Part shown: positions 1-64,000 of the stretch, piece by piece | How the letters are laid out: each line of letters opens with the position of its first letter | How positions within the stretch are numbered: the stretch's first letter is position 1 | DNA from: Amanita rubescens | Taxonomy: Eukaryota; Basidiomycota; Agaricomycetes; Agaricales; Amanitaceae | Assembly (NCBI GenBank): GCA_015039365.1 | Contig: WION01000155.1 | Coordinates: 1-64,000, forward strand | Reading direction: 5' to 3' | Length of the DNA stretch: 64,000 nt | The notes under the pieces: model-generated | What the model saw: only the letters and a program-made list of their open reading frames with translations | Database searches by the model: none | What the model was told of the DNA's origin: nothing | Position numbers and translations under genes: made by a program

Positions 1-814
1 CAAACAGGTTACATAAATCTGAATCGTCGGACGTCGTAACCGTCGCAGAATGTCTATTTTATATAATTTCACATGACCAGCTAAGCGCAACACGGTCAGC
101 AGCTTATCCTATATCACAGGTTAACCATTTTACATTTGAACATTTCCGCCGCGGCGCAGTTTAATCGCAACAGTGGGGCCGTTGCGGACATATCAGAAGG
201 TGCAGTCTTCTTATCTCCGCATGTCTGGCACATTGGTGTGGGAGGCATCAATAATGCAGAGTCTAATCCAGTTAGTACTTCGCAGCACCTGTCACAGCCA
301 GTGTGGTCTGGGCATCAGATTCACATCACGTGTGGTTTAAAGTTTTAGCGCGTCCCTCAGCCGCCTCAGCCGCGACAGACTGAGCTTCTGCTACTTATCT
401 GCACGGCGATGAACCAACCTTCAAACTAGAAATCGAGGAGTAAGCCTTTCGTGTCCAATGAGGAGAAAAGCCGATTCTTGTGTTCTGTTGAGAGTTTCCG
501 ACGCCCTACCGGACAAAAATCTGGAAGACAACGTCCGAGTCCAAGGACCAGGTTTCATTGACGATGAAGCCTCCGAGGCAACGATTGTGTCGATCACTGT
601 TCATCATCGATGTCCCATACAAGTTATAGTGTTTGCCCTGGCTAACCGTGGGTCCTTGACGGAGTCATCCATTGGTCCATGTTTACATCGACAGCATGCA
701 TATGTGCGTAATCAAGATCAGATTAGTTCGTACATTGAAAGATGCCCACAACAGCGACAGGTATGGCGGCATTGGAGAATAACTACATATGCATCACCAC
801 ACGTATACCATCAG
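1..814. other. left-edge stretch without a recognisable gene
   Basis: I see no exon chain, RNA gene or repeat here. An open frame at 458-892 on the plus strand overlaps the last exon of the minus-strand nucleotidyltransferase and is best read as its shadow. Confidence 0.5.
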
Positions 815-2465
815 TTAAAGTTCTTCGAAAGCGTAGGTAGAGGGGGTATATGCAGGTTTACTTTTTGCCAATTTATCCAGGGCATCCTTTAGCCTGGACA
901 CGAAGCTTGGTATAACTTTGCTTTTGATAATGGCCTCATATTCGGCAATGTTTGAGCTAGCCTGCCGATAGATAATATCGAATACGCCGAGCGATTCCTG
1001 TAAGATTCAAATGTCGTTACTCCAATTCTACAAACACAACACAGATAAAATTACCACTGGGAAGGGGTAAATCACCCTATCATTGTACTTTGTGACTTTG
1101 CCAGTCTTTGGATCCACTACGTTTGGAGGTATGTCCTTGCTCCAGTTATTGTCCAAAACGATGCCGAAACGCTGAGGAGGGGAATATGCACGATCAAGAA
1201 ATGTCAATATCTTGATCATAACGTCCATAACTCTGACAAGGGAGAAGGGAAGCGAAGAGACAGTGGGGACATACAGCGGGTCCGTCACTGGAAGCTCGTG
1301 CAACGTGTTCAAGGCAGCGAGAAAATGATGGGACTTGATCTTGATATCTTCCAGCTTTCTGTCTCGTATCGGAACCGTCGGGTCGTCGGGGGTCTTCATC
1401 AGGCTTGGATCACGAACCTGACAGAGAATCGTTAATCTAAGTTGGAGATGTGTATGCATTGCTTACAGGAAACATAGGAATTGTTTTATCGTCCTTGATA
1501 CTGTTCTTCCACCATTTGAGCGCCAAAATGGCAGCTCGGTCAATTGGTCCTAAGGGAAGACTACCGATCCACTCTTTTCCACTGGGAATGAACGTTGTAA
1601 CCTGGTACTGCCTGACTCCTAGCGGACCATCTTTATCTACGCCAACCAGAACCTCTTGGCCAGCAAACCTAGTCGTGATGACTTTGACAAAAAAATCCAC
1701 TTCGAGATTGGGATAGGTTTTATTGCTCGTGATTTGGGCGGAGATGGATCGCGTGAGTGTCGAGAGAGTTTTGTCAGGGTGTATGCGCATAGTAAGGGGC
1801 TTCGTAACTTTAACTTCCATCGTTGTCTGGTCGGTTATTTTCCCAGGGAAGTACTTCTCCTCAAGGGCGAAAGTCTCCGGAGTAGCGCTGACAAGCTTCC
1901 CCCAAACATAAAGCATAACGAAGCGCAGGCCGTCCTTGGTAAAGAGTTGGCTACCGCTTGCATCACGGCCATCGGCCTTTGGATTATCGAGAAAGTCGGG
2001 GGCGCCCAAGACCTGGCCGATGGAGCGCTGTATCAGGGCTTTGCTGGTCTTGAGCAGGATTTTGAAATTCTCCGGAAAACACAAGTCTAAGTCGAGATCG
2101 ACGTGCCCACGCAGGGCGGTACGCGATGCGAAGGAGCCGCGAGGTTGAAGGATTACTTTGGTGGGTGGAAGGGCGACAGCCGGTTTAGTCACATCTTTGA
2201 GGTCGACGTAATTGCTGGCCGTGGAGAGACGCTCATCCAGGAGTTGGACAATATCTCGCAAAGTAGCTTCCAACGGCGCATAGTCAACCTCCTGGAAAGC
2301 GAGTACACCCAGAAATTTTATGGTGTTTTTGGTGAGAAGATACCTATGGATTATAGTCAGCACCGGGTTGTTCAGCTCGCGATTGACCTACTTTTCAGCG
2401 TCGCCCCACTTACTATCTCTGGCGCGTTCAGTGACATCGACAGACCTGATCAACTCGGACGACAT
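815..2465 (-). CDS. OAS/cGAS-class (CD-NTase-like) nucleotidyltransferase
   Basis: Four exons join cleanly: 2465-2392, 2343-1467, 1417-1055 and 997-815. The introns are 48, 49 and 57 nt, and the product is 498 residues. The start follows a TATA box by 47 nt. Seen: a G94-S95 motif followed by D107 and D109, the same 13/15-residue spacing as the catalytic core of oligoadenylate synthetases, and a third acidic candidate D241 in NLEVDFF. A helix with ALKWWKN and a late NNW..PPNVVDP segment resemble the OAS C-terminal helical domain. Family knowledge: such enzymes make 2'-5' oligonucleotides or cyclic di- or trinucleotides, often gated by a ligand. Whether this one is RNA- or DNA-activated cannot be read from sequence. 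Poly(A) polymerase/TRF-type enzymes are the main alternative, but the OAS-like tail argues against them. Confidence 0.72.
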
Positions 2466-2511
2466 TGATATGTAGTGAGGGAATTCTTCTGGGGGACGAA
2501 AGCTTATGAGC

Positions 2512-2518
2512 TTTTATA
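2512..2518 (-). promoter_or_regulatory. TATA box of the nucleotidyltransferase gene
   Basis: TATAAAA on the minus strand, 47 nt before the chosen ATG at 2465. It supports that ATG over the longer in-frame reading without ATG. Confidence 0.5.
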
Positions 2519-3423
2519 CCCCTCTCGTTGTCATATTAAATTTGGGAGAAGGAAGCACCCAGTAAGGCTTCGAGAAGTAGCCGATTCTGTCGTGGGTCAC
2601 CCTCCGTCTAATTATGTTAAGAAGTGTGGTCATGAGCGACTTCAGGCGTCTCTACTCCAATCGCATGCATTCTATTGTCGGCATAAGAACTGGCTGCCAG
2701 GGGTTCAGGGGACAGTTGCTTCTAGAGCGGCCAGAATCCCTGATGGAAGGCAGGCTTTCCTGCGGATGTAACGTTTCGCGTATCTATCCAACGCTTCTAC
2801 CATGATTTCTAAATCTTCCTGGCCACGTTCGTGGCGGATAGTATCTCGTAATGTCAAAGTTCCACGTTTATTGAGGAATACCTACTCACACAAAATTAGC
2901 ATCATATATGGACCATGTTACAGCACTGTGATAAGAAGCTTCTGAGAGTGGTGTGGGAAAAATATTTCGGGCTACCGTTGCACAGCGTTTGCCCCACGCG
3001 GCGTGATGAGGCTGTCCCTCAGAGGACACTATAACTTGCGCTCATGAGACTCTACGCTTCAGCATCCTGTAACCACTCTGATATGTTCGATCGTAAGCAT
3101 TTTTTTTTTCTGAAGCGCTAAACTAATATCACATACAACGGTAGTAAGTTACACGGTATCAAATACAACAAAGAACCCAATATTTCACAGATTATGGTAG
3201 AAGATGCGACCGAAAATGTGTCGTTGAAGAATCCCCTTTTCCCGCAGGCCCGGTGGACCACGCCATCAACAAAGGTATTCTAATACCCACGCCAGATTGT
3301 TGAACTGACTTTTATACGCTAAAGTATTATACCCTGCAAGGCTTAGGTGAGTATTAACAACGGCCTGATGGCTACGCAGACATACCAAATATATACAACA
3401 AGTAGAATGTTAGAGCGCTTGGA
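2519..3423. other. intergenic stretch
   Basis: Holds the upstream region of the nucleotidyltransferase gene and the 3' flank of the LP-repeat gene. I see no further exon chain. Confidence 0.5.
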
Positions 3424-6400
3424 TCAACTTCCGCCGAGCATCCGGCCAAAACGTTTGGGAGGGGTTCCATGAGAACGCATAGTCCTCCATACATCCTCTG
3501 TTTTATCTCGCAACCCATTGTAGACCGCCTCTTCACCAAGACCAAAGCGAGAAACTTGAGCGACCGTTTTGCTATGTCTCCGGGTCATGTCAAGGATATG
3601 GTTTTGTAACTCCTCATGCCTCTTTAACGTCTTCAGGTTGCCCGACGCCTTCGCCCTCGACCGCGATTTGACCGAAACCCGGATAATGGATTCTGGTAGA
3701 TCGCCTGATGATGTCAACAACGATTCCTTGACGACTTCCACAACGCTCTTAACGATTTCATTCATCATCTCCTGACTTATAAGGTTTTCAGACGCTAAAG
3801 CCTGGCATATCATATCGGAGAGATCTTCCGGTAGATTTTCCAGCAATGAATCTGGGATATTCTTCAGGATCGATACGGGCAATCTTGCTAAAAGAGTCGT
3901 CGGGAGCCTCTCGAGTGTCACCCGTGGCAAATTCTGCAACAGCGAAGGAGGTAGATTGGCAAGGAGCTCTTGAGGCAGTCGCTCGAGGCATTGTGCTTGA
4001 AATCTGGCCATACACTTGGGCGGCAGCTTTCCAAGAGCTTTCGGCGGAATTGTTTTCAACCATGATATCGGGAATAAGGAAATCATGCATGGAAGCTGTT
4101 CAAGGACAAAGCGAGGTGTGACGGTCAGTGCCAATCCGAGGATGCTGAATTGAGCTTCTGCAATGGAAGTCGTCGATAGGTCGGTAGCCGTCCTTTCAAC
4201 AGGGGATTTCTCGGCCTCCGCCTCTAAAACAGCAGGCCCGAAGATTGGCGCCACGGCCGTGGAGATAGCCGGTGGCTCGGGAGAAACCGTTTTTTGAGAG
4301 CCGATTGGCATCGCCGAGGATCCACTTTCGCATTGATTACATTGCTCTTTTAATTGGTCTGGGAGGCGTTTTGGCAAGTCCTCGGGTAATCCTTGATCTG
4401 GATGATCAGGCGTGTCCTTGAACATGACCCGCATGCCCTGCAATACGATCCTAAGGTTTCCCTGAGCACTGCCCCCTAAATCTCCCTTCAGCGCGAACGA
4501 AATGACATTAGGAAGTTGCGCAGCCAAATTGTCATGGAGTAACTGTACGAATTCTTCTGGTGACTTCGAGGCTCGATCAGCAGGCAATTTAATAGGTGGA
4601 TCGTCTATCAAGTCATTGAGAACGCTCAGCATGCGCGCTAAAAGTTCAACAGGGAGATTTTCAAGGAGAGTGGGCGGAAGACTAGCGAGGAGTTCTTCGG
4701 GCAGTCTCTCGAGCACGGCAGAAGAGATACGTGCCAAGACTTCGGCAGGAAGTCGTTCAAGGAACGAAGGTGGTAATCTGACGAGAAGGTCGTTCGGCAA
4801 TCTCTCGAGCAAGGTTGTTGGGATGCGAGTTGATAAGCCGACTGGTAACCTTTCCAATAGAGACGATGGTAATCGGACGAGAAGTTCGTCCGGCAGCCTT
4901 TCGAGAACACTGACCGGAATACGTCCTAGCAGTTCCGCAGGCATTTTTTCAAGGAGATACGGAGGCAAAGCGGCAAGGAGGGGGTCGGGCAACCTCTCAA
5001 GGACGTCGATGGGAATTCGAGCCAAGAGCTCGGGTGGTAGACTGTCCAGGAGGGAGGCTGGTAGCCGGCCAAGGAGATCATTCGGCAACTTCTCTAGGAC
5101 GTGATTTGGTAACCTCGCGAGGAGATTACTTGGGAGTTTCTCAAGGACGCTCGCCGGAATACGGGCTAAGAGTTCCGGAGGAATAATCTCAAGTACGGAG
5201 TTCGGTAGTTGGCCCAGGAGGTAAGCAGGCAACCTCTCTATGACGCTGACTGGGATGCGAGCTAAGAGTTCGAGAGGGATAGACTCGAGTAAAGAACGAG
5301 GTAACCGAACAAGGAGATCGTCGGGTAACCTCTCCAGTACACTGATTGGAATCCGTTTCAAGCACTCTGGAGGCAATTTTTCAAGCAAGGAATGTGGTAA
5401 TCGGATGAGAAGGTCATCCGACAATCTTTCAAAGACGCTGGTGGGAATGCGGGCCAAGAGATCCGGAGGCAATTTTTCAAGTAAGGAGTGTGGTAGTCGA
5501 ACAAGCAGATCATCTGGCACCCTCTCTATTACGCTGACCGGAAGACGCGCCATAAATTCCGGAGACATCCGTTCGAGTAGAGAACATGGCAGCCGAACGA
5601 GAAGGTCATCTGGTAACCTCTCAATAACGCTAATGGGGATACGAGTCAGGACTTCCGCCGGCAAAGCCTCAAGTAGGGAGTGCGGCAGTCGGAGAAGAAG
5701 ATCGGCAGGTAACCTCTCCATTACGCTAACAGGAATACGCGCTATGAACTCTGGAGGCATTCGTTCCAGTAGAGATTGTGGTAATCGGGCGAAGAAATCG
5801 TCCGGTAACCTTTCCATAACGCTGACCGGAATACGCGATAAGAGTTCCGGCGGCATATTTTCCAGTAGCGCGGGCGGGAGATTGACGAGCAGTTCATCAG
5901 GGAGTTTCTCGATAATACTCTTTGGAATGCGCGCCAGAAGTTCCGGAGGTAATTGTGATAGGAGTTCTGGAGGCATATTGACAAGAATATCCTGTGGAAG
6001 TTTTTCAAGGACTCTCGCTGGAAGTCGAGCTAGAAGCTCTGGAGGTAAATTTGCGAGTAGCGACGGCGGAAGCCTGGAGAAGAGACGCTGCGGGAGTATG
6101 TCCCCGAGCCTGGACACCATCCTCCGAGGTAGTTCCTTCTGGAGTTCCTTGCTGACAGTTCTCTTCAAGACGCTTGCCACTGATTCTTCATAGCTGCGTC
6201 TGTAACGGGGCTCTGACAAATTCCGTTCGAGATTACCATGCCATAAAGTTGCTTGTATCGCGGCCATAACCCATTCGTTCGCGCCAGTTTTCACCGAATC
6301 GACAACCAAGCTTTCCAACCTTGAAGTGGTATCACGGATGACGTCCTTCATGATCGATTGAAGTTGATGCCAATGTTTTTGCTTTCGAACGAGTGTCTCC

Positions 6401-7426
6401 GCATCGGCTTTGACAATCGGCCAAAGCCTCTTTTCAAGGCTTGTAATTAACGCGGATCTCTGGGCCCGATCCAAAACAGCCCCGTTATTGCCGAAAATGT
6501 GCCTCGGGAAGGTCGATGCAGCTACGGTGTCCCACCTGATGCCTTCTAGAGACGCGAACTGCTGGAGCAAGTGATGACGGACTAGGAGAGCAACAATGGT
6601 GCGTGCGAGGAAGTAGCAGTTATACTGCTGCAACGTATAGTTTTTAGCTTGGTCGTCCATCTGAACACTGACGCAGATAGCGACAACAGTGTACAGATCG
6701 GGCTTCTTGTGTCCATTGAAGTCCACCGAAATCTGCACGTCTGCTTTCGATGCGATAGTTTCTCGTTGCTTCCTGTCAACGAGGGTTACACTGTCTTCGG
6801 CTTTGCACCCTTTCACAGTAACGGCGTCGGGATTCGCTCCTCCGAATGGCCTCCTGTCAAGGCGGTAAAGAGTTCCGCTTTCCAAATGGATTACGACAAA
6901 CTCGTGCTTGAAGTCGTCCCTTTCCTTCCAGAGTTCGATTCTGTGGATGGCGGTGCGATGGAGACTTCTGTACCAGTCAAAGATACCGCCCCTATCCCAG
7001 TCGTCGAAAGTTATCAGAACAGGAGCTGTTGCTCGCGAAGATGAGGTGGATAGGTATGAGATTCGATATGGTACAGCTCGCGCTGACGGGGAAACGAATG
7101 AGGGTCTGAAGGCAGACGGAAGTGCGCCTGATTTCCTTTTCGAGGGACTTCGGATCAGAGGGAGACTCGGACATCCCATTATTGGCCAGCGACTGCAATC
7201 GATAGTAAGACATTGCCATTATGCTGGACGGTGAACTTACGGAGAGTGATGGAGTTATGCCAACGGGGCGAACTCACGAGAGTTTTCCGTTTTCCTTCGG
7301 ACATATCAGCTCGCGGAACACATGAATATGATATTTGCCAAGGTTTGCTTCCACGATCTTCGACCCGCTTTGACCGCCTGGTCCCACGGGCGCTATATTT
7401 GACAATTCTCCCATGGGGGACGGCAT
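3424..7426 (-). CDS. large protein: permuted papain-like head plus LP-octapeptide repeat array
   Basis: Three exons, 7426-7278, 7223-7075 and 7025-3424, join in phase and give 1299 residues. The 5' exons use a canonical GTGAGT donor, so the protein starts before the ATG at 7179 that opens the main frame. Residues 100-250 hold FDDWDRGG, H140 in FKHEF, and N235-C236 in QQYNCYF. A His followed much later by an Asn-Cys pair is the arrangement of circularly permuted papain folds (LRAT/NlpC-P60/PPPDE type); that assignment is inference. From about residue 370 to 880 the chain is almost only octapeptides of the form hydrophobic-P-x-x-L-L-x-(R/K), with a shorter block near residues 1040-1120. The ends are charged and low in repeats. 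It lies downstream on the same strand as the nucleotidyltransferase. No named family is assigned. Confidence 0.75.
4630..6105 (-). repeat. 24-bp coding repeats (LP octapeptides, 96-bp superunit)
   Basis: About 60 octapeptide units run head to tail, e.g. LPPELLAR, IPVSVIER, LPDDLLVR, LPHSLLEK. These four types alternate in that order, making a 32-residue (96-bp) higher-order unit. Units differ by many substitutions, so the array is old and has been kept in frame. Confidence 0.85.
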
Positions 7427-8183
7427 CTTGAATATCACAAGTTTAACGTTGCCCTTCTTTGTTGAGAGCACCCTGCGACGCAGAAAGCGCTGACGCTTAC
7501 GCCAGACTATGAGATAGCACGTGTATCATAGCGTCAAACGCGCACATTGTGGGTAGGCATGCAACCGACGGCAAGGGTCTACTTTGCGTTCACAAGGAGT
7601 TATCAATGGACCCTGCAGGGTAGATGTCCATTAGGAAGATCTTGTCTCGGAAGGCTAACGTAATTAGGTTAGGCATGGCCATACGACAGCTCGAACGCAA
7701 GTACGTACATTCTCTTTTATTATGATTCGATACTGTACTTAGCCCACAGGCCTTGTGACATCGTTCTAGGTCGTTCATTTACTCATTCTGAACTAGAAGA
7801 TGTCAAGTGCGCTTTGGACAGACTACATATCCACTTCCCCTCCACTTAAAAAAAAAGGGTCATCAGACGGTCTGATCCGAATAGAAAAGAGCAATTGATA
7901 AGTGACCAGATGATCGGCAACCATATCGGCTGATAGCTTTGATTCCGACCGGCGGTAATCGCCTGGAGCCACCACGAGAATTTCAAAACAAGAGATTGCG
8001 ACCGTCGAGGAGGGCATGCATAAGGACTTGTGGATTTCGATACAAATGTACTTTATTCGCTTCTCCTGGAATGGCTTGGTGGTGCACTATGCGGTCCGAA
8101 CTTTTAAACTAATCAAATCCGCTAGTTTAGCACGATGGATTGATAATTATATACAGTTTCCATACCTGCGATGCTGCCTCGAG
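7427..8183. other. intergenic stretch between LP gene and HsbA
   Basis: Divergent promoter space for the LP-repeat gene (minus) and the HsbA gene (plus). No further gene seen. Confidence 0.5.
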
Positions 8184-8189
8184 TATAAA
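8184..8189 (+). promoter_or_regulatory. TATA box of HsbA gene
   Basis: TATAAA, 77 nt before the ATG at 8261. The two secreted-protein genes at 35.7 and 37.4 kb have TATA boxes at a similar distance. Confidence 0.55.
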
Positions 8190-8260
8190 GCAAGCTGAAG
8201 CTCGGTTCAAGAACCAAGACTCGTCGCTTGTCTTCTTCTGCATCACCAGTCTTTGCTACC

Positions 8261-8976
8261 ATGGTCAAGTTCACTATTGCGCCGCTATTGTTGATCCCTG
8301 CCATCTTATCCGCTGTCGTCTTGGCCACCCCTGTCAAGAGGCAAGGAGTTGAGACGGTGGTGCAACAACTTGTTGCCGATCTCGCTGGCGTTAATACTGC
8401 CGCGTCGTCAATTAATAATGGTCTTACCTTCGGCAATGCTTTGGTAAAACATATTTGTGCAATGATTCGACGAAAATTTGAATTATCCTGTCACAGGAAC
8501 TTAATAAAGGTATCCAAGCTACTCATCGTGACTTGAACGATGGCGCTATTGCCATGGGGGTGAGTTAATCTGCAGCTAGCGAAATTAGAAAATGGCATCG
8601 CTGAATATACTGATAGAACACTCAAAATATCCCAGCAGATGAAGCAGAGTCCATCGTTAACGAGATCACCGGCACGCAGTCAACTGTCGAGAACATCCTG
8701 ACTGTTGTTTGCGCGAAAAAGACTGTTCTGCAGGGATTTCCTGTTAATATGAACAATCTTGCGCAGGCCCGTCTTTCAGGGCTGTCCGATAGTGCGAACA
8801 GCTTCTTTACAGCGGCCCGGACTGCACTCGCCAATGTTTGTCCCTTTACTTTGCATTTACGCGCAGAATCTGATCTTAGGACTTTGTTTCAGGCTCCCAA
8901 TGTCGGCCAACTTGGTGTTGTCCACAACGCCTTCGCGATGGCATTCACTAAGGCTATTGCTTGCTTCAGCAGTTAA
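8261..8976 (+). CDS. hydrophobic surface-binding protein A (HsbA) family, secreted
   Basis: Four exons: 8261-8443, 8497-8559, about 8650-8835 and 8893-8976. The first 23 residues are a signal peptide (KFTIAPLLLIPAILSAVVLA) followed by a KR dibasic site. The mature part is helical and Ala/Leu/Asn rich, with a late Cys in VVCAKK and another near the C-terminus (IACFSS), as in HsbA proteins. Family knowledge: HsbA of Aspergillus binds hydrophobic surfaces and can recruit hydrolases. The acceptor of intron 2 is uncertain: the obvious CAG at 8635 breaks the frame, and an AG ending at 8649 restores it. At least three dead partial copies of this gene lie in the window, so this looks like the surviving member. 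Confidence 0.78.
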
Positions 8977-9370
8977 TGACGAATGGATTCTCGATGATAC
9001 ATACCGATAGCCTGAATTAAGAATTGTATACTAGCCAAATGATTTTCACGGTGTTGGTTTCCTAGTCATTCCCAATTTGATGTATAGTAGTGATCATGAG
9101 CGACTGGTAGTGCAGCAGTAAATCCATCATTGGTAAACCAAGATGCGCGGTACAGCCTGTGGATCGAGAGTCAGCAGAAGGAATGAAAACACGACGAAAG
9201 AAGGTAAAGTATAGTCAGAAAGTCATTTATGTCAGCGACCCGGACGAAAAAACGGTGGGGACGAATCGACTAAGAGGTGCCAAAGTGGGTTGAAAACAAC
9301 GCTCATCAGATCACCGAAGAAGTGTCGAGCATTCAGGTACTCACCTAGCGATGGTTTGCGCGAAAATCAA
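8580..9370 (+). repeat. HsbA 3' half and flank, partner of 19680-20350
   Basis: The 3' part of the HsbA gene and about 400 bp behind it match 19680-20350 in the same orientation, with many substitutions and small gaps. A clear block shared by both is AGTCAGAAAGTCATT near 9216 and 20205. Confidence 0.7.
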
Positions 9371-9589
9371 AGGCGAGTGGTTGCTACCTCGTCACGCGTG
9401 ACTCCAAACAACGATGGCGGACAAGGTGAGTTGCATAGGTTCAGTGTACAGCTCTGTTTGTTTTTCTTTTCTTTTTTCAAGGTATCATCTTGTGCCGAAG
9501 TCAAGAAGGATGTGACAGATGGAAATGGGATCCCAGACTGGAGAGTACTACGTCAAGCGCAAAGGTAAGCGCTCACTGCCGGTCCGATC

Positions 9590-10780
9590 GGATCTTGTTC
9601 TGATTCTGAAAATGACTTTGGGCACTGATTCCTCGTTTACCGCAACGTCCAGCGCCATTGGCCAAGGAGGGATTGTCGAAGTAATTCTCTTTCTTAGATG
9701 TTTAACAAGTTAAGAATAGAGTAAGTTTGCCGCAAATATCTCACGCCCGTCCTGACGTTTTTTACTACAAGTGGTTGTAAAAACTTTCGCTTCGGTTCTA
9801 ATTTCACGCCAACGCATCTTTGCCAGTCGGCTAGTTCAAAACAACAGAAAATTGAGGCCTGAGCTGGGTGAATACACTCCGACGCCCCCAGTGGTCAGTA
9901 TGACAATCTCGTTGTTATGTTTACGGTTCCCGCAACTGGCGAATCCTCTAAGGCGCCGCGGCAAAGCGTATTCGCATTGGTGTAGCCTGAAATGCATAAG
10001 GGGCATACAATGGCGTTGTATTAGCTGCTGGGGATATGGCTCTGAAGGAGCATAGTGGGCCTAGGTTCAGGTAAGTGATCACCTTTCGGTTTATCTTCAC
10101 AGCCCTCATCGCCCATGCAGATGAACTTTTTGTCCAAGCATCGGCAGCAGTCCGCCGCCGGGGAGCGAGACGAAGTGCCGTTTACCATCGCATTGGGAGA
10201 GAACGATGTTAGAATCCATTGGTTACTTCCGAGGAGCAAGTAGCTGTTAGATTGCAAGAATGAGAGGATTATAAACAAGACTGCGGGCCGGAATCATTAC
10301 CAAACATCGTCGAGCGAATGTGAGCATGACTTCGCACGTGAAATCCCTTGCAACTCATGATCGCCGTGTCTAGTTCCTCGAGACGTACGGTTCCTGGTGT
10401 AGCTTCTTGTGGCGTGCCAGAGTGGCATGACGGCCGAATTCGGGACAGTAAGCGCTGAAATGTAACCGAGGCATATTTATTCCGTTTCGGCCTCGTCGGA
10501 CACGTAAGCTGTCATTTCCGGGAGATACACTGTTGGTTTATATAAAGCGAGGGAGCCCTGATCGTGAGGTACTTTACCAATCTCCAGATGCAATATATGC
10601 TTACGTCTCACTGCCTGAGGTCGCAATTCTATTTATCAGCAAGCCGCCTGACGTATGCATGCGAGAAATAACAGAACACGAAATAACACACACAGTCATG
10701 TATCCGAGTTGACGCAATCATCTCGGCAGAGGGATTTGCAGGTGTTTAGGTGGACATTCGGACGGTTTCATCGTCTTACA
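9590..10780 (+). repeat. diverged dispersed repeat, copy 1
   Basis: Matches 16840-17850 in the same orientation over most of its length, e.g. around 10640-10770 and 17700-17830 (AAGCCGCCTGACGTATGC in both). Indels have broken every frame. It could be an old segmental duplication or a dead element; no terminal repeats were seen. Confidence 0.7.
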
Positions 10781-11789
10781 CATGCTCTGCGTCGTTTTTA
10801 TTTGCAGGTTGACTCTGCCGCATCCACCCTTGGGAATCTCAGCACTCGTCTTTCATCAAGCCTAGTCCGTCCAAGCGAGTTCGTCCTCTTACCCAGGCAA
10901 ACTATCGTTGACTAATCGAATTTCTCAGCTATCTACGTACCGGTACAAGATACAACCCGTTTTCACAGTTCGGGTTTGATGCGAAGGATTCGAGTACCGT
11001 GACGGTGCGCATATACCAGCTGTTCCATACGAATTTGTCCTTATACGTGTCCATAGTTCCAAGCCTCTCTAAGCCATTCCTCTCCTCACGATAGTATAAC
11101 TGTTCTTATACTTGACCCGCAGCCCCGATTTCGAACGTTCGCAATAAATGATACAGAAGGATGCTGCATCGGGCAGGCTTACGTACGGCTGCTAATATGC
11201 GAGCAGAGGGCGCCATTATTGGAAATCGCGGGAGTCCGAGTTTGGTCAACGGCGCTTCATTGTGCACTGCGCCCGTCGAATCAACTAAAAGTCTTTCGAT
11301 TCAATATATGCACCTTTCCATCCCCGTCACCCTTCGCCTCTCCTGGTGTGCCATTGTCAACAATGGCCATGCCTTCACTCCAGTTCTTGGTCTGCGGCGA
11401 CGGGGAAGTTGCGTACGATGGGCAATCAAGTATATTTCAACATGTGTATTCAGAAGATGAAGAGATATCTGGTTCGGCGACCGCCATACCATTAGCAAGG
11501 TAACTCAACCCTGGCATCAACTAATTTTGATCCTGGGATCGTGCACACGGCTTTGGCAGGTAAAAGGACCAGGGTGTGTGTCAGCCTAACGCAGATGAAC
11601 ACTGATCAGGCTAAAGGCGGGCATTTTGAGGTTAGTCTTTACTACATGATTATAACGTATCCGTGCACTAATAGAGATTGTATAAGGAGTTCCACAGTAG
11701 CATTTGACAGCGCATTTACGTCTCGCGTGTATCGAAAAACATAAACTACACTAATAACGTCGACGGTTTTGGTACAACTCCCGGGCCAG

Positions 11790-11960
11790 TGATGTACATT
11801 GTAAGATCCAAGTACATACTCTCCCATGAGTGAATTTAAAAACAGATCCGAAGTTCGGTTCAAGCATCCAGCTACTATGATCAAGTTCATCATTGCGCGG
11901 TTATTGTTGATCCCTGTGCTCTTATCTGCTCTCGTATCCACATGGCTGGCACAATCATCG
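11790..11960 (+). pseudogene. HsbA 5' relic
   Basis: The stretch around 11877 repeats the HsbA start: an ATG, then codons close to KFIIARLLLIPVLLSALV, preceded by the same promoter-proximal words. Similarity stops just after the signal peptide. No downstream HsbA exons follow. Confidence 0.65.
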
Positions 11961-13209
11961 GAGTTGTTCACAATCCGGTAGCCCTTGGTGACTCGATAAT
12001 CCTCGCATTCCTCTCCATCCTGGCGCCATTCACGTGCGCGTATACCACCGTTGTTCTGCAGAGGCTCGGTTTTTCTTTTCTCGTTCTTCGAGCGCGACGA
12101 AGCGGGCGCTTATAGTGGAGGGCTATTTTTCGCTTAACTGGATCCACCGCAGGTGGTACTCATCCCTGGGAGCTCGAGTCCCAAAAAGACAGGCATGTGC
12201 CTGCTGCACAATGAGGGTGATAATTGACATTGTGGGACGGCGAACGATATGACAGGCGAGCGGTGGCGTGATGGCGTGATGGCGTGATGGCGTTGATAAC
12301 CCAGCGCATGCGGGCTGGAGTATGTTTCAAGTAATGGAAGAGAGCGCTGCCTCTGAGAAGATGGGATTGGGAGCGATCAAGCGGGAAGTGGTCAAAGCGG
12401 AAAAAATATTGAAAACCTCGTTAATTCACAGGGCGCGCCGCTTTCTTGCTATCCATCTCTCTGCCTCAATTGGTCAGTACCGTGGGATTAAGCTGTGGGG
12501 GAATAGACTCAAGACTGATCCTTCCAGTAGTGAACCTCTCACACCCCTTTTGAGGAGAGGTCCAGCGATCTGACGTCCTGGTTATCAGCAAGTCTAAATA
12601 AGGGAGATCATCGATCAGTGATGATGATGTGAGTTTATACAACCTAATACAGAACACCGCTCAGCACCTGATGTCGCACATCGATATCGGTCGCTCACTG
12701 GCACACCTCCCGCGACGGTATACAGGACTCTCCTCCCACCAGGTCTGTTCTCTTCTTCCCAGCTTGCAAATACTGACCTTCCTCTCCCACACACCAGACC
12801 TTATCACACTTTCTGGGTTAGCACGAGCGAGTATTTTAAGTTCTTTGGCGCCCGCTCCGCAAGCTGCTCAGATTAGACATACTTTTTTAGGGTATAGAAA
12901 CGCACCAATGACAAGATACCTTGCGAGCCACAGCCTTGGGCGGGCCAGGTCAGGCCATGTCAACGCTCATGACCACATGGGCGCAACTCACACAAAGACT
13001 TCAGCGGCATTGGAACTTTGATTATCGATCTCACCCCTGGACCTTCGACTCCATCCCGACATCGACTTCGGTGACCCACTCGCTTGAAGTTACACTGAAA
13101 CTTGTTCTGTCGATCATCCATTTTACATTGTGCTTTCCTCCCTTCATCCTTCCACGTTTTAGGAAGGTGACCTCCTGCATTCGCCATGTCTTCTTCCCCA
13201 CCACGCCAA

Positions 13210-13660
13210 GAAGTTGGCGTAAGCTCTCGGGCTCCATCCCTTGATCTTCCTATGTACGTCACCACATCCGACACCCACTCACGGGCATCAGCTCAAACAA
13301 GGAGCCTTTGTCTGTAGGAATGGCGTACTTCATAAAGATAAGGATCACATATACGACCAAGAAGTTGGCATAAGCTCCCGGTCCCCATCCCCTTATGTTC
13401 CTAGGTACGTCATCACATCCGACCCCCACTCGCGGGCATGAGCTCAAACAAGGAGCCCTTTTCTGTAGGGATGGCATACTCGATAAAGATAAGGATCGCA
13501 TATACGACCAAGAAGTTGGCATAAGCTCCCGGGCCCCATCCCCTTATGTTCCTAGGTACGTCATCACATCCGACCCTCACTCGCGGGCATGAGCTCAAAC
13601 AAGGAGCCCTTTTCTGTAGGGATGGCATACTCGATAAAGATAAGGATCTCATATACGATA
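13210..13660 (+). repeat. 151-bp tandem repeat, three copies
   Basis: Units start at 13210, 13361 and 13512, exactly 151 bp apart. Each carries an ATG-TTC-CTA-GGT-like start (the first unit is diverged), a run of Lys/Asp codons and the word GAAGTTGGCATAAGCTC. Because 151 is not a multiple of 3, successive units shift frame. The last unit runs straight into the DUF2235 coding sequence. Confidence 0.85.
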
Positions 13661-16504
13661 AAGAGAAGGATCGCATAAAATTCGATAAAGGAAAGGATCT
13701 ATCCCCTTGCAAGCATTGCAAGGCAAAGAAAGACGGTCGCAATCTCATCCTTTGTTTCGACGGGACCTCGAATAAGTTCGGAGAAAATGTTGCCTATCTT
13801 CCTATCAATTTCTGCATTTTTTCACTAAATCTATGCCATGACAGAATACGAACGTCATCGAGCTCTATGCCCGTATTGTCAAGGATGAGACCCAACTTAC
13901 ATACTACAATAGTGGCATTGGCACCTACGCAAGACCATCGTTTACGTCCCTTAGGTACTGGAAACAGGTCGTGAGCAACAAGATTGATCTCGCCATCGCA
14001 TGGTATAGTCAAGTTATGTGCGATCATACAACTCGTTTAATACCACTTCTAGGAACTTCGAGAAAGTCATCCTTGCCGGTTACCGCTGGCTATCAGATAA
14101 ATATAAACCTGGTGATAGAATTTTTCTTTTTGGTACGTTGCTCATTCCCCAATATATCCGGGAGCACGCTGACAAGGTCTCGTTGCAAAGGGTTCTCCCG
14201 AGGCGCATATCAGGTCCGAGCGCTTGCGGGAATGATCAGCAAAGTGAGATTTTCTTACGCCTGATGACGCTTACCTCTGAGCTATCTCCAGGTTGGACTC
14301 ATCTTGCCAGGCAACGAAGAACAGATCCCGTTGTATGTTTGTCGTTTGTTGTCGGTGCTCAGTTTTTCAGATTGTTGTCAGTGCCTTCGAACTGTATGCT
14401 GATCTGAACAAGGGCTGTGGTGACAAGCTTCCTGATCGTTTCAAGAAAACGTTCTCTCGTCCAGATGTAAAAGTCCACTTCATTGGGGTGTGGTGTGTCT
14501 AAATAACTCTAAACTCAATCCTATTATGCCTTACCAGCATTATCAGGGACACAGTCTCCTCTATCGGTGTGATTAGAGGAAAGAGCTTACGAATGACGGA
14601 TGAGTTCAATGATGGTATCTGTTATTTTCGACACGCACTTGCATTGGATGAGCGCCGTGTGAAGTTTTTGCCCGAGTATGTACTTGGTGGAGAGTCATAC
14701 ATACCTCCATCAGAAGACCCTAAAGGGGATAGAGACCATGACAGCGTCAAAGAAGTCTGGTTTTCAGGGTGTCACTCCGACATGTACGTTCGTTCCTGAG
14801 TTCTAATCATCTTATTGTTGCATCTGACATTTGCACATACAATAGTGGTGGTGGTGGTCAGAGCAATGCAGAGCTGAATAATGCGTCCGTTCCAGTCCTC
14901 TGGATGGGAAATGAAGCTCTTATCGCTGGTCTTAAGCTGCACCCAACCCAATTCGAATGGAACTGGGACAAACTACGGGGTAGTAAACCCAAGGAATCAC
15001 TCACTCTAGGATGGCGCTTTCTCGAAATTTTTCCGTTCAAGCGGCTGTCTTATACTGAAAAGGCGCACTACACCTGGTAATGCAGATCATTGTGGCGAAT
15101 GGATACGATTGTTTAACGGAAGCTTTCAGGTGGCCCAATTTAGCTGGCGCTCGTAAGATCAAGCCAGGCCAGAAGGTCCATGCCTCCGTCGCTTTCATAC
15201 ATTGCAACTATAAACCGAAAGCAACGCTTCTGAAAAGCGGGGCCGAAATAGAGTGGGAACACATACTTTGCAGGGGACAAAAGGATAACGTTGATTGGGC
15301 GGATGGGCTTCAGCATCTATTGGAAATGGACCTTTTCGACTATTCAAGCGGTGCAGCGATAACTGTTGAGTTAGCCAAAAACGATATTCACGACACTTTC
15401 TTCACCGGGCGTCTGCAATTCATGGCTTCATTTTGTACGTTCGGCTCCATGGTTGCTGTTAGCGTCATTCCTTAACATTTCTAGCCCAAGGAGCTGAAGC
15501 GATTAGCGATGCCGATCCCAACCTCGAGTTGGTCTGTAAGATGCTCGGGAGCGAGGCTGAAAAGGTGAAAGAAGCTGGCGCGTCGCTATTGTGTAAGATT
15601 GCTGCTCGGGGTATGTTTCTTCAACCTTTTGCTTGCAATCTGACTCTCATCGTGCACTATCTTCGCGCTGCAGGATCTTCAGCCATGCTGGAGAATCTTC
15701 CCAAGGACAAACTTGCAAAGTGGATTACCGTGGACAATAATAAACTGGTTTTCAATATATTGGAGCCTGTCGTCACGCGATACGAGCTGACACGTACTTA
15801 TCATAAACTCGACCCATCTTCTGCTACCGATGTCTACGGCGCGGTGTTGGATGCTGCCGTATTCTTCCGGTTTTACAATTGCTTCAATGGGGTGTCAGCA
15901 CCGAATTCTGATCTGGAGAAGATCCAAATCGAATTCACGAGACTAGAATTATCAGGCGACGTCGACGACCCTTTTGATACCCCTATCAATATCATGCCAA
16001 ATCTCTATCGCGACGGTGTCATCGATGTTGTCATCGAGAAGGAGGACACACTCTCAGATTACTACGGCTTGAGGGTCACCAACAACACGACATGCGACTT
16101 GTACATGGCAGTCTTGTCCTTTGACCACATTAACTTTGGTGTGTTCGACCAAAGTGAGTAGCTGCGTTCAACGCATAACTAATGTTAATATCATCTTTCT
16201 GACCCATATGCTACTAGCAACCTACGATTCAACACCCAGTGGACAGTTTAAACTTGGCCAGCTTTTGAAGGCAAATGGGGGATCGCAGCCTGTCGGCTAT
16301 GGGTCGTCCGCTCCGCGCTTGAGTTACATCCTCGAATATGGGCAAGAAACAGATGTCCAGCTTATGAAGCTGTTATTCTTTCCCAAGGAAGCTGCTGATG
16401 TTTCGAAAGATGATCCTTATGGCTTCTTCGATTCTGACTCTGATCTTCAGCCTTTTGGTACCATTCTCCTTCCTGTTGTTCAACGTCTGGCGAAACAGAA
16501 CTAG
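13546..16504 (+). CDS. DUF2235 alpha/beta-hydrolase-like protein
   Basis: About ten exons join in phase; the first three boundaries are 13546-13788, 13845-14002 and from 14053. Seen: LILCFDGTSN at the start of the domain, LTYYNSGIGTY, the nucleophile elbow FGFSRGAYQVR spliced across an intron, FIGVWDTVSS, and WFSGCHSDIGGG with the candidate catalytic His. These are the marks of DUF2235, which includes bacterial type VI phospholipase effectors; fungal members are uncharacterised. A C-terminal part of about 350 residues (from PNLAGARKI) follows the domain and is not recognised. The ATG at 13546 is the nearest in-frame one but lies in the third 151-bp repeat unit, so the true 5' end is open. A leading charged stretch with a CKHCK motif precedes the domain. 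Confidence 0.8.
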
Positions 16505-17914
16505 GTGATATTTTTTCGGTTCGCCCGCTACTTGTATATTTGTACTTCTGAAGAGTTTGTGTATTTTAGTCTCCTTTTCTTCGGATTCTAACATAAACGA
16601 GTCTACCACGATCTCTTGTCTATATGCCAAAAACACTACCCTTTGTTATGTAGTTTTCAATACGAGTCCTCTTCCCCGGACATGTCTTTATTAACCTGAT
16701 CAAATCACCAGATCCGGCCGCGGGAGGTAACCCTCTGGGCTTTTGGACTTAAACTTTTCCGAATCCGAATCGAGAGTGACACGCGTCGCGTCCACCTGGA
16801 TCCAAATATGTCAAAACATATACCGTTCCACTCACCGCGATCTGGTTCTGAAAATGACTCTGGGCACGGCTGTTGACCGATTCCTCGCTTGCTGAAACGT
16901 CCAGTGTCATTGGCCAAGTCGAAGTAATTCTCTTTCTTATCGGATTAAGAATAGAGTGAGTTTACTGCAAATATCTCGCGCCCTGTCCTGACATTGTCTT
17001 TGACTTGTCATTAGCTCGCGATCTAGTTTACTACAAGTTACAACCGTATTTCGGCAGTCTATACGACAAACTTTTGTTAGGCCGCAACTGGCGAATCCTC
17101 TCAAACAGACAAAGGCGCCGCAATTACCGTGTATTTTTGGGCAAAGCATATTCGCACTGGTGTGGCCTGAAAGAGTGAAAGGCATAATGGCGTTGTGTTA
17201 GCTGCTGAAGGAGTGTAGTGAGCCTAGGTGCAAGCGTTCAGGTAGGTGATCACCATTCGGTTTATATTTACAAATCTCATCGCCCACACAGATGGACTTT
17301 TTATCCAAGCGTCGGCAGTCTGATGCTGGGGTGCCGTTTGCGATCGCATTGGGAGAGGACCCCGGTACGTGCGGACATGCGGGCCGGGATCATTGGAATC
17401 ACCTCCACCGAGCGAATATGAGCATGTCTTTACACGTGAAATCCCTTGCAACCTCTTGTGACTGCCGTGCTTAGATATACGGTTCCTTGTGTAGGTGTGC
17501 CAGATGACGGCCAAGCACTAAAATATTTTTTGAAACTCCGGCGCCCAAAACTCAGCGAATATGACACCCAGTTCAGTTTCGGCCTCATCGGACGCGTAAG
17601 CGGGAAATACACTGTTGACATAGTAAAGCGAAGGTATTGTTTACCAATCTCCAGCTGCAATATACGCTTACGTCTCACTGCAGGCCGCAATGATATTCAT
17701 CGGCAAGCCGCCTGACGTATGCGTGCGGAAAATAACAGAACGCGAAATAACAGTCATGTATCCGAATTGACGCAATCATCTCGGCAGGGGGATCCGCGGG
17801 TGGCTAGATGGAAGTTCGAGCGGTTTCATCGGCTTACGTCCCAAGCCTCAAATACCGCTCGGTGAACATAATTTGAATCAATCCCACTCCTTTCCACCAA
17901 AAAGAATACACGTT
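16505..17914. other. intergenic stretch with repeat copy 2
   Basis: Contains the 3' flank of the DUF2235 gene, then the second copy of the dispersed repeat, then the short promoter region of the SDR gene. Confidence 0.55.
16840..17850 (+). repeat. diverged dispersed repeat, copy 2
   Basis: Partner of 9590-10780. It opens near GGTTCTGAAAATGACT and ends near GGTTTCATCGGCTTA. It is shorter than copy 1 by several deletions. Confidence 0.7.
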
Positions 17915-19290
17915 ATGAGGCTCATCTCGACTTTCACTCAACTTTTCACTCAATCCTTCCCTCCCGCGCCATTGTTTGCAGTGGACGACATACCAGATCT
18001 CTCTGGGAAAGTGATAATTGTGACGGGTGCAAATACGGGTATAGGCAAAGAGACTGCAAAGGTGGGTACATTCTATCGTTCAGCTTCTGCAGCCCTCAGA
18101 TGATGATGCGGTTTTTAGGCGCTGTTGGCACATAACGCCAAGTTATACTTCGCGTGTCGAAACGAAACAAAGGCGCGTGAAGCCATAGCGGAGTTAAGGG
18201 AGGCGACGGGTAATGAGGGTATTTTCTTGCCGCTTGACTTGGCGGACCTTCGTTCTGTCAAGGCTGCCGCTGAAATCTTCATGAGGCGGGTTCAAGTCAC
18301 TTGAAGGGATTTTGATTGGCGTTCTTACCATTTATCTTTTACAGCCAAGAAAAGGAATTAAACGTGCTATTTAACAGCGGGTAAGCTTGACAATTTCTTG
18401 GCCAGTGGAAGGCTCTAATTTTATACAGTGGTGTAATGGCGTGCCCCACCGAGCTCCTGAGTGCTCAAGGATATGATCTACAATTCGGAGTAAACGTCTT
18501 AGGTATGGTTAATGATGTTTCGAGACAAAGCCAGTAGCTGAAGTATCTATTTTCAGGCCATTTTTACTTCACGAAGCTACTTCTTCCCGTCCTGGAACAA
18601 GCCGCGAAGAACTCATCAGACGGATATTCCAGAGTCGTCAACACAGCGTCCGCTGCACACGAATTAGTCTCAACCATCAACTTTGATACGTTGAAGGACA
18701 GTCCAGCTCGACAAGGATCAGGCTCATGGAATCTTTATTTCCAAAGCAAAATGGTCAGTCAAGGATTCCTTGCATTGCCAAGTTATGGATTCAATGTTTC
18801 AACAGGCCAATGTGGTTGTAGCCAACGAGTTCGCCAAACGATATTACAACCGGGGAATTGTATCGACATCCTTGAATCCAGGTAAGTAATTATTTTCATT
18901 CTTTGCTTTCATCTTAATCTCTTTGCAGGGAACCTCAAATCGGATCTTCAACGCCATCTTTCATTATTGGAAAGGATTTTAACGGTACGGGCATATTCCT
19001 TGTTCTCGACCAAGAATATTTGTGATACTTTCGCAGAACGCTTTATGTTACGACGTTAGCTATGGCGCGCTGACACAGCTCTATGCGGGGACGATGCCAG
19101 AAGCGGTTAATTATAATGGAAAAGTACGTTCAACTGATTCTTCTTATGATCCGGGCTAACCATGCGACGATCCAAGTATCTATACCCATGGGCGCGCCTT
19201 GGAGAATCGACCCCCGCGTCACGAGATCCAGAGTTGGGAGAAAAGTTGTGGACGTGGTTGGAAGAGCAGGTAAAAGATCTCTCGATGTGA
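17915..19290 (+). CDS. short-chain dehydrogenase/reductase (retinol dehydrogenase/WW-domain oxidoreductase type)
   Basis: Multi-exon gene. Seen: the NAD(P) motif [10 protein letters not shown] in exon 1, then [23 protein letters not shown], and the catalytic Y-x-x-x-K in YFQSK, preceded by VNTASAAHE where the catalytic Ser is expected. LNPGNLKSDL follows, as in SDR enzymes of this group. The usual NNAG structural motif is spliced here to NSGG, which is unusual. The protein starts at the ATG at 17915 with a short hydrophobic leader; an in-frame TTG frame extends to 17873 but has no ATG. It ends with [10 protein letters not shown]. The substrate cannot be read. The gene sits between two pieces of the HsbA-linked duplication. 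Confidence 0.85.
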
Positions 19291-20498
19291 TTTTATTTTG
19301 TTGTTGAATGTAATTCTACTCCCTGCGGACTTGTAACTTCCTCGGTGCCTACCGCTTTATGTATGAATGATTGGTCAAAGAGTTACTTCGTTGAAATTAA
19401 ACATCTTTGGCTAATGCTGCTGTGGGAACGACTGTCAGCTTCAGTTTTTTGACAGGAGTTGTGGGCGTTTGGCATTCTTCGTTGGTACTGTCTATACGCT
19501 TCCCCACGGTGCGACTACCAGTGAAGTGGGCAGGCAATCGTTATATTGACACGTTGGAACCGCGACATCGTCGCTTCAAAATTACAAAATTGTAGTAGTA
19601 CACCGAATCTTTGTTACCGGAACTTGGTGAAGATATTCCAACTACGCAGCGGCAGAATGACTTTGATAATGGCGCCAAGTTGTTCTATGCGGATGGCGAA
19701 ATTAGCAGGTGGCATCGCTAAAATATACTAATAGAACATACACGATATCCCGGGAAACTGAGGCAGAATCCATTGTGAGCTGAATAGTTTAGCGTCCAGC
19801 CGAATGCCCACATCGCAGTCGCCGTCGTATCGAAAACAGGCGTCCAGCAAAGCTGTTCGCTAGCGCAAACAACTTCCTTGCAGCGGCCACGACTGCACGG
19901 TCACGGCTGATGTTCGTCCTAGTCAAGCGCAGAATCTGATCATAGGATTTGTATTTTAGGTTTCCGGTCAGGATTCGACCACCCGGATCCGTTACTCGCT
20001 AGAGGACGGACTCCATCTGACCTAGTCTTAAGTTTTACTTAGATGATTTCGATGACGTGGCGATCATAGTACTCGAGACCTTCGTCACGCGGCAGTGAAT
20101 CCATCACCAGGAATTGAGAGAGATGCGTGGTGGTAGTCCAGCCTATGAATCAAGGGTCAGAAAAAAAGGAACGAAAAAAAAAAAAAAGGCAAAAGCGTAA
20201 AAAGTCAGAAAGTCATTCATGTCAGCGACCCACACGAGTTAAAGTGGGGACGAGTCGACTAAGAGGTGCCAATGGGTTGAAAACAACACTCGTCATGTAA
20301 CCCGAAGAAGTTTCGAATACTCACTTTACGAGGATTTGCGCATAAGGGCGATTGACGACGCGAGTCTTTTATTTAAAATATTCGGCGTTCTCCGGTGGTA
20401 CTGTCTATACGCTTCCCACGGTCGTATTAGGGTTCCTTCCTTTATTGATTCGCCTGCACGCTCACGATCGTGATGCCTTTCCCCTTTTGTGTCCCACC
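19291..20498. other. intergenic stretch with HsbA relic
   Basis: No functional gene seen. Contains the relic listed at 19680-20350 and a short duplicated word (GGTACTGTCTATACGCTTCC) at about 19485 and 20395. Confidence 0.5.
19680..20350 (+). pseudogene. HsbA 3' relic with flank
   Basis: Counterpart of 8580-9370. The part matching HsbA intron 2 and exon 3 begins near 19690 (GGCATCGCTAAAATATACT) and has stops and deletions throughout. The flank match continues to about 20350. The 5' exons are missing. Confidence 0.65.
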
Positions 20499-21840
20499 AT
20501 GCCCGCCATCAAACTCATCAATCAGCAAGGAGAGCTCCAGTTCGTCCCTATTATTATTTATTCCTTCCCTATAGCTTATTCCCATAGGCGAAACCTTGAT
20601 GCAAAGATTAAACGATGGAGCTTGAATGACGGACATAAGGTTGTCACCGCCTTTGGATCGACCTTCGATTACAAAAGTATGTCAGATCTTTAGAAGACGC
20701 ATGGCTGAACGAACTAACTAGTGTCCTACTAGATGCCTTTCTCAACCTAGTTTTCGGCACAGACTTCCAAAATACGGATGACAACGAAAGTATAAGCATA
20801 TGCATATATGAGGCGAATATATCTCTGAAAGCTGGCACTTGCGCAGGTGTATGGTTGTGTGGGGCAAATAATGCGATAATTTTGAACGTCAAGAATAGGG
20901 ACAGCAAGATGTCGGTAAGCATCAGTGTTCATTTGAAATGGGCCGTAGGGACTCACCAACGTAGTACTCAGTGGTCCGCAAATGCGCCTTGCTCTCCATC
21001 ATCTTCTCCGACGTCCTCATCTTTCATGTTACAAACATCCGCCATGGGCTTCCGATACACTTGATTAAACCCATCTTTGAAGTTGCCATTGGCCTCTTTT
21101 CGAAGATGACCCCAAGGGTGTACGTTATCAGTCCTTTGTGTTCGAAACCCGACTCACGTAGTTTGGATGCCAGCATCGATCAAACGCTTCTTCTCTTCGT
21201 CGTCACACCAATTCCAACTCATTCTTTATCCATATCCCAGATCCAAACCATGCTTATCGCAGACCTCGAGCGAGTATGGGCAGAACAGAGCAAACCAGCA
21301 GATCACCGATTATATGATTACTTTGACGTCTCGTTCGTTATTGCTCCATATTTGAGCATGCGTGAATGGGCGGGGGCCGAGGTCTCTAGGTTAAAGGGGC
21401 GGTTCCTCGATAAAGATTGCTTGGATTACGCTTTCAAGCCCAGGTATCAAAAGAAAATCGCGATCGATAAACTCGGATTGTGTATGGAGCGTCTCTGGGT
21501 GAGATGGTACCATACTATTTGTAACATTTTTCACTTAAACGTGATTTAGCTGCAGCTGAACACCGAATATGAAAATATCGATCTTTCGGTCGTCAGTGGC
21601 CTGATTGAGAGTTTTCGCCGTGTTGAAGTGCCCCCAATAGTTCGTGATCGAAAACTAGCGTCCTCCCAAACTTTTTTGAAGGATCGTCACGAAATAAACG
21701 GGCCCCAGTTTGACCCTGGATCTCAAGGGGTACGTCATGCCACTATATTCCCTGGCCAGCTAGACTAATCAGACTCAAGGACGCTGTAGCAAATAAAGTT
21801 GACAAGAGCATACAGACGAGATGTCAATACGAAAGTAAAT
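20499..21840 (+). CDS. Sey1/RHD3/atlastin-like GTPase domain with degenerate G motifs
   Basis: Exons joined by phase read IKLINQQGELQ, then KVVTAFGSTFDYK spliced to NAFLNLVFGTDF, then VWLCGANNAIILNV, then VVRKCALLSIIFSDVLIF, LIKPIFEVAIGLF, LIADLERVWAEQSKP, YDYFDVSFVIAPY and IAIDKLGLCMERLW. This order follows the Sey1/RHD3 GTPases that fuse ER membranes. The nucleotide motifs are lost: the P-loop (GSxxxGKST in the family) is GSTFDYKN, the switch-1 TTKG is missing and the DVEG of G3 reads NVKN. No membrane hairpin was found. It probably does not hydrolyse GTP and may be a pseudo-GTPase module. A TKL kinase follows in the same orientation. I could not settle the exons at 21770-22040, so a single fused gene is possible. 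The end given is approximate. Confidence 0.65.
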
Positions 21841-22039
21841 CAAAGTACGACCGATGTCGAATATAAGCTTAATCTTACTTTTGAAGGTATATGCTTCTCC
21901 ACTTTCATCGCTGCTCACCATTTTACGAGGGGAAAAGGTATAAAATAAGCAAGTTGAACAGCATCTACTTTTTTTCGCTAAACTTGATAAGCCAGGATCA
22001 CCTATCGGCTCTGTCGTCAATATAGCGACAATCGACCTT

Positions 22040-23270
22040 GCACGCTCACTCTTGACAACGAAGAACTATGCCAACGTTGCTTTACAACTCACTAGTGAAT
22101 CCGACACTGAGCTTTTGCTCGATTTTATGCTCCGTCTGCTATGCAGTGGCCATTTGTCATGTTCCGAAGTACCGGATGCGAACCGCCGAGCCAGGCGACT
22201 GATGCTGAAAATGATAACAAAGACGCCTGTCACACCAAGCTCTTTGTTCGTCAAAGGGATTAACGCCAAGGTTGATTATGATTATGTAGGTCGCGGAGGA
22301 TTTGGGTTCGTTTTCAAGGGAGAACTCAAGGGAGCTGCCGTTGCGCTGAAATTGTTATATAAAACTCGTCATGACGATGTAAGCCGTTTTGCTTACTAAT
22401 CTTGAACGGATATACCAATTGCTGTTTGATAGGATTTCTGTCGAGAAGCGTTGATGTGGCGATCTTTAAATCATGAGCGCGTTCTGCCATTTCTTGGGAT
22501 CTTTGAAGATGAATCGGCTTCTCGCATGTTCCTTGTATCGCCGTACATGAAGAACGGTACTCTTTCTCAGTGGAGAAAGAAGACTGGTCGTTCGACATTG
22601 GAGATCCAAAGACTTGTGCGGAGTTCACTTGACCTGCTCATATTCAAAGCTCAATCTTTATTTTAGAAGTAGCCGAAGGCATCCAATACATCCACTCAGA
22701 AGGCATAGTTCACGGCGACCTCCGCGGCGTACGTCCACCTCAACCTGCCTGGTTAGATAACTGACATATCTATCGCAGGACAACGTTCTTTTGGACTGTG
22801 ACTTCCACGCTCAAATCGCCGACTTTGGGTTAACTCGACATTCAGAAGCTACTGTCACGCAATCTGGAGCGCTACATTACAACTTTGCGGCGCCTGAGTT
22901 ACTCGGAAATTGGGATGAAGAGGAAGCAGATGTCTCAGAATCAGACGATGATGGGCAATTGACCGCAAGAACGCAAAAATCGGATGTTTATGCTTTTGGT
23001 TGCCTTTATTACGAGGTGAGAGTGCGCCAAATCGTTGGTCGAATTAGGGCTCAACGCGTAAATTGCATAGATCCAGTTCGATACTATACCTTTCTAGGGT
23101 GCGAATGAGATTCAAATCGTGAAGCTTGTCTCTTCAAGGGGGAAGCGTCCGCCTCGATTGGAAAAGCCGCCTTTGAGTGATAGGGCGTGGAAGTTAAGCA
23201 ATGTTGGGTGAAGGAAGCGGTGAGGCGTCCTGCGATGGAGGATATTGTGGAAAAGATTATGGTTTTGTGA
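22040..23270 (+). pseudogene. TKL-type protein kinase with broken C-lobe
   Basis: Seen in order: glycine loop GRGGFGFVFKG, VALK lysine, VLPFLGIFED, EGIQYIHSEGIVHGDLRGDNVLL (catalytic HGD in place of HRD), IADFGLTR, FAAPELLG and KSDVYAFGCLYYE. All catalytic residues are present and the linker before the kinase is typical of mushroom TKL kinases. After the last intron the frame reads IQFDTIPF and then TAG at 23095-23097. Beyond it the same frame continues with family sequence (GANEIQIVKLV, GKRPPRL, SDRAWKL), then breaks near 23198 by a small deletion before QCWVKEAVRRP in another frame. Two lesions make this a likely pseudogene, or a truncated kinase without the end of the C-lobe. The start is uncertain. 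Confidence 0.65.
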
Positions 23271-23472
23271 TTATATGGCGCCTTGATATGAACCACTTGG
23301 GATAAACGGCTCTTATCCAAAGAGTATATTACGAAAACAATGAGGCTCTGCGGTGCTTGGATGACGTGGGAGAACTCTATAACGATCGCCTTCCATAAGG
23401 AGCGTTCTGAACTGAAGTGACGAGAAGCCTCGTGGATGGACCCGAAAGCTCTTATCTCCTCCCCTCATCGAT

Positions 23473-26400
23473 ATGGCTGACCAACGCCCGCCACAGACTG
23501 CCAAAGGGTCTAAAGGACTTTCCAATCGCCTGAAGAAGATGTTCGGACGGGGATCGCAGAGCACGCCCACTGCATCAACGATGACGACTGACCCCGAAGA
23601 AGCTGCGAAAACTGGATCAACGATGACGACCGACCTGGAAGAAGCTGCGAAAACTGCATTAACGATGACGACCGACCCGGAAGAAGCTGCGAAACTCCGG
23701 GCCAAGTACACCCACTTCCGTATCCTCGTTATCGGGAGGGCGAATGCCGGTAAAACGACGCTGCTGAAGCGGGTCTGCAATACGAAGGAGGATCCAGTTT
23801 ACAGCAAGGTATGATATCCGCTTCAATTGATACCTCACTTTCATCATCCCTTCCACCGACAGATTAACCCGACCTCGAAGGTGATCCTTGTGCATTTCTC
23901 TAGTTGAACCAGGTTGTTGACTTTGATGCTGTAGCGAGGGATTCATAATGTCCATGACGAGTTTTCATTTGAGAGAACCCACAGTTCATCTTCCATGACT
24001 CTCCTGGTTTTGAGGCAGGAGGCGAGCAGGAACTTCAGGACGTAGTCTCTTTCATACAAGAGAAGGCAAAAGCAAATGAAGTAAAGGACCAAATACACGC
24101 AATATGGTGAGTTTTATCCTTCCTTTATGTGGCGCAACTGACAATGTGTTCAGGTTTTGTTTTGCCCCGGACATATCTCGCCCGTTATTGGGATTGGAAC
24201 AGAGGTTCTTCAATGAGCAACAATGTGGCAATGGTAAGATCATTTAGAATCTCCAGACTCTTCACTGTGGCTGACCACAGACAGTTCCGGTTGTGGCAAT
24301 CTTCACGAAATTCGATGATCTCATCACCCAGGTCTATGATAGGAATGAAGATGATGAGAAGAATAGAGAAGTTGCTTGTGCTGCCTTGGAGAAGAAATTT
24401 GAGAAGCCACTTAAGGGTTACAAGTTTCCACCTTGCACATATGTGCGATTTGAATGTATGTCTCTTCACATTTAGTGACCAATCTTGGGACTTATAGCAT
24501 GCCCAGCTATCCAGGAGGATGAAGGTAATCATCAGGAACAAGTTGGGGAACTAATCAAACAGACAGCGTCATCAATTGATGACATGGCACTGAAGATGTT
24601 GTTTGTCACTGTCCAACAGAATAACCTAGAGGTCTGCATTGAATATGCATTGAACCAGTCTGTCATCCACTCATATGCTGTTCCTTCAACTCATCTCTCT
24701 ATGAGGTTTATCTTTGAGAATACCTCAACAGTGGTACATTTTTTCTTCAATTGTAGAGATTTGAGTGCTCAAATAAACAAAGGATAACTTGATTTACAGG
24801 GCTGCATCTTGGTTTGGACATTGCTATCAGCAGGTATGCAAATTGAATGCATTTTCTTGAGCCATGACTGAAACTGAGAAGGATTATGTGAGAGTCCACT
24901 TCTACTTGAGCAGGGAAGATGGTGATGACAGTTGTTTCAGGATGTAAGTATCATGACCAAATATTGGTGACAAAGTTTAATCTGGGTATTCAGTATGTGA
25001 GTATGACATTAAGCTCATTTGACAATATAATTATGCAAATGATAAGGGGGATGATGTGAGAATTTCAAAGTGATAGGAAGGTAACTTCTGAATGTCATGA
25101 ATAGGAGGTAATAAGCAAGTTACATGGAGAATTCCAAATTGATAGAAATGATTCACCTCATATCTAGAAGGTGAGCTGCTGTGTGCCTCCTTCACTTGAT
25201 TTAAATTGCTGACATGTTGCCATGAAATCCCATCCAGCGAGTGAGTGACTGTGTGCCTCCTAGCTCAATTTGAATTGCTGACATGTTGCCATGAAATCCC
25301 ATCCAGGCAGTGAGTAACTGTGTGTCTCCTAGCTCAATTTGAATTGCTGACATGTTGCCATGAAATCCCATCCAGGGAGTGAGTGACTGTGTGCCTCCTA
25401 GCTCAATTTGAATTGCTGACATGTTGCCATGAAATCCCATCCAGTTTGTGAGTGACTGTGTGCCTCCTAGCTCAATTTGAATTGCTGACATGTTGCCATG
25501 AAATCCCATCCAGGCAGTGAGTCACTGTGTGCCTCCTAGCTCAATTTGAATTGCTGACATGTTGCCATGAAATCCCATCCAGCAAGTGAGTGACTGTGTG
25601 CCTCCTAGCTCAATTTGAATTACTGACATGTTGCCATGAAATCCCATCCAGTATGTGAGTGACTGTGTGCCTCCTAGCTCAATTTGAATTGCTGACATGT
25701 TGCCATGAAATCCCATCCAGTATGTGAGTGACTGTGTGCCTCCTAGCTCAATTTGAATTGCTGACATGTTGCCATGAAATCCCATCCAGGGAGTGAGTGA
25801 CTGTGTGCCTCCTAGCTCAATTTGAATTGCTGACATGTTGCCATGAAATCCCATCCAGTTTGTGAGTGACTGTGTGCCTCCTAGCTCAATTTGAATTGCT
25901 GACATGTTGCCATGAAATCCCATCCAGGGAGTGAGTGACTGTGTGCCTCCTAGCTCAATTTGAATTGCTGACATGTTGCCATGAAATCCCATCCAGGGAG
26001 TGAGTGACTGTGTGCCTCCTAGCTCAATTTGAATTGCTGACATGTTGCCATGAAATCCCATCCAGCGAGTGAGTGACTGTGTGCCTCCTAGCTCAATTTG
26101 AATTGCTGACATGTTGCCATGAAATCCCATCCAGGCAGTGAGTGACTGTGTGCCTCCTAGCTCAATTTGAATTGCTGACATGTTGCCATGAAATCCCATC
26201 CAGGCAGTGAGTGACTGTGTGCGTCCTAGCTCAATTTGAATTGCTGACATGTTGCCATGAAATCCCATCCAGGCAGTGAGTGACTGTGTGCCTCCTAGCT
26301 CAATTTGAATTGCTGACATGTTGCCATGAAATCCCATCCAGGCAGTGAGTCGCTGTGTGCCTCCTAGCTCAATTTGAATTCCTAACATTTGTTTAGTTTG

Positions 26401-26917
26401 TACCTGTCTTCTCCCATCCATTCTCCTTGCCCTACTCCATTAATACTAGGCCTACATTTCACAGGTAAACAATGTTCAGGGTCTTGTGAAAACTCAATTC
26501 AATGTAAGGTCATATTTCCTTCTTTCATTCCCTTCACTCAAGTATTCCCAATTACATAGGCACCTTCTTTGCACTGTCTCTTTGGTCTGATTAATCCTAC
26601 CCTTTCTATATTTGCAGTTTCTTACCATTACATGGACAGCCATCCTTATTTGTCTTGAACATTCCTTTTGGATTGTCCAGCAAGGCTGCAATTCCACTGA
26701 TGGCTTCACCAAGGCCTGGAAACTTTATCTGAAGACCCAGCATGCACTGGTTGAACAAGAAGTGGATCACTACTTGAGGTCAAAGGACATCGGTGATTGG
26801 TTCACCATCAAACATCACCCATCTGATGAAGAGTGTGCTGAATTCAGGAAAATAGTTCTTAACAATTTATTATGTAACTCAGTCCCTGTCTTCTTTGAGC
26901 TGGAATTGCTGATATAG
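23473..26917 (+). CDS. P-loop GTPase (fungal IMAP/MMR_HSR1-like family) with CpG-free 3' half
   Basis: The ATG at 23473 opens a Lys-rich leader with three 14-residue repeats, then FRILVIGRANAGKTTLL (G1), FIFHDSPGFEAGG (G3) and VAIFTKFDDL (G4). KMLFVTVQQNNLEVCIEYA follows, as in the large Agaricomycete GTPase family. The C-terminal exons, 26480-26503 and from 26618, read GLVKTQFN joined in phase to FLTITWTAILICLEHSFW and fit the family's helical tail. Between 24830 and 26480 lies a region of very short exons and the 17-unit intron-like array. One lesion is possible: between RGIHNVHDEFSFERTH and FIFHDSPG (near 23983) the frame shifts by one base unless a 35-nt intron is used. Expression and full splicing are unproven; the end is taken at the TAG at 26915. 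Confidence 0.6.
23578..23703 (+). repeat. 42-bp coding repeat, three copies
   Basis: Three in-frame 14-codon units reading TMTTDxEEAAK plus three variable residues. They lie in the N-terminal leader of the GTPase, before the G1 motif, and so are likely a flexible spacer. Confidence 0.85.
25171..26396 (+). repeat. 17-unit, 69-bp array: tandem introns with 3-nt hypervariable exons (candidate)
   Basis: Each unit reads, on the GTPase strand, GTGAGT donor, then CTGAC about 25 nt before a CCATCCAG acceptor, then three bases, then the next GTGAGT. The intron part is 66 nt, a normal size here. The triplets lie at 25238 + 69(k-1) for k = 1-17: GCA six times, GGA four, CGA, TTT and TAT twice each, CAA once. 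Donor, CTGAC and acceptor are unchanged in all 17 units, while the triplet is the main variable site. The unit before the array (25171-25237) has the same ends but a different middle and could be the parent intron. The last unit ends with CCTAAC and TTGTTTAG instead. The opposite strand has a 23-codon open frame per unit, which I rate less likely to be real coding. Confidence 0.7.
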
Positions 26918-27036
26918 TATATTCAGCACATCCTAGTAAAACCTCCACTCAATGATGGCATGTCAACTTGCCCCTAGTATCTTCAGCACATCCTAGTAAA
27001 ACCTCCACTCAATGGCATGTCAACTTGCCCTAGTAT
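26916..27036. repeat. tandem duplication of about 56-60 bp, two copies
   Basis: The word TTCAGCACATCCTAGTAAAA and the following 30 bases occur twice, at about 26923 and 26981, right behind the GTPase stop. Confidence 0.8.
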
Positions 27037-27846
27037 CCTCTCATGTTTAACTCATTAGCTATAGTACTTTCAGCCTTTCTCATTCAGTTTTCTGCTTTTG
27101 TACTACTGTACTGTATATCTGTTTTCAACATTTTGTGATGGAATCAACACTTGTATGTGGTCTGACAACAAAGAATCAACTCACTGGCTCTAAAGAAATA
27201 TGAAAGTCAAGGATGGAGACTCATTAATATGCTCAACATTGACATGTTAACAAAAGACAGGGATACCACAGTGGACAACAAGCTGCATGAGAACATAGAT
27301 TCAATGGCAAGCTTCAGGGCCATTGGCAAATGAAAGTTTTAACAATCAGGAATGGCAAGCAAGGAAAATGAAGACAATATAGTTTCATTAGTGTTTGCCT
27401 CAGTGTATGAGGTGGTGTGGTGAGTGAATAAAGGAAAGAAAGGAAGGGAGATTAGGCGGTACAAGTCAAATTTATGCCAATCACGATGACTGCCTCTTGA
27501 AATACATATCACGCTACTCATTTTCATTTGGTTAACGCCGTGCGACCTTGTCCTTTCGGGCTTCGGAATTTGAATAAGCACAGGGTATCTTTCTTTGAGT
27601 ACATTAACATTAACATTAAACGCCGCCCTGGTCAGTAGTATACTCCCTAATCTCCATAGACGCATTCCAAAGTAGCGAGAGCCCCAGGGACAGCGCAAGT
27701 CCACAAGTTTTCCCGTAGCTTACGCTGCTTCGGGCTGAACAAAAACCCATTTCGCTCGCCGCTATAAAAGTATCTTGTAAGATATATGCGCCTTCGCTAT
27801 TTGCTTGAGCCTTGAACATGTCGTCTCCAGGTAACTGAGAAAAAGT
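27037..27846. other. intergenic stretch
   Basis: Right part of the CpG-poor segment followed by normal sequence from about 27440. No exon chain seen. Confidence 0.5.
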
Positions 27847-28291
27847 TCAATGATTTCGGCTTGAACTGATGGTCTCCCCAGTAGATGCATAAGGCGTGAA
27901 AAGTATGCCTTGTTCTGTGAGAGGATCGTGTAGCGAATTTGTCCCGCGGTGGAAAAACTAGGTTCGAATGAGATAAAAATAGGATAAAGTAGTTAGACAA
28001 TTCGCACCTGAACGGTAGTGCCCTGTTTAGGAGAACTTTGGGTACCCAATGAGATGGTCCCGCGGGACGGGTCACCGGCGGTTATCTTGTGCACCTGGAC
28101 AAGCTAAGCTCCAGTTGAGTAAACAATTGTCTGATACACTGACGTGAAACGTCACCTCTCCGTTTTCGACAACGCCTAGGACGAATCCTAGGTCATCTTT
28201 GAGACTGGAAGGAGTCTCAGCGAGGCCTAGATTCGCGAATACACGATAGTAATAATTGAGTTGGATTTTGGTCGTCCAACGAGATGACCAT
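27847..28291 (-). CDS. small hypothetical protein
   Basis: Four exons join in phase, with introns of 40-50 nt (donors GTGTAT, GTCAGT and GTGCGA). The product, about 100 residues, begins MVISLDDQNPTQLLLS and contains DDLGFVLGVVENGEVTFHV, HKITAGDPSRGTISLG and EQGILFTPYASTGE. It has no signal peptide and no membrane segment. The joined frame has no stop until TGA at 27847. I do not recognise the family. Confidence 0.45.
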
Positions 28292-28674
28292 GTTGCCTTC
28301 GCATCTACATGCGCATATATATATGAGCTTTTGCCAAAATGTGAAGGCAAAGCGAGGCATACCGTGTTACATTCATGGGTTTCGATACAGGCGAAAGACC
28401 GACGAAAGAGACGCCAGAGGCAAAATCGCGCGTAGAGGATCCTTTGAGAGCAATCCCAACGGCGCCCAAGTCGTACACGTGTTTATTGTGAAAGAGCGTG
28501 AATGGTCCTGCCGTTTACGAATGGCGTTCGAGGAAGCAACGAGACCAACTTTGCGACGAATTGGAATAGTTGGATAACAGCGAAGCTGGACAACCCTTCG
28601 GGTGCATCGTCCGTCAGATATACTGATAGATGAGATATCCCTGAAACGCGAGTCAAAAAGCCAGATTCATAAGC

Positions 28675-29038
28675 TTATACGGAATCACTGACTCTTTGCC
28701 TTTCAATCCTTCCGGCAACACCTTGAGTTTCAACACTGGAATTCCAAACGTTTTCCCAATCTTTTACGCTTTCTCCTTGCCACCAACCTTGGCCTAATCG
28801 CAGATCCTTGTCAAGTTCCTTTTTCTGTCCAACTGGCCTCCATCGACCAACCTGCGCCCGCTGTCTTCCAGGAACCGTCGAACGAAACACGGCCGCGACA
28901 TTTTGAGGGTCAAAAATCGCCAACGAAGCAAGCTGTAAACCCCGAATGCGGCCCCGGTAACGGTGCAGAGAGACACCCGATCGACTGCGAAGAGAAAGTG
29001 GTCAACTGTCCGACTATCCTAGACTAAATCAACCGCAT
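28675..29038 (-). CDS. small basic protein with mitochondrial-presequence-like N-terminus
   Basis: Two exons: MRLIY at the start, a 41-nt intron, then one frame to TAA at 28675; 107 residues. The first 30 residues hold many Arg, no acid and alternating hydrophobics (SLHRYRGRIRGLQLASLAIF), as in mitochondrial targeting sequences. The rest includes GQKKELDKDLRLGQGWWQGE and SVKDWENVWNSSVE. The GES(V/I)KDxWN stretch recalls the MICOS subunit Mic12/Aim5, but the match is too short to name it. It shares a short promoter region with the gene at 29211. Confidence 0.5.
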
Positions 29039-29210
29039 GAGTCTGTTGTGCTGTTGTGTGAAAGTGTGAATAAGAGGGGGTGGTTTGGGAAGGATCTAGC
29101 GAGGTGAGAAATGTGTGAGAGGAGAGAAGTTGAATTGCGAGAGATGATCGTGCTGAGGTGAAGAACTGGCATTGATTGACTTGAGTTGATCTTTTGCCAC
29201 GTGGCAAGCG
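29039..29210. promoter_or_regulatory. 172-bp divergent promoter region
   Basis: Lies between two head-to-head starts (29038 minus, 29211 plus). It is rich in GA/TG words. No TATA box seen on either side. Confidence 0.4.
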
Positions 29211-29725
29211 ATGTCTGATCAATACCCTTCATTGTGGTGGATAATGTGCGTATTTCTCAAGGCTATATATCCTAACTAACGAGTGTTGGAATACTAGTAT
29301 ACCTCCAGTCCTGCTAACTGCAGGTTACTTTGCTCGTAAATGGTACCTCGCCTGGCGTCTAAAAAAACACGGGATTGGAAAAGGCGGTGCGAAACGAGAA
29401 TTTGGTTTCAACTCGACCTTACTAACGCGTTTGCTTTACAGCGCCAGGCTTTCAAACGAACGTCAAGAAAATACGTGTCACGCCAGATATTGCAGCCCGG
29501 ATAAGGAGAGGAGAGGAGGTTAGCCCTGAAGAAATCGCAGAGGCAGCCGCACGGGCGGAGAAAATGCATCCCAACCAAGATACCAGTTCGAGCATACTCG
29601 ACCGACCACCTCTAGTGGAAAGAGTGGAAAAACCGGTTGACTCCGATAAAGATTTGAGTGCGAATGAGTGGCTACCCGAGTCCGTTACAAAACCAAAGAA
29701 GAGGGGAAAGGCGAGACGAGCATGA
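29211..29725 (+). CDS. single-pass membrane protein, 135 residues, unrecognised family
   Basis: Exons 29211-29245, 29298-29386 and 29442-29725 join in phase. Intron 1 has a perfect CTAAC branch site. The protein opens MSDQYPSLWW and has one membrane segment (IIIPPVLLTAGYFARKWYL). A basic GFQTNVKKIRVTPDIAARIR region and an acidic, helix-forming stretch (EEVSPEEIAEAAARAE) follow, and the tail is basic (KPKKRGKARRA). The layout suggests a short lumenal end and a cytosolic tail at ER or mitochondrial membrane. I do not recognise the family. Confidence 0.65.
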
Positions 29726-30013
29726 GTTGCGCTCTTGCCCATCGCTCACGCATTCGATGGACCGACCGGGCAGCGGCTTTTGCGATGGCAGCGTCCGCGG
29801 AACCTCCACGCATATGCTGCATGTTGACCACATGTTTACAACTCATATATATCGCGTGCCACTATTCATTCCTAATCTCTACACATCCCTAACCGTACTA
29901 CAACTACAATTAAATACGATTCATTTTACATACACCATAAATACTCTTTTCTTTCAAAGAACCGGAGATGTCAAATCTGTTGGTTCAATCAATTTGAACC
30001 TATCCCACCCTAT

Positions 30014-31933
30014 CTATCTTGCCACGGTTCGAATAAAATGCACGGAATCCGACTCTTCACTTGACATGCTATGATTGTCTACAGCCAGAGTAGAGCGTTT
30101 CATCTCCATATCAGTCACAGGTATCACATGCTCCGAGCGGCGTGGATCTACCACACACGCCTCCATCCTGGATAAATTTAACAACCCGCATTCACGCAAG
30201 CTATTCCTCGCGTTCAACCTATACGCGAATCTCTCAGTATAGATATAATGCAAACTCGAACAAAAGACTCACATGGCGAGATAACTGTTGATATACACTA
30301 ATAATAATATAATCAATTTCCCAGAATTCTGAACGTAAGTAGAGCCTTGGCTTACGTTTTGAGATTAAAAAAATCTGTGCCAAGTAGATGAGGTTGCTAG
30401 GCATAATGTAAAACTGCGTCCATGTTAAACGTTTCTGATTCGTGTCAAGATAAATAAAAAGAATTAATCACCGAAATCAACGCGGATAACGAGAAGAAAC
30501 TAAGAAATCATGTCAACTCGAGGTTGAGATAAGTAGTAAACGTTTCATACCTTGTTAAAGTCCCTGAAATGACGGCATAACGCATAATGATCCAAACTTT
30601 GGATTTCATCCTGAGAGCCGTTTTTAGGATTGCGAGCGAAAGTTGAAACCCAAGATAAAAAACTCACTCTGATAGCGTTGACCCACAGGTAGCTAGCAAA
30701 TGGCATATTGCAGCTGCTATCATAAAGTCGTTGAACGTGGACATGGAGAGTGACAAGTAAATCGCCCACTACGAATGAACGATGTTAGCAGTCGAGGTTC
30801 ACATGCACAAAAATGACTTGAAGACATACGCGGTATTGTGCAACTTCCGTATATTCTATCGTACGCCATCTAATAGTTGTATATTTCATATCTTTCGGAG
30901 AAAAGCTCTCGAGATCGTACTCACATCTCCACTACAAGAACTGAACCAAGCAGGAGTTAGGCGTGTAAACAGATAAAGAATCTCAACGTACTTATTCCGC
31001 TAACTGGGCGGGATAGGTGAGTGACCGCGACGCGCATATAACGAGTGACCTACTGTAACCGGCTACAAGGACGACACTCTGCAGAAAGAATCACCAGTTA
31101 AATCGACATGTCTTTAAGATTCGACTCACTAGAACACGTGCCCAACATTTGTGATCAAGATTTGAGCTCACTGATAAAGAGAATATATATTTAACCTGCT
31201 AGGGCAAAATGAATCTCGACGCCTTACATGTCCAGATTCGCATAGTGTAGAGGCTAGGAGTGGAATTAGTATATATCACTAGAATACGAAGGTGGCCATG
31301 AACACACGTTTGCACAACAAGGATTGCGAGGACCTAGTGGACAAAAGGCGTCAGTCGCAGTCAACAAGGAAGGGTTCAACTTCAACTCACGTTCACGCTG
31401 TTTTGTAGCTTAAAAAGGTGTCCAAGTCAGTATACATGGCACGTTAAGACAATAAACAGCGTACTTTAACCGACCTATATGACAGATTGATACACGAGTT
31501 GAAGCATAAGACGTAAAACGCACCAAGGAGTCGTCAGCAAAGCCAGATAGTCCCCGAACGATTCAATCAAGTAATGCCAGAGGATAATGATGGTGAAAAC
31601 CATATGAAACGAGTCCACGATCCTGCTATGTTTCAATTTCTGAATTCTTTCCGGTACCTAGTTTTTTTCATACCAAAGAAAAACGACCTTGTGAAGAGTC
31701 AGCTCGTTTGGCCCGGAATCCTCGTTAGTACTTACCGTGGATTTCAATATCAGCCGATCCTGCCGATAATTGCTGAAATACACGTATATCTGGATATTAG
31801 TACACCCGTAGAGTCTGTGGGATGACCGTTTAGCGCACTCCCTTTAACTCCGGTAGATATTGATTCCGTACATGGCGGTTCCCAATCCACCTATGAGTAA
31901 CGCACCCAAAGTCGTTCCCAAGAACGACTCCAT
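30014..31933 (-). CDS. DUF6534 seven-helix membrane protein, copy A
   Basis: Many short exons. It opens MESFLGTTLGALLIGGLG, spliced to ILYGCTNIQIYVYF, then VVFLW, IVDSFHMVFTIIILWHYLIE, SFGDYLALL, SVKLQNSVN and LYTMRIWT. Later exons read KVWIIMRYAVISGTLTR, QFYIMPSNLIYLAQIFLISK, YINSYLAM and LNARNSLRE, with a hydrophilic tail. This is the order of DUF6534 proteins, common in mushroom genomes and of unknown function. Exon positions match the four plus-strand copies in this window, so they share one ancestor. Copy A is the only one on the minus strand and the most diverged in its middle exons. Confidence 0.75.
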
Positions 31934-33168
31934 CTCCACGTAGACAGAAGGGTCAAGGCTGTTGAACGAACGAACGACGTGGAAGAGAAGATAAATAAAA
32001 GCTGGAAAGTACTCCGAGAGGCGGTGGGGCAAGCTGCGCCGTCAGGGCAGAGGCGCTCTACATCCGATGGATTGCGTATTTTAAGTCGGGCCAAATTATT
32101 CCGATCAAAACGCCAAATTTGTCGAGGGAACCACGACCTCCGGAAGTACGACACCCGACGACCATGTCATCCAAGTATCGTACCTGACAAGGATATTTTT
32201 GACCAACCTACGCGTTTCACTATACCAGAAAGGATTAGAATGAAAACTAGAATGAAAAAGCAAGACTTTTCAATTGAATGTGTTTGCAGGATATTGATAA
32301 GCTTGTACCTGCAATTGACCGATATCAATGAATCCAGATAGAGGAAAAGGGCAATTAGTTCGATGGTGGGATACCATGTCCAAAGCAACCGCGGTTTTCT
32401 CCATTTTTGGCCTCCCACACATGTTACATCTTTACATCTCCACATGAATGGCTCATCCCGCGTTCACAGGCGCAGTGGACCGTAAGAGTCAGACGTCTGG
32501 TTTGGCACCGTCGTCCAATCGGCGGGGCATTCCGGGCTATGTCGTAGTCCATTTCATGGAACAGTTTATATATGTTTCTGGGCGCATGATGTCTTCATTT
32601 GAACACCAATGTCGAGCGCCCAAGGAAAATCCTTTAGGCGAGTCCAAAAGAAAGCGTTCAAAGTGTCACTTTCACTTCTGATTGACACCTTTCATCATCG
32701 AGAGAATTTTGCTTGTCTCATGTGGGCGTAGCATTCAGTGGCGATAACCAGGCTCGTTGTAACATATCTTGGGACGCGATTGACCTTTAGGAGTATTCAC
32801 ATTTTCAGCGTTGGCCGGTGTGTACTGGTGAGCGTTTTTGGAGCGATGGTACCTGTCACATTCAACATCACGCGCCCCCGTCACAGGTGTCCAGACTCCG
32901 AATCCTACTTTCAACACGTGCCTTACTCTCGAGAGCAAATCGTGGTAGTATATGCCATATGGCCTGTTGATCACTTAAAACAAACGTACTAGGAACGCGC
33001 TCAGGTTGTATGTTCGAACCATTCCCTATTCATTTAAATTGAATTTCACACGCAGCGTCGAGACGCCCCTAGGTTATTTATATACGCCTTGCCAGCAATT
33101 CAGGTCCAAGTTCCGAACACCTCATTCACGTTCCTTTTCCTTCACACTCTTTTACCCAAAGTGCCGCC
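31934..33168. other. intergenic stretch
   Basis: Promoter space for the DUF6534 copy A and the mini-protein at 33169. Open frames here are short and lack splice-supported continuation. A TATA-like word lies near 33078-33085. Confidence 0.5.
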
Positions 33169-33577
33169 ATGTCGACTTCGCAGATCATAGTGAATTCATT
33201 CACGTTTTGCGAGAGGCACGGCGACGAGTATTGTCAATCATGCGGGGTTGACCATAGGCTGGCGAACAACGCACAAGTCGCGGATGACCTGAGTAATCTG
33301 GAGGACGTGTTTGAAATCGGGCTCGAGGTGCGCGTAATTTTCTCATTCATCCGAGCTTCAAACATTGAAACGACAAACGCCTATGTAGGAACGTCAACCG
33401 ATTAACGTGTACGCACGCGGGGCAACTGCAATTCCCGATACACAAGGTTCTTTTGAGTGTATACTTCACGGAGCCGTCAATTGCTCTATGTGCTTCAACT
33501 GGGTGGCGATCATCGAAAAAGAAGCCCACGAGGCTGCCGAACTCGGCTCGTGGCTCGAAAGACGGAATAGCCGCTAG
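33169..33577 (+). CDS. 115-residue protein with two CxxH-x4-CxxC modules
   Basis: Exons 33169-33327 and 33389-33577, phase 0. The N-terminal half holds FCERHGDEYCQSC and the C-terminal half FECILHGAVNCSMC. Both have Cys-x2-His-x4-Cys-x2-Cys, so each could bind one zinc ion, and the two halves likely arose by duplication. Other stretches are DHRLANNAQVADDL and KEAHEAAELGSWLERR. No signal peptide. Similar small proteins with an N-terminal CxxH..CxxC..DHR block occur in mushrooms, but the function is unknown to me. Confidence 0.7.
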
Positions 33578-35617
33578 AATGGTATTATGTCCCGTTAGCA
33601 TTTCACAAAAAAGAACCACATTTCGTTAACCATTCGATATCACAGACTGTACGCTACGCTTCCATTGCCTGACCACATATCCCATCTGTCAAGCTTCATC
33701 ACTTACATAATCTTATCTTTTTATCGTTTTTAGCTTTGCTAGAGTTACCCTGCAAAAAACGGACACTCGTACTTCGTTCGCTTAATTCTTTCTATATCTG
33801 CTATTCTAATTTGCTTTTCCAGACAAATAGAGCGCGGGACTTTCGAGTTCGAAATTGAATTGTCTGTTATTTGTCTGTGCAACAGGATTACGGTTTTCGG
33901 TCAAGAACTTTACTGGTAATGAGCGTTGTTTTCAACCCACTTTAGCGCATCATAGTCGAATCGTCCCCACCATTTTTCTCGTGAGGGTCGCTGACATGAA
34001 TGACTTTCTTATCATACTTTGCCTTCTCTTGTCATGCTTTCATTCCTTCTGCTGACTCTCGATTTACAGGCTGTACCACGCATCCTCGGCCATGAACGAT
34101 AGCGGCGCAATAGTGAACTTGACCGTGACCATGGTACTTAGCAAAGACTGGTGGTACGGAAGAACACAAACGACGCTCACAACCCCCCAAAATCGCGGGA
34201 GCATGGGCGATCTTATCTTTCAATTCTCATCTCATATCTTTTTCTTCGCGTTATCTTTTCAGTCCGACTCAACTTGTTTTCGCATTATATCATTTCTGTC
34301 TTTCTCGCTTCTCTGCCATGGCCTTCAAATTCATATTGCCGGAGTACTATCGTGAATTAAGGATGTTCTATTATGCCACTGAGGCGACGAGGGGGCAGCG
34401 GAGAGGGCTCCTTCACGTCGCGTCTCCCGTCGCTTCTTCGGTTGTTGGAGGGTTTTTCCGTGGTCGACATGGCATCGCCTTATGCTTTCGCCATCATCAT
34501 CTTCGTCGTAATAAGAGTGGTTGATTCCGCGTTATTCGAGGTGCTTGAGGGTGGCTTCAATGTCTTGAAATTCGCTGAGCATTGCCTTTTTCCTGGGTAG
34601 CGTAAAATTCGCTAATTTTTGCGAGCTCGCGGTCTACGGGTCGTAAGAAATGTAGTCGTCCCACCAGTTCGCGACAACATTAAATTTGAGGGGGGAGCTG
34701 GATCCCGGTGAGCGTTGCGGTCGAGCCATTGGACAGTGTGACAGGTGACTAGTCACGCGCAACTCATCTTCTGATCGTCAAGATGAAGAACAACACCTCT
34801 CTGTAATCGAAGTAGAAGTCAACCAACAAAGTTGTGTTATAAAAATGGAGTTATTCGGACCACAGGGTATATTACGACCTCTCAGGAAAATCATAGGTAA
34901 CCCCAAGACACATTCGGCTTACAAGCTAATCAAAATGGACAAATGCCAGAATCCATCAAATTGCTAATGCCACCTGTCGTAGGTAATGGATAGACTTTAC
35001 CCTGCAGGGTACAGCAAGAGCTCGAAGAACCATCCATCTAACGACCTAACGGCCAGTGAGAGGATGAAACCCGCCGTCCAATTCGTTTGACGATATATTG
35101 TGTAAAGGTCAAAGTATCACGATGTCTGCGTCCGGTCATTTCGAATCGTGGGGAATGCATGGCCCGACAAATCAAATCGCTATGTACCGCCCAACAACCG
35201 GTTTGCCGTAATCGGAGGCCAGTTGGTTCCTAATTCAGCATAGTGCGTCATTGAAATTGTTCTTACAGTTCACACGTGAAATGTTTCTTGAACACAAGTG
35301 TACGCCTTCACATTACATGGCGTGAATCCAACTCATGCTCACTGAATTCTAATTCTGAGGATTCATGCATTCTGCCTGGGAGCGCGATGGATGCATCTGA
35401 AATATGAATGACCCGGTTATAGGCAAGATCATAATGCCAGTGGAGGCAGTACGTAAGGGCAGGGTCCACTGATGAGTATCAGAATTGTCGGCGATTGCGC
35501 GAGGATTTCGGTTGTTAAGTTCAAACTAGAATATAACCGGCAAGTATATTCTGCGTTCGCAATTCTGCATGTCACCAGATTGCAACCTGTTTGCGCAAGT
35601 TCTAGCCCCTCCTTGCT
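33578..35617. other. intergenic stretch with an HsbA relic
   Basis: No functional gene seen apart from the minus-strand relic at 34045-34185. An open frame at 34318-34600 has an ATG but no recognisable content. Confidence 0.5.
34045..34185 (-). pseudogene. HsbA relic, internally deleted
   Basis: Read on the minus strand, the HsbA promoter-proximal words and start (ACCAGTCTTTGCTA, ATGGTC, AAGTTCACTATTGCGCCGCT) are followed directly by the far 3' flank of HsbA (CGGTACAGCCTG-like, GAGAGTCAGCAGAAGG). All HsbA exons between are missing. Confidence 0.7.
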
Positions 35618-35624
35618 TATAAAA
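35618..35624 (+). promoter_or_regulatory. TATA box of secreted-protein gene 1
   Basis: TATAAAA, 74 nt before the ATG at 35692. Confidence 0.55.
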
Positions 35625-35691
35625 GCAGGACTGTAACAGACTGACCTTCAGGCGTTCATCGCTTCTCTTTTTACCCCACATCTCTTCCCCC

Positions 35692-36376
35692 ATGGTCAAA
35701 TTCACTTTCACATCCGTATTCTTGATCCTTACCGCCATGTCGGCGCTCGTCTTCGCCGCGCCCACGGACTTCGCGAAGTACTCTGTCAAGATCAGGGGCA
35801 CTGACTTCTTCGTCTTAAGCGATGGCACTGAACGGGCTGGCCAGCCAATCAGCATGGTTACAGGGTACAACCCCGATACAACCGTACGAGTCCCTGTGAT
35901 CATTTCCTGTACGACAGCTAAAAGGTCCTGGATGGCAGGTGGTCTCCATTAATCTCGCGCCGGTCGGTTTTTCTGTGTCCAAGGTGATAGGCAAGGCTGG
36001 GCTTTTGGTTACAGTCCGAGGGGTAAGTCCACGTTTACTCTGATTCATCTGTCACTGAGAGTCCTCTGATTAAACAGGGTCCTGATGGCGCACCCTACCT
36101 CGTCTGGGACACTCCAGATGGTATCAGGGCACACTTTTGGAGATTCGAGAACCTCGTTCCAGAAATTGATTATTTGTAAGCCTTTACGCGATTGGTTGCA
36201 TGGAAACACCTACCAACGCTCGGCATATAGAATTAGCGACGTTGGGAGACCTTTTTCTTGGTATATATATCATAACAATGTACGTTCATATTATATAAAC
36301 GAGAGATGCTCACCATTTGGCATAGGTCGTTCTTCGTCCTGGAAAGGGGGATCTATTCACCATTCGCGCGGTATAA
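35692..36376 (+). CDS. small secreted protein 1, beta-rich
   Basis: Five exons join in phase to about 157 residues. The signal peptide is MVKFTFTSVFLILTAMSALV followed by FAAP. The mature chain alternates short beta-type stretches: KYSVKIRGTDFFVLSDG, TVVSINLAPVGFSV, LLVTVRGGPDGAPYLVWD, SWYIYHNNVVLRPG and DLFTIRAV. The pattern suggests a small beta-trefoil or beta-sandwich fold, which is inference. It is a paralogue of the gene at 37390, with the same exon layout and aligned segments. Confidence 0.7.
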
Positions 36377-37311
36377 TCTACTATAGTACTATAGCAGTGA
36401 GGTGGTTGCGTTACTATTGGTGTTTGTTTACAGTCGCCCTCCGCAGTCCTGATACACTAGGCCCCTCATATGTCTATTAGAACTACGTTGGTTAAACGAT
36501 TTCATTCATTCAGACCACCATTTACTTGTCTAGGCAATATGTCCTGAAGCCAGCTTTGACACTCAAATCGCGAACCACGTCGATCCGTCAGGAATCGGAG
36601 TGGAATATCTCGAGGCATTTTGCTTCTTCGCTTTGGAAACGGCTACATTTTGCTCGCGTGTGCCGTTGCTTACTTCTTTCCTACGTTCATTGGAGCGGTG
36701 GATGACTCGTGTCCCTGGTTGGTTCCAAAAATCCTTGGAGGCGGCTGCCGAAGTTTCTAGTCAATGTACGTACAATCTGGCTCGTGGTGAACAATAGGCT
36801 TAAGTAATGAATGAGAAACTACAATTCTCAGGGCCGCCAATGCTGTGTGATTCACTTTAGTGTTATTCGGATCACGACATGTGTTGCATCATGCATGTGA
36901 GGGACTTTTTCATCAGAAATTGAAATACTTAAGACCTAATTCAGCATAGCTTCTTACTAGAAAGGGCGTTTTTCTTGTGTTGGGACAAAATGTTTTGCTT
37001 GTCAAAATGTATATTCCCTCATGTCACGTAACGTTGATCCGGTTTTCGTTGACCTGAAATACATCCTGGCTGCGCCTATATATATGTATGTATATTTCAT
37101 GTTCCAGTGATCCAGTTCGCCAACGAAAGCAGTACGCGATGGCGGGGATTGGCCGATGAGGATCAAATTTGGGTGGGGTTCACTTCCAGCTAGAACATAA
37201 TGGGCAGGTATGTTCTTCGCTTCCACTTCGGATTAAGCGAAACATCAACTAAAATGTCGCCACGATGCAAAATTACGCAAAGTTACATACGCGTTCTGAT
37301 GTCGCCTTGCA
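36377..37311. other. intergenic stretch
   Basis: Lies between the two secreted-protein paralogues. No exon chain was found beyond the TAA at 36376. Confidence 0.5.
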
Positions 37312-37318
37312 TATAAAA
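37312..37318 (+). promoter_or_regulatory. TATA box of secreted-protein gene 2
   Basis: TATAAAA, 78 nt before the ATG at 37390. Confidence 0.55.
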
Positions 37319-37389
37319 AGGGCTGGGATCGGCGTAGTCCTTGGACGTTCACCGCATCTCTCATTCCAGCACCCAAATTTTCTGAAATC

Positions 37390-38066
37390 ATGGTTAAAGT
37401 CACGCTTGGGTCGGTTTTCTTGGTCCTTAGCTCCCTCTCCACTTTCGTCTTTGCCGCCCCTTCGGCCGTTGCGAGCTACACTATCAGAAACGTTGCGACT
37501 AGCAACTATATCTTCAGCGATGGGAGCGAAGTGCCCAACCAGCTGGTGTTAACAAACACCACGGGCGACTCTAATACCGTATGGGTTCTTATGATTATTT
37601 TTGTGCGATGATTCATGGTCCCGGGCGCAGGTGGTCTCCTTAGACCTCGGAAAATATTATCCTGCAGTGCAAGGCAAAGCGGGGTATTACGTCTCAGTCA
37701 TAATAGCAAGTTCAAGTTTGTGTTATTTAATCCCGATCCATACTAAACTTCTGGTTAAATAGGATGCTAACGGCCGAAACCTCATTTGGGCCAAAAAGTC
37801 GTACCCTTGGGCTTTAAAGAAGATCGACACCAATACGTATACGTAAGCCTTCAAATCTTTGATTGCTCTCAGGTACCTCACAATATCTTGCCCATAGCTT
37901 TAACGTCATCGGTGAACAGCTTTACTGGTATGATGATGGGAGTGGCGCTGTATGTTCTTATTCTGTAAACAAGGAAGAATACTTACAACAATTGGTATAG
38001 CTCGCCCTCAACACGTCGAACAGTGATCCGCTGGGAACCACGAATTTTACGATTACAAGTGCTTAG
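37390..38066 (+). CDS. small secreted protein 2, beta-rich paralogue
   Basis: Same plan as the gene at 35692: signal peptide MVKVTLGSVFLVLSSLSTFV, then FAAPSAVASYTIRNV, NYIFSDGSEVPNQL, VVSLDLGKYYP, YYVSVIIDANGRNLIWA, TFNVIGEQLYWYDDG and TNFTITSA; about 153 residues. One intron (37706-37762) uses a GC donor (GCAAGT) with a good branch site; only this choice keeps the frame and the alignment to paralogue 1. N-glycosylation sites (NTT, NTS, NFT) are present. Confidence 0.72.
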
Positions 38067-39404
38067 ACGAACGGTTTGTATGTAGGACCTTAGTAGCTAG
38101 AATACTACGTTAGCCGGTGCCGGTGCTTGTAAGATGGTGTGCAGTGCACCATCGTACCTTGCTCTACTTCGTGCATGATTCTTGTGGAACGAAGACGAAC
38201 ATTTTGTTTGAGTCTGTTTTCCGCCAGCCAGAAACAATAGCCCATCTCTTCGCTGCACCACTCAATTCGTTTCAAGGTGATTCTGGTGGCAAAGATTTGA
38301 ATATCCGAAATGACGGATGCGAGCTTGTGAAAGGTCGTTATGCAGCGTGGCACGTGCGCCGATTGAAAAAAATAAACCTTCCCCAGATAATGTTAGAATG
38401 AAGCGTGGAAGGCGGTGGATGTCGGACGGGCGCAATTCCCATACGATCGCGTACTGGAAGAATGATTAATTATATATTTGGGCGAGCGGACGGAGACAAG
38501 AAAGGTGGTAAAATATTCTGGGGTGCATAACGCCGGGCCCTGAGCAGTGAGCACATACAGATTACCACCTCTCGCAGTGCCTCCTTCGTGTTCCTTCGTG
38601 CAGGATTTTGGAATTGTACCCGACCTTAGCGTTTCCCTGCTTGGTCAGATTTCGTTTTCCTGCAAAAATGTCGCGTTTCACGACAATATCACTCCCCGAT
38701 CGATCATAGTTGGGATTATGAGTAAAAAAAATAGATCGCAGTCCTTACTTAGCTAGCGTCCGGTTAAAAGGCATCAAATTCATAAGTGGGTGATCATCGT
38801 GTCTATAGAGAGCCAGGACCAGTGGTTAAGCTATGTGGAGAATGGGGGGCTCCGCTACTCTTCATCGTTGCGCTCCATTTGTTCGGACATGGGAATGCCC
38901 TGGACAAATCGGGAACCGGCATCTCGGCAACAGTCAAGTTCACGTGACAATATGACTCCAAATGGCAAACGCCGACTCGGACGCGACGAAAGCCATGCAA
39001 TTGTGCAGTATAGAGGGTCCGCTCTGTTTCAAGTTGGTGTGTCCCTCGTGCGTCACGGCTAGGTGAAGGGTAGCTCGATAATCTCGATGTCCTTGCCTAC
39101 CCAAGGCTCTCCTCCTAGGGATAGGCCTTCGAACCCATCGAAGACGAGAAACGGAGTACTACACTGTCGTAAAGCCACCCGTAGCGTGCGGGGAAGACTA
39201 AGCTGCATTGACACAGAACCCTATCCAGCGGACAAGAGAACGTATATATGGCGTAAGGGTGATAATTAAAAGCTCGAAACCTGTTTCGAGGTCTAGATAA
39301 GTATTATTAGTGCTGGTGAGTCTCGGGGCCAGCGCTCAGACCATGATGCTTCTAATTCATTAAACAGTCCCACTCTCGCTATCACTGGCTTCCCAGACAG
39401 CAAT
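38067..39404. other. intergenic stretch
   Basis: No gene recognised. Open frames at 38790-39062 and 39063-39269 are shadows or chance. Confidence 0.5.
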
Positions 39405-41768
39405 ATGGCTGCACAAAATCCGCTGGTCGCTACGTCCAATCTTGACGCCGGCGCTGCCAAGCGTCCATTAGGCACAGACGACGAGTTGTTGGCTAGCTTC
39501 GGCTACAAGCAAGGTCATCTCTATTCGTCCTGATAAGCAAACATGATAACAATATACGTAGAATTCAAACGCAACTTTACGCCGTTGGAAGTCTTTGGTC
39601 TTGCTTTCTCTGTCATTGGTCTCGTGCCATCCTTAACGTGCGTTTTTCAATGCGCCAGCTGGAACCGGAAAAAACGCTAACGAAATATAAATACATATAG
39701 CTCCACCCTCATATATTCAATACCATATGGTCCATCCGCCATGGTCTGGGGAGTAAGTAAAATCAATGTTATTCGGTCCTTGGAGCGATGGCACGATCTT
39801 TTTTGTATACAGTGGACGACATGCGCCGTGTTTCTCACGTCCATTGCCCTTTCAATGGCCGAGCTGGGCTCTGCAGCACCAACTTCTGGAGGCTTGTACT
39901 ACTGGACGTTCAAGTTCTCGCCTCCAAAATGGAGGCATTTCTTAGCGTGGATAGTCGCTTGTAAGTTTGACCAAAACTCGAAACGTCAGTCTGTGTTGAT
40001 CCCGATACGCAACGCAGATTACAATACGATTGAAAGCATCTCGGCTATAGCTTCGATAGATTGGGGATGTGCCATACAAATAACGGCTGCTGTTAGCATA
40101 GGCTCGGGGTTGAAATTCCAAGCAACCGCTGCGCAAACGTTGTCAGTGTCCTTCACTTTGTTTTCGAAAGATATTATAATTATCTCACACTTTGTGCTGC
40201 AGTGGTGTATATTGTGCTATCCTTCTGTTTCACGGTCTGCTCTGTACTCTCAGTCCGGCCGTCATGGCACGGTTGCAGTGGACTTACTTGGCTCTCAACG
40301 TCTTGTACGTATCCATCTCCATAATCAATCCATAATCTGCCTAACCCTACTCTTAGTCTAGCTTTTACACTTATCATTGCCATCCCCGCAGCTACTCCAA
40401 CGGAGTTCCGAAATAGAGCGGAGTACGTTTTTGGGAATTTCACCAATCGTGAGTTGAATTTGCACCATCATCTGATTATAATCATGTTCGCTATCGTGTA
40501 GAAACGAGCTGGCCAAATGGCTTTGCATTCATACTCAGTTTCTTAACGCCCCTTTGGACCATAGGTAGGCAATTATTTGGTTATCACGTAGGTGCCGATG
40601 AGCCTACCAAGCTTTATAGCCGGATTTGATGCGGTTGTTCATATTAGTGAAGAGGCCAGGAATGCCAATATTGCGGTACCCTATGGGATCTTGTTTTCCG
40701 CGCTGTCAAGCATAGTTCTCGGATGGGGTACGTATCTTGAATTGATTTTGCCGTCAAGATACGCGTACAAAGACTTATGAAAGGTATCATTGTCGCCTTG
40801 GCTTTTTGCATGGGAACGAACTTGCAGAATATCGTCAATAATCCGATCGGACAGCCAATGGCTACAGTTGAGTGATGGTAACATAATCATCCTCCGAATT
40901 CGTCGCTGATAAATTACCTCATAGATTTTGTTCAACTCATTTGGGCAAAAAGGAACACTTGTTGTATGGGCCTTCATCATTGTTCAACAGTACGTTGCCC
41001 TTCAAAAAATGTGACTGGTTGTTTCAGCCCTGACTTTACACAGACTTGCCATGGGGTCAAGTTCGGTAAGTTGTCGTTCCCTATTTCGTGTCGTTTGCGC
41101 TCACATATCCCAGCTTACAGCTACGTCCAGGCAGATATTCGCATTTTCTCGGGATGGAGGATTTCCTTTGTCCAGTTGGCTTTACCACATTGATCATCGA
41201 GTTTATGCACCTGTCAGATGTGTGTGGTTTGCGGTGGTGGTGGCGTTTCTGCTAGGACTCTTGGCATTTGCCGGCCCGAATGCGATAGGCTCCATCTTCT
41301 CGCTAGCTGTTGTGTCGCAATACATGTCCTTCATCATTCCCATAACCGCCAGACATCTCGGGGGAGAAAACATCTCGCCGGGACCCTTCCATCTAGGAAT
41401 ATTTGTACGTGTTCGGTGTCTGGTAACTCACAGTTCTGCCACTAATTATCATCATGTTCGTAGAGCTTGCCTGTCTCGGTCATCGCAGTGTTGTTCATGG
41501 CGTTCATAATTGTCGTTTTCCTCTTCCCTGCGAACCTTAACCCGGGAGTCCAAAACATGAACTATGCAGTAGTCGTTTTTGGTCTGCTTTTATACCTCGA
41601 GGTAGCCATTATCGCTAACGTTAAGTAGGTGGTGTACTGATCTTGTCGATCGTATACTTTTATTGTCCAAAGTATGGCGGGAAATATTGGTTCAAGGGAC
41701 CTATAAGGACACTGGACGCTGTTGATTCGCAGGATAGTGCCGTATCTGACGAGAAGGACGGGTTGTAG
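39405..41768 (+). CDS. amino-acid/GABA permease, APC superfamily
   Basis: About nine exons. Seen: hydrophilic start MAAQNPLVATSNLDAG, LGTDDELLASFGYKQ, FKRNFTPLEVFGLAFS, IPYGPSAMVWGW, then the family signature IALSMAELGSAAPTSGG with LYYWTF. Later helices follow: GSFDAVVHISEEARNA, LFSALSSIVLGWG, IVNNPIGQPMATI, RQIFAFSRDGGFP and VPITARH-like IIPITARHLGG; the tail is VSDEKDGL. This is the fungal amino-acid/choline transporter group that includes Uga4-type GABA permeases. It imports amino acids or choline with protons at the plasma or vacuolar membrane. The exact substrate is not readable. Confidence 0.85.
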
Positions 41769-41865
41769 ATGGTCAGCAGTGTGCTAGTAGCGTGTGGGAA
41801 CATGTGACAGTAACACAGACCCTTGAGTCACTCGCTTTGAGCAAGCGCTCCGACCTGCCGCCCAA

Positions 41866-43591
41866 ATGGCCGGGACAGAGACAGAATATACATGGATCCC
41901 TCCCAACTTTTCATCTATGCCACCCAAACTCCACTCATCCATAGTTCTTGAAAATGACGATGAAAATCTCGCAAACTTTATGCGCGCTGCAAAATGGTAT
42001 CTCGGGTTTTCCGTTGGAGTTTGACCATGTCATCATATTGTCATCTAGGTCCCCCGACGGTTTAAGCGTGCTAGGTCATTGCGAAAATCGCGCTTTCCAG
42101 TTGTTTGAACTGTGCGTGGTCGTTGTGAGGTTCTTATGTTGATTAGTAACGCTTTTCCAGACCAGATCGCCTGGTCCAACCATCGGGTCCGAGTAGGTAT
42201 ATGACATCGCGATGACAAAGAAGACGCGTTCATTGATTTTAATAGATATATCTGTCCAACCAAGCGCTTCGTTGAAACAACCTTCGCCAATTCTTGACTT
42301 TCAATGGTACCCCACTGCCACGCGTCATGACCCCGCATCATATTGTTTCGTCGCCTCGGTGCGAGAATCCCCTGTCAAACTGCTCGATGCTTCCTCCGGT
42401 CGCGTAAGCTCATCTATTTTTTCTCTTTTTGGTACTGACAACCTGGCCAAAGCTTCGCGCATCGTATCGCATAGTCGATCATTGTGAAAGACAAATTGCT
42501 CCCCATAGCATGGCTTTCAATCTAACAGCTAACAAGCATGTACTGTAGTTTTCGCCTCGCAGTTCTTTTCTCACATTCCTTATTGCCATGCGCAGGTTGT
42601 ATTGTGGATTCGAAAACGCGATAGAGGCTTTTGATATCCACAGCCCTGGAGAAGGTGTCAGGCTCCCTACAACCCCTTCAAAGAAAAGCAAGGATGGGCT
42701 CAAAGGTACTGTGCATTTTGAACCATGGTCCAAATCACGCATGCATCATCAGGCATTATATCGGCTTTGGCTTTCTCGCCCACTGGGAGCCACACGAATG
42801 CCCACTACGCGGCTGGCAGTCTGACTCCTACACCTCATAACATTGTTTTGTTCGCAGAGGCGCAAGGAAGCGATCCCATCCTGTACATCGGGAATAACGA
42901 TGGCAAAACATACGGTGGAGTAACTCAGGTACTAAGTGCCCATCTCCCTTTCAGTCTGTGATGTAATCCTTATCTTTATTCATCTAACTAGCTCCGATTT
43001 CACCCGACTTATTCACACCTCTTGTACGCCTCGTTCCGCGGAAGGGCCTCTCACGGGCGAATCTATGCATGGGATCTGCGTGCCGTGAATTCAGGCGCCT
43101 CAAATCCTCCTTATCACATATTTCAAACATATCATGATATGAACGAAGAGGCGTCAAAGGCATACGATATCAATTATAATCAAAAGATGCTCTTCGATAT
43201 TGACATCACAGGGAGATGGCTGTCTGTTGGCGATCAGGTAAATTATTATTATTATTATAAATTGGTTCCGGGTGCTGATGCTCGTATCAAGTCTGGTAGT
43301 GTATCAGTTTTTGATCTCGGTCCCGAAAGCACGGCTGCAGAGATCGACCAAAGGATTATGGGTACGGAGCCAAACATATCCTACCCCGCGTTCCAGTTCG
43401 ATGCGCATTTAGACGCAATTGGCTCCGTTGCGTTTAATCCTTACTATCCCCTCTTGCTTTCGACGTCTGGTTCGAGACATTTTCTCGACCCCGAAATGGA
43501 AGGCGAAGAACAGGACAATGCAGTTCCAAAGGTGAAGAGAAACGGGCCTGTCACGATGGATAATTCTGTGAAAGTGTGGGGAGTGAGCTAG
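41866..43591 (+). CDS. WRAP53/TCAB1-like WD-repeat protein
   Basis: The ATG at 41866 is chosen because the frame ETEYTWIPPNFSS runs into the first exon, ending at 41996. Later exons give KWSPDGLSVLGHCENR, then YRIVDHRERQIAPHSMAF, KLYCGFENAIEAFDI, IISALAFSPTG, LRFHPTYSHLLYASFRG, RIYAWDLRA, MLFDIDITGRWLSVGDQ, SGSVSVFDLG, IGSVAFNPYYPLLLSTSGSR and NSVKVWGVS. The order and wording match WRAP53 (telomerase Cajal body protein), which in animals binds CAB-box RNAs and delivers telomerase and scaRNAs. Fungi lack clear Cajal bodies, so the RNA partner here is open. It starts about 100 bp behind the permease stop, on the same strand. Confidence 0.75.
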
Positions 43592-44467
43592 ACTGACAGA
43601 GCGTGCCCCACGATGCCTTGTCCTGCCTATGGGTGAACCCCGTGATTCTATTAATCATTGGATGAATCAGAAGACCCATTTCTGATCTTGATATGATTAA
43701 GGCAATCCACGGATATGGCTTTTCTTGTGCCAAAGGGAGTCGAAATTTATGCGCCAGGCGCGCTTTAGAAAATTCGCCAATCTGTCAGTATAACGCAACA
43801 AGAATTGAAACAATATACCTACCTGCACGATAGCCGGTCCTTTCTGGAAAGTCCTCACCTATGCTCCGTGATCATTCCATTTCGTGGGCCGACCATTTAT
43901 AGCTGATTTCCGCGACTAAATTTAATCAATTACTCACGTACGATACTTCAAGGTCAGATCCGCGTTTTTAGGACGCTCCAGAAAGTCAGAAAGTCCTTGG
44001 GAGTCGGAACAAGTGAATCAAAACTGTGAGTATCGCCCTTACTATAATTATAATGAGACGAATATAAGTGAGATAAGAGCTAGTCGACTCTATCCTATTA
44101 AATAAGCAAGATAATTGATACCGAGGTGAGGAACACATCTTGGATGCCATTACGTTGACGAGATGCCTGAATGCCAGTACCCAGCTTTGAAACAGAAAGC
44201 CCAAAATATGACCGTGAACCAATAGCTTCGTCTGTACTTCACAGGGAGCTATTACTAGCAAAGTTTCACGCCTCCTTGTTTCAGCCGCAATATATATGAC
44301 GGCCGTATCGAAGACTTATGGCCTTGTCCTTTCTATCTTTTCGTCGTTGCACGCCCGCTCCTTTACTGTAGCTGGTCCTTTCCTGCTTTCGCCTTGTCTG
44401 CTACGCTTCAGGAACGGTTTTCTAACCGTCTCCTCAATTTCCAAACTCTGAGACACGAAGCGACGAG
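43592..44467. other. intergenic stretch
   Basis: AT-rich spacer between the WRAP53-like gene and DUF6534 copy B. Nothing recognised. Confidence 0.5.
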
Positions 44468-46225
44468 ATGGCAACGACGACAGAATCCGTTTCAACCTTG
44501 GGTTCAGCTCTCGGTGCACCATATATAGGTGCAATGATATCAGCTATGCATGTGTCGTCTGCACGTTAAAACATATATGCTGTCCACTTATTGTCCCTAA
44601 CAGGCTTTTCGGAGTCACTAATTTCCAAATTTACTTCTACTTCAGGAAATATAAGCAGGATAGGCTATTTCAAAAGTGTATCGTCATTTATCTTTGGTAC
44701 GACGACACACAGATATGTATTATTCGAGCAAGAACTAAAGAACGTCTAGGTTGCTGGATACGTCTCACATGGCCTTTGTCACTGCCCACTTGTGGCATTA
44801 TTTGATCGATTCGTTTGGAAACGACGTTGCTCTTCAGTATGTTAATTGGTGAGTGCCATTTCTTAAACTTGTGAATCGCCCGAACTAATGTAATCCTTGC
44901 AGGTCTTATAGGGTAAGCTTTTTCCAGCATCGGGGTAATGTTAAAATTGATCCTCGGACAGTTGCAAATGACAATGATGGTGCGTACAGCCTAAAACAAT
45001 CACCTGAAATTTATGGTTCACATTTCGCATCCATAGCTTATTATTATCGCGTCGGTGCAGAGGTATGTTTCTGGTTTTCTCTATATACTCTAGAAGGCCA
45101 CTAATCTTTTTCCCGTTAGCCTTTACACCTGGCGCATCTGGATCCGTGGGTTTCAAACACGTAGTATACACGGTTACATTGACGACTGCTTCTAGTCAGC
45201 CGACAGAAAAATCGCCATTGGCCATGGATCATGGTACAATATTTTCCCTCTTTTGCTGACCCGACTAATGACACGTGCGGTAGACTTGTATTCTCATGAG
45301 TGTATATGGCAAGTGATCTTATTTGACGGGTATTTGCCATTCTAATCTTCGTGTGTAGCCGCTGTGATCAGTATGTTCAGCTTGTATCAATTCTTTATAT
45401 CGAGACCTCACCGCACGCAGTCCTCATGTTTCAGACGTAAGTGGATTGTCCCGCAGCTCTAGTACAACATCCTACTGACGTTCTTACCAACCAGGTATAC
45501 TATCGTTAAATTTTCAGATTATACTCATGCTCATGTACGTCTTTCGTTGAGTCGTACAACTGCGCTTCACGATATCGCTCATAAGTGGTCGGTTTATCTT
45601 GCTTTTTCGATGGGTTCATTCGGCGACATCATGCTTACCGTTGGAATTTGCTATCTCCTCTATGTTGGAAGGATGGGGTCTGCGGAGTGAGTAGGTCCCT
45701 TGATTCCATAACATCCTACAATGATTTGCATTAAAGGACGAGGTCCATGGTGGGGATCGTAGTTCGTTATGTTATTGTCTCCGGAATGTTGACCAGGTAC
45801 GCTACGCATCCGGTTATTTTGTTCCGAGTCCGTTCTCCAATTCTGGCTTATTAGCATGGGTGCAATCGCTGGGCTTGTTACGGTGGGTTTTGTTTAAATT
45901 TGGCCATTGTCTTGCGAACTTATCCGTTGATAGTTTTGCATCATGCCAAACAGTTCTGTTCCCTTCGGAATTGTACTCGTGTTAACGAAAGGTGGAGCCG
46001 TTCTATTTTTTGAGTTGTGCATATAACTCAATAGTTTTCCAGTGTATATTAACAGTTTTCTCGCATTGTCAGTACCACTATTATTTCGTCACGGCCGAGC
46101 TCACCCAGTCCCATAGACTGAATGCGAGGAAGAGTATACGAAATTCAATGGCAGTGAGTATATCCCATCACGTAAATAGGATTGCGTGGACTTATTCGAA
46201 AACAGAATACGCTGCAAATAAGTGA
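44468..46225 (+). CDS. DUF6534 seven-helix membrane protein, copy B
   Basis: Starts MATTTESVSTLGSALGAP, then LFGVTNFQIYFYFRKYKQD, LLDTSHMAFVTAHLWHYLID, SFGNDVALQYVNW, SYRLQMTMM, LIIIASVQSLYTWRIW and, near the end, MPNSSVPFGIVLVLTK, YINSFLALLNARKSIRN, with a short tail to TGA at 46225. To keep the frame at the first intron the donor must be GC (44548, GCATGT) where the other copies have GTACGT, so splicing of this copy could be weakened. Family function unknown. Confidence 0.72.
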
Positions 46226-47419
46226 TATTGATGGGAGGGTTCAAGGTGCAGAGATCGACAGTCGAGCGTGTACCGAAGAAACAGCTCGATTTCGTGCCGC
46301 ACAAGACAAAGTGGGTGGAGGTGTTTTTCAACAAGATCCTGCTGTATACCCACTGTGAAAGCAAAGCAGTTCATTTTTGGAGGCTTTGGGATCGTACAGG
46401 GGCGCAGACTGATTCGCCTTAAGTTCGAAGGGGGTGAGATCGGCACTTAACCTCGAGTTGTGCAATCGCAGCTATTCATGTGCCCGGCAGGGTCCCACAA
46501 TCTCAGGAAGTAGATCTGGCTGACGAATTAAGGCCTAGCGCGCGAGCGACATCACTTGATTGCTTCCGAAATATTTTTGAAAGTACATAGGACAAGCTTC
46601 GCACTTACGGCACGGGGTCCTGACGACCACGGCCACGACGTTCTATCTTATAAAGATTCTTGTTCAAATCTCTTCCTCTGGCGAATATTTTTATTAGCAC
46701 GTGAACACCTTTTTCACGTTCACGAAGCCGACCCCATGCTTTTGCTCTTATGCAGGCCTAGTCCCCGATTAATGTGTTAGAAGCATAATAATAGTATGAG
46801 ATCTGCAATTCACACATGAAAGTTAAATTTAGAGCTATCACCTAAATACAAGTCTACGAGTATCGAAGCTTTTGGTGCTCTTCCGAGGGGTGAGCCCGAG
46901 TGTGACGCACTCGGATAAAGGGGAAAAACATTAGGCAAAGTTGATATTTATCTGTTAGGGAAGTGACAGTAAGAAAGTTTGACGTTGTATCGTAGTTATG
47001 TACTGCTAACGCAAAGGTGATATGTATGTTGAGAGATAATGCGGGTGGGCGAAGCCCCCGGGAGGGACTCCCGGCCCGAAACGCTGGGGGTCGGCAAGGC
47101 GAGCTGTGAGGGCGGGCGGGCGCCGAACTGGTCAGCCTTGCGATTCTCCGGCAGCGCGTCGGACTAAGAAGAGGGGAAGGAAGGGTTGGTGGCTTTCTTT
47201 GCCTTCCTTAGTTCGAACCAGAGAGAGGGAGAGGTGGGCGGGTGCGAAAAAGAAAACGGGAGGCTGCTGCGAAGTGACCGAGCTGCTCTGACTGCGAGGT
47301 GGCTGGGAGAGAAAAAGGTGATGGCACAGCCACCTCGCCTTCTCACCCGTAGACTACATTCTACGCTCGCCTCATGCCTCGGCTCGCTTAGAACTACCAA
47401 CATTTACAAACGGCGATGC
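46226..47419. other. intergenic stretch with element-like sequence
   Basis: From 47040 to 47419 the sequence matches, inverted, pieces of the composite repeat at 59.8-61.4 kb (GGCGAAGCCCCCGGGAGGGA and the ACTACATTCTACGC block). The left part holds nothing recognised. Confidence 0.55.
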
Positions 47420-50400
47420 TTAGCTAGGTATGTAACAACGAGCCCAATCACGACCAATCTTGCAATCTTGGAAGTTAATCAAGGCAGACCCTTGGCGGGA
47501 AATGGTGATGATGCTATATGGATAAGCCATCTCTGGCACCCACATGAGCGGATAACCACCAAGGACCGAATAGATCCAGCCTGTTTTGGTATCATTAATC
47601 CAAGCGGGGTAAGTACGACCCACAATGTACAACTGTGCAGATTCTTCCTCTAAGGTAATGGGGGTGCTATCGGTTGTTGGGGAGGTAATGGAATTGACTG
47701 AATGTGTGCGAAAATTAGGCACCACAGTCTCAGCCTCAGTTGAGGCATCCCACACCCGCACAGAGCCGTCTTTTGAGCCGGAGACGATGCGCGCGCCGTC
47801 AGCGGAGAAAGCTACGGAACAGATGCTATAGGTGTGACCATTGAGCACCTTCAGCTGAGCCCCAGTCGAGGCATTCCACACTCGCACAGACTTGTCAAGT
47901 GAGCCGGAGACAATGCGTGTGCTGTCAGCAGAGAAGGCGATTGAAAATACGACATTTGTGTGACCATTGAGCACCTTCAGCGTAGCTCCAGTCGAGGCAT
48001 CCCACACCCGCACGGACTTGTCGTCTGAGCCGGAGGCGATGCGTGTGCCATCAGAAGAGAAGGCGACGGATTTCACGGTCCTAGTGTGGCCATTGAACAC
48101 CTTCAGCAAAGCCCCAGTCGAGGCATCCCGCACCCGTACTGAGTTATCGTGTGAGCCAGATACAATGCGTGTGCCGTCAGCGGAGAAGGCGATGGAATAG
48201 ATGGCCACAGCCGGACCAGTCGAATCATCCCACACCCACACAGACAAGTCATATGAGCCAGAGACAATGCGCGTGCCGTCAGCAGAGAAGGAGGCGGAAC
48301 TGACCCAGTGTGTGTGGCCATTGAGCGCCTTCAGCGAGCCTGCCCCAGCTGCCGAAGCATCCCATGGCACCCGCACAGACCTGTCGTCTGAGCCGGGGAC
48401 AATGCGTGTGTCATCAGCGCAGAAGGCCACGGAACAGATGTTACGGGTGTGGCCATTGAGCACCTTTAGCTCAGCCCCAGTCGAGGCATCCCACACCCGC
48501 ACAGACTTGTCGAATGAGCCAGAGACGATGCGTGTGCCGTCAGCAGAGAACGCGACCGAATAGACATCCTCTGTGTGGCCATTGAGCACTTCCAGCTCCC
48601 CAGTCGAGGCATCCCATACCCGCACAGATTTGTCGGATGAACCGGAGATGATGCGTGTGCCATCAGCAGAGAAGGCGACAGAATGGACAGTGTTGGTGTG
48701 GCCATTGAGCACTCTGAGCTCGGCCCCGGTCGAGGCATCCCACACCCGCACTGAGTTGTCATACGAGCCAGAGACGATGCGCGTGCCGTCAGCGGAGAAG
48801 GCGACGGAAGTGACGGTCTCGGTGTGGCCATGGAGCACCTTCAGTTCAGCCCCAGTCGAGGCATCCCACACCCGCACTGAGTTGTCGTGTGAGCCGGAGA
48901 CGATGCGCGTGCCGTCAGCTGAGAAGCCTACAGAACAGATGCTACGTGTATGACCATCGAGCACCTTCAGCTCAACCCCAGTCAAGGCATCCCACACTCG
49001 CACAAAACAGTCTTCTGAGCCGGAGATGATGCGTGTGCCATCAGCAGAGGAGGCGACGGAATAGATGGTCTCGGTGTGGCCCTTGAACACCTTCAGCATA
49101 GCCCCAGTCGAGGCATCCCACACCCGCACAGACTTGTCGAATGAACCGGAGATAATGCGTGCCGTGCCGTCAGCAGAGAAGGCAACGGAATAGATGGTCG
49201 CTGTGTGGCCATTGAGCACCTTCAGCTGAGCCCCGGTCGAGGCATCCCACACCCGCACAGACTTGTCGTATGAGCCAGAGGCAATGCGCATCCCGTCAGC
49301 AGAGAAGGCGACGGATTTGATGCCTTTGGTGTGGCCATTGAGCACCTTCAGCTCGGCCCCAGTCGAGGCGTCCCACACCCGTACAGACCCATCATCTGAG
49401 CCGGAGACGATGCGCATACCATCAGCAGAGAAGGCGACAGATTGATTGGCACTTCCGGTTTGTATAACCATCAGTGGCATATAACTCGCCTTCCTATGAG
49501 CGAAGGAAGGGATGCGAGGGAACTGCTCTTTCCATCGTTGAGAGAGAGCGGACCCAGTTGACCAGGTTGCCAACGCTGAGATGTACAAGTGCGGTGTAGA
49601 CAGAGCCGGTGGATTTGCAGTGAAATAGGTAGTGAAATTGGCCGCTTCAGTAATGTTAGCGGCAAGCTCGGATCGCCTGCTCGCGTTCTGACTGACCAGC
49701 GTTAGAAACTGTGCATCCGAAGTGATAATATTCTGACCTTCAAGACCCACCTGCGCGCAGATTGAAGCATTGTGGTACACTGACCGCTGGATCCAAGCAG
49801 GTTCATGGTTTCGATCCAGAAGAGAATGCGGATACGCAGAAAGTCTGTGATACAATCGCCGAGATCCTTGTGATCGACCTTCGCTTCATCGGTCAGGGCC
49901 AAATGATGAGCCCAGTGCCGAGAGGCGTACCTCAGGAAGGCTTCGATATTGTTGTCGACCCGCTGTGTCAGCTTTGGGTCCTCAGCATCAAGTACAAACG
50001 ACGATGGCAGGTCACCGATATTGAAACGCAGCGATGTCATAACATTGAAGCAACATTGTGTGAGAAGAGCATGGTGGTGGGCCTTGCTCGACATGGAAAT
50101 CTGACGACCGTCGAGTTCGAATTGTGTCTGACCGAAGATGAAGTCGGGAAATGAAGCGTGGTACCAAAGGACCTGGTCATTTTTGCAATAGAGAACTGCG
50201 TAAAGTTTGTCCAAGACAGCGCTCGCAGTTTTATCAGATTCCGAGAGGAGGGCAGCAGCCAGGGATGTCGATGTGCGTTCAAATGTACAGAGGAAGGTGT
50301 AGAGGATACGCAGACGAGAGTCAACGAGGTCGTCGTCAAAGCCGCAAAAGGCGTCACGCAGGATCTGCTGGTATAGCTCGTCAATGAGTAATGGTCGCCG

Positions 50401-52542
50401 TGCACCGCTCGCTGAAAGTGATTGCCGGACATGCAGCTTGCTCAGTAGTTTGCACTGCTCATCTAATGTGACCGATGGATCTGGTGTCAAATACCTCGCG
50501 ATAGTTGCGGCGGAAATAAAAAGACCGTCAGACAGCTGTGCCACGGTCTTTAGCTCTGGCCTGCCCGCGAAATTCGGAAGCTTGACATGCAGGTACTTGG
50601 TGATGTCTGATCCTACATGCTCATTCGGCACATCTTGCAGGCGACAGACGGCGTTGGACGGGAAAGACTTGCAGAGTTCGACGACACGAGGGTCTGGTCG
50701 GCTTGTGACAAGAAACTTGAGTCCTCGTAGGTGACGTCGGCTGATTGTCTTGAGTATGTCTTGAAGAAACATGGATCCTCCAGCGGCCTCGATCTCGTCC
50801 AATGCATCAACGATGATGAGGTAAGGTGGGAGCTCCGCATGACGTTCAGACTTCTGCCATGGACCAACGAGGAGGTCTTCCATCTGCTCGGTCAACTTGT
50901 CGACCGAATCGAACTTGTCCCATTCACTCAAAACGTGGGCGTACGATCTGGACTTTCGAGCGAGCTGGTATACAAGGGTGGGAATGATACGGATTTGTCG
51001 TCTTGTCTCTTCAAATTGGCGGGAGCAAAAAAAGTTGCCGCCCAAGACGGTGTGTCGTCCAGTATATTCTTCCTTCTCTAACCTGTCGAAGTATTGGGCG
51101 ATGGTATATGCGATGGTCGTCTTGCCGGAGCCAGCTTGGCCGGTCAGCCAGAAGACAGGCGGGCTATTCGCCGAGTCGGCCCATGTGATTATATCCTTTA
51201 GAATCTGCTCGCGCGTGTCTTTCGTGCATGGTTCACGGGTCACTGTCGCCCCGGCCCCCAAGTCAGCGTTGTAGATTGCCTTCCGAGCACGAATACGGTC
51301 AAGCTGCATTATCTGATGGAGATCAGTGCTTGTCCTAGCAGAAGATTTTGATATTTACCGTGATTTCAGAGAGTATAACATTGACCTGTCTCTCGATGGC
51401 CCAGGTGATGTCCAGCTGGATGCGATGGATAAGCTAGTTGGTAATCTGATAGGAGGTTATGTTCACCTGGAAAGTCTTCGTAGCTTCATCAATCCGTTCA
51501 AATATGTCCTCTATGTCCTTCCTGTCCGCTACGTTCTCCAGTATTCGTACAAGCGTCGATTTCGACGCCATTTGCTCTAACCTGCGGATTTCATGCCGCA
51601 GGACCCTGCAAGCACATTGGTTATTGTCTCTGATTTTGGTAAGCGGATGGCTTACCCAGCGAAGGCCTTCATTCGTGGCTTTGCAGAGTCGGGGATACCT
51701 TCGTCCACTACCTGATCCACGACGAGGAGTCTTTCGGCAACCTGAACGACGAGTTTTTCGATAGCACCCTTGTTGTCTTTAACCGTCTGAAGCAGGGAAT
51801 CAGTAAGTTTGTCGTCCACTGAGACTAACAATGTACATTTTTTATGTCGATTATGGCATTAACGGCGGCAACAGGGGCCTTTGCCAGAGTTCCACCAAGA
51901 CATCCCTCGACCTTCTTGAGCAACATTTCCATACCAGTCCAAGCGACTGCGAGTATATCTTTGGCTGTCCCCGCCGAAGGTGCATCGGGAAGAGTTGAAG
52001 ATCTGCTTCTTGAGGTATCGGGTGTGGGAGAGAGGGGTGTTGAACTACATGGGGTAGGATTACATAGGGTATGAGTCGAAGTAGGGCTGGTTTCGCCGTC
52101 GTACCCTTTGAGACGTGTCCGAGGTCAATACGCTCAGACGCAAAGATTCGGCATATTGTAATCTTACCTTGACCCACGGTGGAACCCCACATATCTGGAA
52201 CACATGATGCGGACTTGAAGGGGGTGGTAGAGTCTGGATGGTGGGGAGTCTGTTAGATGTGTGAGGTAGGAGTACGGCCCACATACCCTGATGCGAGGTA
52301 GCATTACTACCTGGAGGGAGCTTGAGTCGTCGTGAAGCTGTCGGCTCTGGACTTCCTGCGTCTTTTCCTGGAACAATATCGTGCGTGCCAGAAACCCGCG
52401 TGGAATTTAGCTGGCCAGAAGAGGCGTCGTCTGATTTGGGTCGCTTAATCTGATCTATCCGATCTCGAAAGAGATTTACTATGCTTCCGCTTTTCTTCGA
52501 TTTCTTTGCTGAAGTGGACCGGGATCCGTCACGGTCGTCCAT
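47420..52542 (-). CDS. NLR-type STAND protein: helical N-domain, NACHT, 14 WD40 repeats
   Basis: Several exons. It starts MDDRDGSRSTSAKKSKK, then a Ser/Pro linker, then a helical domain (AVAWTGMEMLLKKVEG, APVAAVNAIIDI, EKLVVQVAERLL, EIRRLEQMASKS) of the type seen ahead of NACHT in mushroom NLRs. NACHT: Walker A GQAGSGKTT, Walker B LIIVDALDE, then FLVTSRPDP and LFISAATIARYL. An intron with acceptor CAGTCAG joins WVLK to NASRRSEL and the WD40 frame. Fourteen WD40 repeats of 42 residues (SVAFSADGTRIVSGSxDxSVRVWDASTG type) follow, then LMWVPEMAYPYS and a tail to 47420. Family knowledge: fungal NACHT-WD40 proteins include incompatibility and immune receptors, with ligands read by the variable repeats. 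The ligand here is unknown. Confidence 0.85.
47690..49450 (-). repeat. 14 near-identical WD40 coding repeats (126 bp each)
   Basis: Repeats differ mainly at a few positions per blade, e.g. the residue between SGS and D, and the residues after NGHT. Three are odd: repeat 3 has one extra Ala (GTARI), repeat 9 reads RVPWDASAAGAGSL, and repeat 10 lacks its last strand and the NGHT segment. Confidence 0.85.
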
Positions 52543-54136
52543 ACTATTACTAGCAAACCGGTGATTTCGACCTTTTCTGCTCCACGTCGCTTCGCTAAAC
52601 ACCGCTTTGCCTGCTCAAGCGCTCAACGGCGAATGCCAAGTTACCGTGGGAGCGACCCAAGTCGCAGTTTCCGGATGCGACTGAAAGTTTGAGCCCGAGG
52701 CAGTGGCGGACAGCGATCAGAGCCAAAAGCGCAGAAGATGGTGTGAGTCCGTGATGACAAGAAGCGCGGCCCTGAGATACCATCAGTCCCTCCACGTTTC
52801 GTCATTTCACGAGTAAGAAACTTTTCCCCAACCCCAGTTATACAATGTTTTGATGTGGGCGTAGTTTCGGCCGGGACAGGCTCTGAAGAGTGGCCGTTCT
52901 CCCTTCGCCGAACGGCGTTGCACGACGAGAGACTACGAAACGTTATGTCGCCTCAGGAAAAGATGCCAGTGGGCGCTATGATTATAACTCGGAATGAGTC
53001 ACCTTTCCACCACTAGCAACCCCTCCATCCGCGCTTCCCGTTATTCTTTGCATCTTCACACCCAGTTCATACCCACTTGGCGGTGCGACGTAATGGAGAT
53101 GGAGAGGACTGAGACGAGGATAGACGGATTCGGACTCGCTAGCGCCGCCTCTTGAAGTCGCAACTTTCAAAACCTCGGGCTCTCCCCGCAACCCGCGGTA
53201 CAACGTACAAAGCCTGACGGTGCGCTGATAGTAGCACGACTCGGATGTCGACATCTAAACTTGCAATGCCGCTGGTTGTGGCCGTCGCCGGACCGTTCGG
53301 AAGAATACGGCGGCGAATGCCGAAACTCGCATGGCCTTGCCAGTTGACGCATTGACGGCGTGCCGAGGAAATGTAGCGCCCATACCACAAATATTAACTT
53401 TCGATATCATCAATGCGTAGTTTGTTATCTGCTTAGTATTTATTACTAGGTACGATACGACCAACGTACGTCTTAACTTAGAATTCCCAATCTGACAACT
53501 CCAGATAACTTGTGTTTTGACGACCTGCTCTATCTTTCAAGCCAGCGTCGTCAGTGTGCTTCAACAGGAGAAGTCTTTTGGCGAAATGGAGAATATAAAT
53601 TATACGTGTAGGTGGATCGTTAAAGCGGCGAAGCAATAACTCCGAGTGTGGTAACTCCGAATCAAGTTGGTGACGGCGAGAGCAAACATGCGACAACATC
53701 GTACTTCCCACCATACCTGTAGTTGCTCATCGACATCCTCTGCCAACCAAGCCAGATAAACTGTTGGCTACGAAATCATGCTTTGTGCTCACCTAGGACT
53801 AGTGGATGCTGTATCCGAGTCGGAGAGGCTACAAATGCCGTAAAAGTAGGCATGTGGATGCTTCTAAAATGGACATTTACTCTCGTAAGCCCTTCGTTTG
53901 CTATTTATGAAACCTTAATGCTATCGGAGTATGCGGACATCCGACAACCGCTGTCTAGATGGGCGGCGTCCCAAAATGGTTCATTCCCTGAGGTCTCGGT
54001 GTAGAAATCCCCAAGATCTGATGCTAATTAGGATCTGTCTGTTGTCCACGCACCGAAGTTTAAGGCTGCGCCAACTTCTACTCTCCTTGTACTTTAAGAC
54101 TTGAGAACGACGTAGGCCCTGTTTATTATCCTGGAA
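52543..54136. other. intergenic stretch
   Basis: Promoter side of the NLR and of DUF6534 copy C. A 90-residue frame on the minus strand at 52982-53254 starts with a real ATG but has no supporting context; I leave it uncalled. Confidence 0.45.
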
Positions 54137-56080
54137 ATGGCGACGACGCTCCCTCCCTCTCCCTCAATGCCGAACTTGAGATCGACCATAGGCGCCATAT
54201 TGCTAGGAGTAATTGGAGCGGCTATGTACGTCTCGACTTTTATCTATACAAGTCCGTGCTTATAGATTATCACCATAGGCTCTACGGCGCCACGAACGTC
54301 CAGGTATACTTCTACTATAGGAAATATCCGAAGGATCGAATAATACTACGGTGTATCGTCCCCTTTCTGTGGTACGTACGTTCTTGGGATGAAGAGCCAG
54401 CGTTTAAAAAAGTGCGATAGGGCGATGGACACGCTTCATATGGCATTCACAATTCATGAGCTGTGGCATTACCTTATCGAGTCGTTCGGAAATGATCAAG
54501 CTCTCCTTCCTATTACTTGGTGCGTGCCACTCTAGATCGTCTGTTCCGAGTAACATAACTTTTACATGCTGATAGGTCGCACAAGGTGAGCGTATCGAAA
54601 GCTCGAAAAGTAGCAATCTCAATCCGTGGCGTTAGTTACAGCAATTGTTTAATGCACGTTCCGTCCTTTCTATTCTACAAATTATATTCATACGAAATAT
54701 CTAGGTCATTATCGTTCTTACGGTCCAAACGTACGTCGGTAATCACCGTTGAAGAATCTATGTTCTTATCTCTTTCTAGTTTATATACTTGGCGTGTTTG
54801 GAAACGTGAGTGCTTAAAATCTCCTTATCCACTCCAGTTATGTACGGATGTTCTCATTCTCAGTTAGCGAGCTTCAAAATCGGATCTGGCCTTGGTTCCT
54901 CGTACGTTCTACGATTGAATGCCTATCTCTAGCACGCTGATGGTCCGGATGGTAGATCATAATTCTCATGGTTGGATACGGTAAGCCTCCCTGTTCTACG
55001 AAATTTCTCTCCCTGATTTTTTTTTTCATTTAGCCTCTGGAATCAGTACGTTCAATGATATCAATCCCTCGTATACGTGCCAACAGTCGTTCGCTCAATC
55101 TAGTCCTCATGATAAAGACGTAAGCATGGAGTCCGAAATGACTACTTTAATTATAACATTTTTCAATAGATATGAACTTCATTCTTTTTTAGATGCGAAG
55201 AAGATCCGCGTACGCGTTCATCATTTGTTTAGGGAAAGCGTCTAACCGCTCGATTAATAGTGGGAAATTATCTTCGCGTTTGGGATGTCTACATTCAACG
55301 ATTTTGCGCTTGCTGCGGGGATTTGTCATCTACTTTACCTCTCGGCGACGACAGTTGAAGAGTGAGCCTACCGGTTTATGCATTTTTTTTGCAAATTTGA
55401 CTCATTCTGTATCACAGGACGAAATTCATGGTGGGGATCCTCATGCGTTACGCACTCATTTCTGGAGCGTTGACCAGGTACACCATCCACTGATTTCAGC
55501 TCTTTTTCTGACCTGGGGATGTGTGTCCAGCATGTGCTCACTTACAGGCTTAATTATCGTAAGTCCCGATTTCGTTATTCCTGCAGAGGTTGACTTGAAT
55601 AGTTCTGCGCCATGCCGAACAATCTTATCTTCCTCGGTGTTACGTTCATAGTGACGAAATGTAAGGCTTGGTGTTCCCTCTTTTGTTCGGGAGAATGCTC
55701 AATGGTTTTTAGTATATATCAACAGTTATCTCGCGATGTTCGTCTTAATTCAGTTTTCTTCTATCCATACTCACGAGACTATGCAGGCTGAACGCGAGAA
55801 ACAGCATCCGAAGTCGTGGTTCGATTGTAAGCCCACCGCTCACGCCACATCACGCAGTTTAAACTTAAATAAAACATAGAGAACCACCCGGTCGAGCTTG
55901 GGGATCCGAATTTCGACGATTCTAGGAGGTACTCAGAACAGCGACGAATCTGCCATAGCAACGAGGGCCAAGAATCATCGACAACAGGGTAATCAGCGAG
56001 GCGAGGTGAGCGGTCTTATTTTCCGCTGCGTTGTCGTATTTCGAAATGTTGACAGATGGGACAGGACCAACGCCAATTAA
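54137..56080 (+). CDS. DUF6534 seven-helix membrane protein, copy C
   Basis: Starts MATTLPPSPSMPNLRSTIG, then AILLGVIGAAM spliced to LYGATNVQVYFYYRKYPKD, AMDTLHMAFTIHELWHYLIE and SFGNDQALLPITW. Later exons include MPNNLIFLGVTFIVTK, YINSYLAM, LNARNSIRSRGSI and a hydrophilic tail with SLGIRISTILGGTQNSDES. The exon plan equals that of copies D and E. The end depends on one intron choice near 55985-56055. Confidence 0.72.
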
Positions 56081-56782
56081 GGCCTGTAAGGGATATGCCC
56101 CCCGGTATCGGTGAAGATGCGTGTTAGCGATCCAAATAAACAGAGAAGCTATTCACACATTACTCTGTACAAGGTTGTGATAAAGCATCGCATTCGATCG
56201 AAGGGTGTGGCTGATAGAGTAAAGGCACGCTGTGTCGCATAGTCAGACTCGTTGAACAAGCGACCACAATCGTACGATGCCGAATTTCTGCTTGAGTATG
56301 TTGGATCGGAAGAATACATGCCCCCGCAGGACTCCTGTTGGCCCGAGAGTTCCTGTTCCATGTTAGTTGAGGCGGAATATTCCAACATCGGAACTTGAGC
56401 TACATAAGAGAGCGCTGCAGCGCGACGACGGAGGTCTACACATTGGGTGAGCGCGGGTTACCAGAGTCGGTGTGATTAACATCTGTTTGGCTTTAAGACT
56501 TCGCCATAGTTGTGCCCAAGTAAGTACGTGGATCCCACAAGATCATCGGGGCATCAGGATCACCGCATCCCGGTGGTCGGTTTAATCTTGGATACGTCAC
56601 TTCTCCGGGAAGGCTGTACAAAATCCAGAATATATTTGGCAGGACCGTTAAGGTTTATACTTTTAGCTACATCGCCATGCCTCTTGATACTCATCATGTT
56701 GCGATTCAGCGCGCCTTAAGGCGCTGGCCTCTCCTTGCTTCGCAGCTCAGCACCTCCATAGGCCCCTGTTCATTCTTTCGAA
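56081..56782. other. intergenic stretch
   Basis: Spacer between copies C and D. Nothing recognised. Confidence 0.5.
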
Positions 56783-58683
56783 ATGGCGGCGGCACCCTTT
56801 CCTTCTATCAAGCCACCGAACGTGGCACCAATATTGGGCGCATTATACCTAGGCGTAGTTGGGGCAGCTATGTAGGTCTCAACTTTTATCTTTACCAACC
56901 ATGGGCGTACTTAGGTTAGATCATCTCACAGACTTTATGGTACCACAAACGTTCAGATCTACTTTTACGTCAGAAAATATCGGGAGGATCGGATGTGGCT
57001 AAAATGTGCCGTCGCGTTCCTTTGGTAAGTAACATCTTGAAACGTGGAAAAAACGCTTGAAAGTGTAATAGGTTGTTAGATACGCTTCATATGGTGTTCA
57101 TAGTCACTGACATATGGCATTACCTCATTGAGTCGTTTGGAAACTACGAGGCTCTCCTTCCTATCAATTGGTATATGCCTCGCTCAGAACGTCGGTTTGC
57201 CCAACTAATGCAATGTCTTCTCTCATCTGCACGATAGGTCTTTTCAGGTGAAGTTATCTCGAGGGTCCAGGCACAAGAAATTTTAACCCGTGGCCTTAGG
57301 CGCAGCAATTATTTAATGCACGTCCTGTTCCATCTTGTTCTTTATATTATCTTTACAGGATTTTTCAGGTCCTTACCATCCTTGTAGTTGAAACGTATGT
57401 TTAGTACCGCCGTTTTACTCTCCATGTCATTACCTCCTTTCAGTTTATACGCTAGGCGCATTTGGAAACGTAAGCGTTTAATCCTCTCTACCACCAACGC
57501 AAGTAACCTAAACATGAATCATCTCATCATCTCTAGTCAGCTCGCAAAAGGCTCGGTTTTGGAGATATATCATTGTGCGTTCTGTTGATATTGAATTTTT
57601 TATCTTGCTTGTTGATGATCCACATGACAGGTTGCTGCTTGTATGTGTGGATACGGTAAGCTTACCGGTTCCATATGTTGTCATGTCCCCTGATTTTCCT
57701 TTTATTCAGGTGCCAGCATCAGTAAGTTCCGCGATACTAGCCACTTCCACTTGTATATATTAACATGATTGCATGGTTTAGCCCTCCTAGTGAAATCGTA
57801 AGCAAAGGATCTGGATCGTCTCTTCTTTCGCCTAGTAACCGGTTTTCAATAGGTTTCAACTTCACTCATTCTCACAATCAATTCGGGTACGCTTTCATAT
57901 ATTCTTTGGAGAGTTATAAATGACACAGTTAACAGTGGGAAGTCATATTTGCGATTACAATGTCTACAATCTGTGACGTAGTTTTTGCTGCCGGACTTTG
58001 CCATCTAATTTCCCTGTCGATGCCAACGCTTGGAACGCACCGCAAAACGAAAGCTATGGTGTGGCTCATCATGCGTTATGTACTTGTTTCAGGAGCATTG
58101 ACCAGGTATGATATCTATTAAATTTGGCTCATTTTCTGATTGTGACACGATTCCAGTTTGTGCTCACTTGCTGCCTTGATTTGTGTAAGTCACATTGTGG
58201 TGATCTTAGCGGAAATTAACTTTGAACAGTTTTGCACTATGCCTAATAATTTTATTGCCCTCGCAATCATGTTCGTGACGAGTAAATGTAAGATTTGCAG
58301 TTTCTTCTGTTGTACAGGAATGCTCAATGTTTTCTAGTATACGTCAACAGTTACCTCGCTATGTTTGTACCTTTTTTTGCATCATATTCTTCCCAAGCTC
58401 ACGGAACGATCCAGGTTAAATGCGAGAAAGAGTATCCGAGAGCGTGGATCGATTGTAAGCTTGCTGCTTTTGGCCCATGTCATGTATCTCAGATTCATAT
58501 CAGTCACATAACACGATGGAAATGTCTAGTTTGGAGATCAGAGTCTCTTCAAGTCAAGGTGTTAACAACACTGTAGGTGTACTCGCTGCAGAAACAATGA
58601 CAAGAGATCATGGACAAGGTTCTTCTGGAGTTGAGGTGCGGAGTCTCGTTTTATCCGCGCCACACTCGCATTTTGAAGCTTGA
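56783..58683 (+). CDS. DUF6534 seven-helix membrane protein, copy D
   Basis: Starts MAAAPFPSIKPPNVAPILG, ALYLGVVGAAM spliced to LYGTTNVQIYFYVRKYRED, then LLDTLHMVFIVTDIWHYLIE, SFGNYEALLPINW, and late exons with MPNNFIALAIMFVTSK and a NARK-type junction. The tail reads MSSLEIRVSSSQGVNN to TGA at 58683. An upstream ATG at 56677 is in another frame. Confidence 0.7.
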
Positions 58684-59319
58684 TAGGAAAAAAAATCAAG
58701 GAAGATCACCGTCGCGCCTGGGAAGAGTTTGATGGCAGGAGGCTGAACATTGGACGGCATTTGTGTATTGTAGGTAGAATGCAATTATGGTTTTGTAGGG
58801 TTTGGGGCATTGAATTTACCATTGACGCTTGACAATCGCATAGCACGTTCTTAAATAATTATTACTCCATACCCAAAAACCCAATCCGGATACGTAGGGC
58901 GAAGCGAACCTTCAAATGCACTCAATTTAGAATCGCAGCAATCATAATCTAACCATCTTCGACCTCCACGCTGGGGTTCTCGTGAAATTTTCATCCAATG
59001 GTCTCGGAAACATGCAAAGCACTCGCCACCGTTTCAATGTCACAACATCGCTCTGGACGACCGTGTTCATTCGTCCTCACCAATTCAAGACTAATAAACC
59101 CGATTTGCTTCGTAAAAGGATCTCCCGCGAGAAGGGCAGGTGTGCATATGGCTCATTACTGAACATGTCAAACGTCCGCCACGAACGTTTCTGCAATGTG
59201 CAATGTTTTAGCAGAGTATAAAGGTCAGATCCGTCGCTTCAAGGACAGCGCCCCTACTGCCATGGACCATGGTGGCAGGCGCTATCGTCCATTAATGTCT
59301 TTCATAAAGATGAGGTACT
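58684..59319. other. intergenic stretch
   Basis: Nothing recognised before the NLR fragment begins. Confidence 0.5.
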
Positions 59320-59735
59320 TAGTAATGTCTGATCCTACATGCTCATTCGGCACATCTTGCAGGCGACAGACGGCGTTGGACGGGAAGGACTTGCAGAGTT
59401 CGACGACACGAGGGTCTGGTCAACTTGTGACAAGAAACTTGAGTCCTCGTAGGTGACGTCGGCTGATTGTCTTGAGTATGTCTTGAAGAAACATGGATCC
59501 TCCAACGACCTCGATCTCGTCCAATGCATCAACGATGATGAGGTAAGGTGGGAGCTTCGCATGACGTTCAGACTTCTGCCATGGACCAACAAGGAGGCCT
59601 TCCATCTGCTTTGACCGAGTCGAACTTGTCCGATTCACTCAAAGCGTGGGCGTACGATCTGGACTTTCGAGCGAGCTGGTATACAAGGGTGGGAATGATA
59701 CGGATTTGTCGTCTTGTCTCTTCAAATTGGCGAGG
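59320..59735 (-). pseudogene. NACHT fragment copied from the NLR gene
   Basis: About 415 bp match 50590-51030 of the NLR gene at very high identity in the same orientation. They cover the Walker B region (LIIVDALDEIE), the following TSRPD region and part of the segment between Walker A and B. A deletion of about 10-20 bp near 59610 breaks the frame. Walker A, the C-terminal half of NACHT and the WD40 repeats are absent. Confidence 0.85.
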
Positions 59736-59800
59736 CGATCCCGGCGGAGTTATTCTCGGTTCATGTGATCGTGCAATTGTTATATCCGACGGATCACAGC

Positions 59801-60006
59801 TGGTAATTCTAAGCTAGCCGAGGGATGAGGCGTGGCGTAGAATGTAGTCTAAGTGTGAGGTAGCGAAGTGGCTGTGCCACGGTCTCCCTTCTCTTTCCTG
59901 CCACATCAAGACAGCGAGACCCGACGTGACCGACTCCAGCTCGCTCTCGTGACGCGCCATTAGAGCTCCTCGGTTGCGTTACAGCAGCTTCCGGATCTTT
60001 TCGCGC
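59801..60006. repeat. 206-bp direct repeat, copy 1
   Basis: Identical by eye to 60903-61108. Part of it matches 47310-47400 in inverted orientation. Confidence 0.9.
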
Positions 60007-60739
60007 TCCAGGATCAGCACGACGCGCTACATGAATGACCCACACGAAGCTGCCCGGGCCATACCGGCTCTTTTCCCTCGACACCGTATCGCACGGCTGT
60101 CCACCATACTAGGCAAGACGGATGATCACCGAACGTCGGATCGCATCCGGCTCTTTGCCCTCGACCCCGTAATTACACGGCCGCCTGACAATGGATGATC
60201 ACCGAACATCGGATCGCATCCCAGGTCATGGCCTCTCGATGCATGCCAGCCCACTGGCAGTGACACCAAGCACACGGCCAAGAGGAACTGGAAAAGCAGC
60301 TTGTGACAGCGAAAACCGAGGTGTCCCCCTTGTTACCCTTGCTCGCGCTGTCTAGGACTCCCTTTACGGCGTTTACGCCGTACTCTTGAGCTGTTTCACA
60401 AGGTACATTCACCCATCAGACGTTTTTGCCCCCCTTGGGCCATTAATCAGAATGAGTGTACCTTCTTCCTAGACTGGAGGGGTCGACAAGCTCCCTGGCC
60501 GCGTCGCTAACTCCTTCTTCATCAGGGGAACAGCTCGCCTTGTCGACCTCCAGCATTTTGGGCCCCTGGCCATCCCTCTCGGGGCTTTGCCCATCCGTTT
60601 TTGACTCAAGGATCCCGGACTCCGAAAGCAGATCTGTACCCTCAGGCTTTCCCTCTCACGGACGATCATTTCCTCAAAGGACGGAGGGGTCGACAAGCTC
60701 ACTGGCCGCGTCGTTATGAACTCCTTCCTCATCAGGGGA
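60007..60739. other. inner part of composite repeat region
   Basis: Holds two copies of a GATGATCACCGAAC-type word (60120 and 60196) and two of a GGAGGGGTCGACAAGCTC block (60477 and 60684). No gene seen. Confidence 0.6.
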
Positions 60740-60902
60740 ACAGCTCGCCTTGCCGACCCCCAGCGTTTCGGGCCGGGAGTCCCTCCCGGGGGCTTCGCCC
60801 ATCCGTTTTTAACTCAAAGGCTCACTCAAGTGAAAACTATACCCTTCCCTCTCGTGAACGACCCTTTTCCTTAAAAGACATCTGAGCGTCGAAACGCGTA
60901 GA
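60740..60902. repeat. 163-bp direct repeat, copy 1
   Basis: Identical by eye to 61241-61403. It abuts copy 2 of the 206-bp repeat with no gap. Confidence 0.9.
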
Positions 60903-61108
60903 TGGTAATTCTAAGCTAGCCGAGGGATGAGGCGTGGCGTAGAATGTAGTCTAAGTGTGAGGTAGCGAAGTGGCTGTGCCACGGTCTCCCTTCTCTTTCC
61001 TGCCACATCAAGACAGCGAGACCCGACGTGACCGACTCCAGCTCGCTCTCGTGACGCGCCATTAGAGCTCCTCGGTTGCGTTACAGCAGCTTCCGGATCT
61101 TTTCGCGC
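60903..61108. repeat. 206-bp direct repeat, copy 2
   Basis: Partner of 59801-60006. Followed by a stretch that matches 47100-47270 inverted. Confidence 0.9.
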
Positions 61109-61240
61109 CCCACCCACCACTCCCTCTCTCAGGTCCGAACTAAGGAAGATAAGCCGCCCTTCAGACGTCTTCCTCCCTTCTTAGTCCGACGCGCTTTTGA
61201 AAGGTCGAAAGGCTGACCTGCTCGGCGCCCACCCGCCCTC

Positions 61241-61403
61241 ACAGCTCGCCTTGCCGACCCCCAGCGTTTCGGGCCGGGAGTCCCTCCCGGGGGCTTCGCC
61301 CATCCGTTTTTAACTCAAAGGCTCACTCAAGTGAAAACTATACCCTTCCCTCTCGTGAACGACCCTTTTCCTTAAAAGACATCTGAGCGTCGAAACGCGT
61401 AGA
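61241..61403. repeat. 163-bp direct repeat, copy 2
   Basis: Partner of 60740-60902. Marks the right end of the composite region. Confidence 0.9.
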
Positions 61404-61929
61404 GTGCATCATTGGGTGCTCGAGCCTGAGCAATGTGGACACGTAAATTACTTCATTGTTACGAGAGAATGAAATGCTTTATTGAAATCCCTGCCAGTGT
61501 CACATTGGTTTCAACTGTTATGGCTCATAAGAACGCTGGAGAGCGTGCTGGGGCCGAGAGAGCCGTCGTACATTGTCACCTGTTTGGCTTCGGCATTCAA
61601 CAACAAAGTTTGATACAATGATAGAAGGTACGTAAAACCGTGAAATCTTATTCAATCGGCCATAATCGGCTTATTCAGATGCTTCAGGGATTCTATGTAG
61701 GTGGCTGTGTCACATGGCCGCGGCGAGTTCTAGCTTCTTGCCCATAATAGTTTTGAATGGGCCATTTACACTTCTATCTTCTTGCCCAGAATAGTTTTGA
61801 ATTGGCCGTTCAAGTCCCATTTGCGACTTCAACATGAGAGCCCCATCATTCCCCCTGTCGGCCTTATGTAAGTCCGCATATAATCTCTGTCCTTGCGTTC
61901 ACGTTCAGCACCGAATCCCACCCCCCGCA
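61404..61929. other. intergenic stretch before copy E
   Basis: Contains a short direct duplication (CTTCTTGCCCA(G/T)AATAGTTTTGAAT) at about 61734 and 61776. No gene seen. Confidence 0.5.
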
Positions 61930-63790
61930 ATGGAAGCGATGCTCATTCCTATTGCAATGCCAAACTTGGGATTAATCATGGGTGCCTTATGCCTCGGTAT
62001 AACTGGTGCAGCTATGTACGTCTAAACTTCTTCCTCTACTGCCGCGCTTAGATGATCACCAGGCTTTATGGTGCCACAAACGTTCAGATATACCTTTACA
62101 TCAAGAATTATCGGGAGGATCAGACGATGATAAAGTGTTCTGTTGCTTTCCTTTGGTGTGTAGAAGCCAGCGACGTTGAGCCGGCGCTTAAAAGTGCAAC
62201 AGGTTGATGGACACGCTTCATATGGCGTTTATAGTCGTTGAGGTATGGCATTACCTCATCAACTCGTTTGGAAACTTTGAAGCTCTTCGTCCTGTGAATT
62301 GGTATACACCATGCATAGACCGTCCGTTTTCCCAACTAACACAAAGTCTTCTCCCTTCTGCATTGAAAGGTCGCATAGGGTGAGCTTTTTGAAGGTTCGC
62401 AGGCCAGAAAATTTAACCCATGGACTCATTAGGTGCAGCAATTGCTTAATGTACGTCTTGCTCGGTTCTATTCTTTAAATATCTTAACACATGATATTTA
62501 GGTCATTATCATTCTTGCGGTTCAAAAGTATGTTCGCCATTGCCGTTAAGTTTTCTGCGATCTTATCTCTGTCCAGCCTATATGCTTGGCGTGTTTGGAG
62601 ACGTGAGCCATCAAAATCGCCTTTGTCATCTATACAAGCGATTTAAAACTGTTATTTTCAGTTACCTCGCAAAAGACTCAGATTTGGCGATGGATCGTTG
62701 TACGCCCCGCTAATACTGAACTCCTATATATTGTTTGTTGATGGTCCGAATGTAAGGGCGGTGCTGTCATATGTGGATACAGTAAGTTTACCTATTCCAT
62801 ATTTCGTCATGTCCTTTTATATTGATTTTCCTCTTATTCAGCTGCTGGAATCAGTACGTTCCGTGATATCAACCACTGGTAAATATTAAACTGGTTCGCT
62901 TGATCTAGTTCTCGTGGTGAAATCGTAAGCAGTAGTCTGGATCATTTATTTTGTTGTGTAACGTATTTTTTGATAGCTTTCAGCTTCGTTCATTCAAAGA
63001 AACAAACAAAATCCGCGTATGCTTTAATCTCATGATCTTTGGGGAGCCATGGATGACACATTTACTAGTGGGAAACCATACTTGCGATTTCAATGATTAC
63101 ATTTAGTGATGTAGTTTTCGCCGCTGGACTTTGTCATTTAATATCCCTTTCAATTGGGCCAACGCTTGGATTGCACTATAGGACGAAAGCCATGGGGTGC
63201 ATCATCATGCGTTATGTACTTATCTCGGGAACGTTGACCAGGTATGCCATCTATCAAGTTTTTCTCATTTTCTAACTACGGCATGGATTCCAGTTTATGT
63301 TCACTTTCTGCCCTAGTTTGTGTAAGTTCAGGTTTAATCATTTAAGCAGAAATTGACCCGAGTCGAACAGTTTTGCGTTATACCCAATGGTTTTGTGGCC
63401 CTCGCAATCATGTTCGTGACGACTAAATGTAAGTCTCACAGTTTCTTCTGTTGTTTCGGAATATTTAATGTTTCCAGTATATATCAACAGTTACCTCGCT
63501 TTGTAAGTACCACAATACCACCTCGTTCTATTTAAACTCATGAAACTATGCAGGTTGAATGCGAGAAAAAGCATTCGAAACCGTGGATCTATTGTAAGCT
63601 TTATGCTCTTGGCTTGTAGCTTGCAGCTTCATTTCATGTCAGACAAACCTAACTTCGACTCAAATGTCTGATCTTCAAGCCTAATTTAGAGATCAGGCTC
63701 TCAACGACTCCAGCTTGGCACGCTTGTCAGCCTTATACCCCCGCAGAAATTCACCAAGGGAGACTCACGGCCCGTGAAGGCGAATCTTAG
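61930..63790 (+). CDS. DUF6534 seven-helix membrane protein, copy E
   Basis: Starts MEAMLIPIAMPNLGLIMG, ALCLGITGAAM spliced to LYGATNVQIYLYIKNYRED, LMDTLHMAFIVVEVWHYLIN and SFGNFEALRPVNW. Late exons give MGCIIMRYVLISGTLTR, NGFVALAIMFVTTK, YINSYLAL-like and a tail NLEIRLSTTPAWHACQ to TAG at 63790. It is closest to copy D, so these two are probably the most recent duplication. Confidence 0.7.
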
Positions 63791-64000
63791 AAGAACGGCG
63801 CCCGTGAACTGGGCACGCCGCTGAGCGCTGGACAAGAATTGCGTATTGCAGTTAGGATAGTATCCTTATTAACCATGTAGTATTTTACTCGCCTTAGTAC
63901 GTCTAGTCGATACCTACGAAACTCTAATATTTTGTACAGAAAGTCCAAGTGCACCGGTAGCACTTCGAGCACCCTGGGCCTGCTGCAAGTTTGGCTTTGT
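63791..64000. other. right-edge stretch
   Basis: 3' flank of copy E. Nothing recognised. Confidence 0.5.

Follow-up and report, generated by a model that had tools for sequence, protein, structure and literature searches.

Candidate one-codon exons between near-identical introns at a hypervariable site of a GTPase gene family in Amanita rubescens

Near-identical repeat units with a few hypervariable codon positions are familiar from the zinc fingers of PRDM9, introner elements place many near-identical introns in a single genome, and Iotti et al. (2012) are said to have described arrays of codon-sized microexons in nank genes of Tuber melanosporum. In the available parts of three papers, the truffle nank (NACHT-ANK) genes contain tens of codon-sized, 3-bp microexons that are alternatively spliced; the gene family is expanded in this ectomycorrhizal fungus, and the arrays are proposed to diversify a sensor domain (PMC3689799, PMC4986451, PMC10197012). 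The portion of the source dealing with HNWD-type NLR genes of Podospora describes repeat units that are near-identical within and between paralogs and that vary at few codon positions (PMC4986451). As far as the available text goes, HYP effectors of potato cyst nematodes carry a hypervariable in-frame string between conserved flanks, composed by rules from a fixed motif set (PMC11228951), and the micro-exon genes of Schistosoma, in the part of the source consulted, have many exons of 3-81 bp, introns of up to 5 kbp and secreted protein products (PMC10526429).

The locus described here lies in a window of 64,000 nucleotides, the whole stretch of Amanita DNA that was analysed, and like the truffle genes it presents runs of consecutive in-frame 3-bp exons, here predicted from sequence. 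The hosts differ, being NACHT-ANK genes in the truffle and a stand-alone, possibly IRG-like MMR_HSR1 GTPase in a basidiomycete here; moreover, Amanita paralogs already differ from one another at the DNA level and the intron scaffold is homogenised between loci. As with HNWD and PRDM9, the Amanita units are near-identical within and between paralogs and vary at set positions, but the conserved backbone is protein in those systems, whereas in Amanita it is intron and only the variable codon would be translated. Many near-identical introns are also a trait of introners; the Amanita copies compared are arranged in tandem at a single position in a single gene family. Unlike Schistosoma micro-exon genes they have introns of 50-79 nt (66 nt as a rule in homogenised arrays) and a GTPase host. 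The HYP variable domain is described as a single exon (PMC11228951), whereas each Amanita codon would be its own exon. The sequence-only reading of the locus had supposed that no gene of this kind was described, which the truffle reports contradict even in the parts available (PMC3689799, PMC4986451, PMC10197012). Codon-sized exon arrays are thus already known, and what would be new is their presence in another phylum and another gene family, on an intron scaffold homogenised between loci; a literature search, with most subscription papers outside its scope, found no report of one-codon exon arrays in basidiomycetes or in GTPase genes.

We consider it likely that the triplets of the array are one-codon exons of a G-domain GTPase gene and that they are spliced into a hypervariable peptide; recombination between the introns may reshuffle them in frame. 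Each 66-nt unit would be a functional spliceosomal intron and each triplet a complete one-codon exon in phase 0, and splicing of all units would yield the low-complexity peptide RAGFAQYYGFGGRAAAA between an acidic motif, DYDYGDDEK, and a C-terminal helical part. Unequal recombination or conversion between near-identical introns, within or between loci, would add, remove or swap whole codons with the frame intact, and selection would keep different strings in different copies.

TRF placed a single array at 25171-26388 (period 69, 17.6 copies, 95% matches), and its head-to-tail 69-bp units have the form of a minisatellite. The homogenised array as we draw it occupies 25171..26344 on the plus strand and is built of 17 introns, 66-67 nt long (GTGAG...CTGAC...CCATCCAG), with a 3-nt exon after each. 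These triplets lie at 25238 + 69k (k = 0 to 16) in the order CGA GCA GGA TTT GCA CAA TAT TAT GGA TTT GGA GGA CGA GCA GCA GCA GCA, using exactly the six values first reported (GCA, GGA, CGA, TTT, TAT and CAA). The array had been set at 17 units of 69 bp from 25171 to 26396; the period and the 17 triplets hold, but the last unit becomes a longer intron of 120 nt (26345..26464, plus strand, delimited by acceptor and frame), with a unit-like start, GTGAGTCGCTG, and the end TTTCACAG. It keeps its donor and lacks CTGAC and CCATCCAG, and the first intron, 67 nt long where 66 nt is the rule, has the donor GTGAGC, so the motifs GTGAGT, CTGAC and CCATCCAG are as described without being invariant in every unit. 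Position 25171 stands as the start of the homogenised units, but short-exon structure begins already at 24882.

A chain finder with slot length left free (1-14 nt), applied in the same form to shuffles and control DNA, returned 20 introns in 23401-27000, with 18 of the 19 slots 3 nt long. The reverse strand yielded a single intron, none of 60 order-1 shuffles more than 4, and none of the 24 tiles covering the rest of the window more than 3. The window array is not due to chance. A single-exon variable domain of the HYP type is excluded because the unit has stops in all three plus-strand frames. An ORF of 305 aa spanning the array on the minus strand was rejected as a gene; 69 is divisible by 3, and one open frame in six is expected. 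Other features of the window include a minus-strand ORF of 1264 aa (3424-7218) with many tandem repeats of the LPxxLLxRLPxSLLExLP type, for which Pfam gave only a sub-threshold Cornifin match; a 151-bp tandem repeat in 3 copies that are 92% alike (13206-13658); and, on the minus strand at 47420-51354, two ORFs, one of NACHT type and the other with 126-bp repeats and 14 WD40 stretches, which resemble HNWD-type NLR genes with homogenised repeats.

The 5′ exons of the host gene, from MADQRPPQ... to ...AASWFGHCYQQ, span 23473..24833 on the plus strand and are separated by ordinary short introns, with exon ends placed by eye from homologs. The hand-assembled protein matches Pfam MMR_HSR1 (PF01926, E 3.2e-7), and neither NACHT nor ANK is among the 10 Pfam families listed for it. 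At about 24702, where 14 copies differ from the window copy by 2 bases, an intron is assumed because the models P0002, P0003 and P0005 splice there. The first exon contains a 42-bp tandem repeat in three copies (23569-23694) that encodes TMTTDPEEAAK-like units and shows gap differences among copies. According to homologs the gene continues as ...FENTSTV, DNLIYRAASWFGHCYQQ, the short exons, the array, VNNVQGLVKTQFN and FLTITWTAILICLEHSFW..., all in phase 0. Downstream of the array, the exon VNNVQGLVKTQFN (26465..26503, plus strand, phase 0) is placed by its frames and by alignment with TDGVHNGVSAHFN of the relative P0081, and the C-terminal exon, FLTITWTAILICLEHSFW... to the stop (26618..26917, plus strand), by homology.

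Between the 5′ exons and the homogenised array lies a stretch of older short exons (24834..25170, plus strand) with introns of 48-60 nt, drawn from coordinates, paralogs and alignment to intron-free relatives. The predicted exons are GATTAT (24882-24887), GAT (24941-24943), TAT (24994-24996), GGGGATGAT (25047-25055), GAG (25105-25107) and AAG (25168-25170), and together they encode DY-D-Y-GDD-E-K, which aligns with a DYGKEEE-like motif directly before the variable stretch of the intron-free relatives. The strongest individual piece of evidence for translation of 3-nt exons here is this conserved motif spelled across them. This stretch is present in all 22 copies compared, with the last two exons absent from L026, L030, L032 and L034; two of its acceptors are AAG instead of YAG, which counts against the reading.

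The genome compared, in which the window is contig C63, comprises 75.7 Mb in 786 contigs. The upstream flank occurs at 27 genomic places, the window included, and the downstream flank gave 27 rows, two of which are halves of one split copy. The 22 copies compared in detail (the window and L021-L041) all represent the same position in the same gene, and 21 of them have an array there of 8-42 slots. In the remaining copy, L040 (C114:42000-45000), several hundred bases of AT-rich DNA, perhaps a small transposon, break up the array and 1 slot was parsed. The first unit is shorter in L021-L023, L025, L027, L035, L036, L040 and L041, where part of ATGAAATCC before CCATCCAG is missing, as if it were a separate, older type of unit.

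With the near-duplicates L022, L028 and L037 removed, 19 loci gave 457 parsed slots; the parser requires CCATCCAG with at most one change, and a few odd units were therefore fused with their neighbours. Slot length was 3 nt in 452, 6 nt in 2 and not a multiple of three in 3. The common triplets were GGA (135), GCA (75), CGA (63), CTT (55), TTT (52) and CAA (25), followed by GAA (15), GTT (14), AGA (12), TAT (4), TTA (1) and CCA (1), and no stop codon was found among these twelve kinds in the 19 loci. Against the 3 of 457 slots that are not a multiple of 3 stand 35 of 438 intron stretches, two merged pairs among them, that are not 66 nt; slot indels per base are not clearly rarer than intron indels in homogenised arrays, and the slot-length constraint there is uninformative taken alone.

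The introns themselves are strongly conserved. When a unit was required to have GTGAG close to its core and CATCCAG with no more than one mismatch, 412 of the 416 units found by their core could be delimited. Of these 412 introns 309, from 18 of the 19 loci, match the consensus exactly, despite flank differences of up to 11-15%. GTGAGT and AG are present in all 412, though the delimiting demanded nearly those signals; among the four undelimited units, two are intact in both signals, the donor is altered in the one from L040, and the acceptor is lost in the last unit of L027. Change events numbered 1 at 13 signal sites versus 69 at 46 other sites (P 5.6e-7; treating the L040 donor as 3 events raises this to 1.1e-4). 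These P values are guides only, since the loci are related. Variation is concentrated in 3 of the 69 unit positions, with a per-base difference of 0.28-0.54 in slots (from GGA) as opposed to 0.0066 in introns (from consensus).

The strings change faster than the sequence around them. L033 matches the window upstream of the array at 99.5% with gaps counted and 99.8% of aligned bases, downstream at 99.75%, and farther out at 95-99%, and yet its string of 29 codons, RGLLGGGGALGRALAARRGGRLAAFGFLA, is unrelated to the 17-codon string of the window. The string of L028 equals that of the window, and L028 is possibly the other allele of this copy. The 18 distinct arrays differ in both string and length. 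These differences in the DNA bear on a variant of our reading, in which alternative splicing would skip or include single codons and produce many peptides per locus. Any subset of 3-nt exons preserves the frame, nearly identical donors and acceptors favour skipping, and variable inclusion is described, in the parts of the reports available, for the T. melanosporum nank genes (PMC3689799, PMC4986451, PMC10197012). Since strings already differ in DNA between copies, splicing is not the sole source of diversity; we regard variable inclusion as possible though rather unlikely, an estimate that overlaps with the one for the reading of which it is a variant.

How the strings are rewritten is a related question. 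Of 438 pairs of neighbouring slots, 127 carry the same triplet (76 in shuffles), and a few blocks, GLLGGGG among them, turn up at more than one locus; both observations fit tandem duplication and exchange. The mean longest block common to two loci is 3.49, compared with 3.07 after shuffling; with shared blocks this small, the data support only in part the idea that recombination does the reshuffling. Triplet classes are not wholly separate lineages of units, since the linkage between intron variants and triplets is modest (MI 0.38 and 0.42 bits versus about 0.25 shuffled, sd 0.02). Alternatively, the coding architecture could be the same and a dedicated, targeted process could rewrite the slots in place of recombination plus selection. 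The use of only twelve triplets, the small number of triplets that bridge the NGA/NCA/NAA classes and the NTT class (a single TTA) and the identical intron adjoining all common triplets are in keeping with such a process, and programmed editing is proposed for the nematode HYP effectors in the text available (PMC11228951). The excess of like neighbours, as tandem duplication predicts, and the blocks common to several loci argue the other way, and we think a targeted process improbable.

Arrays of the same kind recur outside this subfamily. The pattern GTAAGT-intron-YAG-NNN-GTRAGT-intron-YAG-NNN-GTRAGT, which represents consecutive one-codon exons, has 607 matches in the genome and 0 in the reversed control. 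The 100 places listed of these 607 form 40 clusters, at least 26 of which have a same-strand G-domain match 1.1-3.2 kb upstream, with 0 and 0 in the opposite-strand and downstream controls; one of the 14 clusters without a listed match (C1:32.9k) is a GTPase by tblastn. By tblastn, two pattern regions on contig C1 are likewise GTPase genes; their arrays lie downstream of an FPH[YF]W motif, the counterpart of WFGHC in the window gene. Their diverged arrays, with introns of 50-79 nt, gave chains of 31 introns with 29 of 30 slots 3 nt long and of 34 introns with 32 of 33, versus at most 4 introns in 60 shuffles of each region. The reverse strands gave chains of 3 introns in region A and 10 in region B, and because of the latter we take repetitive arrays to inflate chains somewhat. 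The 67 slots compared from these other arrays use 20 triplets for 15 amino acids, a wider codon set than in the homogenised subfamily, and none is a stop (P 0.045, weak taken alone). Their third base is A or T in 63 of 67, compared with a GC3 of 0.51 in 303 host codons (P 2.4e-13); slots ending in G or C number 4 of 67 here and 0 of the 452 three-base slots of the homogenised subfamily. The usual base before a donor is G, and the one-codon exons show the opposite; we read the bias as a splicing constraint on the last exon base.

Homologs of the host protein occur across Agaricomycetes, with at least 120 matches listed. Contigs of 0.9-1.6 kb that lack the host-gene introns encode, at the position of the array, a peptide built from few kinds of residue, as in P0081, P0071 (GGLGGGRLGGRLGHLRLGLGGRGGGLGHLRLLK), P0139, P0142 and P0144. 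P0081 reads HDYGKEEE-ARGFAFAGFRRFAVGAGAGRFGAGADAF-TDGVHNGVSAHFN and shares the residues A, R, G, F and V with the Amanita triplets and also contains D. From the absence of introns we infer that these JGI contigs are transcripts; other JGI contigs, for example P0163, read through an intron and look genomic. A search with both flanks matched 23 of 185 proteins, and the lowest-entropy 18-mer of the whole protein falls within the linker in 14 of the 23 (13 of the 18 JGI proteins); in the other 9 of 23 the lowest-complexity stretch lies outside it, which counts against the reading.

These comparisons bear on the proposal that the region is one large or recursively spliced intron, in which a minisatellite grew from a seed of intron plus codon and the triplets are absent from the mRNA. 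The minisatellite form of the 69-bp repeat would suit it, and six Amanita gene models (P0001, P0002, P0003, P0005, P0006 and P0009) end ahead of the array. Nevertheless, 3-nt slots are preserved in diverged arrays despite introns of 50-79 nt, the upstream one-codon exons spell a conserved motif, relatives have a peptide at that site, and variation is confined mostly to 3 of 69 positions, so that we judge this explanation quite unlikely. A plain minisatellite, offered as an alternative in the sequence-only reading, is likewise a poor fit, since 3-nt slots persist where introns have diverged. The chain of short introns and putative one-codon exons on the host-gene strand that it favoured is strongly supported by the paralogs, the diverged arrays and the intron-free relatives.

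The window copy lacks one base at about 23976 relative to all 18 copies aligned there, which breaks the GTPase frame and marks either a pseudogene or an assembly error. That dead genes with collapsed or duplicated repeats account for the arrays, as this break, the DNA inserted in L040 and the three near-duplicate arrays (possible haplotigs) could suggest, is very improbable, given that exons 2-5 as drawn align without any gap apart from the missing base of the window (the 5′ part of L032 and L036 being not alignable), that 18 arrays are distinct in string and length, and that arrays with diverged introns recur genome-wide.

Returning to one-codon exons of a GTPase gene as the preferred reading, the array position in a structural model of a relative is a loop of low confidence, probably disordered, that connects two helices of a putatively IRG-like GTPase. 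The likeness to the IRG (Irga6) fold is at 10% identity, with Foldseek TM-scores of only about 0.4; a PDB sequence search contained no IRG chain at E 0.01, the solved relatives being just stretches of the GTPases Der and Arl3 (E 1.6e-4 and 7.7e-3). It is possible, as a tentative proposal, that more than 100 GTPase copies (alleles perhaps counted) with an immune-like fold form a repertoire system, many of them with a recognition loop encoded in 3-nt exons between recombinogenic introns that are homogenised across loci in this subfamily. Codons could then be gained, lost and swapped without frameshift, giving evolvable receptors, possibly for non-self, and the spliceosome would hide the recombination scaffold from the protein.

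If the reading is true, tens of consecutive 3-nt exons would be routinely joined across introns of roughly 60 nt. Present ideas of how exons are recognised would be strained by this, and the arrays would offer a natural system for the study of sequential or recursive splicing. A large GTPase family would, moreover, be diversifying its proteins one codon at a time without endangering the reading frame. Automatic gene models of the family stop at the array position. The mushroom arrays would extend the truffle nank case to another phylum and to a host gene of unrelated kind, and the two together suggest that codon-sized exon arrays may be a recurrent fungal solution.
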